Shown: piece by piece, positions 1-64,000 of the stretch | Position numbering within the stretch: position 1 is the stretch's first letter | Layout of the letters: each line of letters starts with the position of its first letter | DNA from: Spiroplasma endosymbiont of Crioceris asparagi | GTDB lineage: Bacteria > Bacillota_I > Bacilli_A > Mycoplasmatales > Mycoplasmataceae | Length of the DNA: 64,000 bases | Reading direction: 5' to 3' | NCBI RefSeq assembly: GCF_964020035.1 | Contig: NZ_OZ026475.1 | Span: forward strand, 372,001-436,000 | Notes under the pieces: model-generated | Seen by the model: the letters and a program-made list of their open reading frames with translations, nothing else | Databases searched by the model: none | What the model was told of the DNA's origin: nothing | Translations under genes and position numbers: made by a program

Positions 1-596
1 TTATTTAAAATAATTTGTGACATTTGGAAAATATCTTTAACTTCATTATTAATACAAATTAAATCAATGTTCTTTTGATTAAATTCAATTTCACCATCAA
101 TAAATTTTTTAATTTCATTTTTAATCACATTGAAATCATTTGAAAAATATTCTAAAAAATAATCAACGGCTTGTTCATTAAATTGTACATTGCTTCTTTT
201 CAATTTGGAAATTATATTTTTTTTGATCTCAAATTGATTCATTTCTTTTAATTCAATTTTTTTAATTTTTACATTAAGACCTTCAATAATTTTTAAAATG
301 CTTTTATTAAATTTATTAATTGTTGAAAATATTCAAATTATATTTTCAATTTTTAAAAATTTTTCAAATCTTTTTTTAACATAATCATTATTTTTTTCAA
401 TCAAATTTATATTATTTAGAACAATAATTTTTTTATTATTAAAAAAGCTATAGTTGCTAACAGATAATTCTAGTTCTGAAAAATTTAAGTTCTCACAATC
501 AAAAAACAAAACTTCGTTTTCTCCACCAATTGTTGTGATTAATTTATTAATTTGTTTTTTGATAATTAAATTATCATATCCATTAACGAGAAACAT
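1..596 (-). CDS. holA: DNA polymerase III delta subunit, 3' end cut by window
   Basis: Delta subunit of the clamp loader, which opens the beta sliding clamp during replication. About 198 residues are visible; the C-terminal part lies beyond the left edge. The start FLVNGYDNLIIKKQINKLI matches the HolA nucleotide-binding-fold N-terminus (hydrophobic strand, then G-x-D). ATG at 594-596 is preceded by AGAAGG at good spacing. One UGA-Trp codon near residue 88 interrupts the frame under the standard code. The position beside rpsT and comEC repeats the Bacillus comE-holA-rpsT neighbourhood, which supports the call. The sequence diverges strongly from well-studied HolA, as is usual for Mollicutes. 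Confidence 0.75.
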
Positions 597-708
597 GAGT
601 ACCTTCTTCTATTTAATTTTACATTTTTTTAAAACTAATATGTTTTTTTCTCATTTTTTAATATATACTTATTTTTGATTAATACTTATTATAAGGAGTT
701 TATATTCA

Positions 709-951
709 ATGGCAAACATAAAATCACAAGAAAAAAGAATTTTAACTAATGAAAAATCTCGTCTTTCTAATAGAGCTTTTAAATCACAAGTTAAAACTGC
801 AATTAAGAAAGCAATGATTGCTAAAGAAGCTAAAGTTAAAGAATCTGCTGAGTTAATTAATTTAGCTGTAAGTCTAATTGACAAATCTGTAACTAAAGGT
901 GTATACAAAGCAAACAAAGCAGCTAGAGAAAAATCAAGATTAATGAAATAG
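709..951 (+). CDS. rpsT: 30S ribosomal protein S20
   Basis: Small basic protein that binds 16S rRNA in the 30S subunit body. It has 80 residues, the usual S20 length, and starts MANIKSQEKRILTNEKSR, close to the family signature, followed by the typical Lys/Ala/Arg-rich helical hairpin. AAGGAG at 693-698 precedes ATG at 709. It is transcribed divergently from holA and converges on comEC, ending in a shared terminator hairpin. Confidence 0.97.
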   Translation: MANIKSQEKRILTNEKSRLSNRAFKSQVKTAIKKAMIAKEAKVKESAELINLAVSLIDKSVTKGVYKANKAAREKSRLMK

Positions 952-970
952 AGTTTTATCTCTATTTTTT
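946..970. terminator. Bidirectional terminator between rpsT and comEC
   Basis: AAATAGAG at 946-953 and CTCTATTT at 960-967 form an 8-bp stem with a 6-nt loop, flanked by T runs usable on either strand. The arms contain the rpsT stop (TAG 949-951) and the comEC stop (TAG, minus strand, 962-964), so the two genes are separated only by this hairpin. Confidence 0.8.
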
Positions 971-2221
971 TAATGCTCAATAAATAGTAAAAAATAATAA
1001 ATAGTAAATAATTACTATTGGTAAACTAATTCATTTAATAAAAATACAGATATCAATTATACACATCAAGTGTGTTATCGAATTTGTTAATAAAAGTACT
1101 GGTCGGGATATATCAATCGGCAAAATTAATTGAATCATTGATAATATTCAAACAAACAATGAATATTGGTTTAAAAACATATAGTAAAATCAATCAAAAA
1201 TATGTCATTTATAATTTGAATAGATTTGAATTGGCGAAAATAATATTATTGATAACAAAATAATTCATAATCACTTAAAATGAATTTTATTTTTAGATGT
1301 AGTAAAAATAAAATATCCTAATATTGAATAAAAAAATGTATAAGTGATTAAAAAATATGGATAAAATAAATGGATTCCGAAATTGGACTTTAATATTTTT
1401 GTGTTTTTAAATTCAATTTTTTGCTTTATCATAAAATGAATTTTGTACATTAAATAAATAATTGTATTTTTATTAAAAAGTGAATAATAACAAATTAAAA
1501 TTAAACACAATATTTGTATTCATTTTCTTTGCTTACTATTTAATTTTAAAAATTTGCAAATTTTTTGATAAACAAAATCAAGAATTAATAATTTAAATAT
1601 ATTTACTTTAAAAATGTAAGCAGATGATATTGAATTAAGATTATCTTTTATTAAAAAATAATTTTTATCATTAAAAAATGTAAATTTAATTAAATCGTTG
1701 TTATACATTTTTAAAACTTGTCAAAAAAAGTACTGAGTTCCGCGATAAAAAAAACTAATGTTATTTGGTGTAATACTGCCAATAACCCCTTCTTCTTTAT
1801 AATAAAGATCAAATTCGGGAAGCATATTTTCTGGTTTGAAATTATAATCCCCTATTCAAATAAATTCTCCTAAACTTAAATTTTGATTTAAATCTGATTT
1901 ATTAATTCTAACTACACAATTAATAAACTTTAATAAATAATAAGAACTTGTTTCTTTGTAAACTTGAAATAGATGTAATTTAATGTAATTGAGATAAACA
2001 AATAAATAAAATAAATTTAAAAGAATAATTAAACTAACAAATATAAAATAAAATATATTTTTAAAAGCAATAATTAAACAAAAAAATATGCTGATAGCGT
2101 AAAAAATATATTGTTGATTAAGCATTAATAGTTCACTAATTAAAAATAAGGTAATTAAAACAAGTTCGACATTTTTAACAAATAATAAATGGTAATGCTT
2201 CTTTATAAAATTCTTTTTCAT
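962..2221 (-). CDS. comEC: ComEC/Rec2-like competence membrane protein, short form
   Basis: Predicted inner-membrane DNA-uptake channel. Read with UGA as Trp the frame is open for 419 residues (stop TAG at 962-964); under the standard code it breaks into several pieces. Order: two or three TM segments (about residues 10-70), a soluble stretch resembling the ComEC N-terminal OB-like region (about 75-150), then a Competence-domain-like multi-TM part. SNFGIHLF near residue 265 resembles the family's SGLH motif. The metallo-beta-lactamase domain of Bacillus-type ComEC (700+ residues) is absent. It overlaps the upstream comEA-like gene by 47 nt, and no clear RBS precedes ATG 2221, so coupling is likely. 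The call rests on topology, the soluble region and the comE-holA-rpsT context. Confidence 0.6.
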
Positions 2222-2741
2222 AAACCGATTTAAAAAGTTTTTTTATTTTTATATATATTTCATTAATGTTAATGTCGTATCTAGCGTAATAAGTAACAAT
2301 CTTTTCAGCTAAATCTGCACTTAAATTTTTAGACGTAAAATATTTTTTATTAAATTCAGAACTTGTTCGATAAATTTTAATTAGTGTATTTTCATCATTT
2401 GGCATCAAGAAAATAATGTGATCTTTTTTAATCTTTGTTAAAGATGTATAGTGAAAAAATTGATTTAAATATTTTATTGAGTCAACATCTTCAAACACAT
2501 CATCATAGGTTTTATATTTAATTTTAAAATTAATTGTTTTTGGCAAAAGATTATTTATTGTTGTTGATAAATTGAATTTAATTTTAAATTTTAAATTATC
2601 ATTAGGAATAATTTTTTTATCATCTGCTTTTTGTGAATTAGAATTATTCGAAGATGTTTTACTATCAAACCCAATAAATGTAGCTATGCCTAATGAAATT
2701 AAACAAACAATTATAAAAAAAATAAATTTTATAAACTTCAC
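2175..2741 (-). CDS. Membrane-anchored protein, possible ComEA
   Basis: 188 residues with a GTG start at 2739-2741 preceded by GAGGT. One TM anchor (about residues 4-24) is followed by a Ser/Asn/Lys-rich linker and an extracytoplasmic domain. The C-terminal stretch SADLAEKIVTYYARYDINI resembles a degenerate helix-hairpin-helix of ComEA (A-x2-I-x2-YR-x-N-G-x-F). Its place directly before comEC, overlapping it, is the main reason to suggest the DNA receptor ComEA. The typical GIG hairpins are not evident, so the role is inference; a plain lipoprotein-like surface protein is the alternative. Confidence 0.4.
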   Translation of the reverse strand: MKFIKFIFFIIVCLISLGIATFIGFDSKTSSNNSNSQKADDKKIIPNDNLKFKIKFNLSTTINNLLPKTINFKIKYKTYDDVFEDVDSIKYLNQFFHYTSLTKIKKDHIIFLMPNDENTLIKIYRTSSEFNKKYFTSKNLSADLAEKIVTYYARYDININEIYIKIKKLFKSVYEKEFYKEALPFIIC

Positions 2742-2780
2742 AATATTTACCTCATTAAATACATCGTGAATTTTAAAAAT

Positions 2781-5423
2781 TTATTTTTTGATTTCTACAA
2801 TTTTTTGTATAATTGTTATTTTCTTATTTTCATATTCTTTTTGTTTTTGTTGTTCTACAACAATTTTATCTTTAGCTGCTTTTGCTAAAAAGTTTTTGTT
2901 CGATAAGATGTTATTACTTCTTTTTAATTCAGATTCAACAAGCGCAAGTTCTGTAGATAACTTATTTAATAATTCTTCATAATTAATAAAATCAGATTCT
3001 TTAATATATAAAAATAATTTTGATAAAGTTAAAATATTGTAATTTGGTTTTTCTACTTTATCGATTTTTAATACTTTAATTTCTGAGTTTACCATTTTAT
3101 TTAAATATTGATTTATAAAATCAATTTCAATATTATCTTCTACCACAAAAGTTAAGTGATTTTTATTGGCAATATTTTTTTCAGTTCTGAATTCTCTAAT
3201 TTTTGAAATAAGTTCAATTATTAGTTCAATGCTGTTATTTTCATCTTTACTAATTTTAATTGCTAAATTATCATCTCAATCTTCAATTACAATTGATTCT
3301 TGTAAATTTAATTTTTGATAAATTTCTTCAGTTACAAATGGAATAAATGGATGCAACATAATTAAAATATCTTTGAGAACATATACTAGTGTTTTTAATG
3401 TTGTATTTTTAATTGCTGACTCATCATTTAAATTTGATTTAGCCAATTCAATAAATCAAGAACAATAATCATTTCACACAAAGTTAGTTAATAATTTTGA
3501 AGCAATTGAAAAATTATAAGTTTCAATACATTTTTTTACTTCTGCTTTAACAAGTTTTAATTTTTGAATAATTCATTTGTTAATAATATTTTTTTGATTT
3601 ACTTCACTATTTAAATTTTTAATAAAATTTTCATTATTAAATTTGGTATTAAAATTACTTGCTTCTAAATTCATAATTACATATCGTGAAGCATTTCATA
3701 ATTTATTAATAAAATTTCATCCAGCACGAATTTTTTCTTCAGAAAATTTAATATCCATTCCCGGAGTAGAGTTAGACACAAGCGCATATCTTAAACTGTC
3801 AACCCCATACTCTTTAATAACTTCTAAAGGATCAATTCCATTTCCTAATGATTTAGACATTTTACGTCCATTTTCATCTCTTACCAATCCATGAAGTAAT
3901 AAATCTTGAAATGGTTTTTGACCAGTTAAGTTTAATGATTGGAAAATCATTCTTGAAGCTCAAAAGAAAATAATGTCATAACCAGTTACTAAAACAGAGT
4001 TGGGGAAAAATTTATTAAATAATTGATTTTGTTGTTTGATTGATTTATCAGGATTTCATTCCATACAAATTAGTGGTCATAAGGCTGAAGAAAATCATGT
4101 ATCTAACACATCATTGTCTTGAACATAATCACTTTCGTTTTTAGGGGGATTAATCTCACAATAAATTTCTCCTGTTTGTTTATGATATCAAACTGGAATT
4201 TGATGACCTCAAACTAGTTGTCGAGAAATAGTTCAATCATAAACATTTTCCATTCATTTTAATAAATCATTGTTAAAACGTTTATCAAAAACATTTATTT
4301 TATCTTTAGATGCTTGTAATTTAACAACACTTGAACCAAGATCTTTCATTTTTACAAATCATTGTTTTGAAAGCATTGGTTCAACAATGGCATTAGATTT
4401 TTCACTATATCCTACACTACTAGTAATTTCTTCTTCTTTAATAAATGATTTAGTTAAGTTTTTAATAATTTGTTTTCTTGCCGCAAAACGATCAAGTCCT
4501 TGATATGTACCACAAATCTCATTCATTGAACCATCTAAATTCATACAATTAATCATTTCTAAATGGTGTTTTTTTCCTAATTCAAAATCGTTTTTATCAT
4601 GAGCTGGTGTACATTTCATAACACCTGTTCCAAAATCAATATCTACATATTCATCACCAATAATTGGAAGTAAATTACCATTTACTGGATTTATTACTTT
4701 TTTACCAATGAAAGATTTAAATCTTTCATCCAAAGGATTAACAACAAGACAAACATCACCAAACATTGTTTCAGGACGAGTAGTAGCAACTTCTAAAAAG
4801 TTATTAGAATTTTCTAAAAAATATTTAAAATAATACATTTTAGTTGTGCTTTCTTTATAAATTACTTCAATATTTGAAATTGCTGTTTGAAATTGTGGGT
4901 CTCAATTAACAAGTGTGTAATCTTGATAAATTAACCCTTTTTTATACATTTCTACAAAAACTTTTCTTACAATTTTTTGATTTGCCTCTGAGAATGTGAA
5001 TTGTTCTTTTGAACGATCAATAGCTAAACCAAAAGCATCTCATTGACTTTTAATATTTTTTTCATAGACAGCTTTTCATTTTCAAATTTCATCTAAGAAT
5101 TCTTTACGAGTTAATTTATTTTTGTCAATATTTGCTTCACGCAAATATTTTTCAACAACTGCTTGTGTAGCAATTCCTGCATGATCCATTCCTGGAACTC
5201 ATAATGTTTCAAAACCATTTAATTTTTTAAATCGAATTAATAAATCTTGAATAGCATTATCCAAAGAGTGACCTAAATGTAATTTACCTGTGACATTTGG
5301 TGGTGGCATAATAATTGAAAACGCTGGTTTTTTAGAATTTTCATTCACATTAAAATAACCTTTTTTAATTCAATAACTATTTTTGTCTTGTTCAACAATT
5401 AAATGATTGTATTTTGATTCCAT
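2781..5423 (-). CDS. valS: Valyl-tRNA synthetase
   Basis: Class I enzyme that charges tRNA-Val. It has 880 residues, normal for ValRS. The HIGH motif is HLGH at residues 49-52 within [13 protein letters not shown], diagnostic of ValRS; KMSKS lies at 521-525. The CP1 editing domain follows HIGH ([10 protein letters not shown]), and a C-terminal coiled coil rich in Lys/Glu closes the protein. Many UGA-Trp codons lie in the frame. ATG at 5421-5423 has GGAG upstream. The gene is preceded by a T-box leader. The comEA-like gene and comEC follow closely on the same strand and may be co-transcribed. Confidence 0.98.
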
Positions 5424-5441
5424 ATTTTCTCCTTTTAAATA

Positions 5442-5605
5442 AAAAAATTCCTTCATATTAAAATATGAAGGAACGAATAAGATATCCGCGGTACCATCCT
5501 TATTGACTAAAGCCCACTTAATTAAATATTTAGTTTTACTTTTGCAACCTTCAATAACAACGCATATTAGTTCACACCACCCACTAACTCTCTGAAAATT
5601 GTTGA
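5442..5605 (-). promoter_or_regulatory. T-box leader of valS, specifier GUU (Val)
   Basis: On the minus strand the T-box core AAGGATGGTACCGCGG (core complement at 5486-5496) pairs with the NCCA end of uncharged tRNA. It is followed by a terminator hairpin, TTCCTTCATATT/AATATGAAGGAA plus a U run (5442-5473). Upstream lie a GGTGG motif and the AGAG region (5576-5595). A GUU triplet at 5546-5548 sits 28 nt after GGTGG, the same offset at which the ileS leader has AUC, so it is the likely specifier. Uncharged tRNA-Val should favour read-through into valS. Confidence 0.9.
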
Positions 5606-5630
5606 AATTTACTCCTCAAAAACTATTTTT

Positions 5631-5636
5631 ATTATA
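5631..5636 (-). promoter_or_regulatory. Putative -10 box of the valS T-box transcript
   Basis: On the minus strand this is a perfect TATAAT, placed so that transcription would start about 7 nt later, just before the T-box stem I region. No convincing -35 box is seen; the upstream DNA is the A/T palindrome at 5653-5676. Confidence 0.5.
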
Positions 5637-5652
5637 CATTATTTGAAAAAAA

Positions 5653-5676
5653 GATATTTTTTTTAAAAAAAATATC
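5653..5676. repeat. Perfect 24-bp A/T palindrome between divergent valS and permease promoters
   Basis: GATATTTTTTTT followed at once by its exact reverse complement, with no loop. It lies between the putative -10 boxes of the two divergent units. It could be an AT-rich UP-like element or operator. It is a poor intrinsic terminator because the stem lacks GC pairs. Confidence 0.6.
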
Positions 5677-5695
5677 ACATGGTTGTATATTTTGG

Positions 5696-5701
5696 TACAA
5701 T
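5696..5701 (+). promoter_or_regulatory. Putative -10 box of the permease transcript
   Basis: TACAAT on the plus strand, about 20 nt upstream of the purine aptamer, consistent with a start point near 5708. There is no clear -35 box. Confidence 0.4.
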
Positions 5702-5718
5702 CTTTTTAATTAAATATG

Positions 5719-5785
5719 AAAATTTATATAAGTTGATATATTGGATCGACGTTTCTACCTTGCACCTATGCATGTCTATAAATTC
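5719..5785 (+). promoter_or_regulatory. Purine riboswitch, guanine-like core with unusual P3/L3
   Basis: P1 AATTTATA (5721-5728) pairs with TATAAATT (5777-5784). J1/2 is UAA. P2 is GTTGAT/ATCGAC (5732-5737, 5745-5750). L2 is ATATTGG, and J2/3 is the canonical GUUUCUACC (5751-5759). P3 is short, with a U-U mismatch and a 4-nt loop CCTA instead of the usual 7-nt L3; its CC can still pair with the GG of L2. The ligand-specifying position 74 is C (guanine/hypoxanthine class), but the usually conserved A73 appears to be U. It precedes a purine permease. No terminator hairpin follows, so control may act on translation. Confidence 0.85.
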
Positions 5786-5823
5786 TACTTGTATTGTTTT
5801 CTATTTAATATTTTAGGAGAAAA

Positions 5824-7308
5824 ATGGAAAACACAGAATTTAAATATAGTAAGTTTAAAGCACTTACTAAAATCCAAAAGTTCTTTAAATTAGATACTTT
5901 TAACTCAACCATCAAAAAAGAAATTATTGGTGGTTTAACAACCTTTTTATCAATGGCTTACATTCTTAGTGTTGCTCCAAGCATGTTAAGTCAATCACCT
6001 TCAACATTTGGTGGTGCATCAATGAATCAACAAGGAATATTTTTATCAGTAGTGATTGCTTCATTTATTTGTACAATGATTATGGGATTATTTGCAAATA
6101 TTCCAGCCGCCCTTTCCACAAGTATGGGGTTAATGCCAATTTTTATATTCACTCTTGCAACTAAAAGTTTTGAATATCAAGGTGTTTCATCAACTGTAGG
6201 ATTTGAGGGAGCATTAATTGCATCAATGTTATCTTCAATTGCCTTCTTATTGTGCTCAATTACCCCAATTAGAGCATATGTAGTTTATGCTTTACCTAAA
6301 TCATTAAAAATTGCAATTGGGGTTTCTATTGGTTTCTTTATTGCTTACATTGGTTTAGCAGATATGGACTTTGTAGAAAAAACTGGTGGTTTACCAATTG
6401 CTAAACTAAGTAATTTAAAAAATACTTTTCCAATGATAATTTTAGGGTTTATAACTTTAGCAATTATGTTGTTTTTATATTATAAAAAAATTCCAGGTGC
6501 AACAATTATTGCAATTATGATTGGATTTGTGGGAGCATTAATTATTGCTAATTTATTTACTTTAAAAGGATCACAAATTGATGCATTTAATAATACAAAA
6601 TTTGAAAATATTAAAGATTCATTTAAACATTATTCAAATATGTTTTCTGGGTTTAAATATAATTTAAGTCAAACATATAAAGCTTTTGGACAAACTAAAA
6701 TTTGAGCAAACCCAACAATTTATATTTGTGCCTTTATGATGATGTTTTTAAACTTCTTTGATGCTACAGGAACATTAACTGCCTTTAGTATGAACTTAGA
6801 TAAAAAAACTGGTAAGCATCCCGAAATTTCTCATCGTGCATTAATTGTTGATTCAGCATCAACATTAATTGGAACAACTGCATTAGGAACATCTCCAATG
6901 GGAGTTTTCTCTGAATCATTTACTGGTTTAGAGCAAGGAGCAAGAACTGGTTTAGCTTCAGTTGTTACAGCATTGCTATTTTTAATCTCAATAATTTTTG
7001 CTCCAATTTTTACAGCCATACCACAATGTGTTACTAGTTCAGCATTAATCTTTGTTGGAATTATGATGATTGGTGGAATTAAAGATATTGAATGACAAAA
7101 AACTTCATTTATGGCAGCAAGTTTCTTTTCAATATTATTAATGATTACAACTTATTCAATCGTTAATGGAATAGCAGCCGCTGTAATAAGTTATACATTC
7201 TTAGCATGAGTAACTAAAAAAGAAGAAGAAAATGAAATGAACATATTCTTAATAATACTTTCGATAATTTTTATCATTTATTTTGTAGCTTATGCATTTA
7301 TACAATAA
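5824..7308 (+). CDS. NCS2/AzgA-type purine permease
   Basis: 494-residue permease, likely importing guanine or hypoxanthine by proton symport. The N-terminal signature GGLTTFLSMAYILSVAPSML matches the AzgA/PbuG branch (TTFLTMAYI-x2-VNP). A further motif, SPMGVFSESFTGLEQGARTG, matches the conserved TS-x-E-S-x2-G-x-GARTG segment. About 12-14 TM helices cover the whole length. Two stretches are joined by UGA-Trp codons (for example at 6703-6705). AGGAG at 5815-5819 precedes ATG 5824. The purine riboswitch upstream supports the substrate class. A strong terminator follows. Confidence 0.9.
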
Positions 7309-7325
7309 TTGTTATTAACTATTTT

Positions 7326-7352
7326 AAAAAGAGATCGGGAGATCTCTTTTTT
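7326..7352 (+). terminator. Rho-independent terminator after the permease
   Basis: AAAGAGATC, loop GGGA, GATCTCTTTTTT: a 9-bp perfect stem followed by a T run, 18 nt past the permease stop. Confidence 0.9.
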
Positions 7353-7377
7353 GTTTATAAATTTAAATTAGATTTTA

Positions 7378-7896
7378 TTAATTTTTTACATAAAATTCAT
7401 TATTTATTTTTGTTCAAATAAAATTAAGTCTTTTAAAACTAAAGAAAAATATAATACCCAAAGCATAACAAACTACCATTTGAATTAAGTCTGTAATTAA
7501 TTCATACTTGGCCATTTCTTCACCAAATAAAATATAACTATAAAAAACATATATCAATAAACAAATTGTAGCTAGAAACATTGAAATATAAACAGTGATT
7601 TTTTTTGATAAATAATAGACGAAAACAAACATCAATATTCTTACAAATATTGAAATAGGAATATATGCAAATCCTCCGCTTGCTAAATCAGTAATGGTTA
7701 CATAAACAATTCCACAAATAATCATCATTGGACCTTTAATATAAACAATTAAAGCTATATAAAGGCCATCTGCGGGTTGAAAAATTGCATTTCCCCCAAA
7801 CTTAGCTAGTAATGAAAAAATTAAACTAATTGTGGTTAAAATTGCACTTATTAATGCAGTTGTGGTTAAGTAACGCGTAGATTTTAGGGCTTTCAT
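7378..7896 (-). CDS. ECF transporter S component, substrate unknown
   Basis: 172-residue hydrophobic protein with five or six TM helices, the size of an energy-coupling-factor S component, which binds a vitamin or similar nutrient and docks on a shared EcfT-EcfA module. ADGLYIALIVYIKGPMMII, then a D-L-x-S-G element (TDLASGGFAYIP), resembles the PF07155/HmpT-like group (D-A-x4-A-x4-GP ... D-L-x-S-G). No motif fixes the ligand. A G-rich RBS (AAGGGGGG) precedes ATG 7896. The last 12 residues lie past a UGA-Trp codon. No ECF ATPase genes are in the window. Confidence 0.7.
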
Positions 7897-7956
7897 ATAT
7901 CAACCCCCCTTATATTATTTAATTATAAATATAAAAAAAATAAACACTTGTTTATT

Positions 7957-10686
7957 TTAATCTTCTAATTCAATAATTTGTTTTGATAATAAACGGTTAC
8001 GAGTTCATGGATCTTGAAAAAATTTAGCAATAATATAATTAATAAAATCAACTACCACAATTAAGATTCCTGGCATTAATGAACCAATTAGCATAAATGC
8101 AATTATCCCAATGTGTTCAACATTATATGAACTAGTTGGCAAGATGTTAAATATATCAGTGTTTATTTTTGGAATAAATAAGATTAAAGTATTTAACATA
8201 AAAGCAAATATTGATGAAAATAATAGCGATTTATTTAGTTTATAACCAAATTTAACTGCCCCATCTCAACTAGTAATTCTCATTGTATTTACAAAAAAGA
8301 TTGGCGAAGTTGTCATTACAAAGAATGTTGCAGTTTTTGCAAACTCATTGTTATAAATTGTTCTTGTAATAAAAAATATTGCTAATGAAAATCCTGCTGA
8401 TATTAAAACTATTTTTAAAAATAAAATTCACGTACCGTTTAATAATGAATTTTTTTTCTTTGATTTATTATTTTTAACAAAAGCTTTTTCAGTTTCTCCC
8501 ATTCCAATTGTTGTAGCTAATAGCGATTCAATAATTAGGTTTATTCAAAGAATTTGAACGGCATTTAAAAATGATTCACCAGTTGTAATGATTATTGCCC
8601 CTAAAACAATAATGTTCGCAATATTTACTCCCATTACAAAGGCAATAGTTTTTTGAATTCTTTGAAATACACCACGCCCCTCTTTAATACCATTAACAAT
8701 TGTAAATAAGTTATCATCAGTTAAAATTGCATCAGCTGAATCTTTGGCAACATCAGTTCCCGTAATTCCCATGGCAACTCCCACATCAGCAATTGCTAAT
8801 GATGAAGCATCATTAACACCATCACCTGTCATCGAAACTACTTCACCTTTTTCTTGAAATAGTTTAATGATTTTAACTTTATGTTCGGGATTAACACGAG
8901 CAAAAACTCTAATATGATCTAAAAGCGACAACAATTCTGTTTTAGAATATGTATCAAGTTGTTCAGCACTCATAACTTGTCTTTCTTCTGAAGCTAATCC
9001 TAAATCACGTGCAATTGATAAAGCAGTACTTGGGTGATCTCCAGTAATCATTACAACTTTAATATTTTCACGATTAGTAATTTTAATTGTTTCCACAGCC
9101 ATTGGTCTTACTGGATCTTTCATTCCCACAGCAGACACAAATATTAAATCCTTTTCTTCTTCATTATTCGCTTCTTTATAAGCAAACGCCATAACTCTTA
9201 AAGATTCTTGTGACATACTAGCAGTGATTTGCATTATTTGATTAATATCTGCTTTTGTAATTTTTTTAATTTCATTATTAATAAAAATTCGATTACATCT
9301 TTGAAGAATTTGTTCAACTCCACCTTTTGAAAAAACAAAATTATGGTCATCAATTTTATTAATTGTTGTCATCATTTTTCTTGTAGAATCAAAAGATATT
9401 TCATTTAATCTTTTGTATTTTTTTCTAATTACTAGTTCATCAAAACCAATTTGTTGTGAAAAATCAATAAATGCTAATTCAGTTGGATCACCAATTCTTT
9501 CGCCATCTTGAATCATTGAATCATTACATAAAATCATACTTTGAATAAATTTATTGTTTTGTTCGTTATCTTCTCAACTATTTAATCAAACTCCTGATTC
9601 AACAATTTCATTATTAATAATAATTTTTTCAACTGTCATTTTATTTTGAGTTAAGGTTCCGGTTTTATCAGTACAAATAACGTTCACTGAACCCAATGAC
9701 TCCACAACACTAATTTTTTTAACAATCATATTATTTTTAACCATTCTTTTAGTACTTACACTTAATGCAATAGAAATGGCGGCTGCTAAACATTCTGGAA
9801 TTAATCCAATTGCTAATGTAATTGAAACCATTAAATTATCAAATCATGTATCTTTTCCAGAATTGACGATCTCTAATCCAACAAAGAAAATAATTCCCAC
9901 CAAAACACTAATAATGGCAATTTTATAAGTAAATTTATCAATGCTTTTTTCTAACAATGTTTTTTTAGCAGGTGCTTCTACAATCATTTTAGAAATTTTA
10001 CCAATTTCTGTTTCTTCACCAATTTTGATAACTATTCCAACTGCACGACCATTAGTAACAAATGTTGATGAAAAAGCAATATTTTTCATTTCTGCTAATA
10101 TATTTGTTTCTTTTTGAATTGAATCGGCAGTTTTTCAAACTTGAGTTGATTCTCCAGTTAAATTAGATTCATCAATTGTTAAGTTTGATGCATCTAACAA
10201 TCTTAAATCAGCTGGTACATAACGCCCCGCTTCTAAAAGAACAATATCTCCAAGAGTTAATTCAGCTGCAGTTATTTCAACCGGCATTGAATTTCTAATA
10301 ACTACACATTTAGGTTTAGTTAATTTTTTTAGTGAGGTTACAGATTTTTGAGTTTTAATTTCTTGCACCAATTCTAAAATACTATCAATAATAACAATCA
10401 AAAGAATAACAACACAATCAATGTATGCTGTAAATTTATAATTTTTTGTGATTAAGGGTTCAACAAAAGAAATAAGCGCTGCAAATAATAAAATTAATTG
10501 AATTGGTTCCATTAAAGTTTTAATAAACAAACTAAAAATTGATTCTTTTTTTGATTCTTGAATCTCATTTTTGCCAAATTTATTATAGTTTTCCTCTACT
10601 TGTTGAGAAGATAAACCCGCTTCTAATGTTACATTATACTTATCTAAAATATCTTTTTTGTCTATATTCGACGGATATAAATCCAT
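7957..10686 (-). CDS. Cation-transporting P-type ATPase (P2, Ca2+-like)
   Basis: 909-residue P2-type pump. Order: N-terminal cation ATPase domain, M1-M2, actuator domain with TGES near residue 180, M3-M4, the phosphorylation motif DKTGTLT (Asp340), nucleotide-binding domain, TGDHP and MTGDGVNDASSL hinge motifs, and a C-terminal block of six TM helices. M4 reads IPECLAA (P297-E298-C299) where Ca2+ pumps usually have IPEGLPA, and M6 has NLIIES instead of N-x2-TD. Family and fold are certain; the transported ion (Ca2+ by similarity) is not. Five or more UGA-Trp codons split the frame under the standard code. engB lies just upstream on the same strand. Confidence 0.88.
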
Positions 10687-10721
10687 TATTTAAAACCTCT
10701 ATTTATCTTTGATTATATATT

Positions 10722-11306
10722 TTATTTACTAAAAAATTCTAAAAATTTATTATGAACTAAATCAAGATTTGTTTTTTCTTGCGATGATGTCATTAAAATT
10801 TCATTATCAGTAATGTTTAAAATTTTTTTAATCATATTTTTATTTTTTAAAATATCATTTTTCTTTAACTTATCTAATTTTGTTCCGATGATTAATACAG
10901 GAATATTCATTTTTCTTAAAAAATTATTCATTGAAATATCATCTTTTGTTGGTTCGTGACGTAAATCAATTAATTGACAAACAAATTTCAGATTTTCACG
11001 ACTCATCAAATAGTCTTGGATCATCACCGAAATTTGATCTTGTTGTGTCATTGAAAGACGTGAGTATCCATAACCAGGGCAATCAACAATTCTAAACTCT
11101 GAATTATTAATATCAAAAAAATTTAATAATTGTGTTTTACCTGGAGTTTGCGAAGTTTTCGCCATTTTTTTATTATTGGTTAATGTATTAATGAAACTCG
11201 ATTTTCCAACATTTGACCTTCCCAAAAAACACACTTCAGGAATATCATCAATAATTCAATGCTCTTGAGTTGGTGCTGACTTTATAAATTTAGCTTGCTT
11301 GATCAT
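10722..11306 (-). CDS. engB: Ribosome biogenesis GTPase EngB (YsxC/YihA)
   Basis: Essential GTPase of 50S subunit assembly, 194 residues, normal length. G1 GRSNVGKSS, G3 DCPGYG, G4 TKLDK and G5 TSS are all present; TSQTPGKTQLLNFF is the EngB switch I signature. ATG 11304-11306 adds 24 residues upstream of the first internal Met (across a UGA-Trp) and covers the usual IPEVCFLGRSN strand. GGGAG lies upstream. The start overlaps the end of the upstream membrane-protein gene by 17 nt, so translational coupling is likely. Confidence 0.96.
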
Positions 11307-11835
11307 ATTTATCTCCCACTTGACTAATTAACATTTCTTTAATTTTTCAAAAATATTTAATTTTTAAATACTCATAATCTTCATTTGTATTTACTAAAAT
11401 ATAAATTTTTTTACGTTTTAAATCATTTCCACATTTTTTTATCGTTGAAATTTTAAAAGTATTTTTAAATAAAATAATATTATCATCATAAATAACAACA
11501 AAGACACTTTTAAGAATTTTTTCTAAATAAAATAAAAAGAATACCACCAATAAAAGTGCAACTAAAGTAACTGATGAATTTATTAAAAAAACGTCTTTTG
11601 TTTTATTTTCTAAGCAATAAATTAATGTTGATAAAGATAATAAAGAAATTAAAATTATCAATGCATAAATTAAATATGCAAAATTTAAAATTTTATTATT
11701 AACAACTTTTGAATCTGAATTAATTTTTTTAACTTTATTAAATTCTTTTAAAAAGAAAAATAATTCAATAAATATATAAACAGTCAAAATAATCAAAACA
11801 ATAAAAATTGATATTTGTGAAATTCAATTATTCAT
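11290..11835 (-). CDS. Small membrane protein of unknown function
   Basis: Not recognised. 181 residues. TM helices lie at about 8-28, 48-70 and 80-105, followed by a soluble basic C-terminal domain of beta-strand character (VIYDDNIILFKNTFKIST, then lysine-rich). Start ATG 11833-11835 is preceded by AAAGGTGG and overlaps the previous gene's stop by 8 nt; its own stop lies inside engB. The tight packing 12388-11828, 11835-11290, 11306-10722 suggests one transcript, with the two membrane proteins possibly acting as a pair. Confidence 0.75.
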
Positions 11836-12388
11836 AATTTTTTACCACCTTTTCTAGTAATTGAAATATTTGCGGATTGCCAATTTCAAAACTAATGTAT
11901 TTATTTTCTGCGGTTTTAATCACTATTTTTCAATTAACTATTTTGTTCTTTATATCAACATAAGGTTTACATAAAAAATCTTTATCAATTTTAACAACAA
12001 TATATTTTTTATCTAATAAAAATACAAATCTTTTATTAGTAAGATAAATGCTTGTTAATATGTTCCTTCCTTTAACATTTTTAGATCATAGTGGTGGAAC
12101 AAAATATTTATCATTTATATTAATTAATTGATAATCTTTTTTTGTTGTTTGATAATTTGCATTAACTGCGTCTTTTTGAAAGAAACAAATTTCATCAACT
12201 GCTGTTTCAAAATTTAATTTAATTTTAAAGTCATCTAGTTTTAAATTATTATCTAAGTAAAAAGTTTTTTCTTGTTGCCTTTTAAATTTAATCTTTTTAT
12301 TTTCCGAAATAGCAAATAAAGCGAAAAAAAATAATAATAAAAGTCAAATTATAGCGACTACTATAACAAAAATGTTTGTTGAATTCAT
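11828..12388 (-). CDS. Membrane-anchored protein with a possible bacterial PH-like domain
   Basis: 186 residues: one N-terminal TM helix (about 5-27), a basic linker, then a beta-rich cytoplasmic domain. ILTSIYLTNKRFVFLL followed by hydrophobic strands and a C-terminal amphipathic helix (PQIFQLLEKVVKNYE) has the layout of bacterial PH/GRAM-like domains (LTN-x-R strand motif, C-terminal helix). This is pattern inference only. The gene is interrupted by two UGA-Trp codons and has no annotated-looking relatives in the window. It is the first gene of the group leading to engB. Confidence 0.65.
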
Positions 12389-12444
12389 ATTATTCCTTAC
12401 TAATTAGCAACTTAATTATATTATAATTTATTTACAGGTGTTAT

Positions 12445-13134
12445 ATGGTTAATCAATTAAGAAAAAATATATTAGAAGCAAAAGATATTAAATATTTAGG
12501 GCGTGTTATACCCTTTTGAAAAAAATCACTTAATAAATCTGCAAAGAAATTAAATAAATGAAATGCAAGATTTAATAATTCTGGCGATATTAATATGTTA
12601 ATCACTGTTAAGGGAACAGAAGATTTAGAAAAATATTTAACTAAATTAAATAACTACATTAACTTTTTTAATCAAAAATATAAAAAAATAAAAACTGATA
12701 AAAAAGTTTTAAGTAAATTTAAAAAATACATTGGTTATTATATGCAAAACATTGCAATTGCATCAAGTTTAAATCATATTGCAAAATTTTTAAAAGATAT
12801 TGAGTTTAATAATTTAACTAATCAAGAAAAAGCTAATTATTTTAATAAATATGTTTGAAGTTTTTTTAATCAATATATTGTTGAAGTTAAACGAATTATC
12901 GGTGATGATTATTTTATAAATACTGTAATTTCAAACATTGATAAAAAAAATGAAAATGAATTAATTAACTTTAGAAGACCGGTTAATTTAATTATTAATT
13001 ATGTAAGAAAATTGAATCTTAATAAAAAGATTAGCGATGTTGCTTATTTAGATTTTGTTGCTAACACTGTAGAGTTTGTACACTTTTTTTACGCATATTT
13101 AACAAATATTGAAAAATTTATGAAAATTATTTAA
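12445..13134 (+). CDS. Hypothetical helical protein
   Basis: Not recognised. 229 residues, Lys/Asn/Ile-rich, no signal peptide and no clear TM segment; predicted mostly helical. There are four UGA-Trp codons, so only the middle part is open under the standard code. ATG 12445 follows an AGGTG-like RBS. It is divergent from the PH-like gene and lies 41 nt ahead of the next plus-strand membrane-protein gene, so the two probably form a two-gene unit. A cytoplasmic partner of that membrane protein is possible but unproven. Confidence 0.7.
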
Positions 13135-13175
13135 TATCAATATTTTATTAATATATTATTACTAAAGGAGGAAAT

Positions 13176-14573
13176 ATGAAAAATTTAACATTAAAAATAG
13201 TTTTTATTGCTTTTGTTACTTATGCGTATTGTTGATATAACGTCTGAGTTAATTCAACCAAACCATATTATGTTACTAAAGAATTATTTGATCCTTTTAA
13301 ACTAATTTTATTAGGGATATTATTTACAATAATTTTTAATACAGTTATGGGTTTAGTAACAGGACCATTAAAAAATTTAAAAGCTTATCGAGCATCTAGA
13401 AAAAATTATGTGTTATTTGGTTTCAAAGGAACTATTGATACATTAAAAAATGCTCAGATTGCAATTGAAGCTAATGACAGCGAAGCTGTTAAAGGTATGT
13501 TGGGTGCACTTACTGGACTAACATATAAACCTGCTTATTTAGATCTTTTAATAACTGACTTATCAAACGCAGTTCTTAATAAAAGAGATGTAAATGTTTA
13601 TAAAGATGAAATTACATTTGTTCTTTCTTGTATTGAAGATTCATTTGTAAAAGAAGAAAAATGACAAGCAGGTCAAACTGTTGAAAGATTCTTTGAATTA
13701 AGAAGAGTTAATGAATACAACTCATATAATAGTTGAGATGCGGTTAACTATAGATTAAAATCTAGTGAAAGATTAGAAGATAAAACTAAAATTGAGTGAC
13801 AAATACTTGATATCTTATTAATTAGATTCTGAGGATTATTTGGAGCAGCACTAATTGTTAACATAATGGTGTGAGGCTTAATTTGCATGAATATTGATAG
13901 CAAATGATTATTTGGAGAAGAAATTATAGACACTGTTAATAAAACAAATAGTCGCTTTGAAAATGGTCATTTATCAATAATTATCGTGGCTTTAATTTTA
14001 ACAACATTTTTATCAACTGTTTTACTATTTTTCCAACAAGTTGCAATAATTGCAAAAAGTGAAAACATTAAAATCAGCAGTCTTAAATTAATTTTTGCTT
14101 TAATTTGTTTAACACTAATATTTTTAAATGTAATCGCTTATATTCTTGCAGCAAAAAACAAATGCTCATTAATTGAAGCTAATGCTGGAACAGCGTTCAT
14201 CCCTGATGGAACTGGAATAAAATATGATTCTACAAAATATGTTGCTCCAGGAATGGATGTTTCTAAATTTTACCAATTAGTATTCCAATTTTTATTTACA
14301 GCTTTATCAACAACATTATTAATGTATGCATTTGCATCATTTGTTAATGCTAAAGCTCAAGGAAATGTAAAAAATGTATTGATTGATAGTATTGTTATTC
14401 CATTAATAATATATGTATTATGTAGTGGAACAACTACAATTGCATTGTTACCAGATGGAAAAATTAAAATGGATATTGTTACAAAAATTTCAGGATTTAG
14501 TGGAGTTCTTTCATTTGCTTATTGAATTGTAATTTCTATAATTTCATTCTTAAGACCAAAAAGAAATTTTTAA
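13176..14573 (+). CDS. Polytopic membrane protein of unknown function
   Basis: Not recognised. 465 residues with a strong RBS (AAGGAGG, 13165-13171). TM helices lie near 7-25 and 45-65, then a roughly 140-residue cytoplasmic domain with a helical repeat feel (KGTIDTLKNAQIAIEAND), then about six more TM helices from residue 215 on. A 45-residue loop between later helices contains one Cys and Gly/Thr/Pro-rich segments. It contains many UGA-Trp codons. It may work with the preceding gene. It ends at a perfect 15-bp bidirectional terminator shared with pdhD. Confidence 0.75.
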
Positions 14574-14593
14574 TTAAACTTTAAAATTAACAT

Positions 14594-14629
14594 AATAAAA
14601 AAAGTAGAGTTTTATCTACTTTTTTTATT
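14594..14629. terminator. Bidirectional terminator between the membrane protein and pdhD
   Basis: AATAAAAAAAGTAGA at 14594-14608 and its exact complement at 14615-14629 form a 15-bp stem with a 6-nt loop; T runs lie on both strands. It contains the pdhD stop codon and ends the eight-gene energy operon. Confidence 0.9.
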
Positions 14630-16460
14630 ATCAATTAATCGGTTTTCCACTTTCTAATGCTTCTGCTGCTTCACCGATTGCCTCACTCAATGTTGGGTGT
14701 GGGTGAATTGCACGAGCAATTTCAGTAATAGTCCCTTCTGATTCGATTACACTAGTAATTTCAGAAATCATATCGGTGGCAGTGTTAGCAATAATGTGTG
14801 CACCTAAAATTTGTTTATATTTTGGTTCACAAATTAATTTAACAAATCCGACAGTATTACCATCAGCCAATGCTTTACCAATAGCTGCAAAAGGAAATTT
14901 GTATGCTTGATATTCAATATTATCATGTTTTAATTGCTCTTCAGTATAACCTATTACAGCTACTTCGGGATGAGTGTAAATACAACTTGGAATACGATCA
15001 TAACGCATTTTTAAATCATGAGCATCTTTTATGTTATGCAAACTTGCAATATGATTTGCAGCAATAATACCTTGATGTGAAGCCACATGCGCAAGCATAA
15101 TTCTACCTGTTACATCACCAATAGCATAAACATTGTTTAAGTTAGTACGACAATATTCATCAACTAAAATATGTCCTTTTTCATTTTTATTAATACCAAT
15201 ATTATCAAATCCTGTAGTTACTACTTGACGGCCCACAGATTGTAAAACATAATCTGCTTTAATAGTATGAGTTTTTCCGCCAACTTCATAAACTACTTCA
15301 TGATTTTTTTTAAATTCTTTTGTATTAACATTAGTAATAATTTCTAAATTACCATGTTTTAATAGTTCTTTTGTCATTTCATTTGAAACATCACTATCTA
15401 GCATTTCTAAAATAGTTGGCATAAATTGTAAAATAGTAACTTTAGTTCCCAGTTGTTTAAACATTGAGGCAAACTCTACACCAATAACTCCCCCACCAAT
15501 AACAACTAGTGATTTAGGAATTGTTTTTAAATTTAAAGCAGCTGTTGAATCAATTAGTCAACCATCTTTTACCGCAGCCTCAGCTCCGGGAAGCTTCAAT
15601 CCATTTGGAATACTTCCGGTGGCAATAATCATATTTTCACAAGTATATTTTTTATTATCTACTGAAATAGTATATTGATCTAAAGCTGTTGCTTCTCCAC
15701 TAATCATTGTTACTTTATTTTTTTTCAATAGTGATTTAACTCCGCTAGTTAATTTATCAACAACATTATTTTTACGAGCTTGAATTTTATTTCAATCTAA
15801 TTTGATATTAGTTTTGGCAATTTTAATTCCAAACTCTGCTGCTTCATTAATAATTTGTTCATAAACATATGATGATTTTAATAGTGTTTTAGTAGGAATA
15901 CATCCAATGTTTAAACAAACACCACCATATTTATTTTTTTCAACGATCATTGTTTTTAATCCTAATTGAGCACACTTAATAGCTGATACATATCCACCAA
16001 CTCCTCCACCAACTATAATTACATCATAGTGATTTGGACCACTTAATTGTGGTTTACTTATAACTGGCTCAGGATTTGAAACAATGTCTTGTTGATTATT
16101 TTGTGGTTGTGATGTTTTACGTCCGCGAGTTAATAAAGAATTAGAAACTGGAGTTGAACCAACAACAGAAGCGTTTTCTTCTTCAACTTCTGGTGTTGCA
16201 GGTGTTGCGACAACATTTTCATTTTTACCATCATTAATTTCAACAACTACATCACCAACCTTAATTTCTTGACCTTTTTGAATTAAGATTTTGGCAATAA
16301 CTCCATTAATTGGTGATGGTATATCTGATGTTACTTTATCAGTTTCTACATTAAATAAGGCATCACCCATTTTTACTGTTTGTCCTGGTTTTATCATTAC
16401 TTCAGTTACAGTACCTTCTGTTAATCCTTCACCAATATCGGCAAATTTTACTTTATACAT
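14628..16460 (-). CDS. pdhD: Dihydrolipoamide dehydrogenase (E3) with N-terminal lipoyl domain
   Basis: Re-oxidises dihydrolipoamide of the pyruvate dehydrogenase complex and yields NADH. 610 residues against about 470 for a bare E3. Residues 1-78 are a lipoyl domain with the lipoylated lysine in ETDKVTSDIPSP (Lys42); residues 79-140 are a Pro/Ser/Asn-rich swinging linker; then an FAD fold (IIVGGGVGGY, about 148-157), redox disulfide GGVCLNIGCIPTK (Cys182, Cys187), NAD fold (VVIGGGVIGVEFA) and the dimer-domain HPHPTLSEA motif. RBS AAGGAG precedes ATG 16460. Since the neighbouring E2 has no lipoyl domain, this one must carry the acetyl transfer for the complex. Confidence 0.97.
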
Positions 16461-16469
16461 ACATACTCC

Positions 16470-17411
16470 TTATTCTATTAACAACAATGCAGGATTTGTT
16501 AAATAGTTAGTTACTAAAATTAAAAATCTTCCTGCATCTGCCCCATCAATTACTTTATGGTCACAAGAAATAGATAGCGGCATAAAGTCTCTAACCATTA
16601 TTTCTCCATTTATAACAGCTGGTGTTTTAGTAATTGTTCCGACCCCCAGAATCGCAGATTCTGGATAATTAACAATTGGAGTGGCATAATCAAGCCCTAC
16701 TGATCCAAAGTTAGATATTGTAAATGTTCCGCCAGTCATTTCGTTTAATGTTAATTTTTTTGTACGTGCTTTAGTAGCAAGTTTAGTAATTTTGGCGGCA
16801 ATTTGTAAGATTGACATTTGATCAGCACACTTAATCACAGGTACCATCAACCCTTCTGGAGTATCGCAAGCTACTCCAATATTAATTTGATTAGCCATTT
16901 GAATTGCATGATTCTTTTCATCATTTCTAATATTTAAATTCGGCATTTGTTTTAATGACAAGGCAACCGCTTTTACAATAAAAGCTAAATATGTTAACTT
17001 AACATTTTTAGTAAGTGCGTGTGTTTTTACATTGTTGCGTAATTTCACTAATTCACTAACATCAATACTTTTTAGCCCAGTAAACAATGCGGTTTGACTA
17101 TTAGCAATTCCCATTGCTTTAACTGTTGCCTTGCGAATAGGATTCATAGGTATACTCTCCCATTGCAAAGTTTCACTAAATGTTGGCATTGTTAAATTAG
17201 GTTTTGCTAGTGATTCACTAACATTTGATAATTTATCTACTTTTAATTCATCATTAACTATAGGTTTTGCAGCAACTTGTGGTTTAAAATTTTGAATATC
17301 TGCAACTAAAATTCGGTTATTTGGACCACTAGGAATAACCTGATTAAGATCAATTCCCAAGTCTGCAGCGACCTTACGAGCTAATGGACTTGCTTTAATT
17401 GCAACTTTCAT
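16470..17411 (-). CDS. pdhC: Dihydrolipoamide acetyltransferase (E2) lacking a lipoyl domain
   Basis: Core of the PDH complex. 313 residues (ATG 17411 is preferred because GGGGGA lies 8 nt upstream; ATG 17417 would leave only 2 nt). It opens straight into the peripheral subunit-binding domain, SPLARKVAADLGIDL...GPNNRILVADI (residues about 7-40), then a short linker and the trimeric catalytic domain ending in DHKVIDGADAGRF, with the catalytic His and Asp. The usual 80-residue lipoyl domain and first linker are missing. The 115-nt gap upstream contains what looks like the old start site (see separate entry). Function should depend on the E3 lipoyl domain. Confidence 0.95.
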   Translation of the reverse strand: MKVAIKASPLARKVAADLGIDLNQVIPSGPNNRILVADIQNFKPQVAAKPIVNDELKVDKLSNVSESLAKPNLTMPTFSETLQWESIPMNPIRKATVKAMGIANSQTALFTGLKSIDVSELVKLRNNVKTHALTKNVKLTYLAFIVKAVALSLKQMPNLNIRNDEKNHAIQMANQINIGVACDTPEGLMVPVIKCADQMSILQIAAKITKLATKARTKKLTLNEMTGGTFTISNFGSVGLDYATPIVNYPESAILGVGTITKTPAVINGEIMVRDFMPLSISCDHKVIDGADAGRFLILVTNYLTNPALLLIE

Positions 17412-17517
17412 TCTCATGTTCCCCCATTTTATTTTCTTTATTTATGTTATTAAAATTTAATTTAATAATTTTTAAGTTTATTATTTTTATAGTTAAAATT
17501 AATTCTTTTATATACAT
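17412..17517 (-). pseudogene. Fossil 5' end of pdhC (former lipoyl-domain start)
   Basis: Between pdhB and pdhC lies RBS plus start AAGGAGTAAGGATGTATA (ATG 17515-17517). It closely matches the start of the lipoyl-bearing pdhD, AAGGAGTATGTATGTATA. The frame then runs about 40 codons of A/T-rich sequence without lipoyl motifs, out of frame with pdhC, and ends just inside pdhC. I infer that the lipoyl domain was deleted and its start region decayed. It might still be translated as a short coupling ORF. Confidence 0.5.
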
Positions 17518-17526
17518 CCTTACTCC

Positions 17527-18528
17527 TTAAAATTTAAAATTAATTACTTCATTAATTTTTTCTTCAATTCGAGTAGGAATTGGTTGATGATATGTTTCTC
17601 CTGAATCAAAAGGAATAACAATATCGTATCCTGTACATCTTGAAAGCGGTGCTTTTAGATATTCAAAACAATTTTCGTTTACACTAGCAATTATTTCTGC
17701 TGAAACTGAAAATGATTTAACAGCTTCGTGAACAACCAATAATCTTCCTGTTTTTTTTACTGAATTAAATACCATTTCACGATCTCACGGTTTAATTGAA
17801 CGTAAGTCAATTAACTCAATTGTTTTTCCAGGATTTTTAGTTTCGAATGCTTCAATTGCTTTTTGACAATCTACAGTTTGTGCTCCATAAGTTACCACAG
17901 TAAGATCGTTTCCTTCCTGAATAATAGTTCCCTTACCAATTGGTACAGTATAAAAATCTTCAGGAATTTCTTCTTTAAAAGCACGATATAGTTTAGTTGG
18001 TTCTAAAACAATGACTGGATCATTTGATTCAATTGCTGCCAACAATAGTCCTTTTGTATCATATGGAGTTGATGGGCAAACTACTTTAATTCCTGGTACA
18101 TGTGCATAAATAACTTCCATAGCTTCAGAATGTAATTCAAGGGCACGAATTCCCCCGCCCATTGGCATTCTAATTACTAATGGTGTTGGATATTTACCAC
18201 GTGTACGGTTACGCATTCTTCCTAAATGACCAATAATGTTTTGAAGTGAGGCTCAACCCAAACCTTCAAATTGAATTTCAACTACTGGTTTCATTTTGTT
18301 TAATGCCATTCCAATTCCAACACCAACAAAAACTGCTTCAGAAATTGGTGCATCAAAACAACGTGATTCACCATGAGTTTTTTGCAAGCCTTCGGTAGCA
18401 CGGAAAACTCCACCTTCAAATCCAACATCTTCTCCAAAAACTACAACTTCTTTTCACTTGTTCATTGCTAAATCAAGTGTGTGAGAAATTGCTTTAATAT
18501 TGTTCAAAGTTATCATTTTTTCTGCCAT
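17527..18528 (-). CDS. pdhB: Pyruvate dehydrogenase E1 beta subunit
   Basis: 333 residues, typical E1-beta. Conserved [15 protein letters not shown] near the N-terminus, the [15 protein letters not shown] segment, and [19 protein letters not shown] around the active site. The C-terminal transketolase domain contains [12 protein letters not shown]. It forms the alpha2beta2 thiamine diphosphate decarboxylase with PdhA. ATG 18528 lies 2 nt past the pdhA stop, with GGGGGA upstream inside pdhA, so translation is coupled. Confidence 0.98.
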
Positions 18529-18530
18529 GA

Positions 18531-19646
18531 TTAATGTCCCCCTTTAACTCTAGGGTGAGTTTTAAAAAATGCTTGTGCTTCATGCAGTTGTTCTTCAAGT
18601 TCTGGTGTTTTTTTCTCATATATAAAATCAAATACATTTTCTAATGGATAATCTTTTTCAGCTTCAGCTAATTCAAATTGTTTATGAATAAATTCATCTT
18701 GTTCTTTATCTAAAGCTTGTTGTTGATTATCATCTCAATATTTTAATGATTCTAAATATTTTTTAAAACGAATTAATGGATCATTTTTTTGTGCTTCAGC
18801 AAATTCTGGTTTAGGACGATAAACATCAGGGTTGTCTGATGAAGAATGCGCCCCTAAACGATAAGTATCAAATTCTATTAACACTGGACCGTTGCCATTT
18901 CTAACATATTCAATACATTCTTTACTTACTGCATAACATGCTAAAAAATCATTACCATCAACTTTAATTGATGGAGTTCCAGTAGCAATTCCTTTAACTG
19001 CAACATTTAAAGCTTTAGTTGATTTTGCATATGGCGTAGAGATTGCTCACTTATTATTTTCACAAACAAACACAACGGGAAGTTCATGTAGTTTAGCAAA
19101 ATTCATTGCTTCATAAGTTTCACCCTCACTCATTCCGCCATCGCCTGTGGTTGTTAAAGTTACTGCTTTTGATTTACGATATTTTTCTGCAAATGCAATT
19201 CCAGTAGCTTGTGAAAATTGAGAACCAATAATAATGTTTGGTGGTAAAGAATTAACACCCTTAGGTGATTGACCACCAATTTCATTACCCATTCAATACA
19301 ACATAATGTTTTTCATTGGCATTCCCACTGTTAGCCAAGCAGCATTATTACGATAACCACAAGCAAATCAATCTTGACCTTGCACTAAGTTAATTGCATA
19401 ACCGACTTCAGCAGCTTCTTGACCAGTTGATGATAGAAATGATAATAATCTTCCTTGACGTTGGACTTTGTTTTGAAAATCATCTTGACGTCTTGATAAA
19501 TTCATAAGTTTATATGCTTTTAATAATTCCGTCTTACTAATTTTTGGTAAAATTGCTGCATCACAAATAATTTTTCCATTGCGATCTAGCATTTTTACTT
19601 CTTCATTTTTTAACGGATCATATTTAAATAAATATTTTGTTTCCAT
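18531..19646 (-). CDS. pdhA: Pyruvate dehydrogenase E1 alpha subunit
   Basis: 371 residues, normal for Gram-positive-type E1-alpha. The thiamine diphosphate motif GDGGMSEG...CENNKWA is intact, as are the STGQEAAEVG and YRNNAAWL segments and the RLGAHSSSDNPDVYR phosphorylation-loop region. It decarboxylates pyruvate and reductively acetylates lipoamide, here the lipoyl domain on E3. Start ATG 19646 has GGAAAGG upstream. It lies 15 nt after lplA in an operon with pdhB, pdhC and pdhD. Confidence 0.98.
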
Positions 19647-19661
19647 TTTGATAACCTTTCC

Positions 19662-20657
19662 TTACATAATTAATAAGTTCAATAATTCTTCATTGGTAAT
19701 ATCAGCACCAAATATTTTTTGAATATCAATAGTTTTTAAAACATCTAAAATTGATTGATGATCATATTTCACATTAGTTAATTTTTGTTCAATTTCATTA
19801 GTTCCAATAAATCCTAAAAAGTCACCAAATAATTTAATCTCTTTAATTGCTCCTGACTCAATATTTAATTCAACTTCAAACAACCCTTTACCAGGATAAT
19901 AAATTTTATTTTTATAGTTAAAGTCATTATGTTTATTGAATGTTCAATCATGACTACAATATTTCTCTACAAATAATTTGTTAATTTCTAGTTTATCTTC
20001 ATCAGTTAAAGTAATTTCTTTTACATTTTGTTTTTGTGAAAACACATTAATTAATTTTTTAATGAAATCAGCAATTTCAATTGGTTTTTCAGCTTCATTA
20101 TTAATGTTTGTAACTCGACTACTAATTGATTTAATGTTTTTAGAAATAATTTTTTGACGATCAACTGTTAAATATTTTGATAACAATTCTAAGTTAGAAT
20201 TAAACAATAAGGTACCATGTTGTAAAAAACGATTTTGATGTTTTAACATTGCATTACCAGAAATTTTTTTGCCATTAATAGCAATGTCATTTCTTCCCAA
20301 AAAACATGGGTTTAAATTATATAACTTTAAGGCATCTAATATTGGAGTCATTGTTTCTTGAAACATTGATATTCCAGTATTTTGTTTATCATCATAAATA
20401 ATACTAAAATTTAAATTACCCAAATCATGAAAAACTGCGCCTCCGCCAGTATTTCTTCGAATAATAGTAACATCATCTGCTAATGCAAGTTTGATATTTA
20501 CTTCACTAGTAACATTTTGATTACGACCAATCACAATAGTATTGTGATTTTGTCACAAAAATAGAATTGGCTCTTGATATTTAGAACTTCTTACAAAAAA
20601 GTCTTCAATTGCTAAATTATACCTAGGGTCTGTTGTATCAGTTTTAAAAATTAACAT
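19662..20657 (-). CDS. lplA: Lipoate-protein ligase A
   Basis: Attaches scavenged lipoate to the lipoyl domain by way of lipoyl-AMP. 331 residues with the catalytic domain first (motif RRNTGGGAVFHDLGNLNFS and GNAMLKHQNRFLQHGTLL, matching the RR-x2-GGG-x-V-x-HD-x-GN signature) and an accessory C-terminal domain. ATG 20657 starts the canonical MLIFKTDTTDPRYNLAIEDF. The neighbouring pdh genes and lack of lipA/lipB in view suggest that the cell imports lipoate. In this genome segment its only visible substrate domain is that of PdhD. Confidence 0.95.
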
Positions 20658-20658
20658 A

Positions 20659-22017
20659 TTATTCTTTGAAGAAATTCAATCCTAAAACTTCAAGTGAGGC
20701 TAATGTGATAAAGTTATATGGTTTATTAAAGTGTGGTAAGAAGAAAATATCAACTAATGGTAATTCATCAATAGTTAATCCTTTTTGAATTGCTAACGCA
20801 AACATATACATAACTTCAGTGTGATTATTTGTTGAAGCAACTTGTGCTCCAATAATTCTACGAGATTTTTTTTCTCAAATAAGTTTAATTTTTACTTTTT
20901 TAAAAGTTGGCATAAATTCTGGACGATCATTATCTTCAAAGACTTTTTCTTCTGCATCTATTCCCATTTTTTTGGCAGCAGTCATTGAAATTCCAGTAGC
21001 TCCCATTTTTCAATTAAAGACTTCAATTCCATTTGCCCCAGTAAATCCAGGTGATTTTAAAGCATTGTTTTTTACAATATTTATTGCTGCTAAAATTCCT
21101 GTACGTACAGCAGTTGTTGCTAAAGCAACTTGAATACGTTTATTTAATGCAATATTTAAAACAGTTGCACAGTCACCAATTGCATAAATATTTTTATCAG
21201 ATGATTGCATATAATCATTAGTAATGACTGCTCCACGTTCATCAAGATCAATTATTCCTTTTAGCAATTCAGTTTTTGGTTTAACACCAACTGAGAATAC
21301 AACATAATCTGTATCAATTTCACCATTATCTAAAATAACTTTGTTAACTTTACCATTAACTCCGCCAAATTTTACAACTTTAGATTTTAAAAATAAATTA
21401 ACATTGTTTTGTTGCATTTCTTTTTCAATAATTTCTGTCATTTCTCCATCATAATACATTGGCATAATACGGTCACATATATCAACCAAAGAAACATTTT
21501 TCCCTGATTTAACAAAGGCATCAACTAGTTCTACCCCAATATAACCTGCACCAACAATAGTTATATTTTTAATATTTTTATCATTATTAGCTGCTTTAAT
21601 TTTTTGAGCATGATAATAGTTTTTACAAATTTGTACATTTTCTAAATCAATACCTTCAATTGGTGGGGTTACTGGTCAAGTTCCAGTTGAAATAATTAAT
21701 TTATCATAATGGTCTTCAACAATTTCTTTTGTTAAAAGATTTTCAAATTTAACAGTTTTTTTAACTTTGTCAATTCCAACTCATTTGTGATTCATATTAA
21801 CATTAATTTTTTCTTTTTTTAATAATTCTGGACTAGCGTAAAACAATCCTTGTGGATCTTTAATTTGTCCTCCAACTCATAAGGCGATTCCACATCCTAA
21901 AAAAGAAATGACATCACTTTGATCATAAGTAGTAACTTCCATTTCAGGAGCCAATCTTCTTAATGTTCTTACCGCTGTTGTTCCAGCGTGATTTGTTCCA
22001 ATTACTATAGTTTTCAT
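20659..22017 (-). CDS. nox: NADH oxidase, flavin-dependent (Nox family)
   Basis: 452 residues. N-terminal FAD fold IVIGTNHAGTTAV, redox-active Cys42 in SFLGCGIAL, NAD fold ITIVGAGYIGVELV, and the second FAD motif IYAIGDCATV. The single active-site Cys with this flanking sequence is typical of H2O-forming NADH oxidases and CoA-disulfide reductases. It most likely regenerates NAD+ from the NADH made by glycolysis and PDH. It sits inside the pta-ack-pdh operon, 1 nt before lplA. Confidence 0.93.
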
Positions 22018-22044
22018 TTTTTCCTCCGTTAGTTTAATTAATTA

Positions 22045-23241
22045 TTATTTTGGTAAAAATTTTAAACATTGATTACAAATCATTAGTTCTTCATTAGTAC
22101 TTACTTTAAATATTGAATATTTCGAAGTTGAAGAACTAATTTTTAAATAATCATTATGCGATTGTTCATTGTTTTTATTATCAATTTTTAAATTTAAGAT
22201 TGGTAATTTTTCACAAACTTTTATTCTTGTTAAAGGATCATTCTCCCCAATTCCAGCGGTAAAGATAATTGCATCAAAACTGCCTTCTAGTTGGTTAGCA
22301 TATTTAATAATATAATCAGCAATTTGTTGATAATAACATTCAAGTGCTAATTGTGCCTTAGTATTTTTATTATTAGCGGCACTAATAACATCACGCATAT
22401 CACTAGAAACTTCAGACATACCTAGTAAGCCTGATTCTTGATTTAAAATTTTAGTTAATGAAAACACATCTTGGTTTAATTGTTTTGCCATATACTCAAT
22501 AATTGAAGGGTCAATATCTCCACATCTAGTTCCCATAATTAGTCCAGCTAATGGTGTTAATCCCATACTTGTATTAAAGGATTTACCAGACTTAACTGCA
22601 CAAATACTTGCTCCATTTCCTAAATGACAAATAATTAAATTTAAATTTTTTAAATCTTTATTTAATATTTTTGCCATTCTTTGAGAAATAAATTCATAAC
22701 TAATTCCATGAAATCCATATTTTCTTACACGATATTTTTCATATCATAAATATGGAGTTGCATATAAGAAGTTATTAATAGGAATTGATTGATGAAATGC
22801 TGTGTCAAAACAAGCAACTAATTTTGCATTACTTAATACCTTTTCAAATGCCTCAATCGCCATTAAAGCTCCGGGGTTATGAAGTGGTGCTAATTTAACA
22901 TTATCAGCTATAATTGCTTTTATCTCTTCATTGATTTCACATGGTTGAGAAATATTAACTCCTCCATGAACAATTCGAAAACCAATTGCTTTTATTTCAT
23001 TTTCATTTTTAATAACTTTTAAAATTTTAAATTGCTTTAAGATAGCTTCTACAGCGTTTTTGTGATTAGAGAGAGTTTGATTTGTTTCAGTTTTTTGTTG
23101 ATTAAAATTAATTTTAATTTTTCCATCAATACCAATACGTTCAGCTATTCCCTCTAGTTTTGCACTTGGATTGTTTATATCGTGAATGTCAAATAGTTTA
23201 AATTTAATTGAACTACTACCTGCATTAACAATTAAAATCAT
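22045..23241 (-). CDS. ackA: Acetate kinase
   Basis: Makes ATP and acetate from acetyl phosphate. 398 residues, normal length. Signatures: LIVNAGSSSIKFKLF at the start, RIVHGGVNI, FDTAFHQSIP, ICHLGNGASI, GTRCGDIDPS and FTAGIGENDPLTR. The start codon overlaps the pta stop by one base (TAATG), so the two are translationally coupled. Frame contains a UGA-Trp at the YLW position. Confidence 0.98.
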
Positions 23242-24206
23242 TATTTTTCCTTTAATGATTGATAAATTGTAACAACTGCTGTTTCATAAATATCTATAAT
23301 TGATGCTCCACGTGAAAGATCGTTAACTGGTTTATTTAAACCCAAAATAAATGGTCCCGCAGCACTAAAACCACCTAATTGCTGAGCAATTTTGTAGCCT
23401 ATGTTACCTGAATTTAAGTCTGGAAAAATAAATACGTCCGGTTGTAATTTTTTTAATCGGCAATTAGGATATTTTTTCATTCTAATCTCTTTATTAAAAG
23501 CTGCATCAAATTGAAGTTCACCTTCAATTAAAAATTGTTTTTGATTAGTTAATGATGAAGCTGCTTGTTGAATTTTTTCCGCCTGTTCACCGATTCCGCT
23601 TCCATTTGTTGAATAACTTAAAAGTGCACACTCTACATCACTAACATTAAGATTTTTAGCAAATTGGCAAGCCATTGTTGCTATGTCTGCAAGTTGTTCA
23701 CTTGAAGGATTGACATTTAATGCACAATCACTAAAAATAAAGTTTTGTTTTTGGTTACGCATAATTAATGCTGAACTCGCAATTTTAAACTCTGGTTTGG
23801 TTTTAATGATTTGTAATGCTGGACGCAAGGTGTCTGCAGTAGTAAATGTTAGCCCACAAACTAAACAATCTCCAATCCCTTGTTGGAGTAACATTGTTCC
23901 TAAATAATTAGCTTGTTCCATTAATTTTGTAGCTTGTTCTAAGTTTGTTTTGTTTTTTCTTATATTTAAAAACTCTTGAATTATATTTTTTTTATCATAA
24001 TTGTTAATGTTAATAACTTTAATTAATTTATTAGATGGTGTGTATTCCATAACGCCATCTGTTAGAAGAATAATGTTTGCCAAATTTTTCTTAGCAAGCA
24101 TTTCACTAACCTCAATAATTTTCCTTTCTCTGCCTTCAGAAAAAATTATTGTTTGTTTTTTTTCATTTAAAAGAATTTGTTCTTCTAAATCTTTTAAGTT
24201 GTACAT
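23241..24206 (-). CDS. pta: Phosphate acetyltransferase
   Basis: Converts acetyl-CoA to acetyl phosphate ahead of AckA. 321 residues, the usual size of the short bacterial Pta with only the PTA/PTB domain. Motifs: IIFSEGRERKI near the N-terminus, ALLSYSTNGSG, EGELQFDAAF, FPDLNSGNIGYKIAQQLGG, and GASIIDIYETAVVTIYQS at the C-terminus. A GGAAAGG RBS lies upstream of ATG 24206. First gene of the operon that runs to pdhD. Confidence 0.97.
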   Translation of the reverse strand: MYNLKDLEEQILLNEKKQTIIFSEGRERKIIEVSEMLAKKNLANIILLTDGVMEYTPSNKLIKVININNYDKKNIIQEFLNIRKNKTNLEQATKLMEQANYLGTMLLQQGIGDCLVCGLTFTTADTLRPALQIIKTKPEFKIASSALIMRNQKQNFIFSDCALNVNPSSEQLADIATMACQFAKNLNVSDVECALLSYSTNGSGIGEQAEKIQQAASSLTNQKQFLIEGELQFDAAFNKEIRMKKYPNCRLKKLQPDVFIFPDLNSGNIGYKIAQQLGGFSAAGPFILGLNKPVNDLSRGASIIDIYETAVVTIYQSLKEK

Positions 24207-24288
24207 TTTCCTTTCTTTTCCTTTCCCTATATCTATTTTAGTACTAATTAAAATAATTTTTATCTATTTAAAATAAATTATTAAAAAT

Positions 24289-24315
24289 AAAAAGTTTAGA
24301 AACCCTAAACTTTTT
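24289..24315 (-). terminator. Terminator after aspS
   Basis: AAAAAGTTTAG, loop AAACC, CTAAACTTTTT: an 11-bp stem. On the minus strand it follows the aspS stop by about 12 nt and is followed by T-rich sequence. Confidence 0.85.
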
Positions 24316-24326
24316 TAATTATGTAA

Positions 24327-26048
24327 TTATTTTTTATTTATACTAATGTTAACTTCATCAAGTTGCGCTTTAGTTACTTCACCTGGTGCATTTGACATAG
24401 GATCAATTCCAGAAGAGTTTTTTGGAAAAGCAATCACTTCTCTAATGTTGTCAGAATTAGTTAACAACATATATAATCTATCTAATCCTAAGGCACATCC
24501 TGAGTGATATGGTGCACCATATTTGTATGCTTCCATAAATCAACCAAAGTTAGTTTCTATTGTGCTCTTATCAAGCTCTAATGTATTAAACATACGTTCT
24601 TGTATTTCAGGATTTGTAATTCTTTGACTACCACCACCAATTTCAAAACCATTTAAAACAATATCATAAGCATTTGCTTTTGCATTTTGTTTGTCTTTAT
24701 CAAATGTATCTATTGATTCACTATTTGGCATTGTAAATGGGTGATGCTTAGCAACAAACCTTTTTTCCTCTTCAGAATATTCAAATAATGGGAAATCAAC
24801 AACTCATAAAAATTCAAACTTATTAGCATCTACTAAATTTAAAATATTAGCTGTTTTATTTCTAATCGCCCCCATTGCTTGGGAAGCTTTATAAAATTCA
24901 TCAACAACAAATAAGATTGTTGCATTACCTTTAATAGCAAATAATTTAAGCAATGCTTCTTTTTCAGAAGTTGATAATTTTGAACCAATTGAACCAGTTC
25001 AATCTTTTGTGTCAAATTTTGCAAAAGATAAAATATTAATTCCGTTTTGTTTTGCTTCTTCTGTTAAAGCTTCTAATGATTTTTTATTTAATAAATCATT
25101 TACGCAAATTGCTCTTATTGATTTATTTTTAATATCTTTAAACAATGGAATACTGGTTTTTTCAAAAATAGAATTTAAAGTTTTAATTTCTAAACCAAAT
25201 CTTAAATCTGGTTTATCAATTCCATATAAATCAATTGCTTGTTCTCATGTCATTCTTCTAAAAGGAACTTTTAAATCAATATTTTTAACTTGCTTAAATA
25301 ATTTTTGAAATAGCTTTTCGAAAATACTAATCACATCTTCTTGATCAGCAAATGACATTTCCATATCTAATTGTGTAAATTCTGGTTGACGGTCAATTCT
25401 TAAATCTTCATCTCTAAAACATTTAACAATTTGGAAATAACGATCAAACCCAGATATCATAAATAATTGTTTATATAACTGAGGTGATTGTGGTAAAGCA
25501 TAAAATTTATTTTTATTTAATCTTGATGGAACTAAAAAATCACGTGCCCCTTCTGGAGTTGATTTACCAAAAATTGGTGTTTCAATTTCAATAAAATTAT
25601 TTTCTACAAAAAAAGATCTAATGATATGATTTATCTGACTTCTTAAAATTAACTTTTGTTGCATTTCTGGACGTCTTAAATCTAAATAACGATGTTGAAG
25701 CCTTGTTTCTTCACTTGATGTTATTTGATCTTTAATTTCAAATGGTGTTAATTTTGATGCATTAATAACTTGTAAATTTGTTACTTCAATTTCAATTTCT
25801 CCAGTTGCTAAATCTTTATTTTTTGATTTTCTTTCAATTACTAAACCTTCAATTTCAATTACATATTCTGATTTAATATTTGCAACTAATTCATTTTTAA
25901 TAACAAGTTGAGTTATTCCGTAACGATCTCTTAAATCAACAAAATTAATAGTTCCTAATTTTCTTATCTTAGCAACTCAACCTTGCAAAACTACTTTTTG
26001 TTTTAAATTTTTGATTGTTAATTCACCACATGTGTGTGTTCTTTTCAT
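24327..26048 (-). CDS. aspS: Aspartyl-tRNA synthetase
   Basis: 573-residue class IIb enzyme, bacterial type. Anticodon-binding OB domain (MKRTHTCGELT...VVLQGWV), class II motif 2 FRDEDLRIDRQPEFTQLD, the bacterial insertion domain in the middle, and motif 3 GLDRLYMLLTNSDNIREVIAFP. Several UGA-Trp codons occur. It lies 17 nt downstream of hisS in a two-gene operon, the standard Firmicutes/Mollicutes pairing. Confidence 0.98.
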
Positions 26049-26065
26049 AATTTATTCCTCTAAAT

Positions 26066-27307
26066 CTATTTTAAAAATTCAACCAATTCATCAAATTTAA
26101 CTTTTTGTTCTACTTTTGTAATCAAATTTTTAACTACAACCACGTTTTCTTTTAATTCATTATCACCAATAATAATTATATTTTTAGATTTTATTGATTC
26201 AGCAAATTTAAATGATGATTTTAAACTACGATCTTGATAGTTAACATCAACCATTAAACCTGATGTTCTTAGCATTAAAGCCAAGATTGCACTAAATTGT
26301 TTTGCTTTTTCTGATAATCCAACAATGAAAGCATCCAATTGACCTTCTTTAGACAAAGTAATTTTTTGATTCTTTAATTCAAGTAGCAATCTTTCAATTC
26401 CCATTCCAAATCCAGCACCAGATAGATCGGGACCATCTAATTGTTTAACTAAATTATCATAACGGCCACCACCAAGTAATGTTAAATTATTTTTTACTAA
26501 GTTTATTTCAAAAATAAATCCAGTGTAATAATCTAAACCCCTAACTAATTTAGAATTAATTTCAAAATCAATATTTAAATATTTCATTATTTTAGTGATT
26601 GCTCCAAAGTATGCTTGATCTTTAGCACTTAAATAATTACTCATGTTTGGAATGTTGGTAAATTTGTTTTGATCTATTTTGCAATCTAAAACTCTTAAAA
26701 TATTTTTTTCAATTCTAATTTGACAATCATCACATAATGTTAATTTTTGTAAACTTTGTTTTAAATCATTAATGTAAGCGCTTTTTTCTTTATCTGAAAC
26801 CAAATAATTAATATTTACTTTAAAATCTTTATCTTCTAAACCAACATTTTTTATAACTGTAATTGCCATTGCTACAAGTTCAACATCTAGTTCTGGTGAA
26901 GCTTTACCAAATACTTCAACCCCGAATTGATTAAATTGACGATTTCTTCCAGATTGTGGTCTCTCATATCTAAAGAAACTATCAATATAAAATAGTTTTA
27001 ATGGTAAATTAGCATCGCTGTATAATTTGTTTTCAACAACAGATCTAATTATTGAAGCTGTACCTTCAGGTTTTAATGCTAGTTCACGATTTTTTTTATC
27101 TAAAAATGTATACATTTCTTTAGAGACAACATCGGTTTCATCACCAACACTTCTTTTGAATAAGTTAGCGTTTTCAAAAGTAGGAGTTTTAATTTCTGAA
27201 TAATTATAAATATCCATTACATTTCTAATAATGGTTGTTAATGCAAAAAATTCTTTAGCATCGCTAAAGAATTTATCTTCTGTTCCTCTTGGTTTTTGAA
27301 ATGTCAT
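26066..27307 (-). CDS. hisS: Histidyl-tRNA synthetase
   Basis: 413 residues, normal length. N-terminal FQKPRGTEDKF, HisRS motif 1 with TPTFE, motif 2 FRYERPQSGRNRQFNQFG, His-specific motif RGLDYYTGFIFE, and GGGRYDNL with a C-terminal anticodon-binding domain. First gene of the hisS-aspS operon; no T-box leader precedes it. Confidence 0.98.
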   Translation of the reverse strand: MTFQKPRGTEDKFFSDAKEFFALTTIIRNVMDIYNYSEIKTPTFENANLFKRSVGDETDVVSKEMYTFLDKKNRELALKPEGTASIIRSVVENKLYSDANLPLKLFYIDSFFRYERPQSGRNRQFNQFGVEVFGKASPELDVELVAMAITVIKNVGLEDKDFKVNINYLVSDKEKSAYINDLKQSLQKLTLCDDCQIRIEKNILRVLDCKIDQNKFTNIPNMSNYLSAKDQAYFGAITKIMKYLNIDFEINSKLVRGLDYYTGFIFEINLVKNNLTLLGGGRYDNLVKQLDGPDLSGAGFGMGIERLLLELKNQKITLSKEGQLDAFIVGLSEKAKQFSAILALMLRTSGLMVDVNYQDRSLKSSFKFAESIKSKNIIIIGDNELKENVVVVKNLITKVEQKVKFDELVEFLK

Positions 27308-27325
27308 ATTAATACCTCTATATAA

Positions 27326-27353
27326 TTATTACACTATATATTATTTTAACCAA
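27326..27353 (-). promoter_or_regulatory. Possible hisS-aspS promoter
   Basis: On the minus strand TTGGTT (27348-27353), a 16-nt spacer and TAATAA (27326-27331), ending about 19 nt before the hisS ATG. It is a reasonable sigma-A-like match in very A/T-rich DNA, so chance is not excluded. Confidence 0.35.
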
Positions 27354-27376
27354 TAAATTATTATTAAAACATAACA

Positions 27377-28711
27377 TTATGCATTGTTTTTGTTTTTAAC
27401 ATTTCTTCTGTTGTTATTTTTGAATTCTCTAAAACCGAAGTCATCTTTTGATTTTCTATCTCTTGAAAAGTTTCTGTCTCCAAATTTTCTTTCAGAACTT
27501 CTACCCTCTCTTCTTCTATCGAAGTTATTGCTTCCACCTTTTGAAGAAGAAAATCTTTTTTCTGAGTTAGGTTTATTTCTTGCGCGTTTTTCTAAACCAT
27601 ATTCTTCAACACTAATTTCATCAATTGTTAAGTTATATTTACTTGCGATTGCTTTTAATTGTCTTAAAGTTTGGTCATTTTGAATAAATGAGATTGATTC
27701 CCCTTTTTTTCCATTTCTTCCAGTTCTTCCGATTCTGTGTAAGAATACTTCGTCTTCAATTGAAATATCATAATTAATAATTGAAGACACATCAGAGATG
27801 TCAATCCCTCTTGCTAAAACATCAGTTGCTACTAGTACATTAACTTTATCTTCTTTAAATAATTTAATTGCACGTGAACGTTGTGATTGTTTTTTATCCC
27901 CATTAATTACAAGTGAATCAATGTTTAAACTTTTTAAGTTTTCAGCAATTCTATCTGTGTTTGATTTTGTATTAGTGAAAATAATTGTTTTATAAAATTT
28001 GTTTTTCTCAAATAATTTAGAAATTAATTGTTCTTTGCTTACACCTTTTGTAAAAAAGAAAGTGTTGCTAATATTGTCATTAACTTTCATTTCGTTGTTA
28101 ATTGAAATTGCTTTATATTTGTCCATATATTGATTAGCTAATGTTTCAACTTTTTTGTTCATTGTTGCTGAAAACAATCCAATTTGTACAGTTTTACTTA
28201 ATTTTGCAAACACTTCATCAATTTCGCTTTTGAATCCCATTTTTAGCATTTCATCTGCTTCATCTAAAATAATAATGTTAACTTTATCTAAAAGTAATGA
28301 TTTACGATCTAAATGATCTTTTACTCTTCCTGGAGTTCCCACAACAACGTGTGCATTTTTTAAACGTCTAAATTGATCATGAATATTATCACCACCAATT
28401 AAAGCGGCCACACCTACTCTTTTACCTTTTTTAGAAAATTTAATAATTTGATCTAAAATTTGTTTTGCTAATTCTCTTGTTGGTGCTAAGATTATTGCTT
28501 GCACACTTCTTTTGTTAATATCGATTTTTTGCAATATTGGCAATACAAATGAAGCAGTTTTTCCTGTTCCTGTACTTGATTTACCAAAAATATTTTCGTT
28601 ATTCAAAAGCGCTGGTATTGCTTGCTCTTGAATTTCAGTTGGATTGTTAAAATTGTTATCTTGAAGATTTAATAAAATATCTTCATTTAAGTTCATTTCT
28701 TTGAATGTCAT
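27377..28711 (-). CDS. DEAD-box RNA helicase (CshA-like)
   Basis: 444 residues. Q motif (FNNPTEIQEQAIPALL), motif I STGTGKT, PTRELA, TPGR, motif II DEAD, SAT, then the second RecA domain with VATDVLARGID and HRIGRTGR. The last 65 residues form a basic Arg/Ser/Asp/Phe-rich tail (RRREGRSSERKFGDR), typical of RNA-binding extensions of CshA/CsdA helicases. Likely acts in mRNA turnover and ribosome assembly. The about 120-nt leader contains a complementary 8-nt pair (see findings). Confidence 0.96.
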   Translation of the reverse strand: MTFKEMNLNEDILLNLQDNNFNNPTEIQEQAIPALLNNENIFGKSSTGTGKTASFVLPILQKIDINKRSVQAIILAPTRELAKQILDQIIKFSKKGKRVGVAALIGGDNIHDQFRRLKNAHVVVGTPGRVKDHLDRKSLLLDKVNIIILDEADEMLKMGFKSEIDEVFAKLSKTVQIGLFSATMNKKVETLANQYMDKYKAISINNEMKVNDNISNTFFFTKGVSKEQLISKLFEKNKFYKTIIFTNTKSNTDRIAENLKSLNIDSLVINGDKKQSQRSRAIKLFKEDKVNVLVATDVLARGIDISDVSSIINYDISIEDEVFLHRIGRTGRNGKKGESISFIQNDQTLRQLKAIASKYNLTIDEISVEEYGLEKRARNKPNSEKRFSSSKGGSNNFDRRREGRSSERKFGDRNFSRDRKSKDDFGFREFKNNNRRNVKNKNNA

Positions 28712-28729
28712 TTTTCCTCTTTCATGTGT

Positions 28730-28803
28730 TTAAGGAAAAATTAATACAAATACTGAATACTTTTAAAAGTTGCTAAAAATAAAAAATAAGAATTATTCCT
28801 TAA
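28730..28803 (-). repeat. Inverted repeat in the helicase leader
   Basis: TTAAGGAA (28730-28737) and TTCCTTAA (28796-28803) are perfect complements 58 nt apart in the region just upstream of the helicase start. They could close a large leader hairpin. The arm near the gene lies about 19 nt before the start codon. Confidence 0.4.
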
Positions 28804-28850
28804 CAAATATAATACCATATTTAAGTTTGTAATATGTTATTAAATAAATA

Positions 28851-28885
28851 AAATAAAAATAGATTACTAGAATCTATTTTTATTT
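28851..28885 (-). terminator. Terminator after the YhgE-like gene
   Basis: AAATAAAAATAGATT, loop ACTAG, AATCTATTTTTATTT: a perfect 15-bp stem spanning the stop codon of the YhgE-like gene. Confidence 0.85.
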
Positions 28886-30760
28886 ATCAAATTTTGATTG
28901 ATATCATCTATGTTTTTTTTCAAATGGATAATGTTTTAAAACATGTTCTTTAAGTTCTTGATCACCATCACCATAATTAAATAATGCTTTTCAATTTTTC
29001 ATTCCAAAAATATTTTTTTTGCTAAAATCTTTCTCTTCTTCAACTCTTCCCAAAGCAATTAATGCAGCAGAAACTTCTTTTGCTGAATGAGTTCCATATA
29101 ATTGTTCTTTATATCTTCGAGATGCTGCAAAAATTCCTAAACCAAACGCCACTAACATAATTGCCACTAATATGAAGAAATATTTCACCATGTTTAGTGA
29201 ATCGGTTGTTGTTAATCCAACTCCTGATGTCGTAGATATTTGATAAAAAATAATTCCCAATCCCTTAATAATTGGTTGAAAAATAGTAATATGACCAATT
29301 CATTGGAATATACTAAATTGCATATATGTTGGGAAGGTTCCATTACCTGCAGTTAAATTAATTAATAAGAAGAATGTCATTCCAAATTTAGAAGTTACAT
29401 CATCTCTAAAGGCAATCATAATGAAACACATGGCCGCGACCATTGCCATATCAAAAACTAATAATCAGGCCCAGAACGTAAACATTGCGGCAACCCCAAT
29501 TGAATTAAATGGCGTCATTGCAAAGACAACACACATAACGGTTGCTTGTAACCAAGCTGTCATTAACATTAATCCATATTTAGTAAAAAAGTATGAGACT
29601 GCCCCACTGTGTTTAGAAATTGGCGAACGTTTATACAACATTGATTGTGCTAGTATCGCAATTGTTATCGCAATACAAATAAAGAATTCACCAATACCAT
29701 AACCATATAATCCATATTTTTCTTCTCTTTCAAAATTAAAATTAATAATTTTTCCTGCAGTATCAATTTTTTTAGAAATTGCTGGTCATAATATTTTAAG
29801 AATATTAGCCGGTGATGTATCATCGTGAGATTGATTTGAGATATTATTAATTACAGTTTTTAATATTGATGAAAAAATTGATAATTTAAAGTTAGAAATA
29901 TTTTCAACAAAATAACCAACAATGAAGTTGTGAGAGTATGTTCCAAAAACATCTAGTGGTTTTAAGATTTCTAAATTCATTAATTCTTGGACTGTGCCCA
30001 AAATATCTAGACCGCCATCAATTAAATCTTTAATAAGATTTTTAATGTTAAATAAATCTTTTTTTATTTGGTCAAAATTTAAATTAACTTTATCAAATTG
30101 ATCCAAAACTTTAGAAATAAAATATAAATCTCGCATTGTGTCTTGATTTGTAATTTTTATTTGAATTGGAAAATCAGATGAAGTATATTTTTCTTTGGCT
30201 TTTTTTCCATAAAAATAGTGAATACTATCAAATTGCACTGATTTATTACCTAAATTTATTGCGGGTGCTGATCAAGTTGTTTTTGTTGCTTCATCACGAT
30301 CAAATTTTGCTTCTGGTTTTTTGTTATTTGGAGTTAATATTTGTAAAAGAATATCTGATAAAGATTGAAATTCAGGGTGAGCAAAATCATAATCTTGACC
30401 TTTTATTTCAGTCGGCTTTACCCCTTGATCATTTGTAAAAGAATATAAAAAAACACTTTTATTTTTAATGGCATCATCATATAATTGTTTATTATTTTCA
30501 GTAAAAGGATTTCCTTTTTCATCACATAAAACTTTTAGGTTTTTATTTTTTGGATTATTTGTATTATAAACTATCGCAATACGATCAGATTCATCCATAA
30601 TTGCGACAGGCACTTTACCAATATTGGCTATTGGATTTCAAAAAGCCAAAATAAATAATCCTGCATAAATTGTAGGAATAAATAATACAAGTATAAATTT
30701 AATTGTGCGTTTTCAAGATCTAAATATTTGATATTGTAGCTCTCTTAAAAAATTTTTCAT
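28880..30760 (-). CDS. YhgE/Pip-like or ABC-2-type membrane protein
   Basis: 626 residues. One TM helix at about 20-42 is followed by a large extracytoplasmic region (about 45-370), then six TM helices (about 375-590) and a charged cytoplasmic tail. The start RELQYQIFRSWKRTIKFILV and the motif NPIANIGKVPVAIMDESD match the N-terminus of YhgE/Pip and ABC-2 permeases (P-x-A-x3-G-x-LPVAIVN-D). Such proteins act in export, and some are phage or secretion related. No ATPase subunit is adjacent, so the substrate is unknown. plsC-like and acpS genes follow upstream on the same strand. Confidence 0.7.
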
Positions 30761-30782
30761 TTAACTCCTAAAAAAACATTGC

Positions 30783-31709
30783 TTATTTTTCAACTTTGTA
30801 AAATTTGCATCTGTCTTTTTTACTTTCTGGTTTTAAACCCAATTTTTCTGGGTTTCAATTTTGATATTTATTAATTAATTTTTGCACTTCTTTTTGAACA
30901 TTTGAAGCTAATTTTTCTGCTTTGATGTGCATAAAAGTGTCAGGCATGATTGGTTTTCCAAAAACAACTGTAACAGTTATTTTTTTAGGACGTTTTTTCA
31001 TTGTTGTCTTGTATGAATCAATAATAGCAAAAGGAATTATTGGTGCATAAGCCATTTGAGCAATTTTTAATGAGGCGTCTAAAAAGGGAATCATTTCTTG
31101 TGATTTACTTCTAGTTCCTTCTGGGAAAATAGTAAATGATCTTTTATATTTTGTAATTAATTCTTTGGCTTCTTTAACGGCCGCCAATGCACTTCGAGGA
31201 TTTTCTCTATCTAAAGGTACAACATCAATTATATTGACAAATCTCGCACTTAAACTACTATCTCATAATTCTTTTTTAGCGATAAAAGCAACTGGTTGTT
31301 GTTTTTGAAAATCATTAATTGCATATATTAATAAAGGATCAACATTTGATTGATGGTTACCTGCTAATATGCATCCTCGATCTAATCAATTTTCAACATT
31401 AATTACATTAGCTTTAACTTTAACAATTTTTAACATTTTAATTGCTTTTTTTCTTAATCAAGTATAACGATATTGTTCTGAATAATATCCAGCATCTTGT
31501 TTCATTTTTCGATTAATTTTTTTTGCTTTTTTTAGTAATCTTCAAAAGAAAAATCAATGTGAAGCCACGTTTAATTTATTTAATTCTTGACGTTGCTCTC
31601 ATTGAATATTAGTTGCAGGTAAATTAAGTTTAGCGTCATTATCAGCACTTGTTTGTTCATTAATTTCTGTTGTATTTTGTTCAACATCTTTGACAATATT
31701 TTTTTCCAT
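30783..31709 (-). CDS. plsC: 1-acyl-sn-glycerol-3-phosphate acyltransferase (PlsC family)
   Basis: 308 residues. Acyltransferase block I NHQSNVD (H-x4-D), block II-like LDRENPRSA, and block III FPEGTRSKS are all present, in order at about residues 120, 165 and 190. The second acylation step of phosphatidic acid synthesis fits. The N-terminal 60 residues are polar and longer than usual. The gene lies beside acpS and the YhgE-like gene. Confidence 0.9.
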
Positions 31710-31791
31710 GGTTTATTCTCCGGATTAATAAAATTGTTATTTAAAATTTCTAATATTATATAACAAAAAATAGTGATTTTTCAGATGACTC

Positions 31792-32109
31792 CTATTTTTT
31801 TGCAAACGCAACTGCAACTGCATAATCAGTTTCATGAGATATAGAAATCAATATTTCATCATGTCCCAAAATAATTGGTTGACCTTGTTCATTGTATGTA
31901 ATATTTATGTTAGAAAACTCAATTTTTCCAACCGCCTTAAAAATTGCCTCTTTGCACGCTCATCTGCCAGCAACAAATTGTTTTTTAGATTCTAATGTTG
32001 GTTTTTTATCCAACAACAGTAATTCATCTTTATGAAGAATTTTTTTAAGAAATTCTTCATTTAATTTAATTCTGTTTATTTGAACAATGTCTATCCCTAC
32101 TTTATTCAT
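31792..32109 (-). CDS. acpS: Holo-[acyl-carrier-protein] synthase
   Basis: 105 residues. Conserved N-terminal VGIDIVQINRI (Mg-binding Asp) and the second motif WACKEAIFKAVG with the catalytic Glu, then ISISHETDYAVAVAFA. It transfers phosphopantetheine from CoA to ACP. It is compact relative to Bacillus AcpS (about 120). It is divergently arranged with rnhC. Confidence 0.96.
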
Positions 32110-32175
32110 TTTCTTATTTCTCCTTCATTATTTTAAAATAAAATATATATAATTGATATCATAAAGGAGAAATTT

Positions 32176-33075
32176 ATGGAACTAGTTTATCGTTATAAAA
32201 ATGTTAGTTCAGATATTATTGAAGCAATATTAGTAAAATATCAAGCCCATTTATCATCAGAACCAACTGAACATATTAAATTTTTTATAAAAATTGAAGA
32301 TAAAGTAGCTATTTCTATTTTTAAAAATAAAACTGTTTTATTTCAAGGAACTGAAGCACACAAAATTGCTGGTGAATTCTTTGGTGAAGTTAGACTTCCA
32401 AAACCAGTTTTAGAACATGAACAAAAAGCTAAGACTTTGATTAACTTTGATGTTATTGGTTGTGATGAAGTTGGGGTTGGCGACTTTTTTGGCCCCCTAG
32501 TTACATGTTGTGCTTATATAAGTGAAGATTTTATAAAAGAAAATCAAGATATTTATTCAAGTATTCAAGATTCTAAAAAAATAACTGATGTTGAAATTGT
32601 TAATTTATATTCAAAATTAAAAGACCGTATTCAATATAAGGTTTATATTATGGATAATGCTGAATATAACACTTTATATACAAAGTATAGAAATACTCAC
32701 AAACTTAAAGCAATAGCTCACAATAGAGCCTTAAATGAAGCTATGAATGATATTTCTTGACCAAAAAATAAAGAAGTTGTTATGGATCAATTTGTGAATG
32801 AAAAAAAATACTTTGAATACTTGGGCGATCAAGAAAATGTTGTTAAAAATATTTATTTTCAAACTAAAGCTGAAAGTATTTATCCTTCCGTTGCTGCAGC
32901 CAGCATCATTGCAAGATATAATTTCTTAACCCAAATTAACAAGTTAAAATCACAATACCAAATTGATTTACCACTAGGAGCATCTAATGATGTTAAAAAG
33001 CTTGTGAGAAAATATAAAGAAGAATTTAAAGACGAAACAAAAAACTTTATTAAATTGCATTTTAACGACAATTAA
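32176..33075 (+). CDS. rnhC: Ribonuclease HIII
   Basis: 299 residues, with an N-terminal TBP-like domain (about 1-80) and an RNase H fold with CDEVGVGDFFGP (catalytic DE), a MDQF Asp, and KAESIYPSVAAASIIAR. The DE-x-G-x-GD-x-FGP motif distinguishes HIII from HII. It removes RNA from RNA/DNA hybrids. GGAG lies upstream. Its stop codon overlaps the stop of the convergent membrane-protein gene in the tetramer TTAA (33072-33075). Confidence 0.96.
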
Positions 33076-33611
33076 TAAAGTTTTTTATTATTATTTTTAT
33101 TTCTATAAAATCCTTTTTTAAAACTAAAATGTAGTCTTTGATGTCAAACTAATCAAGTATATTCAAATTTTCAATAACTAATTTTTTTTATAGTAATTGA
33201 ATAGAAAATTATAGATATAAATATGTTAAAAATTGGTAAAAAAGAAAAGATAATTGTTATTATTAATGTTTTTCTTGACTGCTTTGTGTATTTATTTAAA
33301 TCTTTATACAAATTTATGTTAAAAAACAAACATCTTACAACAGAAAATAAAAATGCAAATCACGGAATAGTTATTGCTAAAACACCATATAAAAAATTGC
33401 TTAAAATACCGTTGTTTATTCCATTTGTAAATAAAACATATAAAAAGCATAAAAACACAATAACAATATGAATTAAACTTACTAAACAAAACAAAAAAAT
33501 TCTCGACTTATCAATTACTTGATTATTTACATCATAGTTTAATCATCTATACCTCGGGATTTTAAATAAATCTATAATTTCTATCAAATTTAAAATAACA
33601 TTTAAAAACAT
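33072..33611 (-). CDS. Small membrane protein of unknown function
   Basis: Not recognised. 179 residues; open only with UGA as Trp. Three or four TM helices: about 40-62, 72-98 and 122-146, with a positively charged, aromatic C-terminal tail (about 147-179). The minus-strand reading is preferred over a shorter plus-strand frame because it gives well-formed TM helices, a full start-to-stop length, and the same strand as its neighbour. It ends at the very base where convergent rnhC ends. No clear RBS precedes ATG 33611. Confidence 0.6.
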
Positions 33612-33699
33612 ATAATATCCCCTAAATACATAATACAAAAAAATATTAAATTAGTCGGAATAGGATCACTACTATTTGAAATTTTATTGTTAATGTGTT

Positions 33700-34110
33700 T
33701 TATTTTTTTAAGTTTTTAATTCCACTTAATAATAAATACAAAATAATGTTTATAAAACCTATTCATAACATGGGAATTGATAAAAAAATATTATGTCTAA
33801 TTTTTTTTCATTCTATTACATAATTTTTATGATAATTTTTTAATATTTTGTGATTTAAATAAATTAAGTAAGGCGAAATAATTAAGCAAATTAATAAATA
33901 CACTTGTATAAATCAAACTCAAAATTTGCTATTGGTAGTTTCATTCATTTCAATAAACAAATATTTATCAAAAGCAACTGATAAATAAATAATTCAAAAA
34001 ATATCAAAAAATAAAATACATAATGTTAAATATAAAACAATGTCTATTATGTATAAAAATATAATTTTTTCTTTTTGAACATTATTATTTAAACTATTAT
34101 TTTTTGTCAT
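33700..34110 (-). CDS. Small membrane protein of unknown function
   Basis: Not recognised. 136 residues with three or four TM helices (about 18-48, 62-84, 105-130) and a hydrophilic N-terminus. It has several UGA-Trp codons, so it is easily missed with the standard code. It lies 88 nt upstream of the other small membrane-protein gene on the same strand, and GAGGT lies before ATG 34110. The pair may be an accessory membrane module between rnhC and the LemA locus. Confidence 0.6.
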
Positions 34111-34210
34111 TTAAATTTACCTCATCCAAATAATAATTAGTATATTTTTATTAATCAATTTTATTTTATCACTATATTTTATTCAGTTTTTTTACAATCT
34201 ATTAAAAAAT

Positions 34211-34257
34211 AAAAAACTTTATTTGTTTCAAATTAATGACAACAAATAAAGTTTTTT
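34211..34257 (-). terminator. Terminator after the CxxC membrane-protein gene
   Basis: AAAAAACTTTATTTGTT (34211-34227) and its complement AACAAATAAAGTTTTTT (34241-34257) form a 17-bp stem with a 13-nt loop, just past the stop at 34273 in the minus direction. Confidence 0.8.
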
Positions 34258-34272
34258 TAACTAATTTTATGA

Positions 34273-34539
34273 TTATTGTGACAATTTAGCGTAATCATTT
34301 TTTCTTAAATATAAGGCACTTAGTCTTTTAAAAACTTTTATTACAAAAATAAGTGGAACGAAAATTGTTCAACAACATATAACTGCTAAAACGCCTCAAA
34401 GAACTAAACGTTGGTCTCTTGTTCTTTCGATGTATTTTTTATCTGCTGAACAGACGCTAACAATTATTCCCTTTGGTTTTTTAGAATCTCTTACTTCATA
34501 TTCGCCCATGCGTTCGTTACAAACATAACATTTTTTCAT
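34273..34539 (-). CDS. Small membrane protein with N-terminal CxxC motif
   Basis: Not recognised. 88 residues: N-terminal KKCYVCNERMGEYEV with a C-x2-C knuckle and a third Cys at about 30, then one or two TM helices (about 46-70) and a basic tail. The half ribbon CxxC...KKPKGI resembles the N-terminus of the 125-residue protein at 52452-52829 (KCVLC...KKPSAGI), so the two may be related. Metal binding is possible. Strong GGAG RBS upstream. Confidence 0.7.
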
Positions 34540-34574
34540 ACTCTTTCTCCTTCTTAGATATTTTATAAAAAAAA

Positions 34575-34613
34575 AAAAAAAAGCAATAAATTGGCTAATT
34601 AATTGCTTTTTTT
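34575..34613 (-). terminator. Terminator after lemA
   Basis: AAAAAAAGCAAT (34575-34586) and ATTGCTTTTTTT (34602-34613) pair, with extra A/T pairing inside. It overlaps the lemA stop. Confidence 0.85.
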
Positions 34614-35277
34614 AAAAAAATGTTGAAGCTGCTTTAGTTTTTGTTTCCATTGAAGTGATGAAAGGAATTCTTGTTGTCATATTGTTTCTTGCTGCTACTA
34701 TTTTTTTGGCTGGTCACATTTGAATATCTTGATTTCATCTTGAAACTAAATCATTGTAATTACTACGTGCTGCAGTTATTTCTCTTTGTGTGTAATCATT
34801 TTTTTGCATTGCTAATTGTAAATTATCTTGAGATTTTAAATTAGGATAATTTTCAAATGCTAAATTTAATTTTCCATAAATATTATCAACTTTTGATTGA
34901 ATTTCATTTCGGTTGCTTTCTGAGATTTTATTTCCCGATCTTAGTTCGGCAACTTTTAACATTATGTCTTTATCTAAGTTCATTGATTTTTCAACAATTC
35001 CTACAACATTATTTAAAATTTGTACTCTTTGGTCTAAAAAGTTATCTACTTCACTAGCAGCCCCTTGTATTCTTTGCTCCAAACTATCTAAATAATTTTT
35101 CGCAGAAATTTTTTGAAATAAAAATATTAATCCTGGAATAATAAAACACATTCATAATAATATTTCAAAAATTAATGATCCCTTTCCAATTTCTACTGGT
35201 AATTTTTTATTAATAACATTTATATTTTGACCCTCAACATTTATTGGTCCTGTTTGTTCGTCTAATCTATTTGCCAT
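34612..35277 (-). CDS. lemA: LemA family protein
   Basis: 221 residues. N-terminal cytoplasmic stretch, a TM helix at about 38-56, then a long helical domain typical of LemA: SLEQRIQGAASEVDNFLDQR, ...LDKDIMLKVAELR, and the late R-x-NYNDLV segment (family YN motif). LemA proteins are membrane-anchored helical bundles of unclear role. Next to the 600-residue membrane gene it repeats the lemA/DUF3137-like pairing known in other bacteria. Confidence 0.9.
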
Positions 35278-35309
35278 AAAACTCCTTTTATTTCCATATT
35301 ATTTTATCA

Positions 35310-37112
35310 TTATTTAGATATTAAAATTTGAATATCTTCAACTAGTTGTTTTTGATTTAATGTTAATTCCCCATCATTTGTTAAAAAATTTATTAAATTA
35401 TCGTATACAAAAACATTATCTTCATTAATTTTATTTTTTTGAAATAAGTTTTTAAACCTTGAATTATGCATTGCTATTTTTGTATTTTTTGTAGTTAATT
35501 TAACAACAACTAAAATATGTTTTTTTGTAACTGGGATATATTCAATTCAAGGAACTTCTACATCATGTCAATATCCATCACCACCACGAACTGGAATAAT
35601 TGCAATTTGGGGAATCCCATTATATCCATGTACACTAATTGAAATTTTTTCTATATTACCTTCATTTATTAAATACTGACTTTTAATTATATTTTTAGTA
35701 ACAGAATTTGGGTGTTTTATTGCATCTTCACTAAAGTGATTTGCGATTACTTCATGAAAGCGATCAGCATATTGCTGTTCTAAAGAATCATTATATATAA
35801 TTTTTTCTCTCGGTGATTCTTGAAGCCCTGGAACAGACATTAAAGGTGTCATACCCAAATAAATTCCTCTAAATGTTTCATATTGTCTTTTTAAAAATTT
35901 TTCTTGAATTTTTTTAAAGTCATAATCATAATTTAATGCTGGATTAAATCCTAATTCAATTTCTGTTAAAAAGTCATTTGTTAATGTGTGAATTTTTTGG
36001 TTTTTATCTCAATAAAAATAATCATGACTTATATTGTCTGTTGTAGATTTAATCAACTTAGTTAATTGTCGTTGGGCAATTGGGGTAAACAATAAACGAT
36101 ATTGTGTTTCGTCGCTTCTATTTAAACAATTAAAATAAACCTCAAACTCTTTGTTATTTAATAAATTTATATTAGAATTTTTTTTAATTGCTTTTTCTGA
36201 AATTTTATCTAATTTTTTAATTCTTGATTTTAATTCTTTATCAGATATTTTTGCACTATTTGATGGTTCTCTTTGAAAACTTAATTTATCTGCAAAATCA
36301 CTTCAAAGATTAGCCTCTCCAAAATAATGATACTCTGGAAATGGTTTAGAGATTGCCGCAACAAGTTCTTCTGATTTTGTTGAAGAACCCTCTTTTCATG
36401 TAATATATTTTGTACCTACATATTCTTTTAAACTAATAGTATTTTTTAAAACAATAGATATCATAAATGGATTTTCCATAAATGTTCCCCCAATTATTTG
36501 ATATGTTGTTTCACTTTTTGGTCTATTTGAAAGTCCGCTATTTTTAAATATATTTTCAAATTGAGCAGATGGTTGATTAAAGATTTTGAACTGTGGTAAA
36601 GTTTTTTCAATTAATTTTTTATTATCTTTTCAATCAAATAATAAGTTTAAATCATAAACTTGTTCCCATGCAAGATTTGTATTATCATCAATTTGTTTTT
36701 CTAATTTGTTAACTAACGAGGTTAGATTATTAATTTTAAAATTATTTTTTTTAATAACTAAAATTAAAATTACTAGCATTATTAAAGGTATTAGGCAAAG
36801 TAAAATTGTAACAAGTAATACACTATTTGATTCATCTCTTTCTGCATAGTAGTAAAAGATTGGAATAAAAATTGCAATAACAAATAAAATAATGGTTACG
36901 AGTCTTCAAAATTTAAGTCTCTTTATTAAATTTGCTGTATCATTCAATCTAAACTTATCTTCTTTAATTTTAGTAACTGTTTTTTCATTTTCAAAAACAT
37001 CTATTTTTGATTTTTTTACCAATTCATTAAAATAATTTTTACTGTTTTCACTGTGTTCTAATTTTATGGTTTTATATTGATCAATTGGATCATAAATAAT
37101 ATCTTTTGTCAT
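35310..37112 (-). CDS. Large membrane-anchored protein beside LemA, DUF3137-like
   Basis: 600 residues. Hydrophilic N-terminus (1-68), two TM helices (about 72-92 and 100-120), then a large soluble domain with YHYFGEANLWSDFADKL and a C-terminal beta-rich part with GIPQIAIIPVRGGDGYWHD. The two-TM-plus-large-domain layout beside lemA fits the DUF3137 family; this is inference from layout, not from a clear motif. It lies 32 nt upstream of lemA on the same strand, so the two are probably co-expressed. Confidence 0.55.
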
Positions 37113-37161
37113 TTTTTTAATTTCCTATTTAATAAAATTATTATATATAATTGTTAAATAA

Positions 37162-37192
37162 AAAAAGATATGTTTTTTAAAACATGTCTTTT
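37162..37192 (-). terminator. Terminator of the beta-glucoside operon
   Basis: AAAAAGATATGTTTT and AAAACATGTCTTTT pair with one mismatch and a tiny loop, 23 nt past the ROK kinase stop. Confidence 0.75.
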
Positions 37193-37215
37193 AATGTAAT
37201 TTTTAAAATAATAAA

Positions 37216-38100
37216 CTATTTGTTAAGTATTGATAAACAACCATAACACCCAGCTTTATTTTTTAGACTACTGATTTTTATTCTTTTAGCAACTTCTGGA
37301 TTTTCTAATTTATTTTCATATTGATTAATTTTAGTAACTAGTGCTTTGTAAAAGTCTTTGTTTTCACTTATTCCACCACCAAGAGTTAATAAATCAAAAT
37401 CTAAAACATAGTCAATATTAATTATTAATTTAGCTAATGTTGTAGTCCACTCATCAAAAAGTCTTGTTGCTATTTCATCACCAGAATCAACTAAATTCAT
37501 AAATTCAATTCCAGAAATTAATTTATCTAATTTTTTTGATCTTGAATATTTAACAATGTTGGCTCCCAATCCCGCAACTTGTGCTGCAATTGTTATTTCA
37601 TTAGAATTTAAGTTAACAAATAGCTTGGAAAATTCAGCCGCTTTAAGTTGACTACCTTTAATTAACTTATCATTAATTATTATTCCGCCACCTAATCCGC
37701 TACCAATTGTCATATGAATATAAGTTTCTGGTTTGTTTTCTAAACCAAAATTATATTCGCCTAATGTTGCTGCTTTACCATCATTTTCAATTATTAATTT
37801 TTTCATATTTTTATGATTTATAATTTTAAAAATATCTTGATTAATGTTGGTAATTGCTGATTCAGATAATACTCTGTAATTCTTAGTATCAACATAACCT
37901 GGTATTGAAATTCCAACTTCAAAATCATTAGTTTCATTTTGATAAGTGTTTTTAATAATTTCTAGTACATCCAATAAATCAACTCTAAAAGCATCAACTC
38001 TTTTTGAATATTCAAACTTATCATTTGCGATCTCTTTGTTATCTTCAAACTTAATAAATTTTATTCCAAGTCCGCCAACATCGAATGTATATCTAATCAC
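37216..38100 (-). CDS. ROK family sugar kinase
   Basis: 294 residues. ATP-binding FDVGGLGIKFIKF, VGISIPGYVD, sugar-binding IENDGKAATLGE (catalytic Asp) and MTIGSGLGGGIIIN. The ROK zinc motif CxCGxxGCxE is missing; a C-terminal CYGCL is present but in another place. It starts with GTG (38098-38100), whose G is the last base of the upstream TAG. In this operon it probably phosphorylates glucose released by the beta-glucosidase, though N-acyl-mannosamine or other hexose kinases are possible. Confidence 0.85.
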   Translation of the reverse strand: MIRYTFDVGGLGIKFIKFEDNKEIANDKFEYSKRVDAFRVDLLDVLEIIKNTYQNETNDFEVGISIPGYVDTKNYRVLSESAITNINQDIFKIINHKNMKKLIIENDGKAATLGEYNFGLENKPETYIHMTIGSGLGGGIIINDKLIKGSQLKAAEFSKLFVNLNSNEITIAAQVAGLGANIVKYSRSKKLDKLISGIEFMNLVDSGDEIATRLFDEWTTTLAKLIINIDYVLDFDLLTLGGGISENKDFYKALVTKINQYENKLENPEVAKRIKISSLKNKAGCYGCLSILNK

Positions 38101-39506
38101 TAAAGTTCTTCTCCATTAGTTTTAATTACATTTTGATATCAGAAAAAGCTATCTTTTTTGTAACGTTTTAAATCTTTTAAATCTTTTTCATCACGATTAA
38201 CATAAATAAATCCATATCTTTTTTCAATACCTTCATGTGTTGAAATTAAATCAATTGCACTTCAAGGTGAATAACCAAATACATCAATCTTGTCTTCTTC
38301 TTCTGCTAATTTTAATTGTTCAACATGCTGTTTTAAATAATCAATACGATAGTCGTCGTGAATTTTAAAATCATTTGTTAAAACATCTTTAGATCCAAGA
38401 CCATTTTCAGTAATTATTAGCGGCAATTGATATCTATCTCACAATTGACGTAAAGTTGTTCTAAAACCAACTGCATCAATTTCCCAACCAAATTCTGTTT
38501 TTGGTAAATTTTTATTTGCAACACAATTAAACATTCCTGGAATGTTAAACATTTTTTGTTGATCTACTTGATGACTGTGAAGATTTTTTTCGCCTAATTT
38601 TTGGTTGTTAAATTTCACAGTTCCACTTCCATAGTAATTAAAGGCAATAAAGTCGGGTCTATTTGCTTTTAATAATTCCAGGTCACCTTCTTTAATTTCT
38701 GGTGCGCAATCATTTTTTTCAAAAAAGTTTCACACTATTCCATTATATTTACCTCTACATGATAAATCTAAATATAATCAGTTTCTATAAGCATTGAAAT
38801 TTTCCATTGCAATAACATCTTCTGGTTTAGATGTTTCTGCATAAACTGTTGAAATGTTTGGTGCAGGTCCAATTTTTGCTTTAGTCATTTTTCGACAAAG
38901 TTCAATCACTTTAGCTTGAGCAATCATCATGTTATGATTTTGTTGTCATAATGATTTTTCATGATCATGACCTTGTTCATCTCTAATTCCAATAATGTGT
39001 CCTGCAATAACCATCACGTTTTGTTCATTAATTGTTAACCAATAATTGATATCTTTTCCAAATTCTGTAAATAAAACTTTTGCATAATTTACAAATGCTG
39101 GAACAATCATTTCTCTATTTGATCAACCGCCTTGTTTTTCTAAAGCTTCTGGTAAATCAAAATGATACATTGTGATTATTGGTTCAATATTATTTTTTTT
39201 CAATTCAGCAATTAAATCTTTATAAAATTTAACTCCTTTTTCATTTACTTTTCCTACTCCATCAGGAATAATTCTTGTTCAAGCAATTGATAACCTATAA
39301 GCCTTTAACCCTAATTCTGCAAATAATTTTACGTCTTCTTTTCATCTATTGTAGTGGTCTGCACAAACTTTGAAGTCACTAATTTCTGAATTAGTTTGCG
39401 AAGGTGTATTTTTATCTTGAACCGATCTTCCTTTGCCATCTTGATCTCAAGCTCCTTCAACTTGGTACGCACTAGTTGAGGCACCTCATAAAAAATTTTT
39501 TCTCAT
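38100..39506 (-). CDS. bglA: 6-phospho-beta-glucosidase (GH1)
   Basis: 468 residues, GH1 TIM barrel. Start KNFLWGASTSAYQVEGAW, RLSIAWTRIIP, YHFDLP, acid/base TINEQN (NEP is usual; here NEQN), nucleophile ITENGLG and the C-terminal aglycone region. It splits 6-phospho-beta-glucosides delivered by the PTS genes downstream in the window. Its TAG overlaps the GTG start of the ROK kinase by one base. Confidence 0.94.
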
Positions 39507-39525
39507 TTATTTCTCCTTTATTAAA

Positions 39526-40293
39526 TTAAAATATATTTAACTCTTTCTTTATGTTTACTATTAACATATAAAACAATGATATTAAGGTGAATTTTTTTTT
39601 GATAGAACTAGATTGTCTATCTTCATTATCGTAGTCTAGCAAAATTTGATTATCTATTTTAAAATCCAATTTTATAGCGTGTTCTACTTCACTAATTAAA
39701 AATATATTTTTATCTTCTTTTTGTAAAATTACATTTAGTAAAACATCTATTAAAGTTTCGTTATCTCGTCCAGAAAGTATTATAAGAATATTTTGACAAT
39801 CATTAATTGTGTGATATTTATAATAATCTTGAGCACTAATTAATTTTGTTTTAATATTTATTCTTTCTAAATAATTTTTTAAAAACTTAGATGCATCTAA
39901 GGAATTATAAGAACAAATTATATTTAATTCGAATTTTTTTGTAATTGCTTGTGATAATTTTGCATAAAACTCTTCTTTACTAGCAATTCACTCATATATT
40001 TGTTTTATATTTGGATCAGTATTTTTATTTTTTACTTGACTAGTAATTTGTTTTTTTGCAAATTCTAATTCATATTTAAGAAGAATTGCAAGTTCACGAT
40101 AACCACTTAAATTAATTTTTTTGCAAAAATTTGTAATTGTTGCTTCTGAAACATATGATTTTTTTGCTAAATCTTTCTCAGCAAGAATTAAACCATTGGC
40201 GAACTCTTTATAAATATTTAGTGCAATTAATCTAAATGTTTCATTAGAATCGGATTTTGATACTAGTCTTATTTTTTCAATAATATTTTTCAT
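39526..40293 (-). CDS. RpiR family transcriptional regulator
   Basis: 255 residues. N-terminal HTH_6 domain with DLAKKSYVSEATITNFCKKI and the FSGYRE-like LSGYRELAILL, then a SIS sugar-phosphate domain (about 100-230; IILSGRDNETLID). It likely controls the beta-glucoside operon in which it lies, sensing a sugar phosphate. It is located between the PTS IIB side and the 6-phospho-beta-glucosidase. Confidence 0.88.
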
Positions 40294-40328
40294 TTTAGTC
40301 CTTCAAATCTATAACTTTAATATATCAT

Positions 40329-40520
40329 TTATGAATATTTTATGTATCATAGGTATGACAACAATAATATTCCCAATATGCACAAACCAATAATTGAAAA
40401 TACAAGTCTTCATTTGTGATTGATTTTAATATTTCTTACTATCGTTAAATACTGAACAATAAATATTGTTAGTACGCACGTAATTAAAAGTATAGTTATT
40501 AATATTTGAAAGATATTCAT
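40329..40520 (-). CDS. Small two-TM membrane peptide in the PTS operon
   Basis: Not recognised. 63 residues, TM at about 3-24 and 38-60, with a short basic loop between. AAAGGA lies 9 nt before ATG 40520. Contains two UGA-Trp codons, so it is invisible under the standard code. It sits between IIB and the RpiR gene, 14 nt after IIB, so co-expression is likely. Confidence 0.55.
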
Positions 40521-40534
40521 ATTATTTGGTCCTT

Positions 40535-40864
40535 TTATTTTTTAAAGTTAACTAATGTTTTTTCGACAAGTTTAAATATTTTGTCCGCATCAGCAACAGC
40601 ATAGTCTTGAAATGGTATGATTGCAATTGGCAAATCTAAACCTTGTTTTTGTGCCGCTTGTTTAAATTGTGTTTCTAAAAATCTTACTTGTGGTCCAAGA
40701 AGAATAATTTCTCACCCTTCATTTAATCTATCCATTGCATCAGATGCCGGAAGAGCTAATATTTCGCACTTTTCATTTCTTTGTTGTGCTAGTTTTTCCA
40801 TTTTGTTGACAACCATTGAAGTTGACATACCAGCCGAACATGCTAATAAAATTTTTCTTTCCAT
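40535..40864 (-). CDS. PTS lactose/cellobiose-family IIB component
   Basis: 109 residues, typical IIB. Phosphocysteine in KILLACSAGMSTSMV (Cys9), IIB fold ending ADKIFKLVEKTL. It passes phosphate from IIA to the sugar bound at IIC. It has a GGAG RBS. The matching IIC gene lies upstream at 41667-43442. No IIA (celC/lacF) gene is in the window. Confidence 0.95.
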
Positions 40865-41059
40865 TTATTTTTCTCCTTTTAAATTATTTAAAGATCATAA
40901 ATATCAACAAATTCTTTAACAATTAAAAATAAGAGTTTATGTGCAAATAATTTTTGAATATAGACAATATTGAAAAATTTTATTGCGCTTGTTTTTAATT
41001 AATAATTCATATTTCATGTTTATTTGTTTTGGTATTTACAAAGCTTATTTAATAGTTGT
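40865..41059. other. 195-nt gap, nothing clear
   Basis: A/T-rich spacer between the 201-residue hypothetical gene and the IIB gene. It has the IIB RBS at its end; I see no ORF, hairpin or strong promoter. A second promoter for IIB-to-ROK is possible but not supported. Confidence 0.3.
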
Positions 41060-41665
41060 TTATTTTAAATTATTAAAATCTATTTTAATAATTTCTTCTG
41101 TTGTTTTATTTAAGGATTCTTTAATACCATTGTTAATTTTATTAACTTGAATTTTTAAATCCTTTTTAAGTTGATTAACTATATCTCTTTTATAAGTTAA
41201 TCCCTTAAGTGTGGATATTAGTAATGGTTTTTCAAATGTAACATGAACTTTATAAATTCATCTACCAAACATCCCTTTTGTAATTTCTGTTCTAATTATT
41301 TTATCTTTATCTAAAACTTTAATTTTAACTTTTTGATTTTCTACCATTTGTATTGACATTAAATTTTCAGTTTTTTTAATTGCAAAAAAATCATTTTTAA
41401 TTTCTTGAGTTTTTTGTAAATAGTCAATTGTATAAAGATTTTTTAACATTATTAATTTAATAACAAAGAAAAAGTCATTTATATTCATTGATTTTTTATT
41501 AATTTTTTTTGCAACTATTAAGTCTTTTCTATAATTATCAGATTTTGAAGGAGTTAATGCTTGTTTTATTTTTTCAACTCTTTCATTAAAGTCCACAATT
41601 TTTTTATCATTTTTGTTTATATGTCATTTAGACACATAAATATTTGTTTTATTGTTTAATTCCAT
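41060..41665 (-). CDS. Hypothetical protein of the beta-glucoside PTS operon
   Basis: Not recognised. 201 residues, very Lys/Asn/Ile-rich, cytoplasmic, no TM segment. Predicted mixed helix with a beta-rich middle (MVENQKVKIKVLDKDKIIRTE) and a coiled C-terminus (DIVNQLKKDLKIQVNKINNG). It starts 1 nt after the IIC stop and is clearly co-transcribed with PTS genes. It is neither IIA nor HPr: no conserved His motif is apparent. Confidence 0.65.
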
Positions 41666-41666
41666 A

Positions 41667-43442
41667 TTAATTTTTATCTTTTTTAAATAATCTCATTGTT
41701 TTATCTAATCATGATCTTTCAAATTGATCTTGATTTTTTTCTTTTCATTCTTTAGCAGTTATACCATCAGCCAATGCTAATGATTTAATTGCATATTCTT
41801 GCGAACTTTTTATGTAAAGTGAATATACTATGAATGAAACTATTGTTAAACCTATTGAAAAGATTGTTGTTCTTCAGTCAAATCCACTTGTGATGTAACT
41901 TCCAATAATTGTTGGGAAGAAAGGACTTCCTGTAGCTACTGTTGGTCTCATTCAGTGTCATAGTACAAAGTAGTGACCAACTAGTGCTCCCACTGAGTTT
42001 AATAATATAAATGGTATTGATAATTTAATGTTAAATATAATTGGTAATCCAAAAATAAGTGGCTCATTAATGTTGAATATTGCTGGAATTGCTTCAATTT
42101 TAGCAACTGTTCTGTGGGGTTTGAATCTTGCAAATGTTAGTAATCCATAAGTCAATCCTATTGTTACCCCACTTCCTCCAATATTTTCGCAAGAAGCTAA
42201 TGGTGCCATTACAAGTCCTTTATGTCAGCTTCCTATTGCTGGAATAAATAGTCCTTTGTCTGGATCAATTACTTTACTTAACGCAGTTGCTTGATCTAAT
42301 TTTGATTTGGCATCATCACCATACTGAGCAGTTCAATCTGCCATATTATCTTTGTGGTCTTTATAAAAATTTAATAATTTTACAATATCTTCTTTCATAA
42401 ATTTTGTTATGTCATAATATGCATCTGTTATTGATGTTCCATATTGATGTTGTAGTAAATCTTGAATTTGTGGACTAGTGTAATATGCTCAAAAATAAAC
42501 ATTTATATAAATATATTGAATATAAACTGCGTATGCAATTGGTACCATAATGTTTGGTCCATGTAATCCAAAGATTCATAGAACAGCAACAACTACACCT
42601 AATGCAAAAGTACTTCATGGACTTTCAGCCATTGCTTTTAGTGGTGAAGTAATTATTTTTATAATTACAAAAATATTATCAGCTACAATTGCTTTATTAT
42701 CTGGCATAGTTATATTTCTTCAATGTGCAATATATGCTCATGATCATGAAATTGTTGCAAAAATAAATAAAGTTAAAGTAATATGAAAAATACTTGATAG
42801 CACGTTCGCAATTGCTGGTGGAACTGATGCTGGTAATTTAATTGTTAAAAATTTTAAACTAGCTATTTTTAAATAAATTAGAGGGACACATATTCCTAAT
42901 ATAATCGCAATAATAATTCCGTCTGTTCCTAAATTTGATAATTTAAGATCTGCAAATTTTACACCATTATCTCACGGTAGTGTTCCTCCCTTATAATCAA
43001 ATGCACCCAATCAGTCTAAACCGAATGGTGCTAATGTTAAAAATGTTCCAATTGTTACAAAAACAGTAATAATTGGAGATCCGCTTTTTTGAAAATTAGT
43101 AGCTATAAAAAATGACACACCTATTAGTGTCACTAATGACAACATAATTCCTGAAGCTTGTTGAATTTGCAAGAATCAAGGATAAATATTTTTGGTAATT
43201 CATATCATTCCTGATGAATCATGAATACCATGTATTTTTCCCATCATGGTTGCATTGTTTAAGAAAAATGTAGCTATAAGTGCTGGTAGAATCATCCCCA
43301 ATCCAACTGCACCACTTACGGCCATACCATCCCTTAAAGAACATAATAGTCTGTTAGAACCAATTTTATAACCAAATGTTTCTAATCAAAGATTCATTTT
43401 TTCTTTAAAGGTCTTATTTTTTCTAAAATTATTTTCTTCCAT
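41667..43442 (-). CDS. PTS lactose/cellobiose-family IIC component
   Basis: 591 residues, longer than the usual 420-450 owing to inserts between TM helices. N-terminal KMNLWLETFGYKIGSNRLL..LRDGM is typical of IIC-cel. WIFGLHGPNIM and the conserved sugar-binding FNINEPLIFGLPIIFN are both present. About ten TM helices. It transports and phosphorylates the beta-glucoside together with IIB. First gene of the operon; GGAAAGGG RBS. Confidence 0.94.
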
Positions 43443-43487
43443 TTTGTTTTTCCCTTTCCAAAATTGATTATCTTAAAAAAAGAAAAA

Positions 43488-43513
43488 AAAGATATCTATA
43501 TATAGACATCTTT
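43488..43513 (-). terminator. Terminator after glyA
   Basis: AAAGATATCTATA and TATAGACATCTTT pair with one mismatch, followed on the minus strand by a T run. It separates the glyA end from the PTS operon start; an operator role for RpiR is a possible second use. Confidence 0.7.
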
Positions 43514-43520
43514 AAACTAC

Positions 43521-43552
43521 TTTAATAAAATAAACTTTATTTTAATAAAATA
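43521..43552. repeat. A/T-rich inverted repeat upstream of the PTS operon
   Basis: TTTAATAAAATAAA and TTTATTTTAATAAAATAA repeat each other in direct and inverted orientation between the PTS operon and glyA. Low complexity limits confidence; it may be part of promoter or operator DNA. Confidence 0.3.
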
Positions 43553-43558
43553 ACTATA

Positions 43559-44794
43559 TTAATATTTTATATTATTATATATTGGGAATTTTTGACAAAT
43601 TTGATTGACTCTGATTTTTAACTGATCAAGATTTTCTGAACTTTGATTTTTTAAAGCACTACCGATTATTTTAGCAACTTCAATAAAATCATCCTCTTTC
43701 ATTCCCCTTGTTGTCATAGCGGGTGTTCCCACTCTAATTCCACTAGTAATCATTGGTTTTTCTTTATCATTTGGAATCATATTTTTGTTTGTTACAATGC
43801 CAATGCTTTCTAAAATAATTTCTGCTTGTTTACCAGTTAAATTTAAATTAGTTTTAACATCTAAATTAATCAAATGATTATCAGTTCCCCCAGCAATTGG
43901 TCTCAAACCTTCTTTTTGTAATTGTTCTGAAAATGCTTTAGCATTTTTTACTATTTGTTTAGCATAGATTTCAAACTCTTTGGTATCAACTTCACATAAT
44001 GCTTGTACTTTACCAGCAATTTGATTTTCTAAAGGACCACCTTGTGTTCCTGGAAAAACTGCTGAATCAATTTTTTTAGCAAATTCTTTTTTGCAAAGAA
44101 TCATCCCACCACGTGCACCTCTTAAAGTTTTGTGTGTTGTTGTTGTGACAATATCTGCATACTCAACTGGACTTGGGTGAACTCCTTTAGCAATTAAACC
44201 AGCAATATGTGCCATATCAACCATCAACAATGCCCCAACTTTATCAGCAATTTCTTTAAATTTTTTAAAATCGATTATTTTTGAATAAGAGCTTGCTCCC
44301 GCAACTATTAATTTTGGTTTAAATTCTAATACAATTCTTTCAACTTCTTCATAATCAATCATTTCAGTTATTGAATCAACTCCATAAAACTTAAAGTTAT
44401 ATGTATTTCCTGAAAAGTTGATTGGATAACCATGTGTTAAATGACCACCAGCGTCTAAACTCATTGAAACAATTTTGTCACCGCTTTGTAAAACTGCTCG
44501 ATAAGCTGCTTCATTGGCTTGACTTCCTGAATGTGGTTGTAAATTTGCATGGTCAGCTTTAAAAATTTTTTTAGCTAATTCAATTCCAAAAGTTTCAATT
44601 TCATCAATATATAAACATCCTCCATAGTATCTTTTACCAGGATATCCTTCAGCATATTTATTAGTTAAAATGCTACCACTTAAAGCTAAAATTTCTTCTG
44701 AAACATAGTTTTCACTAGCAATTAATTCAATATGATTTTGTTGACGGTGCAATTCTTTTTTAAGAGAATCTAAAATCTTTTTGTTTATGTTCAT
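43559..44794 (-). CDS. glyA: Serine hydroxymethyltransferase
   Basis: 411 residues, normal. [27 protein letters not shown] lysine in [30 protein letters not shown], and [14 protein letters not shown]. It interconverts serine and glycine with transfer of a one-carbon unit to THF. I chose ATG 44794 over an upstream TTG-type start (44821) because AAGAGG lies 6 nt before it. It closely follows the dCMP deaminase; both serve dTMP synthesis. Confidence 0.98.
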
Positions 44795-44804
44795 GGTTAA
44801 CCTC

Positions 44805-45302
44805 TTATTTTGTTTCAACAATAACTTTTACTGGATCTTTAAAAATCATTTTCACACCAGCATCTTTTAACATTCTTTTACTTGCAATTGTTAAAACTTC
44901 ATTTTTGTATTTATTATCTGAATAAATAACTTCTTTAATTCCTGATTGAATGATTAATTTAGAGCATTCATTGCATGGAAATAATGAAGTGTATAATTTT
45001 GTACCTCTTATGTCACGACGTGCTGAAACAATGGCATTTGCTTCTGAGTGAACTACAAATGGATATTTTGTATTTTCAATTCCGTTTGATTGATCATTTG
45101 ATCATGAGTAATCTTTATCAGAAACACCCCTTGCCATTCCGTTATAACCAGTCGAAATAACTTGATTTAAATCATCAACAATTACAGAACCAACTTTAGT
45201 ATTTGGATCTTTAGAACGCATTGATATTAATTGAACAATGGCTAAAAAATAGGTATCTCAATCAATTGTTGAATGTTTTTCTTTTTCTTTTTTAGCAAAC
45301 AT
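44805..45302 (-). CDS. dCMP deaminase (ComEB family)
   Basis: 165 residues. Zinc/catalytic motif [10 protein letters not shown] and PCNECSKLI, with the deaminase opening [14 protein letters not shown]. It makes dUMP from dCMP for thymidylate synthesis. In Bacillus the comEB gene stands in the comE operon; here it stands 40 kb from comEC, beside glyA. Confidence 0.95.
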
Positions 45303-45316
45303 TATCTACCTCACCT

Positions 45317-46627
45317 CTACTTTCTTAAATCATAGTGAACTTTAAATAAATCATAAATTCAAGATTCCGCCTTTAATTTAGAAGCTAATGAATATTTATA
45401 CATTAATGCAATCGCATTTAAAATACTTTGATCTTTTGCGGGCACTGGAGTATAACAAAACGCCAAGACAAAAGGAGTTATTATAGAACCTGCGACTATT
45501 AATAATGCCAAATATAAAGAAATATCTTTTTGTTTTGCTTTTCAATCATAATTAACTAAATATAGCAATGCTGCTGATACACAAAATGCAAGTAAAATAA
45601 TTGGTGTTTTAGTTGCAACACTATTTTCAATAATAGGAATTAAAATTAATACAACTATGGGAATAAAAATACGATTTTTAGTAAACATTTTTACAAACGC
45701 ATTTGTTGAATTAGTTCATATTGTCAGACATAATGAACCTGTTGCAATTGCTAATGGGATTGTTTGACCAGATAAAGAACCATTTTGAATGAAAAATGCT
45801 GCAAAAAAACCAACTATTAAATATGTAGATAGCGACACAACTGCAAATTTAACAACGCCTATTAATGAAAAACAATATTTAAGAACACCAAATAAAACAA
45901 TTCCACAAACAATTAATTCTAGAAAACCATTTAATCGATCACCAAAATCAGGAATTAGTGCATAAGTTAAAATTCTTCAATATTGTTGTAAATAAATAGT
46001 TAACTTAAAGTCAACAGCTCCAAAAAAGAAGTTGGCAGTTGAAGAGTCTTGTAAAAGACTTTCGTGTCGATATGAGACTAAATATAAAGATATAAAAGCA
46101 ATTATTAATGGACAAAAAACAAATATAAATCCACAAATTCTTGCAACAATGTGTGGGTTTTGCATATTTTTAGCAATTTTTTGTAAATCCTTATTTTTAG
46201 ATAATGCTGGATTTTTCATTTCGGCTATTAGTCTTTGAGGATCTTGTTCCATAATTTCTGCTTCTGAAATTTCTTCTTCCACAGCTTCTTTAACTTTTAA
46301 ATTGATTTTAGGGAAAAATTGTTTTAATTTTGTATTAGCCTCTTCTAAAGAACCAATGACAATTATTGCTGAGTCTGAAACATCTTTTTTATAACTAATT
46401 AAAATATTAATAACTTCTAATTTTCCACCTGAATATTCATTATATTCTTTTAAGAATTGGTTCATTTCTTCAGAAATATCAAAATCATCTAGTGCAACTC
46501 TAAAAATTTTAGATTTGTTTTTATAATGTACAAAACAATTGGTATTTCCAATTGTTTTTTTATCAAACTTTTTGTTTTCAAAAAATAAATTTATTTCATT
46601 TTCTATAGTTTTCAAATCTATATTCAT
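45317..46627 (-). CDS. Polytopic membrane protein, weak rhomboid-like layout
   Basis: 436 residues. Soluble N-terminal domain (1-155), then about eight TM helices. The segment QQYWRILTYALIPDFGDRLN, then a Gly-spaced helix pair and GSLSGQ, looks like the rhomboid order (W-R-x-x-T, loop, GxSG helix). The catalytic GxSG/His pair is not present in canonical form, so at best it is an inactive homologue. Otherwise unrecognised. It lies 14 nt before the dCMP deaminase and 71 nt after pncA. Confidence 0.6.
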
Positions 46628-46698
46628 TTCTTCACCAATCTTTATAATTATACAATATAAATATTATAATTAGTTGTTTAATAATTACCAACGACTAA

Positions 46699-47175
46699 CT
46701 ATAAAGATTTTGAAGCTTCTTCATTAATAGTTACTTTAAATCCCAATTTAATTGCATCATCAAATGTTGCTTGTACACAAACATTTCTAGCTAAACCACA
46801 AATCTCTACTTCATCAACATTATTATTTTGTAAAAAATTTTTTAAACTTGATTCTACATTTTCTGCAATATAAAAAGCAGAATAGCTATCTTCGTTTTGC
46901 TTTATACCTTTTTTAATTAAAATGTCTGGTTGATTATTTAATAAAATTTCAGCGCCTTTTTGGTCCTGAACACAATGTTCTCCTCATTTTTTAAATGAAA
47001 TATGATTTTGAGGATGTCAATCCATTGAATAAGCAACAAGTCAATTATTTTTTCTAAAAAATGTAATTCTGTCTTCAATTATATCCTTAATTGCTTCTCC
47101 ACCCTTTACATACAAAGCGCCTTTGGGGTTAGCAAAATCATATTGATAATCTACAACTATTAAACACTTCATCAT
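46699..47175 (-). CDS. pncA: Nicotinamidase/cysteine hydrolase (PncA-like)
   Basis: 158 residues, compact. Catalytic Asp9 in LIVVDYQYDF, metal-binding MDWHPQNH (Asp52, His54, His58), the catalytic lysine in IKKG (Lys89) and Cys133 in CGLARNVCVQAT. The triad and metal site are complete, so nicotinamide to nicotinate is the likely reaction. ATG 47175 follows the pnuC stop directly (TAAATG), hence coupling. Transport and salvage of NAD precursors sit in one gene pair. Confidence 0.93.
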
Positions 47176-48090
47176 TTATTTTTTACTAAACTTTGCTTTT
47201 AAGGCAGAAAAGTCAATTTTGTCTTTTATATATCAATTGTAGATTCCTAAGAAAGTTGTACATAAGTAAATAAAACTTTGTAATGCAAGAACATATTGTG
47301 ATCCACCGCCATCACTTGGAATCATATATTTAACAACTGAAAATATATTAACTAATAATCATGAAATATATTGTGCTTGTGATTTTAATGCTTGTAATGC
47401 AATACCAGCAATATAACAAGATGAAGTAAATGAATCATATCAAATAACTTGGTGATTAGTGCTATCTACATAATTGTCATGTGCAACATGTTTATGTAAT
47501 CAATAAAGTTCAATTTTAAATAAATATGTAAATAGCGCAGTAATTGCTAATATAATTAATCCTAAAATGATTTTTTTTCATGGTGTATTTATTCTTTTTT
47601 TATCTTCAAATTCTAAATTTTGTGATTTCGCTCAGTTGAATCAACCAATTATTAATACTGGTAAAATAAAGAATAACATAATTTGAAAGTCACCTAACAT
47701 TTTAATGTTAAAGGCATAAATTACAAAAGTAATTACATTTAATACTGATCAAAAGAATGAAGATATTGCTTTTTCGGCAACCATAATAACGGCAATAATT
47801 CCAGTTATTGAAGTAAAAATATTCATTGATTGAAAAATCACATTAATAACAGGTACATTGATATAAGTATTTTTATTGTGATATGCTTGATAAAATTTAA
47901 ATATGTTATTTTTGTTTTCATCTAATAAATGATTTGAATCATTCATTCATAGTTGAATATCAAATATTCCCAGAAACAAAAATATTAGAGATGATACATA
48001 TATTGCTATTTTAGTATATTTATTTAAGGCTTTAAATTCACTGATGACATTATAAAACCCTAAAAAATTTATTTTTCTTAGTTTTTTCAT
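47176..48090 (-). CDS. pnuC: PnuC-family nicotinamide riboside transporter
   Basis: 304 residues, seven or eight TM helices with a polar extension before the first ones. Family-like elements: FQIMLFFILPVLIIGWFNW (PnuC Q-x2-Y-F...YGWYxW) and SWLLVNIFSVVKYM (W-x-x-V-x-x-Y). Facilitates uptake of nicotinamide riboside or a related NAD precursor. The next gene is pncA, which supports the substrate class. Its start overlaps rluD by 13 nt. Confidence 0.88.
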
Positions 48091-49007
48091 TTAATTCCTT
48101 TTTCATTTAGTAATATTGTAAATGATTTTGGCAAATTTGATGAAAAAATAATTTTTTTATTTTTAGTAGGATGCTGAAATTCTAAATAATAAGCGTGCAA
48201 ATATTGTCCAAAACTATAATTTTTATCTTTTTCATATCCATAAACATGGTCCCCTATAATTGGATGATTAATATATTTAAAGTGGACTCTGATTTGATGT
48301 GTTCTTCCAGTTAGAATTTCACACTCAACCAAAGTACAATCTTCTCCCCTTCCAACTACTTCAAATAACGTAATTGCTTCTTTAGAATTTTTGGATGTAA
48401 CTTCCATTTTTTTACGATCTGATGAACTTCTACCAATTGGTGCAACAATTCGTCCTTTATTTTCTTTAATTACGCCATTAACTAAAGCAAGATATTTCTT
48501 TTTAACTTCACGATTTTTGAATGCTTCTGATAATATTTTATGAGAATTATCATTTTTAGCAACAACCATTAAACCAGTTGTCATTTTATCTAGTCTGTGA
48601 ACTATTCCTGGACGTTTTTCTCCACCAATTGAAGATAAGTCTTTAATTTTAAACAATAAACCATTAACTAATGTATTTTCATAATTTTCAGGAGCTGGAT
48701 GAACTGTTAAATCATTTGGTTTATCAACAACGATAATATCTTTATCTTCATAAACTACTTCAAACTTAATATCTTTTGGCAAAATGCTACTATCAGTTGG
48801 TTCTTCAATGTTTATTTGAATTACATCATCTTGAGATAATTTATAATTTGCAGGTTTTAAAATACCATTTACTAATATTTGATTATTATCAATCATTTTT
48901 TGAATAATTGTTCTTGAAAAATCAAACTCACTTTTTAGAGTCTCCACTAAATATTTATCTAAACGCATAGGTTCACCTACAAATAATAAACTAATTTCTT
49001 GTGTCAT
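48078..49007 (-). CDS. rluD: RluD-type 23S rRNA pseudouridine synthase
   Basis: 309 residues, with S4 domain at the N-terminus (RLDKYLVETL...SRTIIQKMIDNNQILVNG), catalytic PGIVHRLDKMTTGLMVVAKN (Asp in RLD), and GRTHQIRVH. The frame runs past the UGA at 48087 to TAA at 48078, so the end overlaps pnuC. Gene order lspA-rluD is standard in Firmicutes. Confidence 0.96.
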
Positions 49008-49773
49008 CTAATCCTTTATAATCATTTTTAATATCATTTCTTTGTTTTAGATATTCTTTATAACTCATTTTTTTTAAAACTGGAATTGGATATCATTTTT
49101 GATTTTCATAATATTTTTTTACATCTAATAATTTTGTATTCATTTCTAAATGCTGTGCATATTTTTCTGGTGAATATTTTTTTGCAGAATATTCTTTAGC
49201 AGCTTCAATAAGAGATAATATAATCAAAATCATTAGAAAAATAACTCCAACATATACAAAAACATCCGCAAGATTAAATGAATAAAGTCGTAAATTTGGG
49301 AAGATATTCATAAAGGTTCCTCATGCAATAAAATCAATCACACTTCCACCGGCAAATGCTCTACCCAAAGTGTTTCCCATGCTTCCGCCAATCATTAAAG
49401 AAAAAGCAATTAGCATTGATGTTTGATTCACAAATATAAACGCAATTAAAATACAAATTGTGGTTATTACCGCAATTGTAATCGCCTTTGATGACTCATC
49501 CGCTCACATTCCTTTAGCTGATCCTGAATTTAATAAATAGTTTCAATTTATAAATCAGTTAATAAAGTTTTTTTCACCAGCATTTTGTAAACTATGTTTA
49601 GCCCATAGTTTTGTAATTATATCTATAAAAATTAAAATTATGATTAAGGGAAATAATACTCTTAATTTAAAATTAAATCTATAATAGTTTTTTTTAAGAT
49701 AAAAAACAGAATTTTTAACAATGGGATTAATTTTATTTTTTATTTTTTCAAAATAATTTTTATTTTTATTCAT
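48991..49773 (-). CDS. lspA: Lipoprotein signal peptidase (SPase II)
   Basis: 260 residues, longer than usual 150-170 because of a basic N-terminal arm (about 40) and a C-terminal cytoplasmic tail (about 60). Four TM helices. Conserved: IDIITKLWA, catalytic Asp in GGSVIDFIAW, and FNLADVFV with the second catalytic Asp; GGSMGNTLGR also matches. Cleaves prolipoproteins. Overlaps ileS by 8 nt and rluD by 17 nt. Confidence 0.95.
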
Positions 49774-52471
49774 TTAAATTTTTAACCACACTTTCACAAC
49801 GCATACAAATAGAATCATTATTTAAAATGTCAAAAATTGCTCAGCATCTTTCACATTTCAAACCATTTTTTGGTTCTATTTCAATTTTTATTTCATTTTG
49901 ATTATCTAAAAAAATGATTGAATTTACAATTAAAATTTGGTTTAAACTTTCGATATCTTTTATAAAATTAAATTCATCAGAAAGATTAACTTTTAATGAT
50001 GCTTCAAATCCTTTTCTAATTATTTTATCTTGTCTAGCACTTTCTAACGCAACGTTGACTAAATCTCTAAATTTAAGAAATTTATTTCACTTTTCAACAA
50101 ATTTATCTTTTTGTTTAAAATCTTGTTTTCTTAAATCTAATAAGTGAACTGATTTTTCTTTTTGAATAAATAAAATGTTTTTATAAACTTCTTCAGTTGT
50201 ATGAGGAATAATTGGTTTTAAAACATCAATTAACATTCATAATTGTTCATACATAACTGTTTGTACTTGTCTTCTTCTTAAAGAGTCAGCATTTTCTACA
50301 TATAAAATATCTTTTATAAAATCTAAATAGAATGATGATAAATCATTAATCACATAATTATTAATCAACTTATATGCATTATTAAATGAGTATGTCTCAA
50401 ATGCATCAGCAATTTTTTCTTTAGTTAAAGTTAAATTATTTAAAGCAAATTCATCAACTTCTAATAATGTTTTTTGATAATGTTTATTTGGATCAAAATC
50501 AAATAAGTTAGATATTAAAAATCTCAATGTGTTTCTAATTTTTCTATATGATTCTCCAACTTGTTTTAAAATATTATCACCAATTCTTTGATCATCGGTG
50601 TAATCTGTTGAACATACTCATAATCTTAAAATGTCTGCCCCTTGTAAATCACAAATTTTTAATGGGTCAATTGTATTGCCAATTGATTTAGACATTTTTT
50701 TACCTTTTTCATCATTTGTCATTCCATGAGTAATTAAAAATTTATATGCAACTGTTTCATCATAAATAATTGAATTAATCATTGATGAGTTAAATCATCC
50801 ACGGTATTGATCATTACCTTCTAAATACACATCAAAAGGCGCCTCATAACCATAAACTTCTCTCATCACAATATTTGAAGCACCAGAATCAAATCAAACA
50901 TCTAAAATATCTGTTTCTTTTTTAAATTCTTGACCTTTAAATTTTGAAGGTAAAAAATTGTCACATGGTTCAACAAATCAAGCATTAGTCCCTTTTTGCT
51001 CAATGATAGATATTGCATAGTTAATAATTTCTGCATTCATAACTGGTTGATTGTTTTTATCGAAAAAAGCAACAATTGGCACTCCCCATAGTCTTTGACG
51101 AGAAATTGTTCAATCATTTCTTTCTTTAATAATGTTTCTTAATCTTTCTTTTGATCAAGCCGGTTTAGTTTCTACATTTTTAAGAATTTTTTTATCGATG
51201 ATAGTCTTAATTTTTTCAATATTTACAAATCATTGATTTGTTGCACGATAAATAACTGGTTTTTTACTTCTTCAATCATGAGGATAAGAGTGTTTTAAAA
51301 ATTCTAATTTTAATAAATTACCTTTTTCTTTTAAAGTTATACCCACAATTTTATTTGAATCTTCATAAAAAATACCTTCTAATTTAGAATCATTGATTTC
51401 TTTAGTAAATTTACCTTGATCATCAATTGGCACAAATGGTTTTATATTATTTTCTTTAACTATTTTAAAATCGTCTTCTCCAAAACCACCAGCAATATGA
51501 ACCATTCCAGTTCCAGTTATATCAGTTACATGATGACCTAAAACAACTTTTCCCTTTTTATCAGTAAATCATGGATGAAAATATTCTTTTCCTAATAAAT
51601 CATGATGCTTAATTTTTCCTTTAATATCATATTTTTCTCAACCAAATTTAACTGCTGCACTTTCTAATAAATTTTCAGCAATTACATAGTCTTCATTAGA
51701 ATTTTGTGGTCTAACTTTGATATATTCAATTTTTTCTGAAATAGCAACTAGTTGATTTGAAGGAATTGTTCAAGGTGTTGTAGTTCAAATAATTAAATTT
51801 AAATTATCTTCTCCAATAACTTTTAAAGACACATAAATCGAAGCACTTCTAACATCTTGATATTCAATTTCAGCTTCTGCTAATGCTGATTCTAAAGTCG
51901 GTGATCAATATACTGGTTTAAAATCACGATATACTAAATTTTTTTCTACCATTTTGGCATATAGTTTTAATTGCGCAACTTCATAATTATGGTTTAATGT
52001 TAAATATTTTTTTTCATAATCTGTAAAAATTCCAAGTCTTTTAAATTGCTCAGTTTGAATATTTACTTGTTCTAAGGCATATTCTTTACACAATGTTCTA
52101 AATTCATCTGGTGATAAATCTTTTCTATTAATACCTTTTGTTTTGATTATTGCTGACTCTATTGGTAAACCATGAGTATCTCAACCCATAATATATTCTG
52201 AATTATATCCATTACTAAATTTTCATCTTACAATAAAGTCTTTTAAAATTTTATTTAACGCATGACCAACATGAATATTTCCATTAGCATATGGTGGACC
52301 ATCATGCAAAATAAATTTTTTATTCTTTTTGTTTTTTGCTAATTTAGTTTTATAAATATCGTTTAATAATCACTCTTTTTGATAATCAACCTCTTTAGTT
52401 TTTAAATTAGCTTTCATTTCAAAATCTGTTTTACCAATTAATAGTGTGTCTTTATAAGATTTCTTTTCCAT
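49766..52471 (-). CDS. ileS: Isoleucyl-tRNA synthetase
   Basis: 901 residues, normal. HIGH motif in [13 protein letters not shown] (His67-His70), KMSKS near residue 592, editing domain between ([20 protein letters not shown]), and a C-terminal zinc knuckle CERCW...CMRCE. Many UGA-Trp codons. RBS AAGGAG lies inside the upstream small gene, which overlaps ileS by 20 nt. T-box leader further up controls both. Confidence 0.98.
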
Positions 52472-52829
52472 TTTGAACTCCTTTTTTAAATTTATGCAAT
52501 TTTACAAAATAAACAATAAAACTCATTATTCAAATTACCAATCAAATAATAAGTGGTATTAAGATTACAAAATCAGTTAATTGAACATTTTGATCTTCAT
52601 CCATACCAGTTGTAAATAATAAAGCAATTGAGACGACTAGTGAAAGCACACCCGTAACTCCAATAATTCATCAAATCATTGAATCCATTTTTTTAAAAAA
52701 TTGATAACATTGTTGATGCATTTTTACTTTAGCTCTATTAAAAATTCCAGCAGATGGTTTTTTAGCTACTATTAATTCTTTTTCATTTAATATTTCTGTG
52801 TAGCATAATACACATTTAATTTTTTCCAT
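52452..52829 (-). CDS. Small membrane protein with N-terminal CxxC motif, before ileS
   Basis: Not recognised. 125 residues: MEKIKCVLCYTEI with C-x2-C, later KKPSAGIF and a third Cys in MHQQCYQF, then two TM helices (about 51-72 and 88-112) and a basic tail. It lies between the T-box and ileS and overlaps the ileS start by 20 nt, so it is under isoleucine T-box control. Layout and KKP-x-GI resemble the 88-residue protein at 34273-34539. Zinc binding is possible. Confidence 0.65.
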
Positions 52830-52848
52830 TTTGTCCCTTCAAAATAAA

Positions 52849-53015
52849 AACGCCCCTATAATAAAGGAGCGTTAACAACGCGGTACCATCCTTATTTACA
52901 ATAATTTATAATTGCCTTAATTAGAGTATTTACTTGTAAAAAAATAAGTGATAATTAATTATTTAGTTTACTAACTCACACCACCCGTTAGATCTCTGAA
53001 AAACTTTAATAATAA
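52849..53015 (-). promoter_or_regulatory. T-box leader of the ileS operon, specifier AUC (Ile)
   Basis: On the minus strand the T-box core AAGGATGGTACCGCG (core complement 52879-52888) is followed by terminator AACGCTCCT/AGGGGCGTT plus U run (52849-52873). GGTGG and AGAG elements lie at 52981-52998. AUC at 52950-52952, followed by A, sits 28 nt past GGTGG. It governs the small CxxC gene, ileS, lspA, rluD, pnuC and pncA, unless internal promoters exist. Confidence 0.92.
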
Positions 53016-53129
53016 TTGTGTCTTATTTATACAATATATATTATCAAATTTGCCATAATAGTTAAACACATTTTCATGTTTTATTAACTAAAATATTGTT
53101 ATAAAATAATTTTAGAGAGGTGGATTTAA

Positions 53130-53246
53130 ATGGAAGACAAAAAAACATGCGAATGCTGTTCAAAAGAAACATGCAAAGATCAAAAACAATGTTGTTCAGA
53201 TTCAAATAAATGTAAAACAAAAGAATGTGACAAGTGTAACTGTTAG
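53130..53246 (+). CDS. Metallothionein-like Cys-rich peptide
   Basis: Only 38 residues, with 10 cysteines (7, 9, 10, 15, 21, 22, 28, 33, 36, 38) in CxCC, CC and CxxCxC patterns; the rest is Lys, Asp, Glu, Gln, Thr and Ser, with no hydrophobic residue after Met1. That is the composition of metallothioneins, so binding of Zn, Cu or Cd is inferred. GAGAGGTGG (53115-53123) gives a strong RBS 6 nt before ATG, and a terminator hairpin follows at once, both signs of a real gene. It is the only plus-strand gene between 33.1 and 64 kb. No known family was recognised. Confidence 0.7.
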   Translation: MEDKKTCECCSKETCKDQKQCCSDSNKCKTKECDKCNC

Positions 53247-53248
53247 AT

Positions 53249-53281
53249 AATAAAAACCTTGGTTAATTCAAGGTTTTTATT
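53249..53281. terminator. Bidirectional terminator, Cys-rich gene and mtnN
   Basis: AATAAAAACCTTG (53249-53261), 7-nt loop, CAAGGTTTTTATT (53269-53281): a perfect 13-bp stem with T runs on both sides. It overlaps the mtnN stop codon. Confidence 0.9.
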
Positions 53282-53898
53282 ATCTCTGAAATTTTATTAC
53301 TTGAAAATTCTTTAACTTCTAAAAATTGCTTCTCATTAGATTTAGAACCTAGAATATCACTAACTATTTTTATTGCATTAATTTCTTTTTTTAATCGGAA
53401 TGCTGCTTGTGCAAAACCAGCTAGTTCCATATCAAATAATTCAATATTTGGTTCAATTGGTTTAACTATTGAATTATATTTATCAAAACCATTAATAAAA
53501 ACATCACTTGAACAAATATTAGCTGTGTTATATTCGTTTTTAATACCTTTAAGGGTATAGAAAGCGGGCATTTGAGGAACTTGTCCCATTTTATAACCAA
53601 ACCCTGTAGCATCAACATTACCAAGATAAACATTTTTAATGTTTAAAATATCTTTTATGTTTAAAACATTTGAATTACATCCAACCATTCCAAAGTTAAT
53701 ATATTCTGATATTTCATAATTAGAATCAACTCATGTTAATGCGCTTCCTGCATTAACTAACCCTATTTGAGAAATTAATAGAAAAAATTGATCATTTTCA
53801 TACACTTCGTATGGTTGCTTTTGAATTAATTTAAATTGGTGTTCTTTAATTGTGTGTGCTGCTTCATCAAACATTGCAAATAACAAACATTTTTTCAT
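53263..53898 (-). CDS. mtnN: 5'-methylthioadenosine/S-adenosylhomocysteine nucleosidase
   Basis: 211 residues. Nucleosidase fold: start CLLFAMFDEAA (catalytic base region), LVNAGSALT, GYKMGQVPQMP, the purine/ribose-binding LFDMELAGFAQAAF (MEMEGAA-like) and KIVSDILGS with the catalytic Asp. It clears MTA and SAH by releasing adenine. ATG 53898 shares one base with the mgtA stop (TAATG), so it is translated after it. Confidence 0.92.
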
Positions 53899-56576
53899 TA
53901 TAATCATTCCTTAAATATTTTGATATATGCCATTTTAACTACTTGTGCCAATAATACATACCCTATTCCAAAACCGATGGCAATTGGAATGAAATAATAA
54001 GATGGTCTTTCCATTTTGATGTATTTACTTACATTAGTGTATGGTAATAAAAATGCCATTAAAATAATAAATATTGAAGAAAGTAAAACTATCATTGCTG
54101 GTTTAGAATTAATAAATGGAATTTTTTGTGTTCTATAAACTTGCACAATTGCTGTTTGGGTTAATAAACCAACAATAAATCATGATGCATTAAATTGAGC
54201 AATATCAAAATCAGATGGTGCATTACCTTGACCAATTTTAAAGATAAATAACAAAGTAACAAAAGTTAAAACATCAAATATTGAACTCACTGAACCATTT
54301 ATAGCTGCAAATTTAATCAAGTTATTTGATTTCAATTTTTGCGGTTTTTGTAAATATTCATAGTCAACTTTGTCAACAATTAAAGCAAATTGAGTAATGT
54401 CATATAATAAATTTTGAATTAATAAATGAATTGGTTGCATTGGATTAAAACTTAAAATAAATAGAGCAATTAAAATACTTAAAACATTACCAAAATTTGA
54501 AGCAATTGTTACTTTAATATATTTAAGCATATTAGCCAAACATGACCTTCCCTTAATAACACCATCTTCTAGTACCATTAAGTTATCTTCCATCAAAATA
54601 ACATCTGCAGCATCTTGAGCAATATTAGAGGCATCTGCAAAAGAAATTGCGACATCTGATGCCCTTAATACAGGAGCATCATTAATTCCATCTCCCATAA
54701 ATCCAACAACGTGACCTAAACCTTTTAATGTATTAATAATTCTCGCTTTATGCAATGGTGATAATTTAACAAAGACATTTGCACGCATAACAATTCTTTC
54801 TAAATCAAAATCATCCATTCGATCAATTTCAACACCAGTAACTAAACTTGTAATTTTAAAATCAACTTTATTACAAATAGCTTTTGTAATAATTTCATTG
54901 TCCCCTGTTAAAATTTTGGTTTCGACACCAAGAGTTGCTAATCTACGAATAATTTTTTTTGAAGTGGTTTTAGGTTCATCAAAAAATGAGCCAAAACCAT
55001 AGAACACCATTTCTTCTTCAATATCATCATCATCAACAAGTTTATGTGCAATACCAATAACACGATAACCTTCTAAACTTTTTTTTATGTATGTGTCATG
55101 AATATCTTGTTTAACTTTATCATTTAATTCTTCAACAGTTTTACCATTAAAAAACTTTGTACATAATTTAAGTACTTCTTCAACGGCACCTTTTGTAACA
55201 CATTGTTTTTGGTTATCTTTTTCATAAATAACTGATAAAATTTTTCTTTCAAAATTAAAAGGAATTTCTCATGATTTTTTATATTCTAATATTTTTGGTC
55301 TTGATATTGTTTCAGATGCTAATACTGCATTATCAATTGGATTTGTAAACCCTGTTTGAAAGTATGAATTAAAATATAATAATTCTTCAATATAAATATT
55401 TTTAACTCCTCTAATGTCACAAACATCACTTAAATTTATTTCACCACTAGTAATTGTTCCCGTTTTGTCTGAACATAAAATATCAATTGCTCCTAAATTT
55501 TGAACAGCATTTAAATTTTTAACAATTACATTTTTGTTTTTTATTTTTTTATAACAATATGAAAGATTAGCTGTCACAATCATTGGCAACATTTCGGGAG
55601 TAATTCCAACAGCAATCGCAATTGCATAAATTGTTGCATTAATTCATGGTTTGTCCTTATGGTTTATTAAATCCAATTTTAGTCCTTGAGCAATTAGCAC
55701 AAATGGAATAACAACCAACATAAATAAAATGATAATTAATGTAATTTTTTTAATACCTTTTTCAAATGAAGAAGGTTCTCTTTTCTCTTTTGTTTTTGAA
55801 GAAATAGTTGCAAAATATGTATTTTGACCAGTTGAGACAACTATGGCAATTGCACTTCCTGAAGTTACAGTTGTTCCCATATAACAAACATCTTCAAATT
55901 CTAAATAATTTTCTTGCTTATTAGTTGATTTTTTACTTACAGGAAATGATTCTCCTGTTAAAGAAGCTTGGTCTACATATAAATTATTTGATCATAAAAT
56001 TTTTACATCAGCTGGAATAATATCACCATTTGAAAGATATACAACATCACCAATAACTAAATCACTTTTATCAATTTTCTGGGATTCTCTTACAAAAATT
56101 ACTGAGTTTGAATTTGTAATACTTGCTAATTTTGTTTCTGGATTTCTAATAACCTTTGTATATTGAATATTATCAAAAAACATTTTCTTCATAACAATAT
56201 GGGATTTAACTTCTTGAAAAAAACCAATTGATCCAGACAAAACTATCATAGTAAGAATTATTAGTGCCCCCACTAAATCCACAATATCTCGTTCTTCGGG
56301 TGCTCCTTTAAAATATTCATAAAAACTATAAATATTAATAAATGTTAAAATTAAATTAAATGGCCCAAAAAAAGTTTTTAAAAATACCATAAAAAAATTA
56401 AATCTTTTTTCTTTAATTTCATTATCACCGTATTTTTCTTTTATGTCGAAGACTTGTTTTGAATTTAAACCAAAATTCTCAAGATTAAATTCTTTAAGAA
56501 TTTGTGCTTGAGATAAGTTTGTGTATTTTATAGGACCTTCCGGAACAATTATTTTACGTTTGGTTTTTTTAAACAT
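53898..56576 (-). CDS. mgtA: Mg2+-importing P-type ATPase (MgtA type, P3B)
   Basis: 892 residues. The M4 motif GITPEMLPMIVTANL is diagnostic for MgtA/MgtB. Phosphorylation site DKTGTIT (Asp370), TGES actuator motif, KILTGDN and VVGFMGDGINDAPVL hinge motifs; C-terminal M5-M10. Cytoplasmic N-terminus starts basic (MFKKTKRK). Under the standard code it would be split by six or more UGA codons. It differs in class from the Ca2+-like pump at 7957-10686. Confidence 0.94.
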
Positions 56577-56674
56577 AATCTACTCCATTTGTTATAAATT
56601 ATTATAACAAAGAAACATAACAATAATTTTTTAGACACCTCTTTTAAAGATGGTAATTAAATAATTTTTTAAAT

Positions 56675-56704
56675 AAAAAAAACTAGCATTATCTAGTTTT
56701 TTTA
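56675..56704 (-). terminator. Terminator after rel
   Basis: AAAAAAAACTAG and CTAGTTTTTTTT pair with loop CATTAT, about 50 nt past the rel stop on the minus strand. Confidence 0.85.
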
Positions 56705-56755
56705 TTTTTATTTTCTAATGTAATTTCATATCGGAATATCTATGTTTGCTAATTT

Positions 56756-59188
56756 TTATTGATTATCAGCAATGGCCCCGTCCGTTCTTGAACATTCTTG
56801 AATGTTTGGATTTTTAGAAATTAATTCAATAATAACATTTAATTCTTCTATGTTATTTATAGATAAAGTAATCTCTCCACCAAATGTTTCTGCTTTTGAA
56901 TATTTTTTTAAAGCTACTTTAACAATTTCTTCTCTTGGCATAATGATTTCATAAATTGAATCAATTACTGTTTTTTCATCTTTTGCTAAAATAAATATTT
57001 GTGTTAAATAAGATTTATTTTTAATATTTTTGGGATCTCATTTAGCATCAATAATTGCTTCTTCATCTTTGTTAATGGCATTTGATTTTTTAACTGCATC
57101 ACATTTACGTTTATGAATATAAATTTTTTCATTATTATATACAATCGCAACAATATCTTCACTTGGAATTGGCATACAACAAGATGAGAAAACATAATCC
57201 ATTCCCTTCATACCTTCAATAATGACATCATTTTTTGTGCTATTTATAACAAAATTATTTTTTTCCAATGCATCAATTTCAGATTTTTTAATGTTACTTC
57301 TTAAATTATTAAGTTCTTTGATTCCTGATTCTTTCAAATAAATTAAACGTGTGGCATTTTCAATTGTGAATGCTCCATAACCAACATCTAATAAGAATGC
57401 ATGTACTGAAGGATAACCAATTTTTTGACATCTTGATAGCAACTCATCAACAGAACATAATTGATTTTGAAGTTTTTTAGCAGCAATATAATCATCAATA
57501 TTCATTTTAACTTTTCTGATTAATTTCATATTTTCAACTTCTTGTTTTTCACGTTCTTTTTGTTCATCAACTGCAATATATGCTTCAATTTCTTTTTTAG
57601 CAATAACTGTTTTAACTGATTTTAGTCATTTTCTTGATGGTTTAGCATTAGGGTCTGTAATGATTTCTACAACATCTCCTGAATCAAGTGTTTTAGTAAT
57701 TTGACTATATTGACCATTTATTTTAGCTTTAGCAATTTTATTACCAACATCATTTCCAATTTTGTAAGCTAGATCAATTGGTGTTGATTTTTTTGGCAAT
57801 GTTCAAACCTTTTGATCTGGAGTAACAACAAAAATGGTTCCAGATAAATAATCACCAAGAACAATTTCTTCAATATCATTTTGTTGTGTCATACTCAAGT
57901 TTGAATTATTCATGTAATCTTCTTCTGAATGGAATACATCAAATTCATCAAAATTTGCTGTAGCATTAGTTGTTTTTTCTAACATTAATAATCTTGCAAA
58001 CATGTCAATTTTTTCTTCTTCAGCATTTGAATTTCCAAGATTTTTGTTATCTTTTTTATCGCCCTCTTTATATTTTCAATGAGCAGCAATTCCAAATTCA
58101 GCCACTTCATTCATGTCAAAAGTTCTAATCTGAATTTCAAAAACATTTCCATCTTTATTCACAACGTTTGTATGAATTGATTGATACAAGTTATTTTTAG
58201 GATTTGCAATGTAATCTTTAAATCTATTAAAAATTGGTACAAACATTTCATGAACAATTCCCAATATTCTATAACAATCAAGTTTATTTTCTGTAATTAT
58301 ACGTACAGCCATTATGTCATAAATTTCATCAAATTCTTTATTTAAAAAATTTACCTTACGATAAATTGAGTTGATTGTTTTTGCTCTTCCAAAAACAATA
58401 GTATTACCTATTGATCTTTCATTTTCTATTCTTTTATTAATAGATTCAACAATGTCATTCATTTCTTTTTTAAAATCGGCTTTGTAAAAATCTAATTTTT
58501 CTTGAATTTTCGCATAACCTTCAGGATTAAGAATTTTAAAACAACTATCTTCTAAAAGATCTTTAGCAATTTTTAAACCCAATCTTGCTGCTAACGGAAC
58601 AAAAATTTCAAGAGTTTCTTTAGCAATTTTAATTTGTTTTTCTGGTTTTTGAAATTCTAAAGTTAAAATATTATGCATTCTATCAGCAATTTTAACAATA
58701 ATAACTCTTACATCTTGTGACATTGAAACAAATAATTTTTTCAAATATGAACCTTTTATTTTGTCTCGATTTTCTTTAGTAAAATATGAAACTTTAGTAA
58801 CTGCTTCAACAATCATGGCAACTTCAGGTCCAAAAATCATATTAATTTCACTTTGAACTGTTTTGGTATCTTCAATTGTGTCATGTAATAAACCAGCAAT
58901 AACTGCATCTGCTGACATTTTTCATTGAGCTAAATAATAAGCACAAGAAAGCGGATGAATTATAAATGGTTCACCGCTTTTTCGTTTTTGGTTAATATGT
59001 TTTTCTTCTGCAAAAAAGTATGCATCTTGAATTTTTTTAAGTTCAACTTTATCTTTAATGTATGTTTTGCATTCATCCATCAAATCTTCATAGTCGGTAA
59101 TTTGGATATACTTAAAATCCTCAGATGGAGTAAGTCGTTTTAATTTTGAATTTGTTTTTGTAATAAATTGTTTTTTAAAATTAAACAT
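56756..59188 (-). CDS. rel: Bifunctional (p)ppGpp synthetase/hydrolase
   Basis: 810 residues, longer than Bacillus Rel (734). Order: HD hydrolase with HDTIED (102-107), synthetase with EIYDIMAVRI (about 288-297) and YQSIHTNVV, TGS (TLPKKSTPIDLAYKIG), a helical and CC region with SSCCMPIPSED (Cys670, Cys671), and C-terminal ACT (about 735-806). A low-complexity acidic insert of about 75 residues lies between synthetase and TGS. Both active sites look intact. It stands before apt, as in many Firmicutes. Confidence 0.97.
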
Positions 59189-59209
59189 AATTTACTCCTC
59201 TTTTAGTAA

Positions 59210-59737
59210 TTAATTATACTTTAAAATACTTTCATAGTTTACACCATCAAAAACATCTTCTTCATGTAAGTTAACAAGATCAATTAAAAACACTGATCCC
59301 AAAATTTTACCTTTACATTTTTTGACTAACTCAATTTGAGCTTTTGCTGTTCCACCAGTTGCTAATAAGTCATCAACTAAAACAACAGTATCCCCTTCTT
59401 TAATGGCATCTTTATGAATTTCTAAACATTCATTGTTATATTCATAAAAATATTCTTGTGAATATGTTTCACGAGGTAATTTGTTCTTTTTTCTAACTGG
59501 TACAAATCTTTTATTTGTTGCATATGCAATTGCGCAAGCAAATATAAAACCTCTTGCCTCAGAACCAATAATCACATCTGGATTAAGTTTATTAACAATT
59601 TTTGTCATTTCATCAATTGCATATTTAAATGCATCTTTATCATTTAATAATGGTGTTATGTCTTTGAAAACAATTCCTTCTTTAGGAAAATTTTCAACAT
59701 TTATAATATATTTATCTAATTCTATTTTTTTAGTCAT
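59210..59737 (-). CDS. apt: Adenine phosphoribosyltransferase
   Basis: 175 residues. PRPP motif VVLVDDLLATGGTA and the Apt signature IIGSEARGFIFACAIA, FPKEGIVFKDITPLL near the N-terminus. Converts adenine plus PRPP to AMP, including the adenine released by MtnN nearby. Its start overlaps the secDF stop by 8 nt; rel follows 21 nt after the stop. Confidence 0.98.
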   Translation of the reverse strand: MTKKIELDKYIINVENFPKEGIVFKDITPLLNDKDAFKYAIDEMTKIVNKLNPDVIIGSEARGFIFACAIAYATNKRFVPVRKKNKLPRETYSQEYFYEYNNECLEIHKDAIKEGDTVVLVDDLLATGGTAKAQIELVKKCKGKILGSVFLIDLVNLHEEDVFDGVNYESILKYN

Positions 59738-62700
59738 TTATTCCTTCGATAATTTGTTCTTCACCAGAAACCTTAATACCATTAATAAAACGTTTAAACG
59801 CTAGACGTCTTCTAATTCGTGATTGCTCTATTTTTAGTAGTAATGGTATTCCAATAAAAGAAATTACAACTCAGCCTATTGCTGTTCCCAATATTAATAT
59901 TAAACTAAATCCTCAAATTGGTGTTAGCAAAATTGCAAATAGCAAGAATAGGAATAGATATGCTGAGATTACAAATATAAATCTATTAACATTTTCTTTT
60001 AAAACATTTAAAGCAATTAATAATAAGTAATTATTGCTTCTTTCATTTTTTCTAATATTTTCTTGAATTTGTAGTTTTTCTGTTTTGTATTCTGATTTTG
60101 AAACTAATTTATATTCTTTTAATTCTTTTTTTAATGCAAGTTTTTTTGCTTTAATAATTTGTTTATATTCTTTTAAAATTGATTTTTTGTGTTCTTTATC
60201 TTTACTTATTTTGTTATTTCTTTCTAACTTAAGATCAAACACTTCTGAATTAAATTTATTTTTTTGGTTTTTAATATTTTGTTTATGACCATATTTAATT
60301 GATTTTAATTTAATAATTTCATTAATTTCATTTTTAAAGTGATTAATTAATGAACTCTCATCTTTAGCTAAAATTTGTGATTGGAATTTAGCAAAAGAAA
60401 TAATAATTCCCGAAACAAAGAACAAGTACAAGAATCAGCCAGCCATAATAGTAAATAAACCAATTGGTAAATGTAATCCAAAAATAATTGCTGATGTGAT
60501 TAAAATAAACAAAATTGTTGATAATGCAAGTGCAATAAAGTATGTTCATTTAAATCTTACTATAATATATACACCCAATATTAATACTGAAACAGAAATG
60601 GCAATTAATGAATTAACAATAATTTTAATTGAACTACTTGGTATGTGTTTTTTAGAAATAAATCCCCCATTAACTGGGTTATTATTATTTTCATCACTAG
60701 TATCAATATTTAGTAAAACAAAATATTTTTTTATTTTGTGAGAATCAGAAGCAGAAATATTTGGAATGTACATTTCAATTCATGATTGTTTGATTTTTGA
60801 TTCATTGTTTGTATTTTGACCATTGTAATTAAAATCATCACCAGATTTAAATGAAACTTGGCTTTCAACATAACCAACTGAATCACCAATAATTGATTCA
60901 AGATAATTCTTGTTGAAATATGATAATTCTAATATGTGTTGTAAAGTTTCACGATCTAATTCATAGCGTTTTTCTTCAGTATTGACATCTGCTGAATCTT
61001 TTTTATATTGATCTTCAATGTTTTTTAATTCAGTGTTAAATTTAGCATTAAATTTTTCACTTTTTAAATTTCTAAATGAATCATTTAAAGCTTCATTAAT
61101 TTTTGTATTTCCAAAAATAATATATGAAACCCCATTAGATAATGATGAATCAAAAACAAACCCTGTTAGTGGTATCACTATTCCCGCGAATATTCCTAAA
61201 ATTAAAATTGCTAATGCAATTATTTTTGAAGTTAATGATGATTTACGTTTAAAGTTATTTAATTCATATATATTCAATTCTTCTACTTCTTTATTATAAG
61301 CACCATCATTAACTGCATTTGGGTTAATGGCGAATTCAACTACTTCAATTCTGTCATTTAACTTACTAATTTTTTTAAGATTTTTTTCTGTACTTACTTT
61401 TGATTTTAGAACTTGTAATTGATTTTGGAGTTTTTCATTAAATTTAATTTTTTTTCCGACAAGGGTTGCCTCTTTTTTGGCGACATTTTTTTCATAAATT
61501 TCATCAAGTTTTTTAATTTTTGAATCAATTTTTTCAACTTTAGCTAATTGTTTTTTTGATATAGATTTTTGTTTTTGATTAATTAAATTATCTTTTCTAA
61601 TTGAAAATAAAATTTCAAATTGATTGTTACCTTTAATATTTTTAATAAATAACCAAGGCATTTTTTTAAACACATCAGTTGAAACAATCAATTTACTTAA
61701 CAACATAAATAATAATTGTCCCATAACAGCAAGTAATACACCGACCATAATTACCATTGCAAATGTTTTTAGTGAACTTGATGACATTCAAAATAAAATT
61801 GCACTTGGTAAAAGAATACAAGCTAAAACATCCATAATTAAACCAGCATTTTCTTTAATAGCAATGTTTAAAGACGTTCTGTTTCCGCGCTTATCAATAA
61901 AGATATTTTTCTTCATAGAATTAATTATTAGCATTGAAAGCTCAGTATTTAAGGCAAACAAAATAATTGTAGCTAAAATTGTTTCTGGTCCAAAAAATAA
62001 TGACAATCAACTTGCACCAATTGCTAAAGCGCCAAATGTAATTGCTAGTGCAACAACTAAAACAAATAATCCCAATAATCTATATGCAAATAATAAATAC
62101 AATGCAATTATTAAGAAAACAAAAGCAACACATCCAATTAAAACTTTAAACTTAGTATTAGAAATTAATGGCGCATTGTTATATATTGAGTTAACACTAA
62201 ATACATAACCCTTTCCTGAAGAATTAAAAATTGTTTCTCCAATTTTAGCAGTTGAATAAGATCCAACACCAGTAACTAATGAATTACCATTAACATACCC
62301 TGTTCCTTTTTTAATTGAAGTGGCTGAAGTTCCTGTTTTTTTAATATCTCCATCAAAAATAAAGTAGTTTTCGATTCTATTAACAAAAGAATCTTCTAAA
62401 GATGATTTACTTGTTGTAAATCAATTTCCCACCAATGTGTTAAGTAATGTATTAAAAATTTCTTCGACATAACCAATTTCTTTTTTGTCAGATGGTGCTG
62501 ATAAATTATATCCCGAGAAAGCTTTTTTATATTTACCTTCATCTTTATTGAAATCATCGGCTGTAGAGTTTGTGTTGTAAATAAAATTTGTTGTTTCAAT
62601 ATCAAATTCTCATGAATCTGCTATTTTTTTAAATGCTTCTTGAAATGTTAATGAACTATCAACTGATTTGGGGAAATTTTTATCCATTAATGATGCACTT

Positions 62701-63623
62701 TTTCTTGGATTTTGTTTTGATGTATCGTTTTTATCAATATATGTTCCATGAAATAAGTTATAAAGTATATTTTTTTCTAAATCATCAGATGATGTTTCAT
62801 AAATTGTAATTAATTTATCTATAACATTTGTATAATATTTTGAAATCGCTTTTGACTCACTAATATCATCAGAACGAATTAATAAAAAATAATTACGAAT
62901 GTCATTAAAAAGTGAATCCGCATCAGATAAAATTGAAATTTTAGCAGAATTAGTATCCCCACCATCTGGGCCCGCTTTTAATTGACTAGGATCATTGGGT
63001 TTAGGTGCTGCAGGAAATAAAAAGTCTGCCCCACTTTTTAAATTATATGTAATAGCTGGAAGTTTTTGTGTACCTGATTTAATTGGTGATGAAGTAGCAG
63101 AAGAAATTTTGTCACTTAATGGACTTTTTTCGGCAGCGTTTTGTGAATCTTTTAGAGATCTTTTTTTAGTAAATAATAAATCACTATATTTATTTTGTGA
63201 ATCTTTAGAATCTTTTGACAAAATGTAAACATTACCAGATTTTTCAATATCATTTTTAAATAAAGTTTTATTATTGTAATTTGAAGCTCTTGTTTTAACA
63301 CGTAAATAATTTAAACCCTCACGTTCAATAGTGATGTCGTTTGTACCTAAGGGGCTTAATCTTTTGTATAAGATTTCTGCCGCTTCTTTGGAATCTCCAT
63401 TTGGTTTATTATCTCCATCAGTTTTTTTAGAATTAATATTATTAACACTAACTAATGCTTCATAAGTTCCATTAAATGTGGAATCTAATTTTGCACTATT
63501 AAAAATTTCAGAAGCAGATATAAATACCCCTGAAACTAAGCATGCAAAAATGGCAATAGCTATAAATAGCCTAAATATTCAATTTCTTTTTTTCACTCTA
63601 TCACGTTCTTGTTTAATTAACAC
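59730..63623 (-). CDS. secDF: SecDF protein-export fusion, extra large
   Basis: SecD-SecF fusion driving late Sec translocation. About 1297 residues against about 740 in Bacillus. First TM at 15-37, then a P1 domain of about 430 residues (FNGTYEALV, LGTNDITIEREG) swollen by Ser/Asn/Lys-rich stretches; TM2-6 (about 475-640); a Lys-rich cytoplasmic coiled coil (about 660-770); SecF TM1, a P4-like domain, and TMs around 960-1080 and 1195-1265, with a second long coiled coil (about 1090-1190). Start assignment is uncertain: GTG 63623 has no RBS and lies where transcription should begin; GTG 63596 is the alternative. Confidence 0.92.
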
Positions 63624-63628
63624 TATTT

Positions 63629-63634
63629 ATTATA
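63629..63634 (-). promoter_or_regulatory. Putative -10 box of secDF
   Basis: TATAAT on the minus strand, with a weak TTAAAT 17 nt upstream as -35. The expected start point falls on or beside the GTG at 63623, which would make a leaderless message. Confidence 0.45.
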
Positions 63635-63653
63635 ATATAGTAATCAATAATAT

Positions 63654-64000
63654 TTAACTATTTTTATTTTTTAAGTAATTGTTTTTTTTGTCTTTTACTT
63701 CATCAAAATAGTTATTAACATTAGTGCCTTGACGTTTTTTCTTTTGTCTTGCAATAATTAATTCACGTAAAATTTCTGCATCATATTTATTTTGCCCGCG
63801 TTCTTCGGCAATTCTTAAAATCAACTCTTCTTCTTCGCTTGTTGGTTTAGTAAAAGAATTTTCTTCTAAAATTTTGGCATTTTTTTTCGCAACATTAATA
63901 ATTTCACCAAATGTTTTAGGACTGTTTGTATCAAGTTTTTCTAATTGTCTTGGTTGTTCAGTATTTGGTTTATTTTTTGATTTAGATATCAATTCTCTAA
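63654..64000 (-). CDS. Hypothetical charged protein, 5' end at or beyond window edge
   Basis: At least 112 residues, hydrophilic and charged, no TM or signal. Helical middle EEEELILRIAEERGQNKYDAEIL, basic C-terminus rich in Lys/Asn. The frame stays open to the right edge; TTG at 63990-63992 is a possible start, but no clear RBS is visible, so the true start may lie outside. Encoded 30 nt upstream of secDF. Not recognised. Confidence 0.5.
   Translation of the reverse strand, partial: RELISKSKNKPNTEQPRQLEKLDTNSPKTFGEIINVAKKNAKILEENSFTKPTSEEEELILRIAEERGQNKYDAEILRELIIARQKKKRQGTNVNNYFDEVKDKKNNYLKNKNS

Follow-up and report, generated by a model that had tools for sequence, protein, structure and literature searches.

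A probable guanine-class purine riboswitch of short-loop form upstream of a purine permease gene in a Spiroplasma endosymbiont

Purine-binding aptamers of Mesoplasma florum with shortened loops, some of them binding guanine or adenine, were reportedly described by Kim, Roth and Breaker in 2007. This is partly corroborated by the literature: L3 has four nucleotides in 2'-dG-I riboswitches versus seven in other purine riboswitches, and in guanine riboswitches with 2'-dG-I-like loops the binding of guanine is more than 50-fold weaker (PMC8872408). As such guanine riboswitches are mentioned there, the type of RNA treated here has been discussed before. In the 2'-dG riboswitch of M. florum the 5' strand of the aptamer pairs with a downstream switching strand and acts on a terminator (PMC5838219). 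Three variant classes of purine riboswitches differ in J2/3, in J3/1 or in all three joining regions (PMC9295807). The RNA described below lacks the J2/3 and J3/1 insertions by which xanthine-II and guanine-II are recognized (PMC9295807).

The window, i.e. the whole 64-kb stretch of DNA that was analyzed, belongs to a genome of 701,400 bases in a single contig, in which TGA is read as Trp. A complete purine-riboswitch aptamer with a three-way junction is located at window positions 5721-5784 (+ strand), as established by a covariance match to RF00167 and by reading of the segments (Table 1). The match to the RF00167 Purine model (5704-5798, + strand) scores 46.6 bits against a gathering cut-off of 37, with an E-value of 1.2e-4 for the whole window, and is the sole Rfam match above cut-off in the window. 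Like guanine riboswitches of the xpt type (RF00167), the RNA combines the three-way junction with the pocket bases U22, U47, U51 and C74, the J2/3 strand GUUUCUAC, a GG in L2 facing a CC in L3, and a purine importer downstream. Unlike them, it has an L3 of four rather than the usual seven nucleotides, the L2 sequence AUAUUGG, U73 instead of the A73 of the guanine class and the Rfam consensus, a P3 of six positions with a U-U mismatch, and predicted control at the start codon versus a terminator. Both loops lie outside the ligand pocket, and the GG of L2 can still pair with the CC of the 4-nt L3. A fold with the usual seven nucleotides in L3 was rejected, since the covariance alignments (RF00167 and lineage model) place the 4-nt CCUA loop. 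The initial annotation had listed the canonical J2/3, C74, U73, the CCUA loop and the U-U mismatch, all of which are present on the + strand; its limits of the aptamer (5719-5785) and an L2 of the AUAAUGG kind required correction. For the ligand-contacting bases the profile is nearly that of a plain guanine riboswitch, an outcome which the same annotation had named as one that would speak against its own reading.

Table 1. Features of the riboswitch locus (positions in the window)
Feature	Position	Strand	Sequence or content	Basis or remark
T-box-like leader of the upstream, divergent valS	5466-5628	-		T-box 76.3 bits against an Rfam cut-off of 93 (sub-threshold); local-search E 1.1e-16
Candidate promoter	5674-5701	+	ATCACA - 16 nt - TACAAT, TG before the -10 (extended -10)	Consensus scan only
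5' strand (P strand)	5709-5722	+	AUUAAAUAUGAAAA, complementary to 5797-5809	13 bp, one bulge; its last 2 nt are the first two of P1
P1	5721-5727 / 5778-5784	+	AAUUUAU / AUAAAUU	7 perfect bp
J1/2	5728-5731	+	AUAA	Sequence
P2	5732-5737 / 5745-5750	+	GUUGAU / AUCGAC	6 bp
L2	5738-5744	+	AUAUUGG, 7 nt	Sequence
J2/3	5751-5758	+	GUUUCUAC	Sequence
P3	5759-5764 / 5769-5774	+	CUUGCA / UGCAUG	6 positions, second pair a U-U mismatch
L3	5765-5768	+	CCUA, 4 nt	Sequence; CCNA in 53/54 short-L3 relatives
J3/1	5775-5777	+	UCU: U73, C74 (guanine specificity base), U75	Sequence
Predicted 12-bp hairpin over the start codon	5795-5833 (5795-5806 / 5822-5833)	+	UGUUUUCUAUUU / AAAUGGAAAACA	ViennaRNA, -8.5 kcal/mol
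Shine-Dalgarno sequence, inside the loop of the predicted hairpin	5815-5819	+	AGGAG	Sequence
Gene presumed to be regulated, a purine permease of the NCS2 (xanthine/uracil) family	5824-7308	+	494 aa, table 4 ORF	Pfam PF00860, E 3.3e-26

The M. florum 2'-dG-I RNA, cited in the initial annotation with an L3 of CCUA and an L2 of AUAAUGG, agrees in both loops with the sequence printed in PMC5838219. With 2'-dG-I riboswitches (RF01510) the RNA shares the CCUA L3, an AUANNGG L2, the A-U pair closing L3 and, as predicted, switching by the 5' aptamer strand; unlike them, it has neither ACAG as J1/2 nor a J2/3 of GACC(C)CGC in which the U51 site is C. The short-loop guanine and adenine aptamers of Mesoplasma and its relatives (such as L038, L041-L045, L058, L135 and L141) also have the AUANNGG L2, a CCNA L3 and often the UCU J3/1, and share the gene families and the putative 5'-strand expression platform. 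Most guanine-type short-loop relatives, unlike the RNA described here, have a P3 of 6 or 7 bp without a mismatch.

The permease gene starts 39 nt after the aptamer; as a purine uptake gene it is of the kind (uptake, salvage or synthesis) that goes with the guanine class. The genes following the aptamers of relatives encode NCS2 permeases (41), BMP-family lipoproteins (24), HPRT-like proteins (14), IMP dehydrogenase-like proteins (13), GMP synthase-like proteins (7) and PurE-like proteins (5), and there is also an adenylosuccinate synthase-like group. These names were read from the protein sequences; that of the permease in the window comes from a family search. Permease, HPRT-like, lipoprotein and GMP synthase-like genes are common to aptamers with a UCU and with an ACU J3/1. 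The adenylosuccinate synthase-like group has only the adenine-type J3/1, AUU, as expected for adenine switches. An HPRT-like gene and then an NCS2 permease gene follow a UCU aptamer in G013. Apart from the leader of valS, a second T-box-like match below threshold (54 bits) was observed at window positions 52862-53033 on the - strand (G000:C1:424862-425033).

A census of purine aptamers was taken in 60 related genomes, 50 of which have RF00167 matches. Ten of the 128 family matches failed the mechanical parser and 32 more were omitted as not confidently resolved, so that 42/128 lie outside the following counts. Among the 66 resolved C74 aptamers, a 4-nt L3 is found in 36, U73 in 27 and both in 21. 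Outside genus g8 the 4-nt L3 is present in 36/40 C74 aptamers, and it is present in 18/20 adenine-type aptamers. In 53 of 54 cases this 4-nt loop reads CCUA, CCAA, CCGA or CCCA, and an L2 of AUANNGG almost always accompanies it; longer L3 loops occur mostly with AAUAUGG. The CCNA and AUANNGG loops are common to the guanine-, adenine- and 2'-dG-type aptamers of the lineage and are for this reason uninformative on the ligand. Loop type follows the lineage and the partner loop, not the ligand. U73, judged by its gene associations and its frequency, is lineage variation and not a ground for exclusion from the guanine class. L3 length and position 73 (A73) do genuinely depart from the Rfam consensus, yet in a way typical of the lineage. 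Genome G010 is that of M. florum or a very close relative, and contains the 2'-dG riboswitch known from M. florum at 100% identity. The guanine model, applied to it at E 1e-6, yielded aptamers of the adenine and dG types only; the UCU guanine type occurs in its sister species G008, G009, G012 and G013.

Three covariance models (guanine, adenine and dG-I) were built from relatives, with the target in none of them. With them the target obtains 64.8 bits for guanine (E 1.7e-14), 59.4 bits for adenine and 37.9 bits for dG-I, the last lying 27 bits under the guanine score. By the RF00167 and lineage-guanine matches alike, the aptamer is no product of chance. The two dG-I RNAs of the same genome obtain 82.5 and 69.0 bits with the same dG-I model, L005 being in the training set. 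Covariation supports the fold well: in the guanine alignment A1, with 18 relatives, 99.7% of cells are paired and 13 of 19 pairs vary on both sides, a level that no shuffle out of 500 attained, and slid versions were paired to at most 44%. Membership in the 2'-dG-I family (RF01510) was rejected on U51 in place of C at this site, on AUAA instead of ACAG in J1/2 and on the low dG-I score. The adenine class, which requires U74, was rejected on C74; the adenine-type aptamer of the same genome, L001, has an AUU J3/1. Since the pocket bases, the lineage-model scores and the purine-gene context agree, the RNA is filed in the guanine class. It is very probably an ordinary purine riboswitch of the guanine class, in the short-loop form, placed upstream of a purine-importer gene as a predicted translational OFF switch. 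The ligand would most likely be guanine (or hypoxanthine), which would pair with C74. Against this reading speak the more than 50-fold weaker guanine binding stated for guanine riboswitches with 2'-dG-I-like loops (PMC8872408) and the rarity of the P3 mismatch among short-loop relatives.

The initial annotation had seen a guanine-type core with dG-I-like loops, which is correct as a description, but fails as a sign of the ligand, the loops being the common form of the lineage. The variant-ligand or intermediate class that it derived from this was not borne out: the loops and U73 are common in relatives, the same purine genes follow, and the core changes of dG-I are absent. That U73 and the short loops together turn the preference towards hypoxanthine, xanthine or a G nucleoside is quite improbable. 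The Rfam consensus has A at position 73, and permease and HPRT-like genes would also suit hypoxanthine or xanthine; against this stand the placement of U73 and A73 forms before the same gene families, the occurrence of U73 also with L3 loops of 7 to 9 nt (genera g8 and g9), the retention of all four pocket bases and the low score with the dG-I model. Within the U73 short-loop group there is a slim chance that the pocket ceiling shifts the oxopurine preference, e.g. to hypoxanthine or xanthine.

That the RNA stands midway in evolution between guanine and 2'-dG-I riboswitches is highly improbable, because loops of this kind are general in the lineage, adenine-type aptamers included, and hence no mark of a transition, and because the target is without the core changes of dG-I. 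Such a position would be in line with the L2/L3 type that is shared with dG-I RNAs, and with the presence in the same genome of two dG-I RNAs and an adenine-type aptamer that all have a 4-nt L3. It is likewise very hard to credit that the aptamer has decayed and lost its function, as the U-U mismatch and U73 might suggest. Such a mismatch is rare among the short-loop relatives, most of which have none in P3, but the pocket bases, the seven perfect pairs of P1 and the six pairs of P2 are intact, the contact bases of L2 and L3 are kept and a full-length permease gene lies downstream. The guanine-class riboswitch remains the preferred reading. As a discovery it matters little: it adds another guanine riboswitch to a form that is common throughout the Mesoplasma-Williamsoniiplasma-Spiroplasma lineage. 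It advises caution in that neither loop length nor position 73 should be taken to indicate a new class of ligand in mollicutes, and the lineage could offer a natural series for studying the tolerance of a weaker kissing-loop contact.

Transcription of the guanine-class riboswitch would start near position 5708. The 39-nt spacer from the aptamer to the start codon was searched for a terminator-like hairpin and none was found, for which reason a translational model is preferred; many relatives do have terminator-like hairpins. In this model guanine (or hypoxanthine) would pair with C74, and its binding would stabilize P1 and keep the 5' strand (5709-5722) from 5797-5809. The latter segment would then remain in the hairpin over the AUG, and the permease would not be translated. 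Without ligand the 5' strand would pair with 5797-5809 and leave the AUG accessible. The outcome would be a translational OFF switch on purine uptake when guanine is plentiful. We infer the switching step from computed folds. With the aptamer enforced, the probability that the AUG is unpaired was 0.00-0.01; with the 5'-strand helix enforced and a start at 5708 it was 0.43-0.86 (about 0.4-0.9). The best full-leader duplex of the 5' strand was reached by 6% of shuffles and is weakly better than shuffled sequence. With a start at 5708 the computed minimum has the AUG covered even without ligand, and the ON state is therefore not the predicted ground state. The free minimum varies with the assumed transcription start: folding from 5715 omits the 5' strand and shows no switching, and from 5700-5708 the pairing of the strand appears. 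In relatives the same two regions are strongly complementary, with a mean z of -2.9 over 25 UCU loci.

Several further observations were made in the relatives. The leaders of L041-L045, L058, L101, L138, L141 and L143, from several genera, have a conserved UGUAAUUAAYAG 5' of P1, which is complementary to a downstream CUGUUAAUUACA; this pairing looks like a shared 5'-strand expression platform. Four contigs of Lachnospiraceae/Eubacteriales MAGs contain guanine-type aptamers with C74 and an ACU J3/1 (L165 3962-4056, L166 1079-1173, L167 3140-3234 and L171 7375-7469), which share a 4-nt CCNA L3 and an AUAAUGG L2, so that the short-loop form is not confined to mollicutes. The next gene after L165 encodes an FAD-dependent oxidoreductase. 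L060 (G059, genus g12) has adenine-type stems with a CCU J3/1 (C74) upstream of an NCS2 permease gene and is possibly a natural adenine-to-guanine switch at position 74. In L047/L086 (G052) the J2/3, GUCUCCAC, is guanine-like except for C at the U51 site, and J1/2 is AUAG; these aptamers are located upstream of a ribonucleotide-reductase-like gene. They are better candidates for a guanine/dG intermediate than the RNA in the window. In G008, G012 and G013 (genus g7) 8-10 matches to the 2'-dG-I model were observed per 0.8-Mb genome, several of them grouped within a few kb.

Follow-up and report, generated by a model that had tools for sequence, protein, structure and literature searches.

Textbooks put the lipoyl arm on E2, as the hub of the PDH complex. 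How could a complex work when its E2 has no lipoyl domain (LD), and how would such an arrangement arise? This question is raised by the PDH operon of the Spiroplasma endosymbiont of Crioceris asparagi (genome G000), located in the 64-kb stretch of DNA analysed here (hereafter, the window). The operon very probably encodes a complex whose sole swinging arm is on E3, following the deletion of the E2 LD from an ancestor with two LDs. The old pdhC start would have been left in place, pdhC would have been restarted downstream, and the E3 arm would do the shuttling.

Read with genetic code 4, the operon lies on the minus strand, in the order lplA-pdhA-pdhB-pdhC-pdhD. It comprises lplA, which is the only lipoate-protein ligase gene of the genome (19662..20657), pdhA (E1 alpha; 18531..19646), pdhB (E1 beta; 17527..18528), pdhC (E2; 16470..17417), and pdhD (E3; 14628..16460). 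An AT-rich gap of 109 nt (17418..17526, minus strand) separates pdhB from pdhC, at the site where relatives encode the E2 LD. Using Pfam, we found only two domains in PdhC, i.e. the subunit-binding domain (E3_binding, residues 7-42) and the acetyltransferase domain (2-oxoacid_dh, PF00198, residues 86-313; 280 bits, above the curated cut-off), the latter with an intact catalytic DHKVIDG motif (DHxxxDG). No Biotin_lipoyl match was obtained on the E2 chain, either by Pfam on PdhC or in a PF00364 search of the whole genome. PdhC therefore opens directly with the subunit-binding domain, as proposed in an earlier reading made from the sequence alone (hereafter, the sequence-only reading). In PdhD, an N-terminal LD (residues 1-78; Biotin_lipoyl, PF00364, 3-75, 65.5 bits) is followed by a linker of about 66 residues, rich in Pro, Asn, Ser, and Val, and by dihydrolipoamide dehydrogenase, which Pfam matches as two E3 domains. 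The predicted lipoyl lysine is Lys42, inside an ETDKV motif.

From the whole genome (a single contig of 701,400 bases), only one PF00364 match was identified, in PdhD, and the claim that PdhD bears the only LD of the complex is thus upheld. No separate E2 gene with an LD was found elsewhere in the genome. The only other E2-like match (G000:C1:151461-152048) was rejected as a second E2: it corresponds to the C-terminal region of a 538-aa protein, has a degenerate DRRICEQ motif, and lacks an LD. This protein (L033; G000:C1, about 150.4-152.0 kb, outside the window) ends in a degenerate E2 catalytic domain in which DRRICEQ replaces DHxxxDG. A 660-aa homologue exists in the same-genus genome G001, and the protein is possibly a structural one that recruited the E2 core fold. 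The genome has no GcvH, since its only GCV_H match coincides with the LD of PdhD. Weak LD matches in large proteins outside the PDH operon were observed in Spiroplasma-like genomes (G011:C1:47370, G033:C1:1087999, G073:C1:904825, G082:C1:233788, and others); the PF00364 search returned none of this kind in the genome of the window.

We collected the PDH loci of relatives and read their domain content under code 4. G001 and most genomes of the family around G000 carry LDs on E2 as well as on E3. These two-LD relatives, which we take to be of the Mesoplasma florum and Apis-clade Spiroplasma (S. apis) type, among others, share with the present locus the gene order, an E3 with an N-terminal LD, and a pdhC start behind pdhB, but they also keep the E2 LD, which is nearly identical to their E3 LD. 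Within the family, an E2 without LD was found in four genomes (G000, G002, G003, and G069), all of which have kept the E3 LD. In trees of the concatenated PDH proteins (one genome per species), which would also be compatible with operon transfer, these four genomes are nested in different two-LD clades, and a tree forcing the four together was rejected (log-likelihood 786 lower; AU P = 1.5e-57). These trees indicate at least four independent losses of the E2 LD within the family. The ancestor of the clade already had near-identical LDs on the two subunits. The sequence-only reading had E3 taking over from E2; with an ancestor of this type, E3 rather remained, and the loss on E2 needed no new partner because E3 already bore a near twin. 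In each of the four genomes, the truncation of E2 stops at the boundary with the subunit-binding domain, which is what one would expect if the docking of E1 and E3 requires this domain.

The E3 LD was lost instead in G033, which is the sister of G000 in the tree with moderate support only, and in the group formed by G010, G017, and G029. In G009, neither E2 nor E3 bears an LD; the domain and the linker form an ORF of their own immediately before the E3 ORF (L088, about 3680-4003), and the E2 lacks the subunit-binding domain as well. In a distant family (f7), every examined PDH locus of the G054 genus encodes an E2 with the subunit-binding and catalytic domains only, and an E3 bearing either a single LD or two in tandem. 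Given the four losses in the family and these f7 cases, LD-less E2s are common in Mollicutes. The expectation that an E2 with no LD would be much rarer than an LD on E3 therefore fails in this group, a case having also been published in M. hyopneumoniae.

Two tandem N-terminal LDs on E3, adjoining an E2 without LD, were observed at L241, L243, L244, L253, L256, and L257. At further loci, from f7 relatives (L118, L129, L239, L242, and L245-L255 except L253), a catalytic-only E2 of about 233-257 aa adjoins a free-standing LD protein of 79-118 aa. Read ORF by ORF, L118, L255, and L242 present an extra ORF of 76-94 aa in which LTPRxxAILERK and a linker motif, VVG..VS, occur, and L255 has an E1 beta gene upstream. 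An apparent split of E2 in genus g22, seen with standard-code frames, was discarded: it is an artefact, TGA having been taken for a stop, and is gone with code 4.

Neisseria meningitidis and Alcaligenes eutrophus probably keep LDs on E2, unlike the genome studied here. Both are cited as having an LD fused to the N-terminus of E3, as in the present operon (in PMC7873978). The arrangement with an LD on E3 only is already known from M. hyopneumoniae, whose PDH layout is titled a "novel lipoyl domain arrangement" (Matic et al. 2003, Gene 319:99) and whose PdhD was shown by LC-MS/MS to be the lipoylated protein, modified on Lys42 (Zhu et al. 2021, PMC7873978). As reported there, the likeness covers the position of the PDH LD on PdhD (E3), the lipoyl-lysine at residue 42, and the pdhC-pdhD gene pair. 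The present case is independent: M. hyopneumoniae, from a remote family of the order, underwent a loss of its own, and is reported to have also GcvH and two ligases, whereas the present genome has one LD and one ligase. A surviving old start is not known to have been described for the M. hyopneumoniae PDH genes. In actinobacterial OdhA/KGD, an acyltransferase domain is likewise served in trans by the LD of another protein, but the arm comes from the E2p of another complex and E1o and E2o are fused, while here it comes from the E3 of the same complex (PMC10415282).

Behind pdhB, the ancestral pdhC start survives as AAGGAGTAAGGATGTATA (17511..17528, minus strand; ATG at 17517). Its Shine-Dalgarno overlaps the pdhB stop, and the stretch from the end of pdhB to the old start reads ...TTT TAA GGAGTAAGG ATG TAT ATA. 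The resemblance to the pdhD start, which the sequence-only reading had pointed out, amounts to 16 of 18 bases, over a short fossil and at a level that is only moderately informative once a start site is given. On both strands of the 64-kb window, no other site apart from the pdhD start itself reaches 15 of 18 matches. In the relatives with an E2 LD, pdhC starts at the place of the fossil, mostly about 5-25 nt past the pdhB stop, and opens with MFKVKFADIGEG or MYKVKFADIGEG, i.e. the start of the LD. The proposal that an original E2 LD was deleted, leaving its start site behind with translation now beginning further downstream, is thus well supported: pdhC of G001 and of most of the family encodes an E2 LD from this very position, and nothing else in the window resembles the pdhD start so closely. 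In G002, the shortened E2 itself uses the retained old ribosome-binding site (TTAGAGAGG, the same as in its sister G018).

The copy of the pdhD start had been described as decaying after this point. Instead, the fossil ATG is followed by a 40-codon open frame (MYIKELILTIKIINLK...; 17395..17517, minus strand), out of frame with pdhC, which ends 23 nt inside pdhC and has no Pfam match; no LD remnant is recognisable in the gap between pdhB and pdhC. The DNA past the old start is therefore better read as a deletion that left an open leader frame than as a decayed LD. The start of pdhC is probably the second ATG (17411), because its spacing from GGGGGA is better. With this start, the gap measures 115 nt, as in the sequence-only reading, a figure that does not apply to the first ATG (17417), for which the gap is 109 nt.

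The old start may not be a fossil at all. It could serve as a working leader, with ribosomes entering at this strong site to make a 40-codon peptide whose stop 23 nt into pdhC would allow reinitiation and couple the translation of pdhC to that of pdhB. Across the 32 codons that it spans in the very AT-rich gap, the frame meets no stop, with a chance of about 0.018 in a first-order model, although a single short frame with P of about 0.02, picked after the fact, is weak evidence. G069 has, behind AAAAAAGGAG, a strong ribosome-binding site, a 13-codon frame that overlaps the start of pdhC, and this pdhC start lacks its own ribosome-binding site. A 32-codon frame likewise overlaps the pdhC start in G003, but without a clear ribosome-binding site, and pdhC of the present genome has its own GGGGGA, well spaced from the second ATG. 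A leader function is conceivable, and we regard it as somewhat doubtful.

Why does the old start resemble that of pdhD? Within a genome, the LDs of E2 and E3 are closer to each other than to any orthologue from another genome in 27 of 31 genomes. The base identity between the two LDs reaches 98.7% in G006 and 99.1% in G045, vs. at most 77% and 74%, respectively, with any other genome. In several genomes (G011, G024, G071, G078, and G080), the tract of identity extends upstream through the ribosome-binding site and the ATG. The simplest reading of these identity patterns is that gene conversion or fresh duplication has recurred between pdhC and pdhD, the two processes not being fully separable with one genome per species. 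The fossil start would then resemble the pdhD start because both are copies of one tract, and under such concerted evolution either copy of the LD could be lost. In the open-access literature, we found no report of repeated E2 LD losses or of concerted evolution between E2 and E3 LDs, and nothing relevant on lipoyl domains and gene conversion. A broader reading, to which we give an even chance, is that the LDs are continually homogenised, so that the arm has no fixed address and is repeatedly dropped from E2 or E3, or freed, while the complex is kept and old E2 starts persist as translated leaders.

For the arm borne by E3 in the present complex, a deletion would have taken out the E2 LD together with the linker, as far as the edge of the subunit-binding domain, leaving the old ribosome-binding site and start just behind pdhB, with pdhC now beginning about 100 nt downstream. 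Recombination between the two LD repeats was rejected as the cause of this deletion because, given the gene order, its product would lack the E2 body rather than the LD. According to established PDH biochemistry, E3 dimers would dock on the subunit-binding domain of E2. The Lys42-lipoyl arm of E3, on its 66-residue linker, would collect the acetyl group at E1 (reductive acetylation), pass it to CoA at the E2 core, and be reoxidised at the active site of E3 itself. With the arm in this position, E3 would be needed for acetyl transfer, beyond reoxidation.

This scheme supposes a functional complex. The loss of the E2 LD could also be mere decay, in a complex that is non-functional or that, like the one of JCVI-syn3A, where E1 is missing, keeps only part of its role. 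The genome is small (701 kb) and PDH E2 and E3 are dispensable in JCVI-syn3A, but the four subunits, LplA, and the E3 LD are all intact and similar to those of relatives, the catalytic DHKVIDG motif of E2 is preserved, and the operon of G067 shows how different true decay looks, so we consider decay improbable. In this last genome (L223), the PDH operon is a natural example of decay, fragmented and with broken frames for E1b, E2, and E3. Finally, despite the several Mollicutes without an E2 LD, it is very hard to believe that the present E2 never had one, that E3 was the later source of the E2 LD in relatives, and that the likeness of the starts arose by chance, as outgroups and nearly all relatives bear an E2 LD, the LD-less E2s are scattered tips inside LD-bearing clades, and the old start, unique in the window, lies exactly at the pdhC start of relatives.

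With the sole swinging arm on E3 as the preferred reading, this lineage and its relatives constitute a natural experiment, whose outcome suggests that no arm is needed beyond the one on E3. They also suggest that the arm has switched several times and may be lost from either subunit when two near-identical copies are present. The dependence of the swinging arm on its tether to the E2 core thereby becomes directly testable, and the two LDs offer a clear case of concerted evolution at the level of a bacterial protein domain.

Follow-up and report, generated by a model that had tools for sequence, protein, structure and literature searches.

Known bacterial metallothioneins are of two sorts: SmtA-type proteins, in which a GATA-like zinc-finger fold is combined with His ligands and hydrophobic residues, and a separate copper type, MymT (PMC10612145, PMC7387436), the motif of which is found in no other bacterial metallothionein (PMC10612145). 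In the literature searched, we found no mollicute metallothionein. Here, we analyzed a Cys-rich peptide encoded in a 64,000-nucleotide stretch of DNA (hereafter, the window) from the Spiroplasma endosymbiont of Crioceris asparagi. This peptide shares with SmtA and BmtA a small size, richness in Cys, a predicted cytosolic location in a bacterium and a proposed role in Zn, Cd or Cu buffering; however, it is only 38 aa long and has no His and no hydrophobic zinc-finger core. The metallothionein profile PF02069 did not match it, nor did this profile have any match at E<=1 in the whole genome. MymT, the mycobacterial copper metallothionein, is likewise a small, Cys-rich bacterial protein unrelated to SmtA, but it is longer and contains His. 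The short fungal copper thioneins of the Neurospora type, i.e., very short, His-free proteins in which Cys residues are the only ligands, resemble the window peptide by description, but they are dominated by CxC and rich in Ser and Gly. In composition, the window peptide agrees with the metallothionein functional class (small and Cys-rich, with CxC, CxxC and CC motifs and few hydrophobic residues). Judged by these features, it probably works like a metallothionein, yet outside the SmtA family. It should be noted that another mollicute genome (G004, contig L234, positions 1474-1608, minus strand) encodes a peptide, MNETSCTHCGVSMHPDEVVMVNDKPYCCQACARADGQVN, with a sub-threshold match to PF02069 and the look of an SmtA-type zinc finger; it does not match the window peptide.

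The locus contains the following features, in window coordinates:

49766 to 52471, minus strand: ileS (TIGR00392, 872 bits)
52452 to 52829, minus strand: 125-aa membrane ORF with CxxC...HxxxC, the first gene behind the T-box
52862 to 53033, minus strand: T-box leader of the divergent unit (Rfam RF00230, E = 5.9e-11)
53097 to 53105, plus strand: probable extended -10 element, TGTTATAAA, identified by eye, 25-33 bases before the ATG
53114 to 53123, plus strand: Shine-Dalgarno (SD) site, agagaggtgg
53130 to 53246, plus strand: coding sequence of the 38-aa, 10-Cys peptide, MEDKKTCECCSKETCKDQKQCCSDSNKCKTKECDKCNC
53245 to 53285, no strand assigned: terminator hairpin, probably shared and bidirectional (18 pairs, 5-nt loop, flanked by an A-run and a T-run)
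53263 to 53907, minus strand: mtnN-like MTA/SAH nucleosidase (MTA/SAH nucleosidase models, E 4e-30)
53898 to 56576, minus strand: mgtA, P3B magnesium ATPase (TIGR01524, 816 bits)

An earlier note on this DNA had described the peptide gene as a ten-Cys ORF of 38 residues, non-hydrophobic after Met1, with its own strong ribosome-binding site and a tight terminator, and the sequence and its translation bear out this description. Cys makes up 10 of the 38 residues (26%), arranged in CxCC, CC and CxxCxC clusters; the filler consists of Lys, Asp and Glu, there are no hydrophobic residues after Met1, and Gly, Pro and aromatic residues are absent, as is His. The peptide carries no export signal. The window was shuffled 1999 times with its dinucleotide composition preserved, and in the resulting 128 Mb not a single ORF reached 10 or more Cys at the Cys density of the window peptide; the densest shuffled ORFs, with 9 Cys in 38-40 aa, were hydrophobic. 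The SD site forms a duplex of -11.9 kcal/mol with the anti-SD sequence, a value equalled by only 0.17% of the 2356 ATGs of the window. The hairpin that follows has a folding energy of -21.2 kcal/mol (z = -8.6), although it was missed by a simple scan for terminators. The stop codon of the peptide gene extends into one arm of this hairpin while the mtnN stop codon sits in the loop, so that a single hairpin probably serves both genes. The likely extended -10 was not picked up by a sigma-70 scan; its placement would leave a leader of ~20 nt, into which a riboswitch or another metal-sensing RNA would not fit. Taken together, the shuffle null, the SD site and the hairpin at the stop codon support a real gene, and we conclude that this small-genome relative of spiroplasmas has a free-standing gene predicted to be translated into the 38-aa peptide.

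The neighborhood is less informative. The peptide gene indeed lies tail-to-tail with the mtnN-mgtA pair, as previously proposed. The head-to-head arrangement with an ileS T-box unit holds for the T-box, whereas the 125-aa membrane ORF intervenes before ileS, the order of the divergent unit being T-box, membrane ORF, ileS, lspA. The T-box match, at 54 bits, does not reach the gathering score (93), and relatives give only weak matches to the membrane ORF. Elsewhere in the window, a purine riboswitch (RF00167, positions 5704-5798) exceeds its gathering score. Neither a metalloregulator gene nor a riboswitch adjoins the peptide gene; in particular, the place of the divergent SmtB gene found at some cyanobacterial SmtA loci is taken here by the T-box unit. 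Pseudomonas metallothioneins likewise lack a divergent SmtB (PMC7387436). In Spiroplasma sp. TIUS-1, the mgtA-mtnN pair is kept and ileS is 53 kb off, and in genus g11 the distance between mtnN and ileS is about 60 kb, whereas in the window genome the two adjoin (52452-53907). The peptide gene therefore lies at a rearrangement junction, and its neighbors say little about its function. Inheritance of the mtnN adjacency as synteny is also unsupported, given this separation and the different orientation: Cys-rich peptide genes are co-directional with mtnN in g11, and the window gene is inverted.

The expectation that the Cys pattern would be conserved in related Mollicutes failed for the exact pattern. 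Searches of genomes sampled at the species level, 99 from the order and 392 from the phylum, and of plasmids gave no homologue of the window peptide; the peptide had no match in Pfam, NCBIfam or PDB, and in its own genome it matched only itself. One match at E 0.03 among the order genomes was rejected, as it has TAG inside. Analogous peptides, however, exist. Spiroplasma sp. TIUS-1, the sole same-genus relative in our genome set (support 100/100 in the IleS tree), encodes a 28-aa, 8-Cys peptide, MIRSNSKCKCENCTCTNCTCAAPQEGCC, next to a ribonuclease J-like gene, and this standalone gene, with its own SD and terminator, has the same monocistronic anatomy as the window gene. The Cys pattern of the TIUS-1 peptide, CKCENCTCTNCTC...CC, is nevertheless unlike that of the window peptide, and their pairwise alignment is no better than those of shuffled sequences. 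The TIUS-1 gene was found through the CxxCxC codon pattern, not through homology, which means that unrelated Cys-rich peptides may also occur in genomes that we counted as devoid of them; in TIUS-1 and in the window genome, the search for Cys-rich ORFs covered matches to the codon pattern and the surroundings of selected matches.

When the DNA next to mtnN was scanned, a previously undescribed family of 8-Cys peptides (consensus MECNKDCKDCNCxCxxDDNCxECQMCxxDxNHG) emerged directly 3' of this gene in g11, and profile searches extended the family to 13 genomes other than those of the window and TIUS-1. Most copies (nine) are linked to mtnN, two lie behind trmFO (G049 and G054), and the others are in G026 (genus g3) and G035 (genus g8), the latter being a weak profile match (E 0.36) in which the order of the Cys residues is preserved. 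The members are 29-41 aa long with at least 8 Cys, and one copy was found per genome. All 8 Cys are invariant across the 10 aligned sequences, with the core C-x3-C-x2-C-x-C-x-C-x5-C-x2-C-x2-C and a His in most members. Nearly every inspected copy has its own SD, and most have a terminator-like hairpin. Nearly all pairs that could be used have a lower dN (about 0.1) than dS. No Pfam or NCBIfam model matched these peptides above threshold. In G036 (contig L046, positions 1500-1563, minus strand), a genome that has a P1B heavy-metal ATPase, the copy is decayed: IECKLEDNCKDCGMCKNDKNHG lacks an ATG start and has lost an internal segment.

Like the window gene, the 8-Cys genes are short and Cys-rich, have their own SD and mostly their own terminator, and often lie beside mtnN; however, the window peptide has neither the fixed core nor the His. 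A search of the window genome for this family yielded no match, and the window peptide lacks the eight spaced Cys and the CKDC motif. Against the family profile, it reached 26.9 bits with the bias correction off, a score matched by half of 20,000 shuffled versions (0.50). In pairwise comparisons with the TIUS-1 peptide and five family members, the shuffle fractions were 0.18-0.91, versus 0.0002-0.001 for controls in which family members were compared with one another; even the best pair, the alignment with the G054 peptide (C-EKTCKD... / CSKETCKD...), was rejected at 0.18. Since shuffled versions score equally well, we rejected a grouping of the window peptide with the 8-Cys family or with the TIUS-1 peptide; these are separate sequences of one kind, the homology of which is neither demonstrable nor refuted. 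The kind of gene is conserved among relatives, though the exact peptide is not.

The reading of the peptide as metallothionein-like, proposed in the earlier note, falls short of the SmtA family, with no PF02069 match, no His and no zinc-finger core, and stands as the best available interpretation because of the composition, the Cys clusters, the separate cistron, the parallel mini-genes in relatives and the lack of a detected P1B exporter. We assign a probability of about 0.6 to a real gene, transcribed on its own, the product of which is a small, thiol-rich peptide of the cytosol that would fold into a metal cluster and lower free metal without a P1B exporter. Under this model, the peptide would fold only around metal, i.e., Cu(I), Zn(II) or Cd(II), to form one metal-thiolate cluster, and would act in a cytosol where no P1B-type exporter was detected. 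On sequence grounds, metal binding is probable, and the choice of metals and the buffering role are inferred. A Cys-rich composition would also fit a thiol redox buffer or cysteine store, i.e., a ribosomal product that stands in for low-molecular-weight thiols and undergoes disulfide cycling instead of binding metal. Mollicutes usually lack glutathione synthesis, and the position of most 8-Cys genes behind mtnN, which recycles S-adenosyl compounds, would suit sulfur metabolism. Nevertheless, the invariant Cys spacing of the 8-Cys family exceeds the needs of a thiol store, the conserved His that most members share points to a metal ligand, and in two cases the gene ahead is trmFO and not mtnN, which leaves this alternative rather unlikely.

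Less probable still is a structural zinc mini-protein or regulator, in which a small adaptor would hold one or two Zn and bind a partner protein or nucleic acid. The 8-Cys family does show sub-threshold similarity to zinc fingers (zf-CXXC, E 0.6; TET1 CXXC chain, E 0.28); the window peptide, however, has no hydrophobic core and no database match, its 10 Cys are more than one or two structural sites need, and the sequences in two species of the same genus are unrecognizably different. A short transcript with a terminator at its end could also represent a leader peptide, with the ORF serving as a Cys-sensing attenuator, or an RNA that is itself functional. Yet no same-strand gene follows, the terminator directly adjoins mtnN, which is convergent, Cys codons occur throughout the ORF, and the plus strand has no above-threshold Rfam match; we consider this explanation improbable. 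The least credible option is a spurious, functionless ORF: the exact sequence has no homologue in any genome searched, but its composition is unmatched in the 128 Mb of shuffles, its SD is in the top 0.17%, the terminator lies directly at the stop codon, and the sister species TIUS-1 has a Cys-rich mini-gene of its own.

Returning to the metallothionein-like reading, we compared the peptides with P1B heavy-metal ATPases, detected with the TIGR01525 profile. This search found no P1B ATPase in the window genome, TIUS-1, G026 or 10 of the 11 g11 genomes with an intact 8-Cys copy, and it found one in six of the nine g11 genomes that lack such a copy (p = 0.017 in a naive Fisher test on the g11 table of carriers versus P1B, with shared ancestry ignored). 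On the IleS tree, the association comes down to about 2-3 independent contrasts; those in favor are the nine-carrier clade versus its sister G036, which has the pump and only the decayed peptide copy, and G054 versus G033. There are exceptions to the complementarity: both genes are present in G049 and G035, and neither was found by our searches in G015, G043, G056 and G057. The apparent complementarity across spiroplasmas is a lead, not proof. A tentative and rather doubtful extension is that mini-metallothioneins which change fast and escape databases have repeatedly evolved or been retained in bacteria of the Spiroplasma group in place of P1B efflux, shifting metal handling in these reduced genomes from export to sequestration. 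Should the peptides bind metal, a layer of sequestration persists in reduced genomes, and the length cut-offs used in annotation may conceal it. In another genome (G011, contig L008, positions 2351-2659, minus strand), an ORF that looks like HxlR, MQVCPVEFSLSILKNKWTIFIIRELL..., is convergent to the Cys-rich peptide gene and is a possible thiol-sensing regulator.
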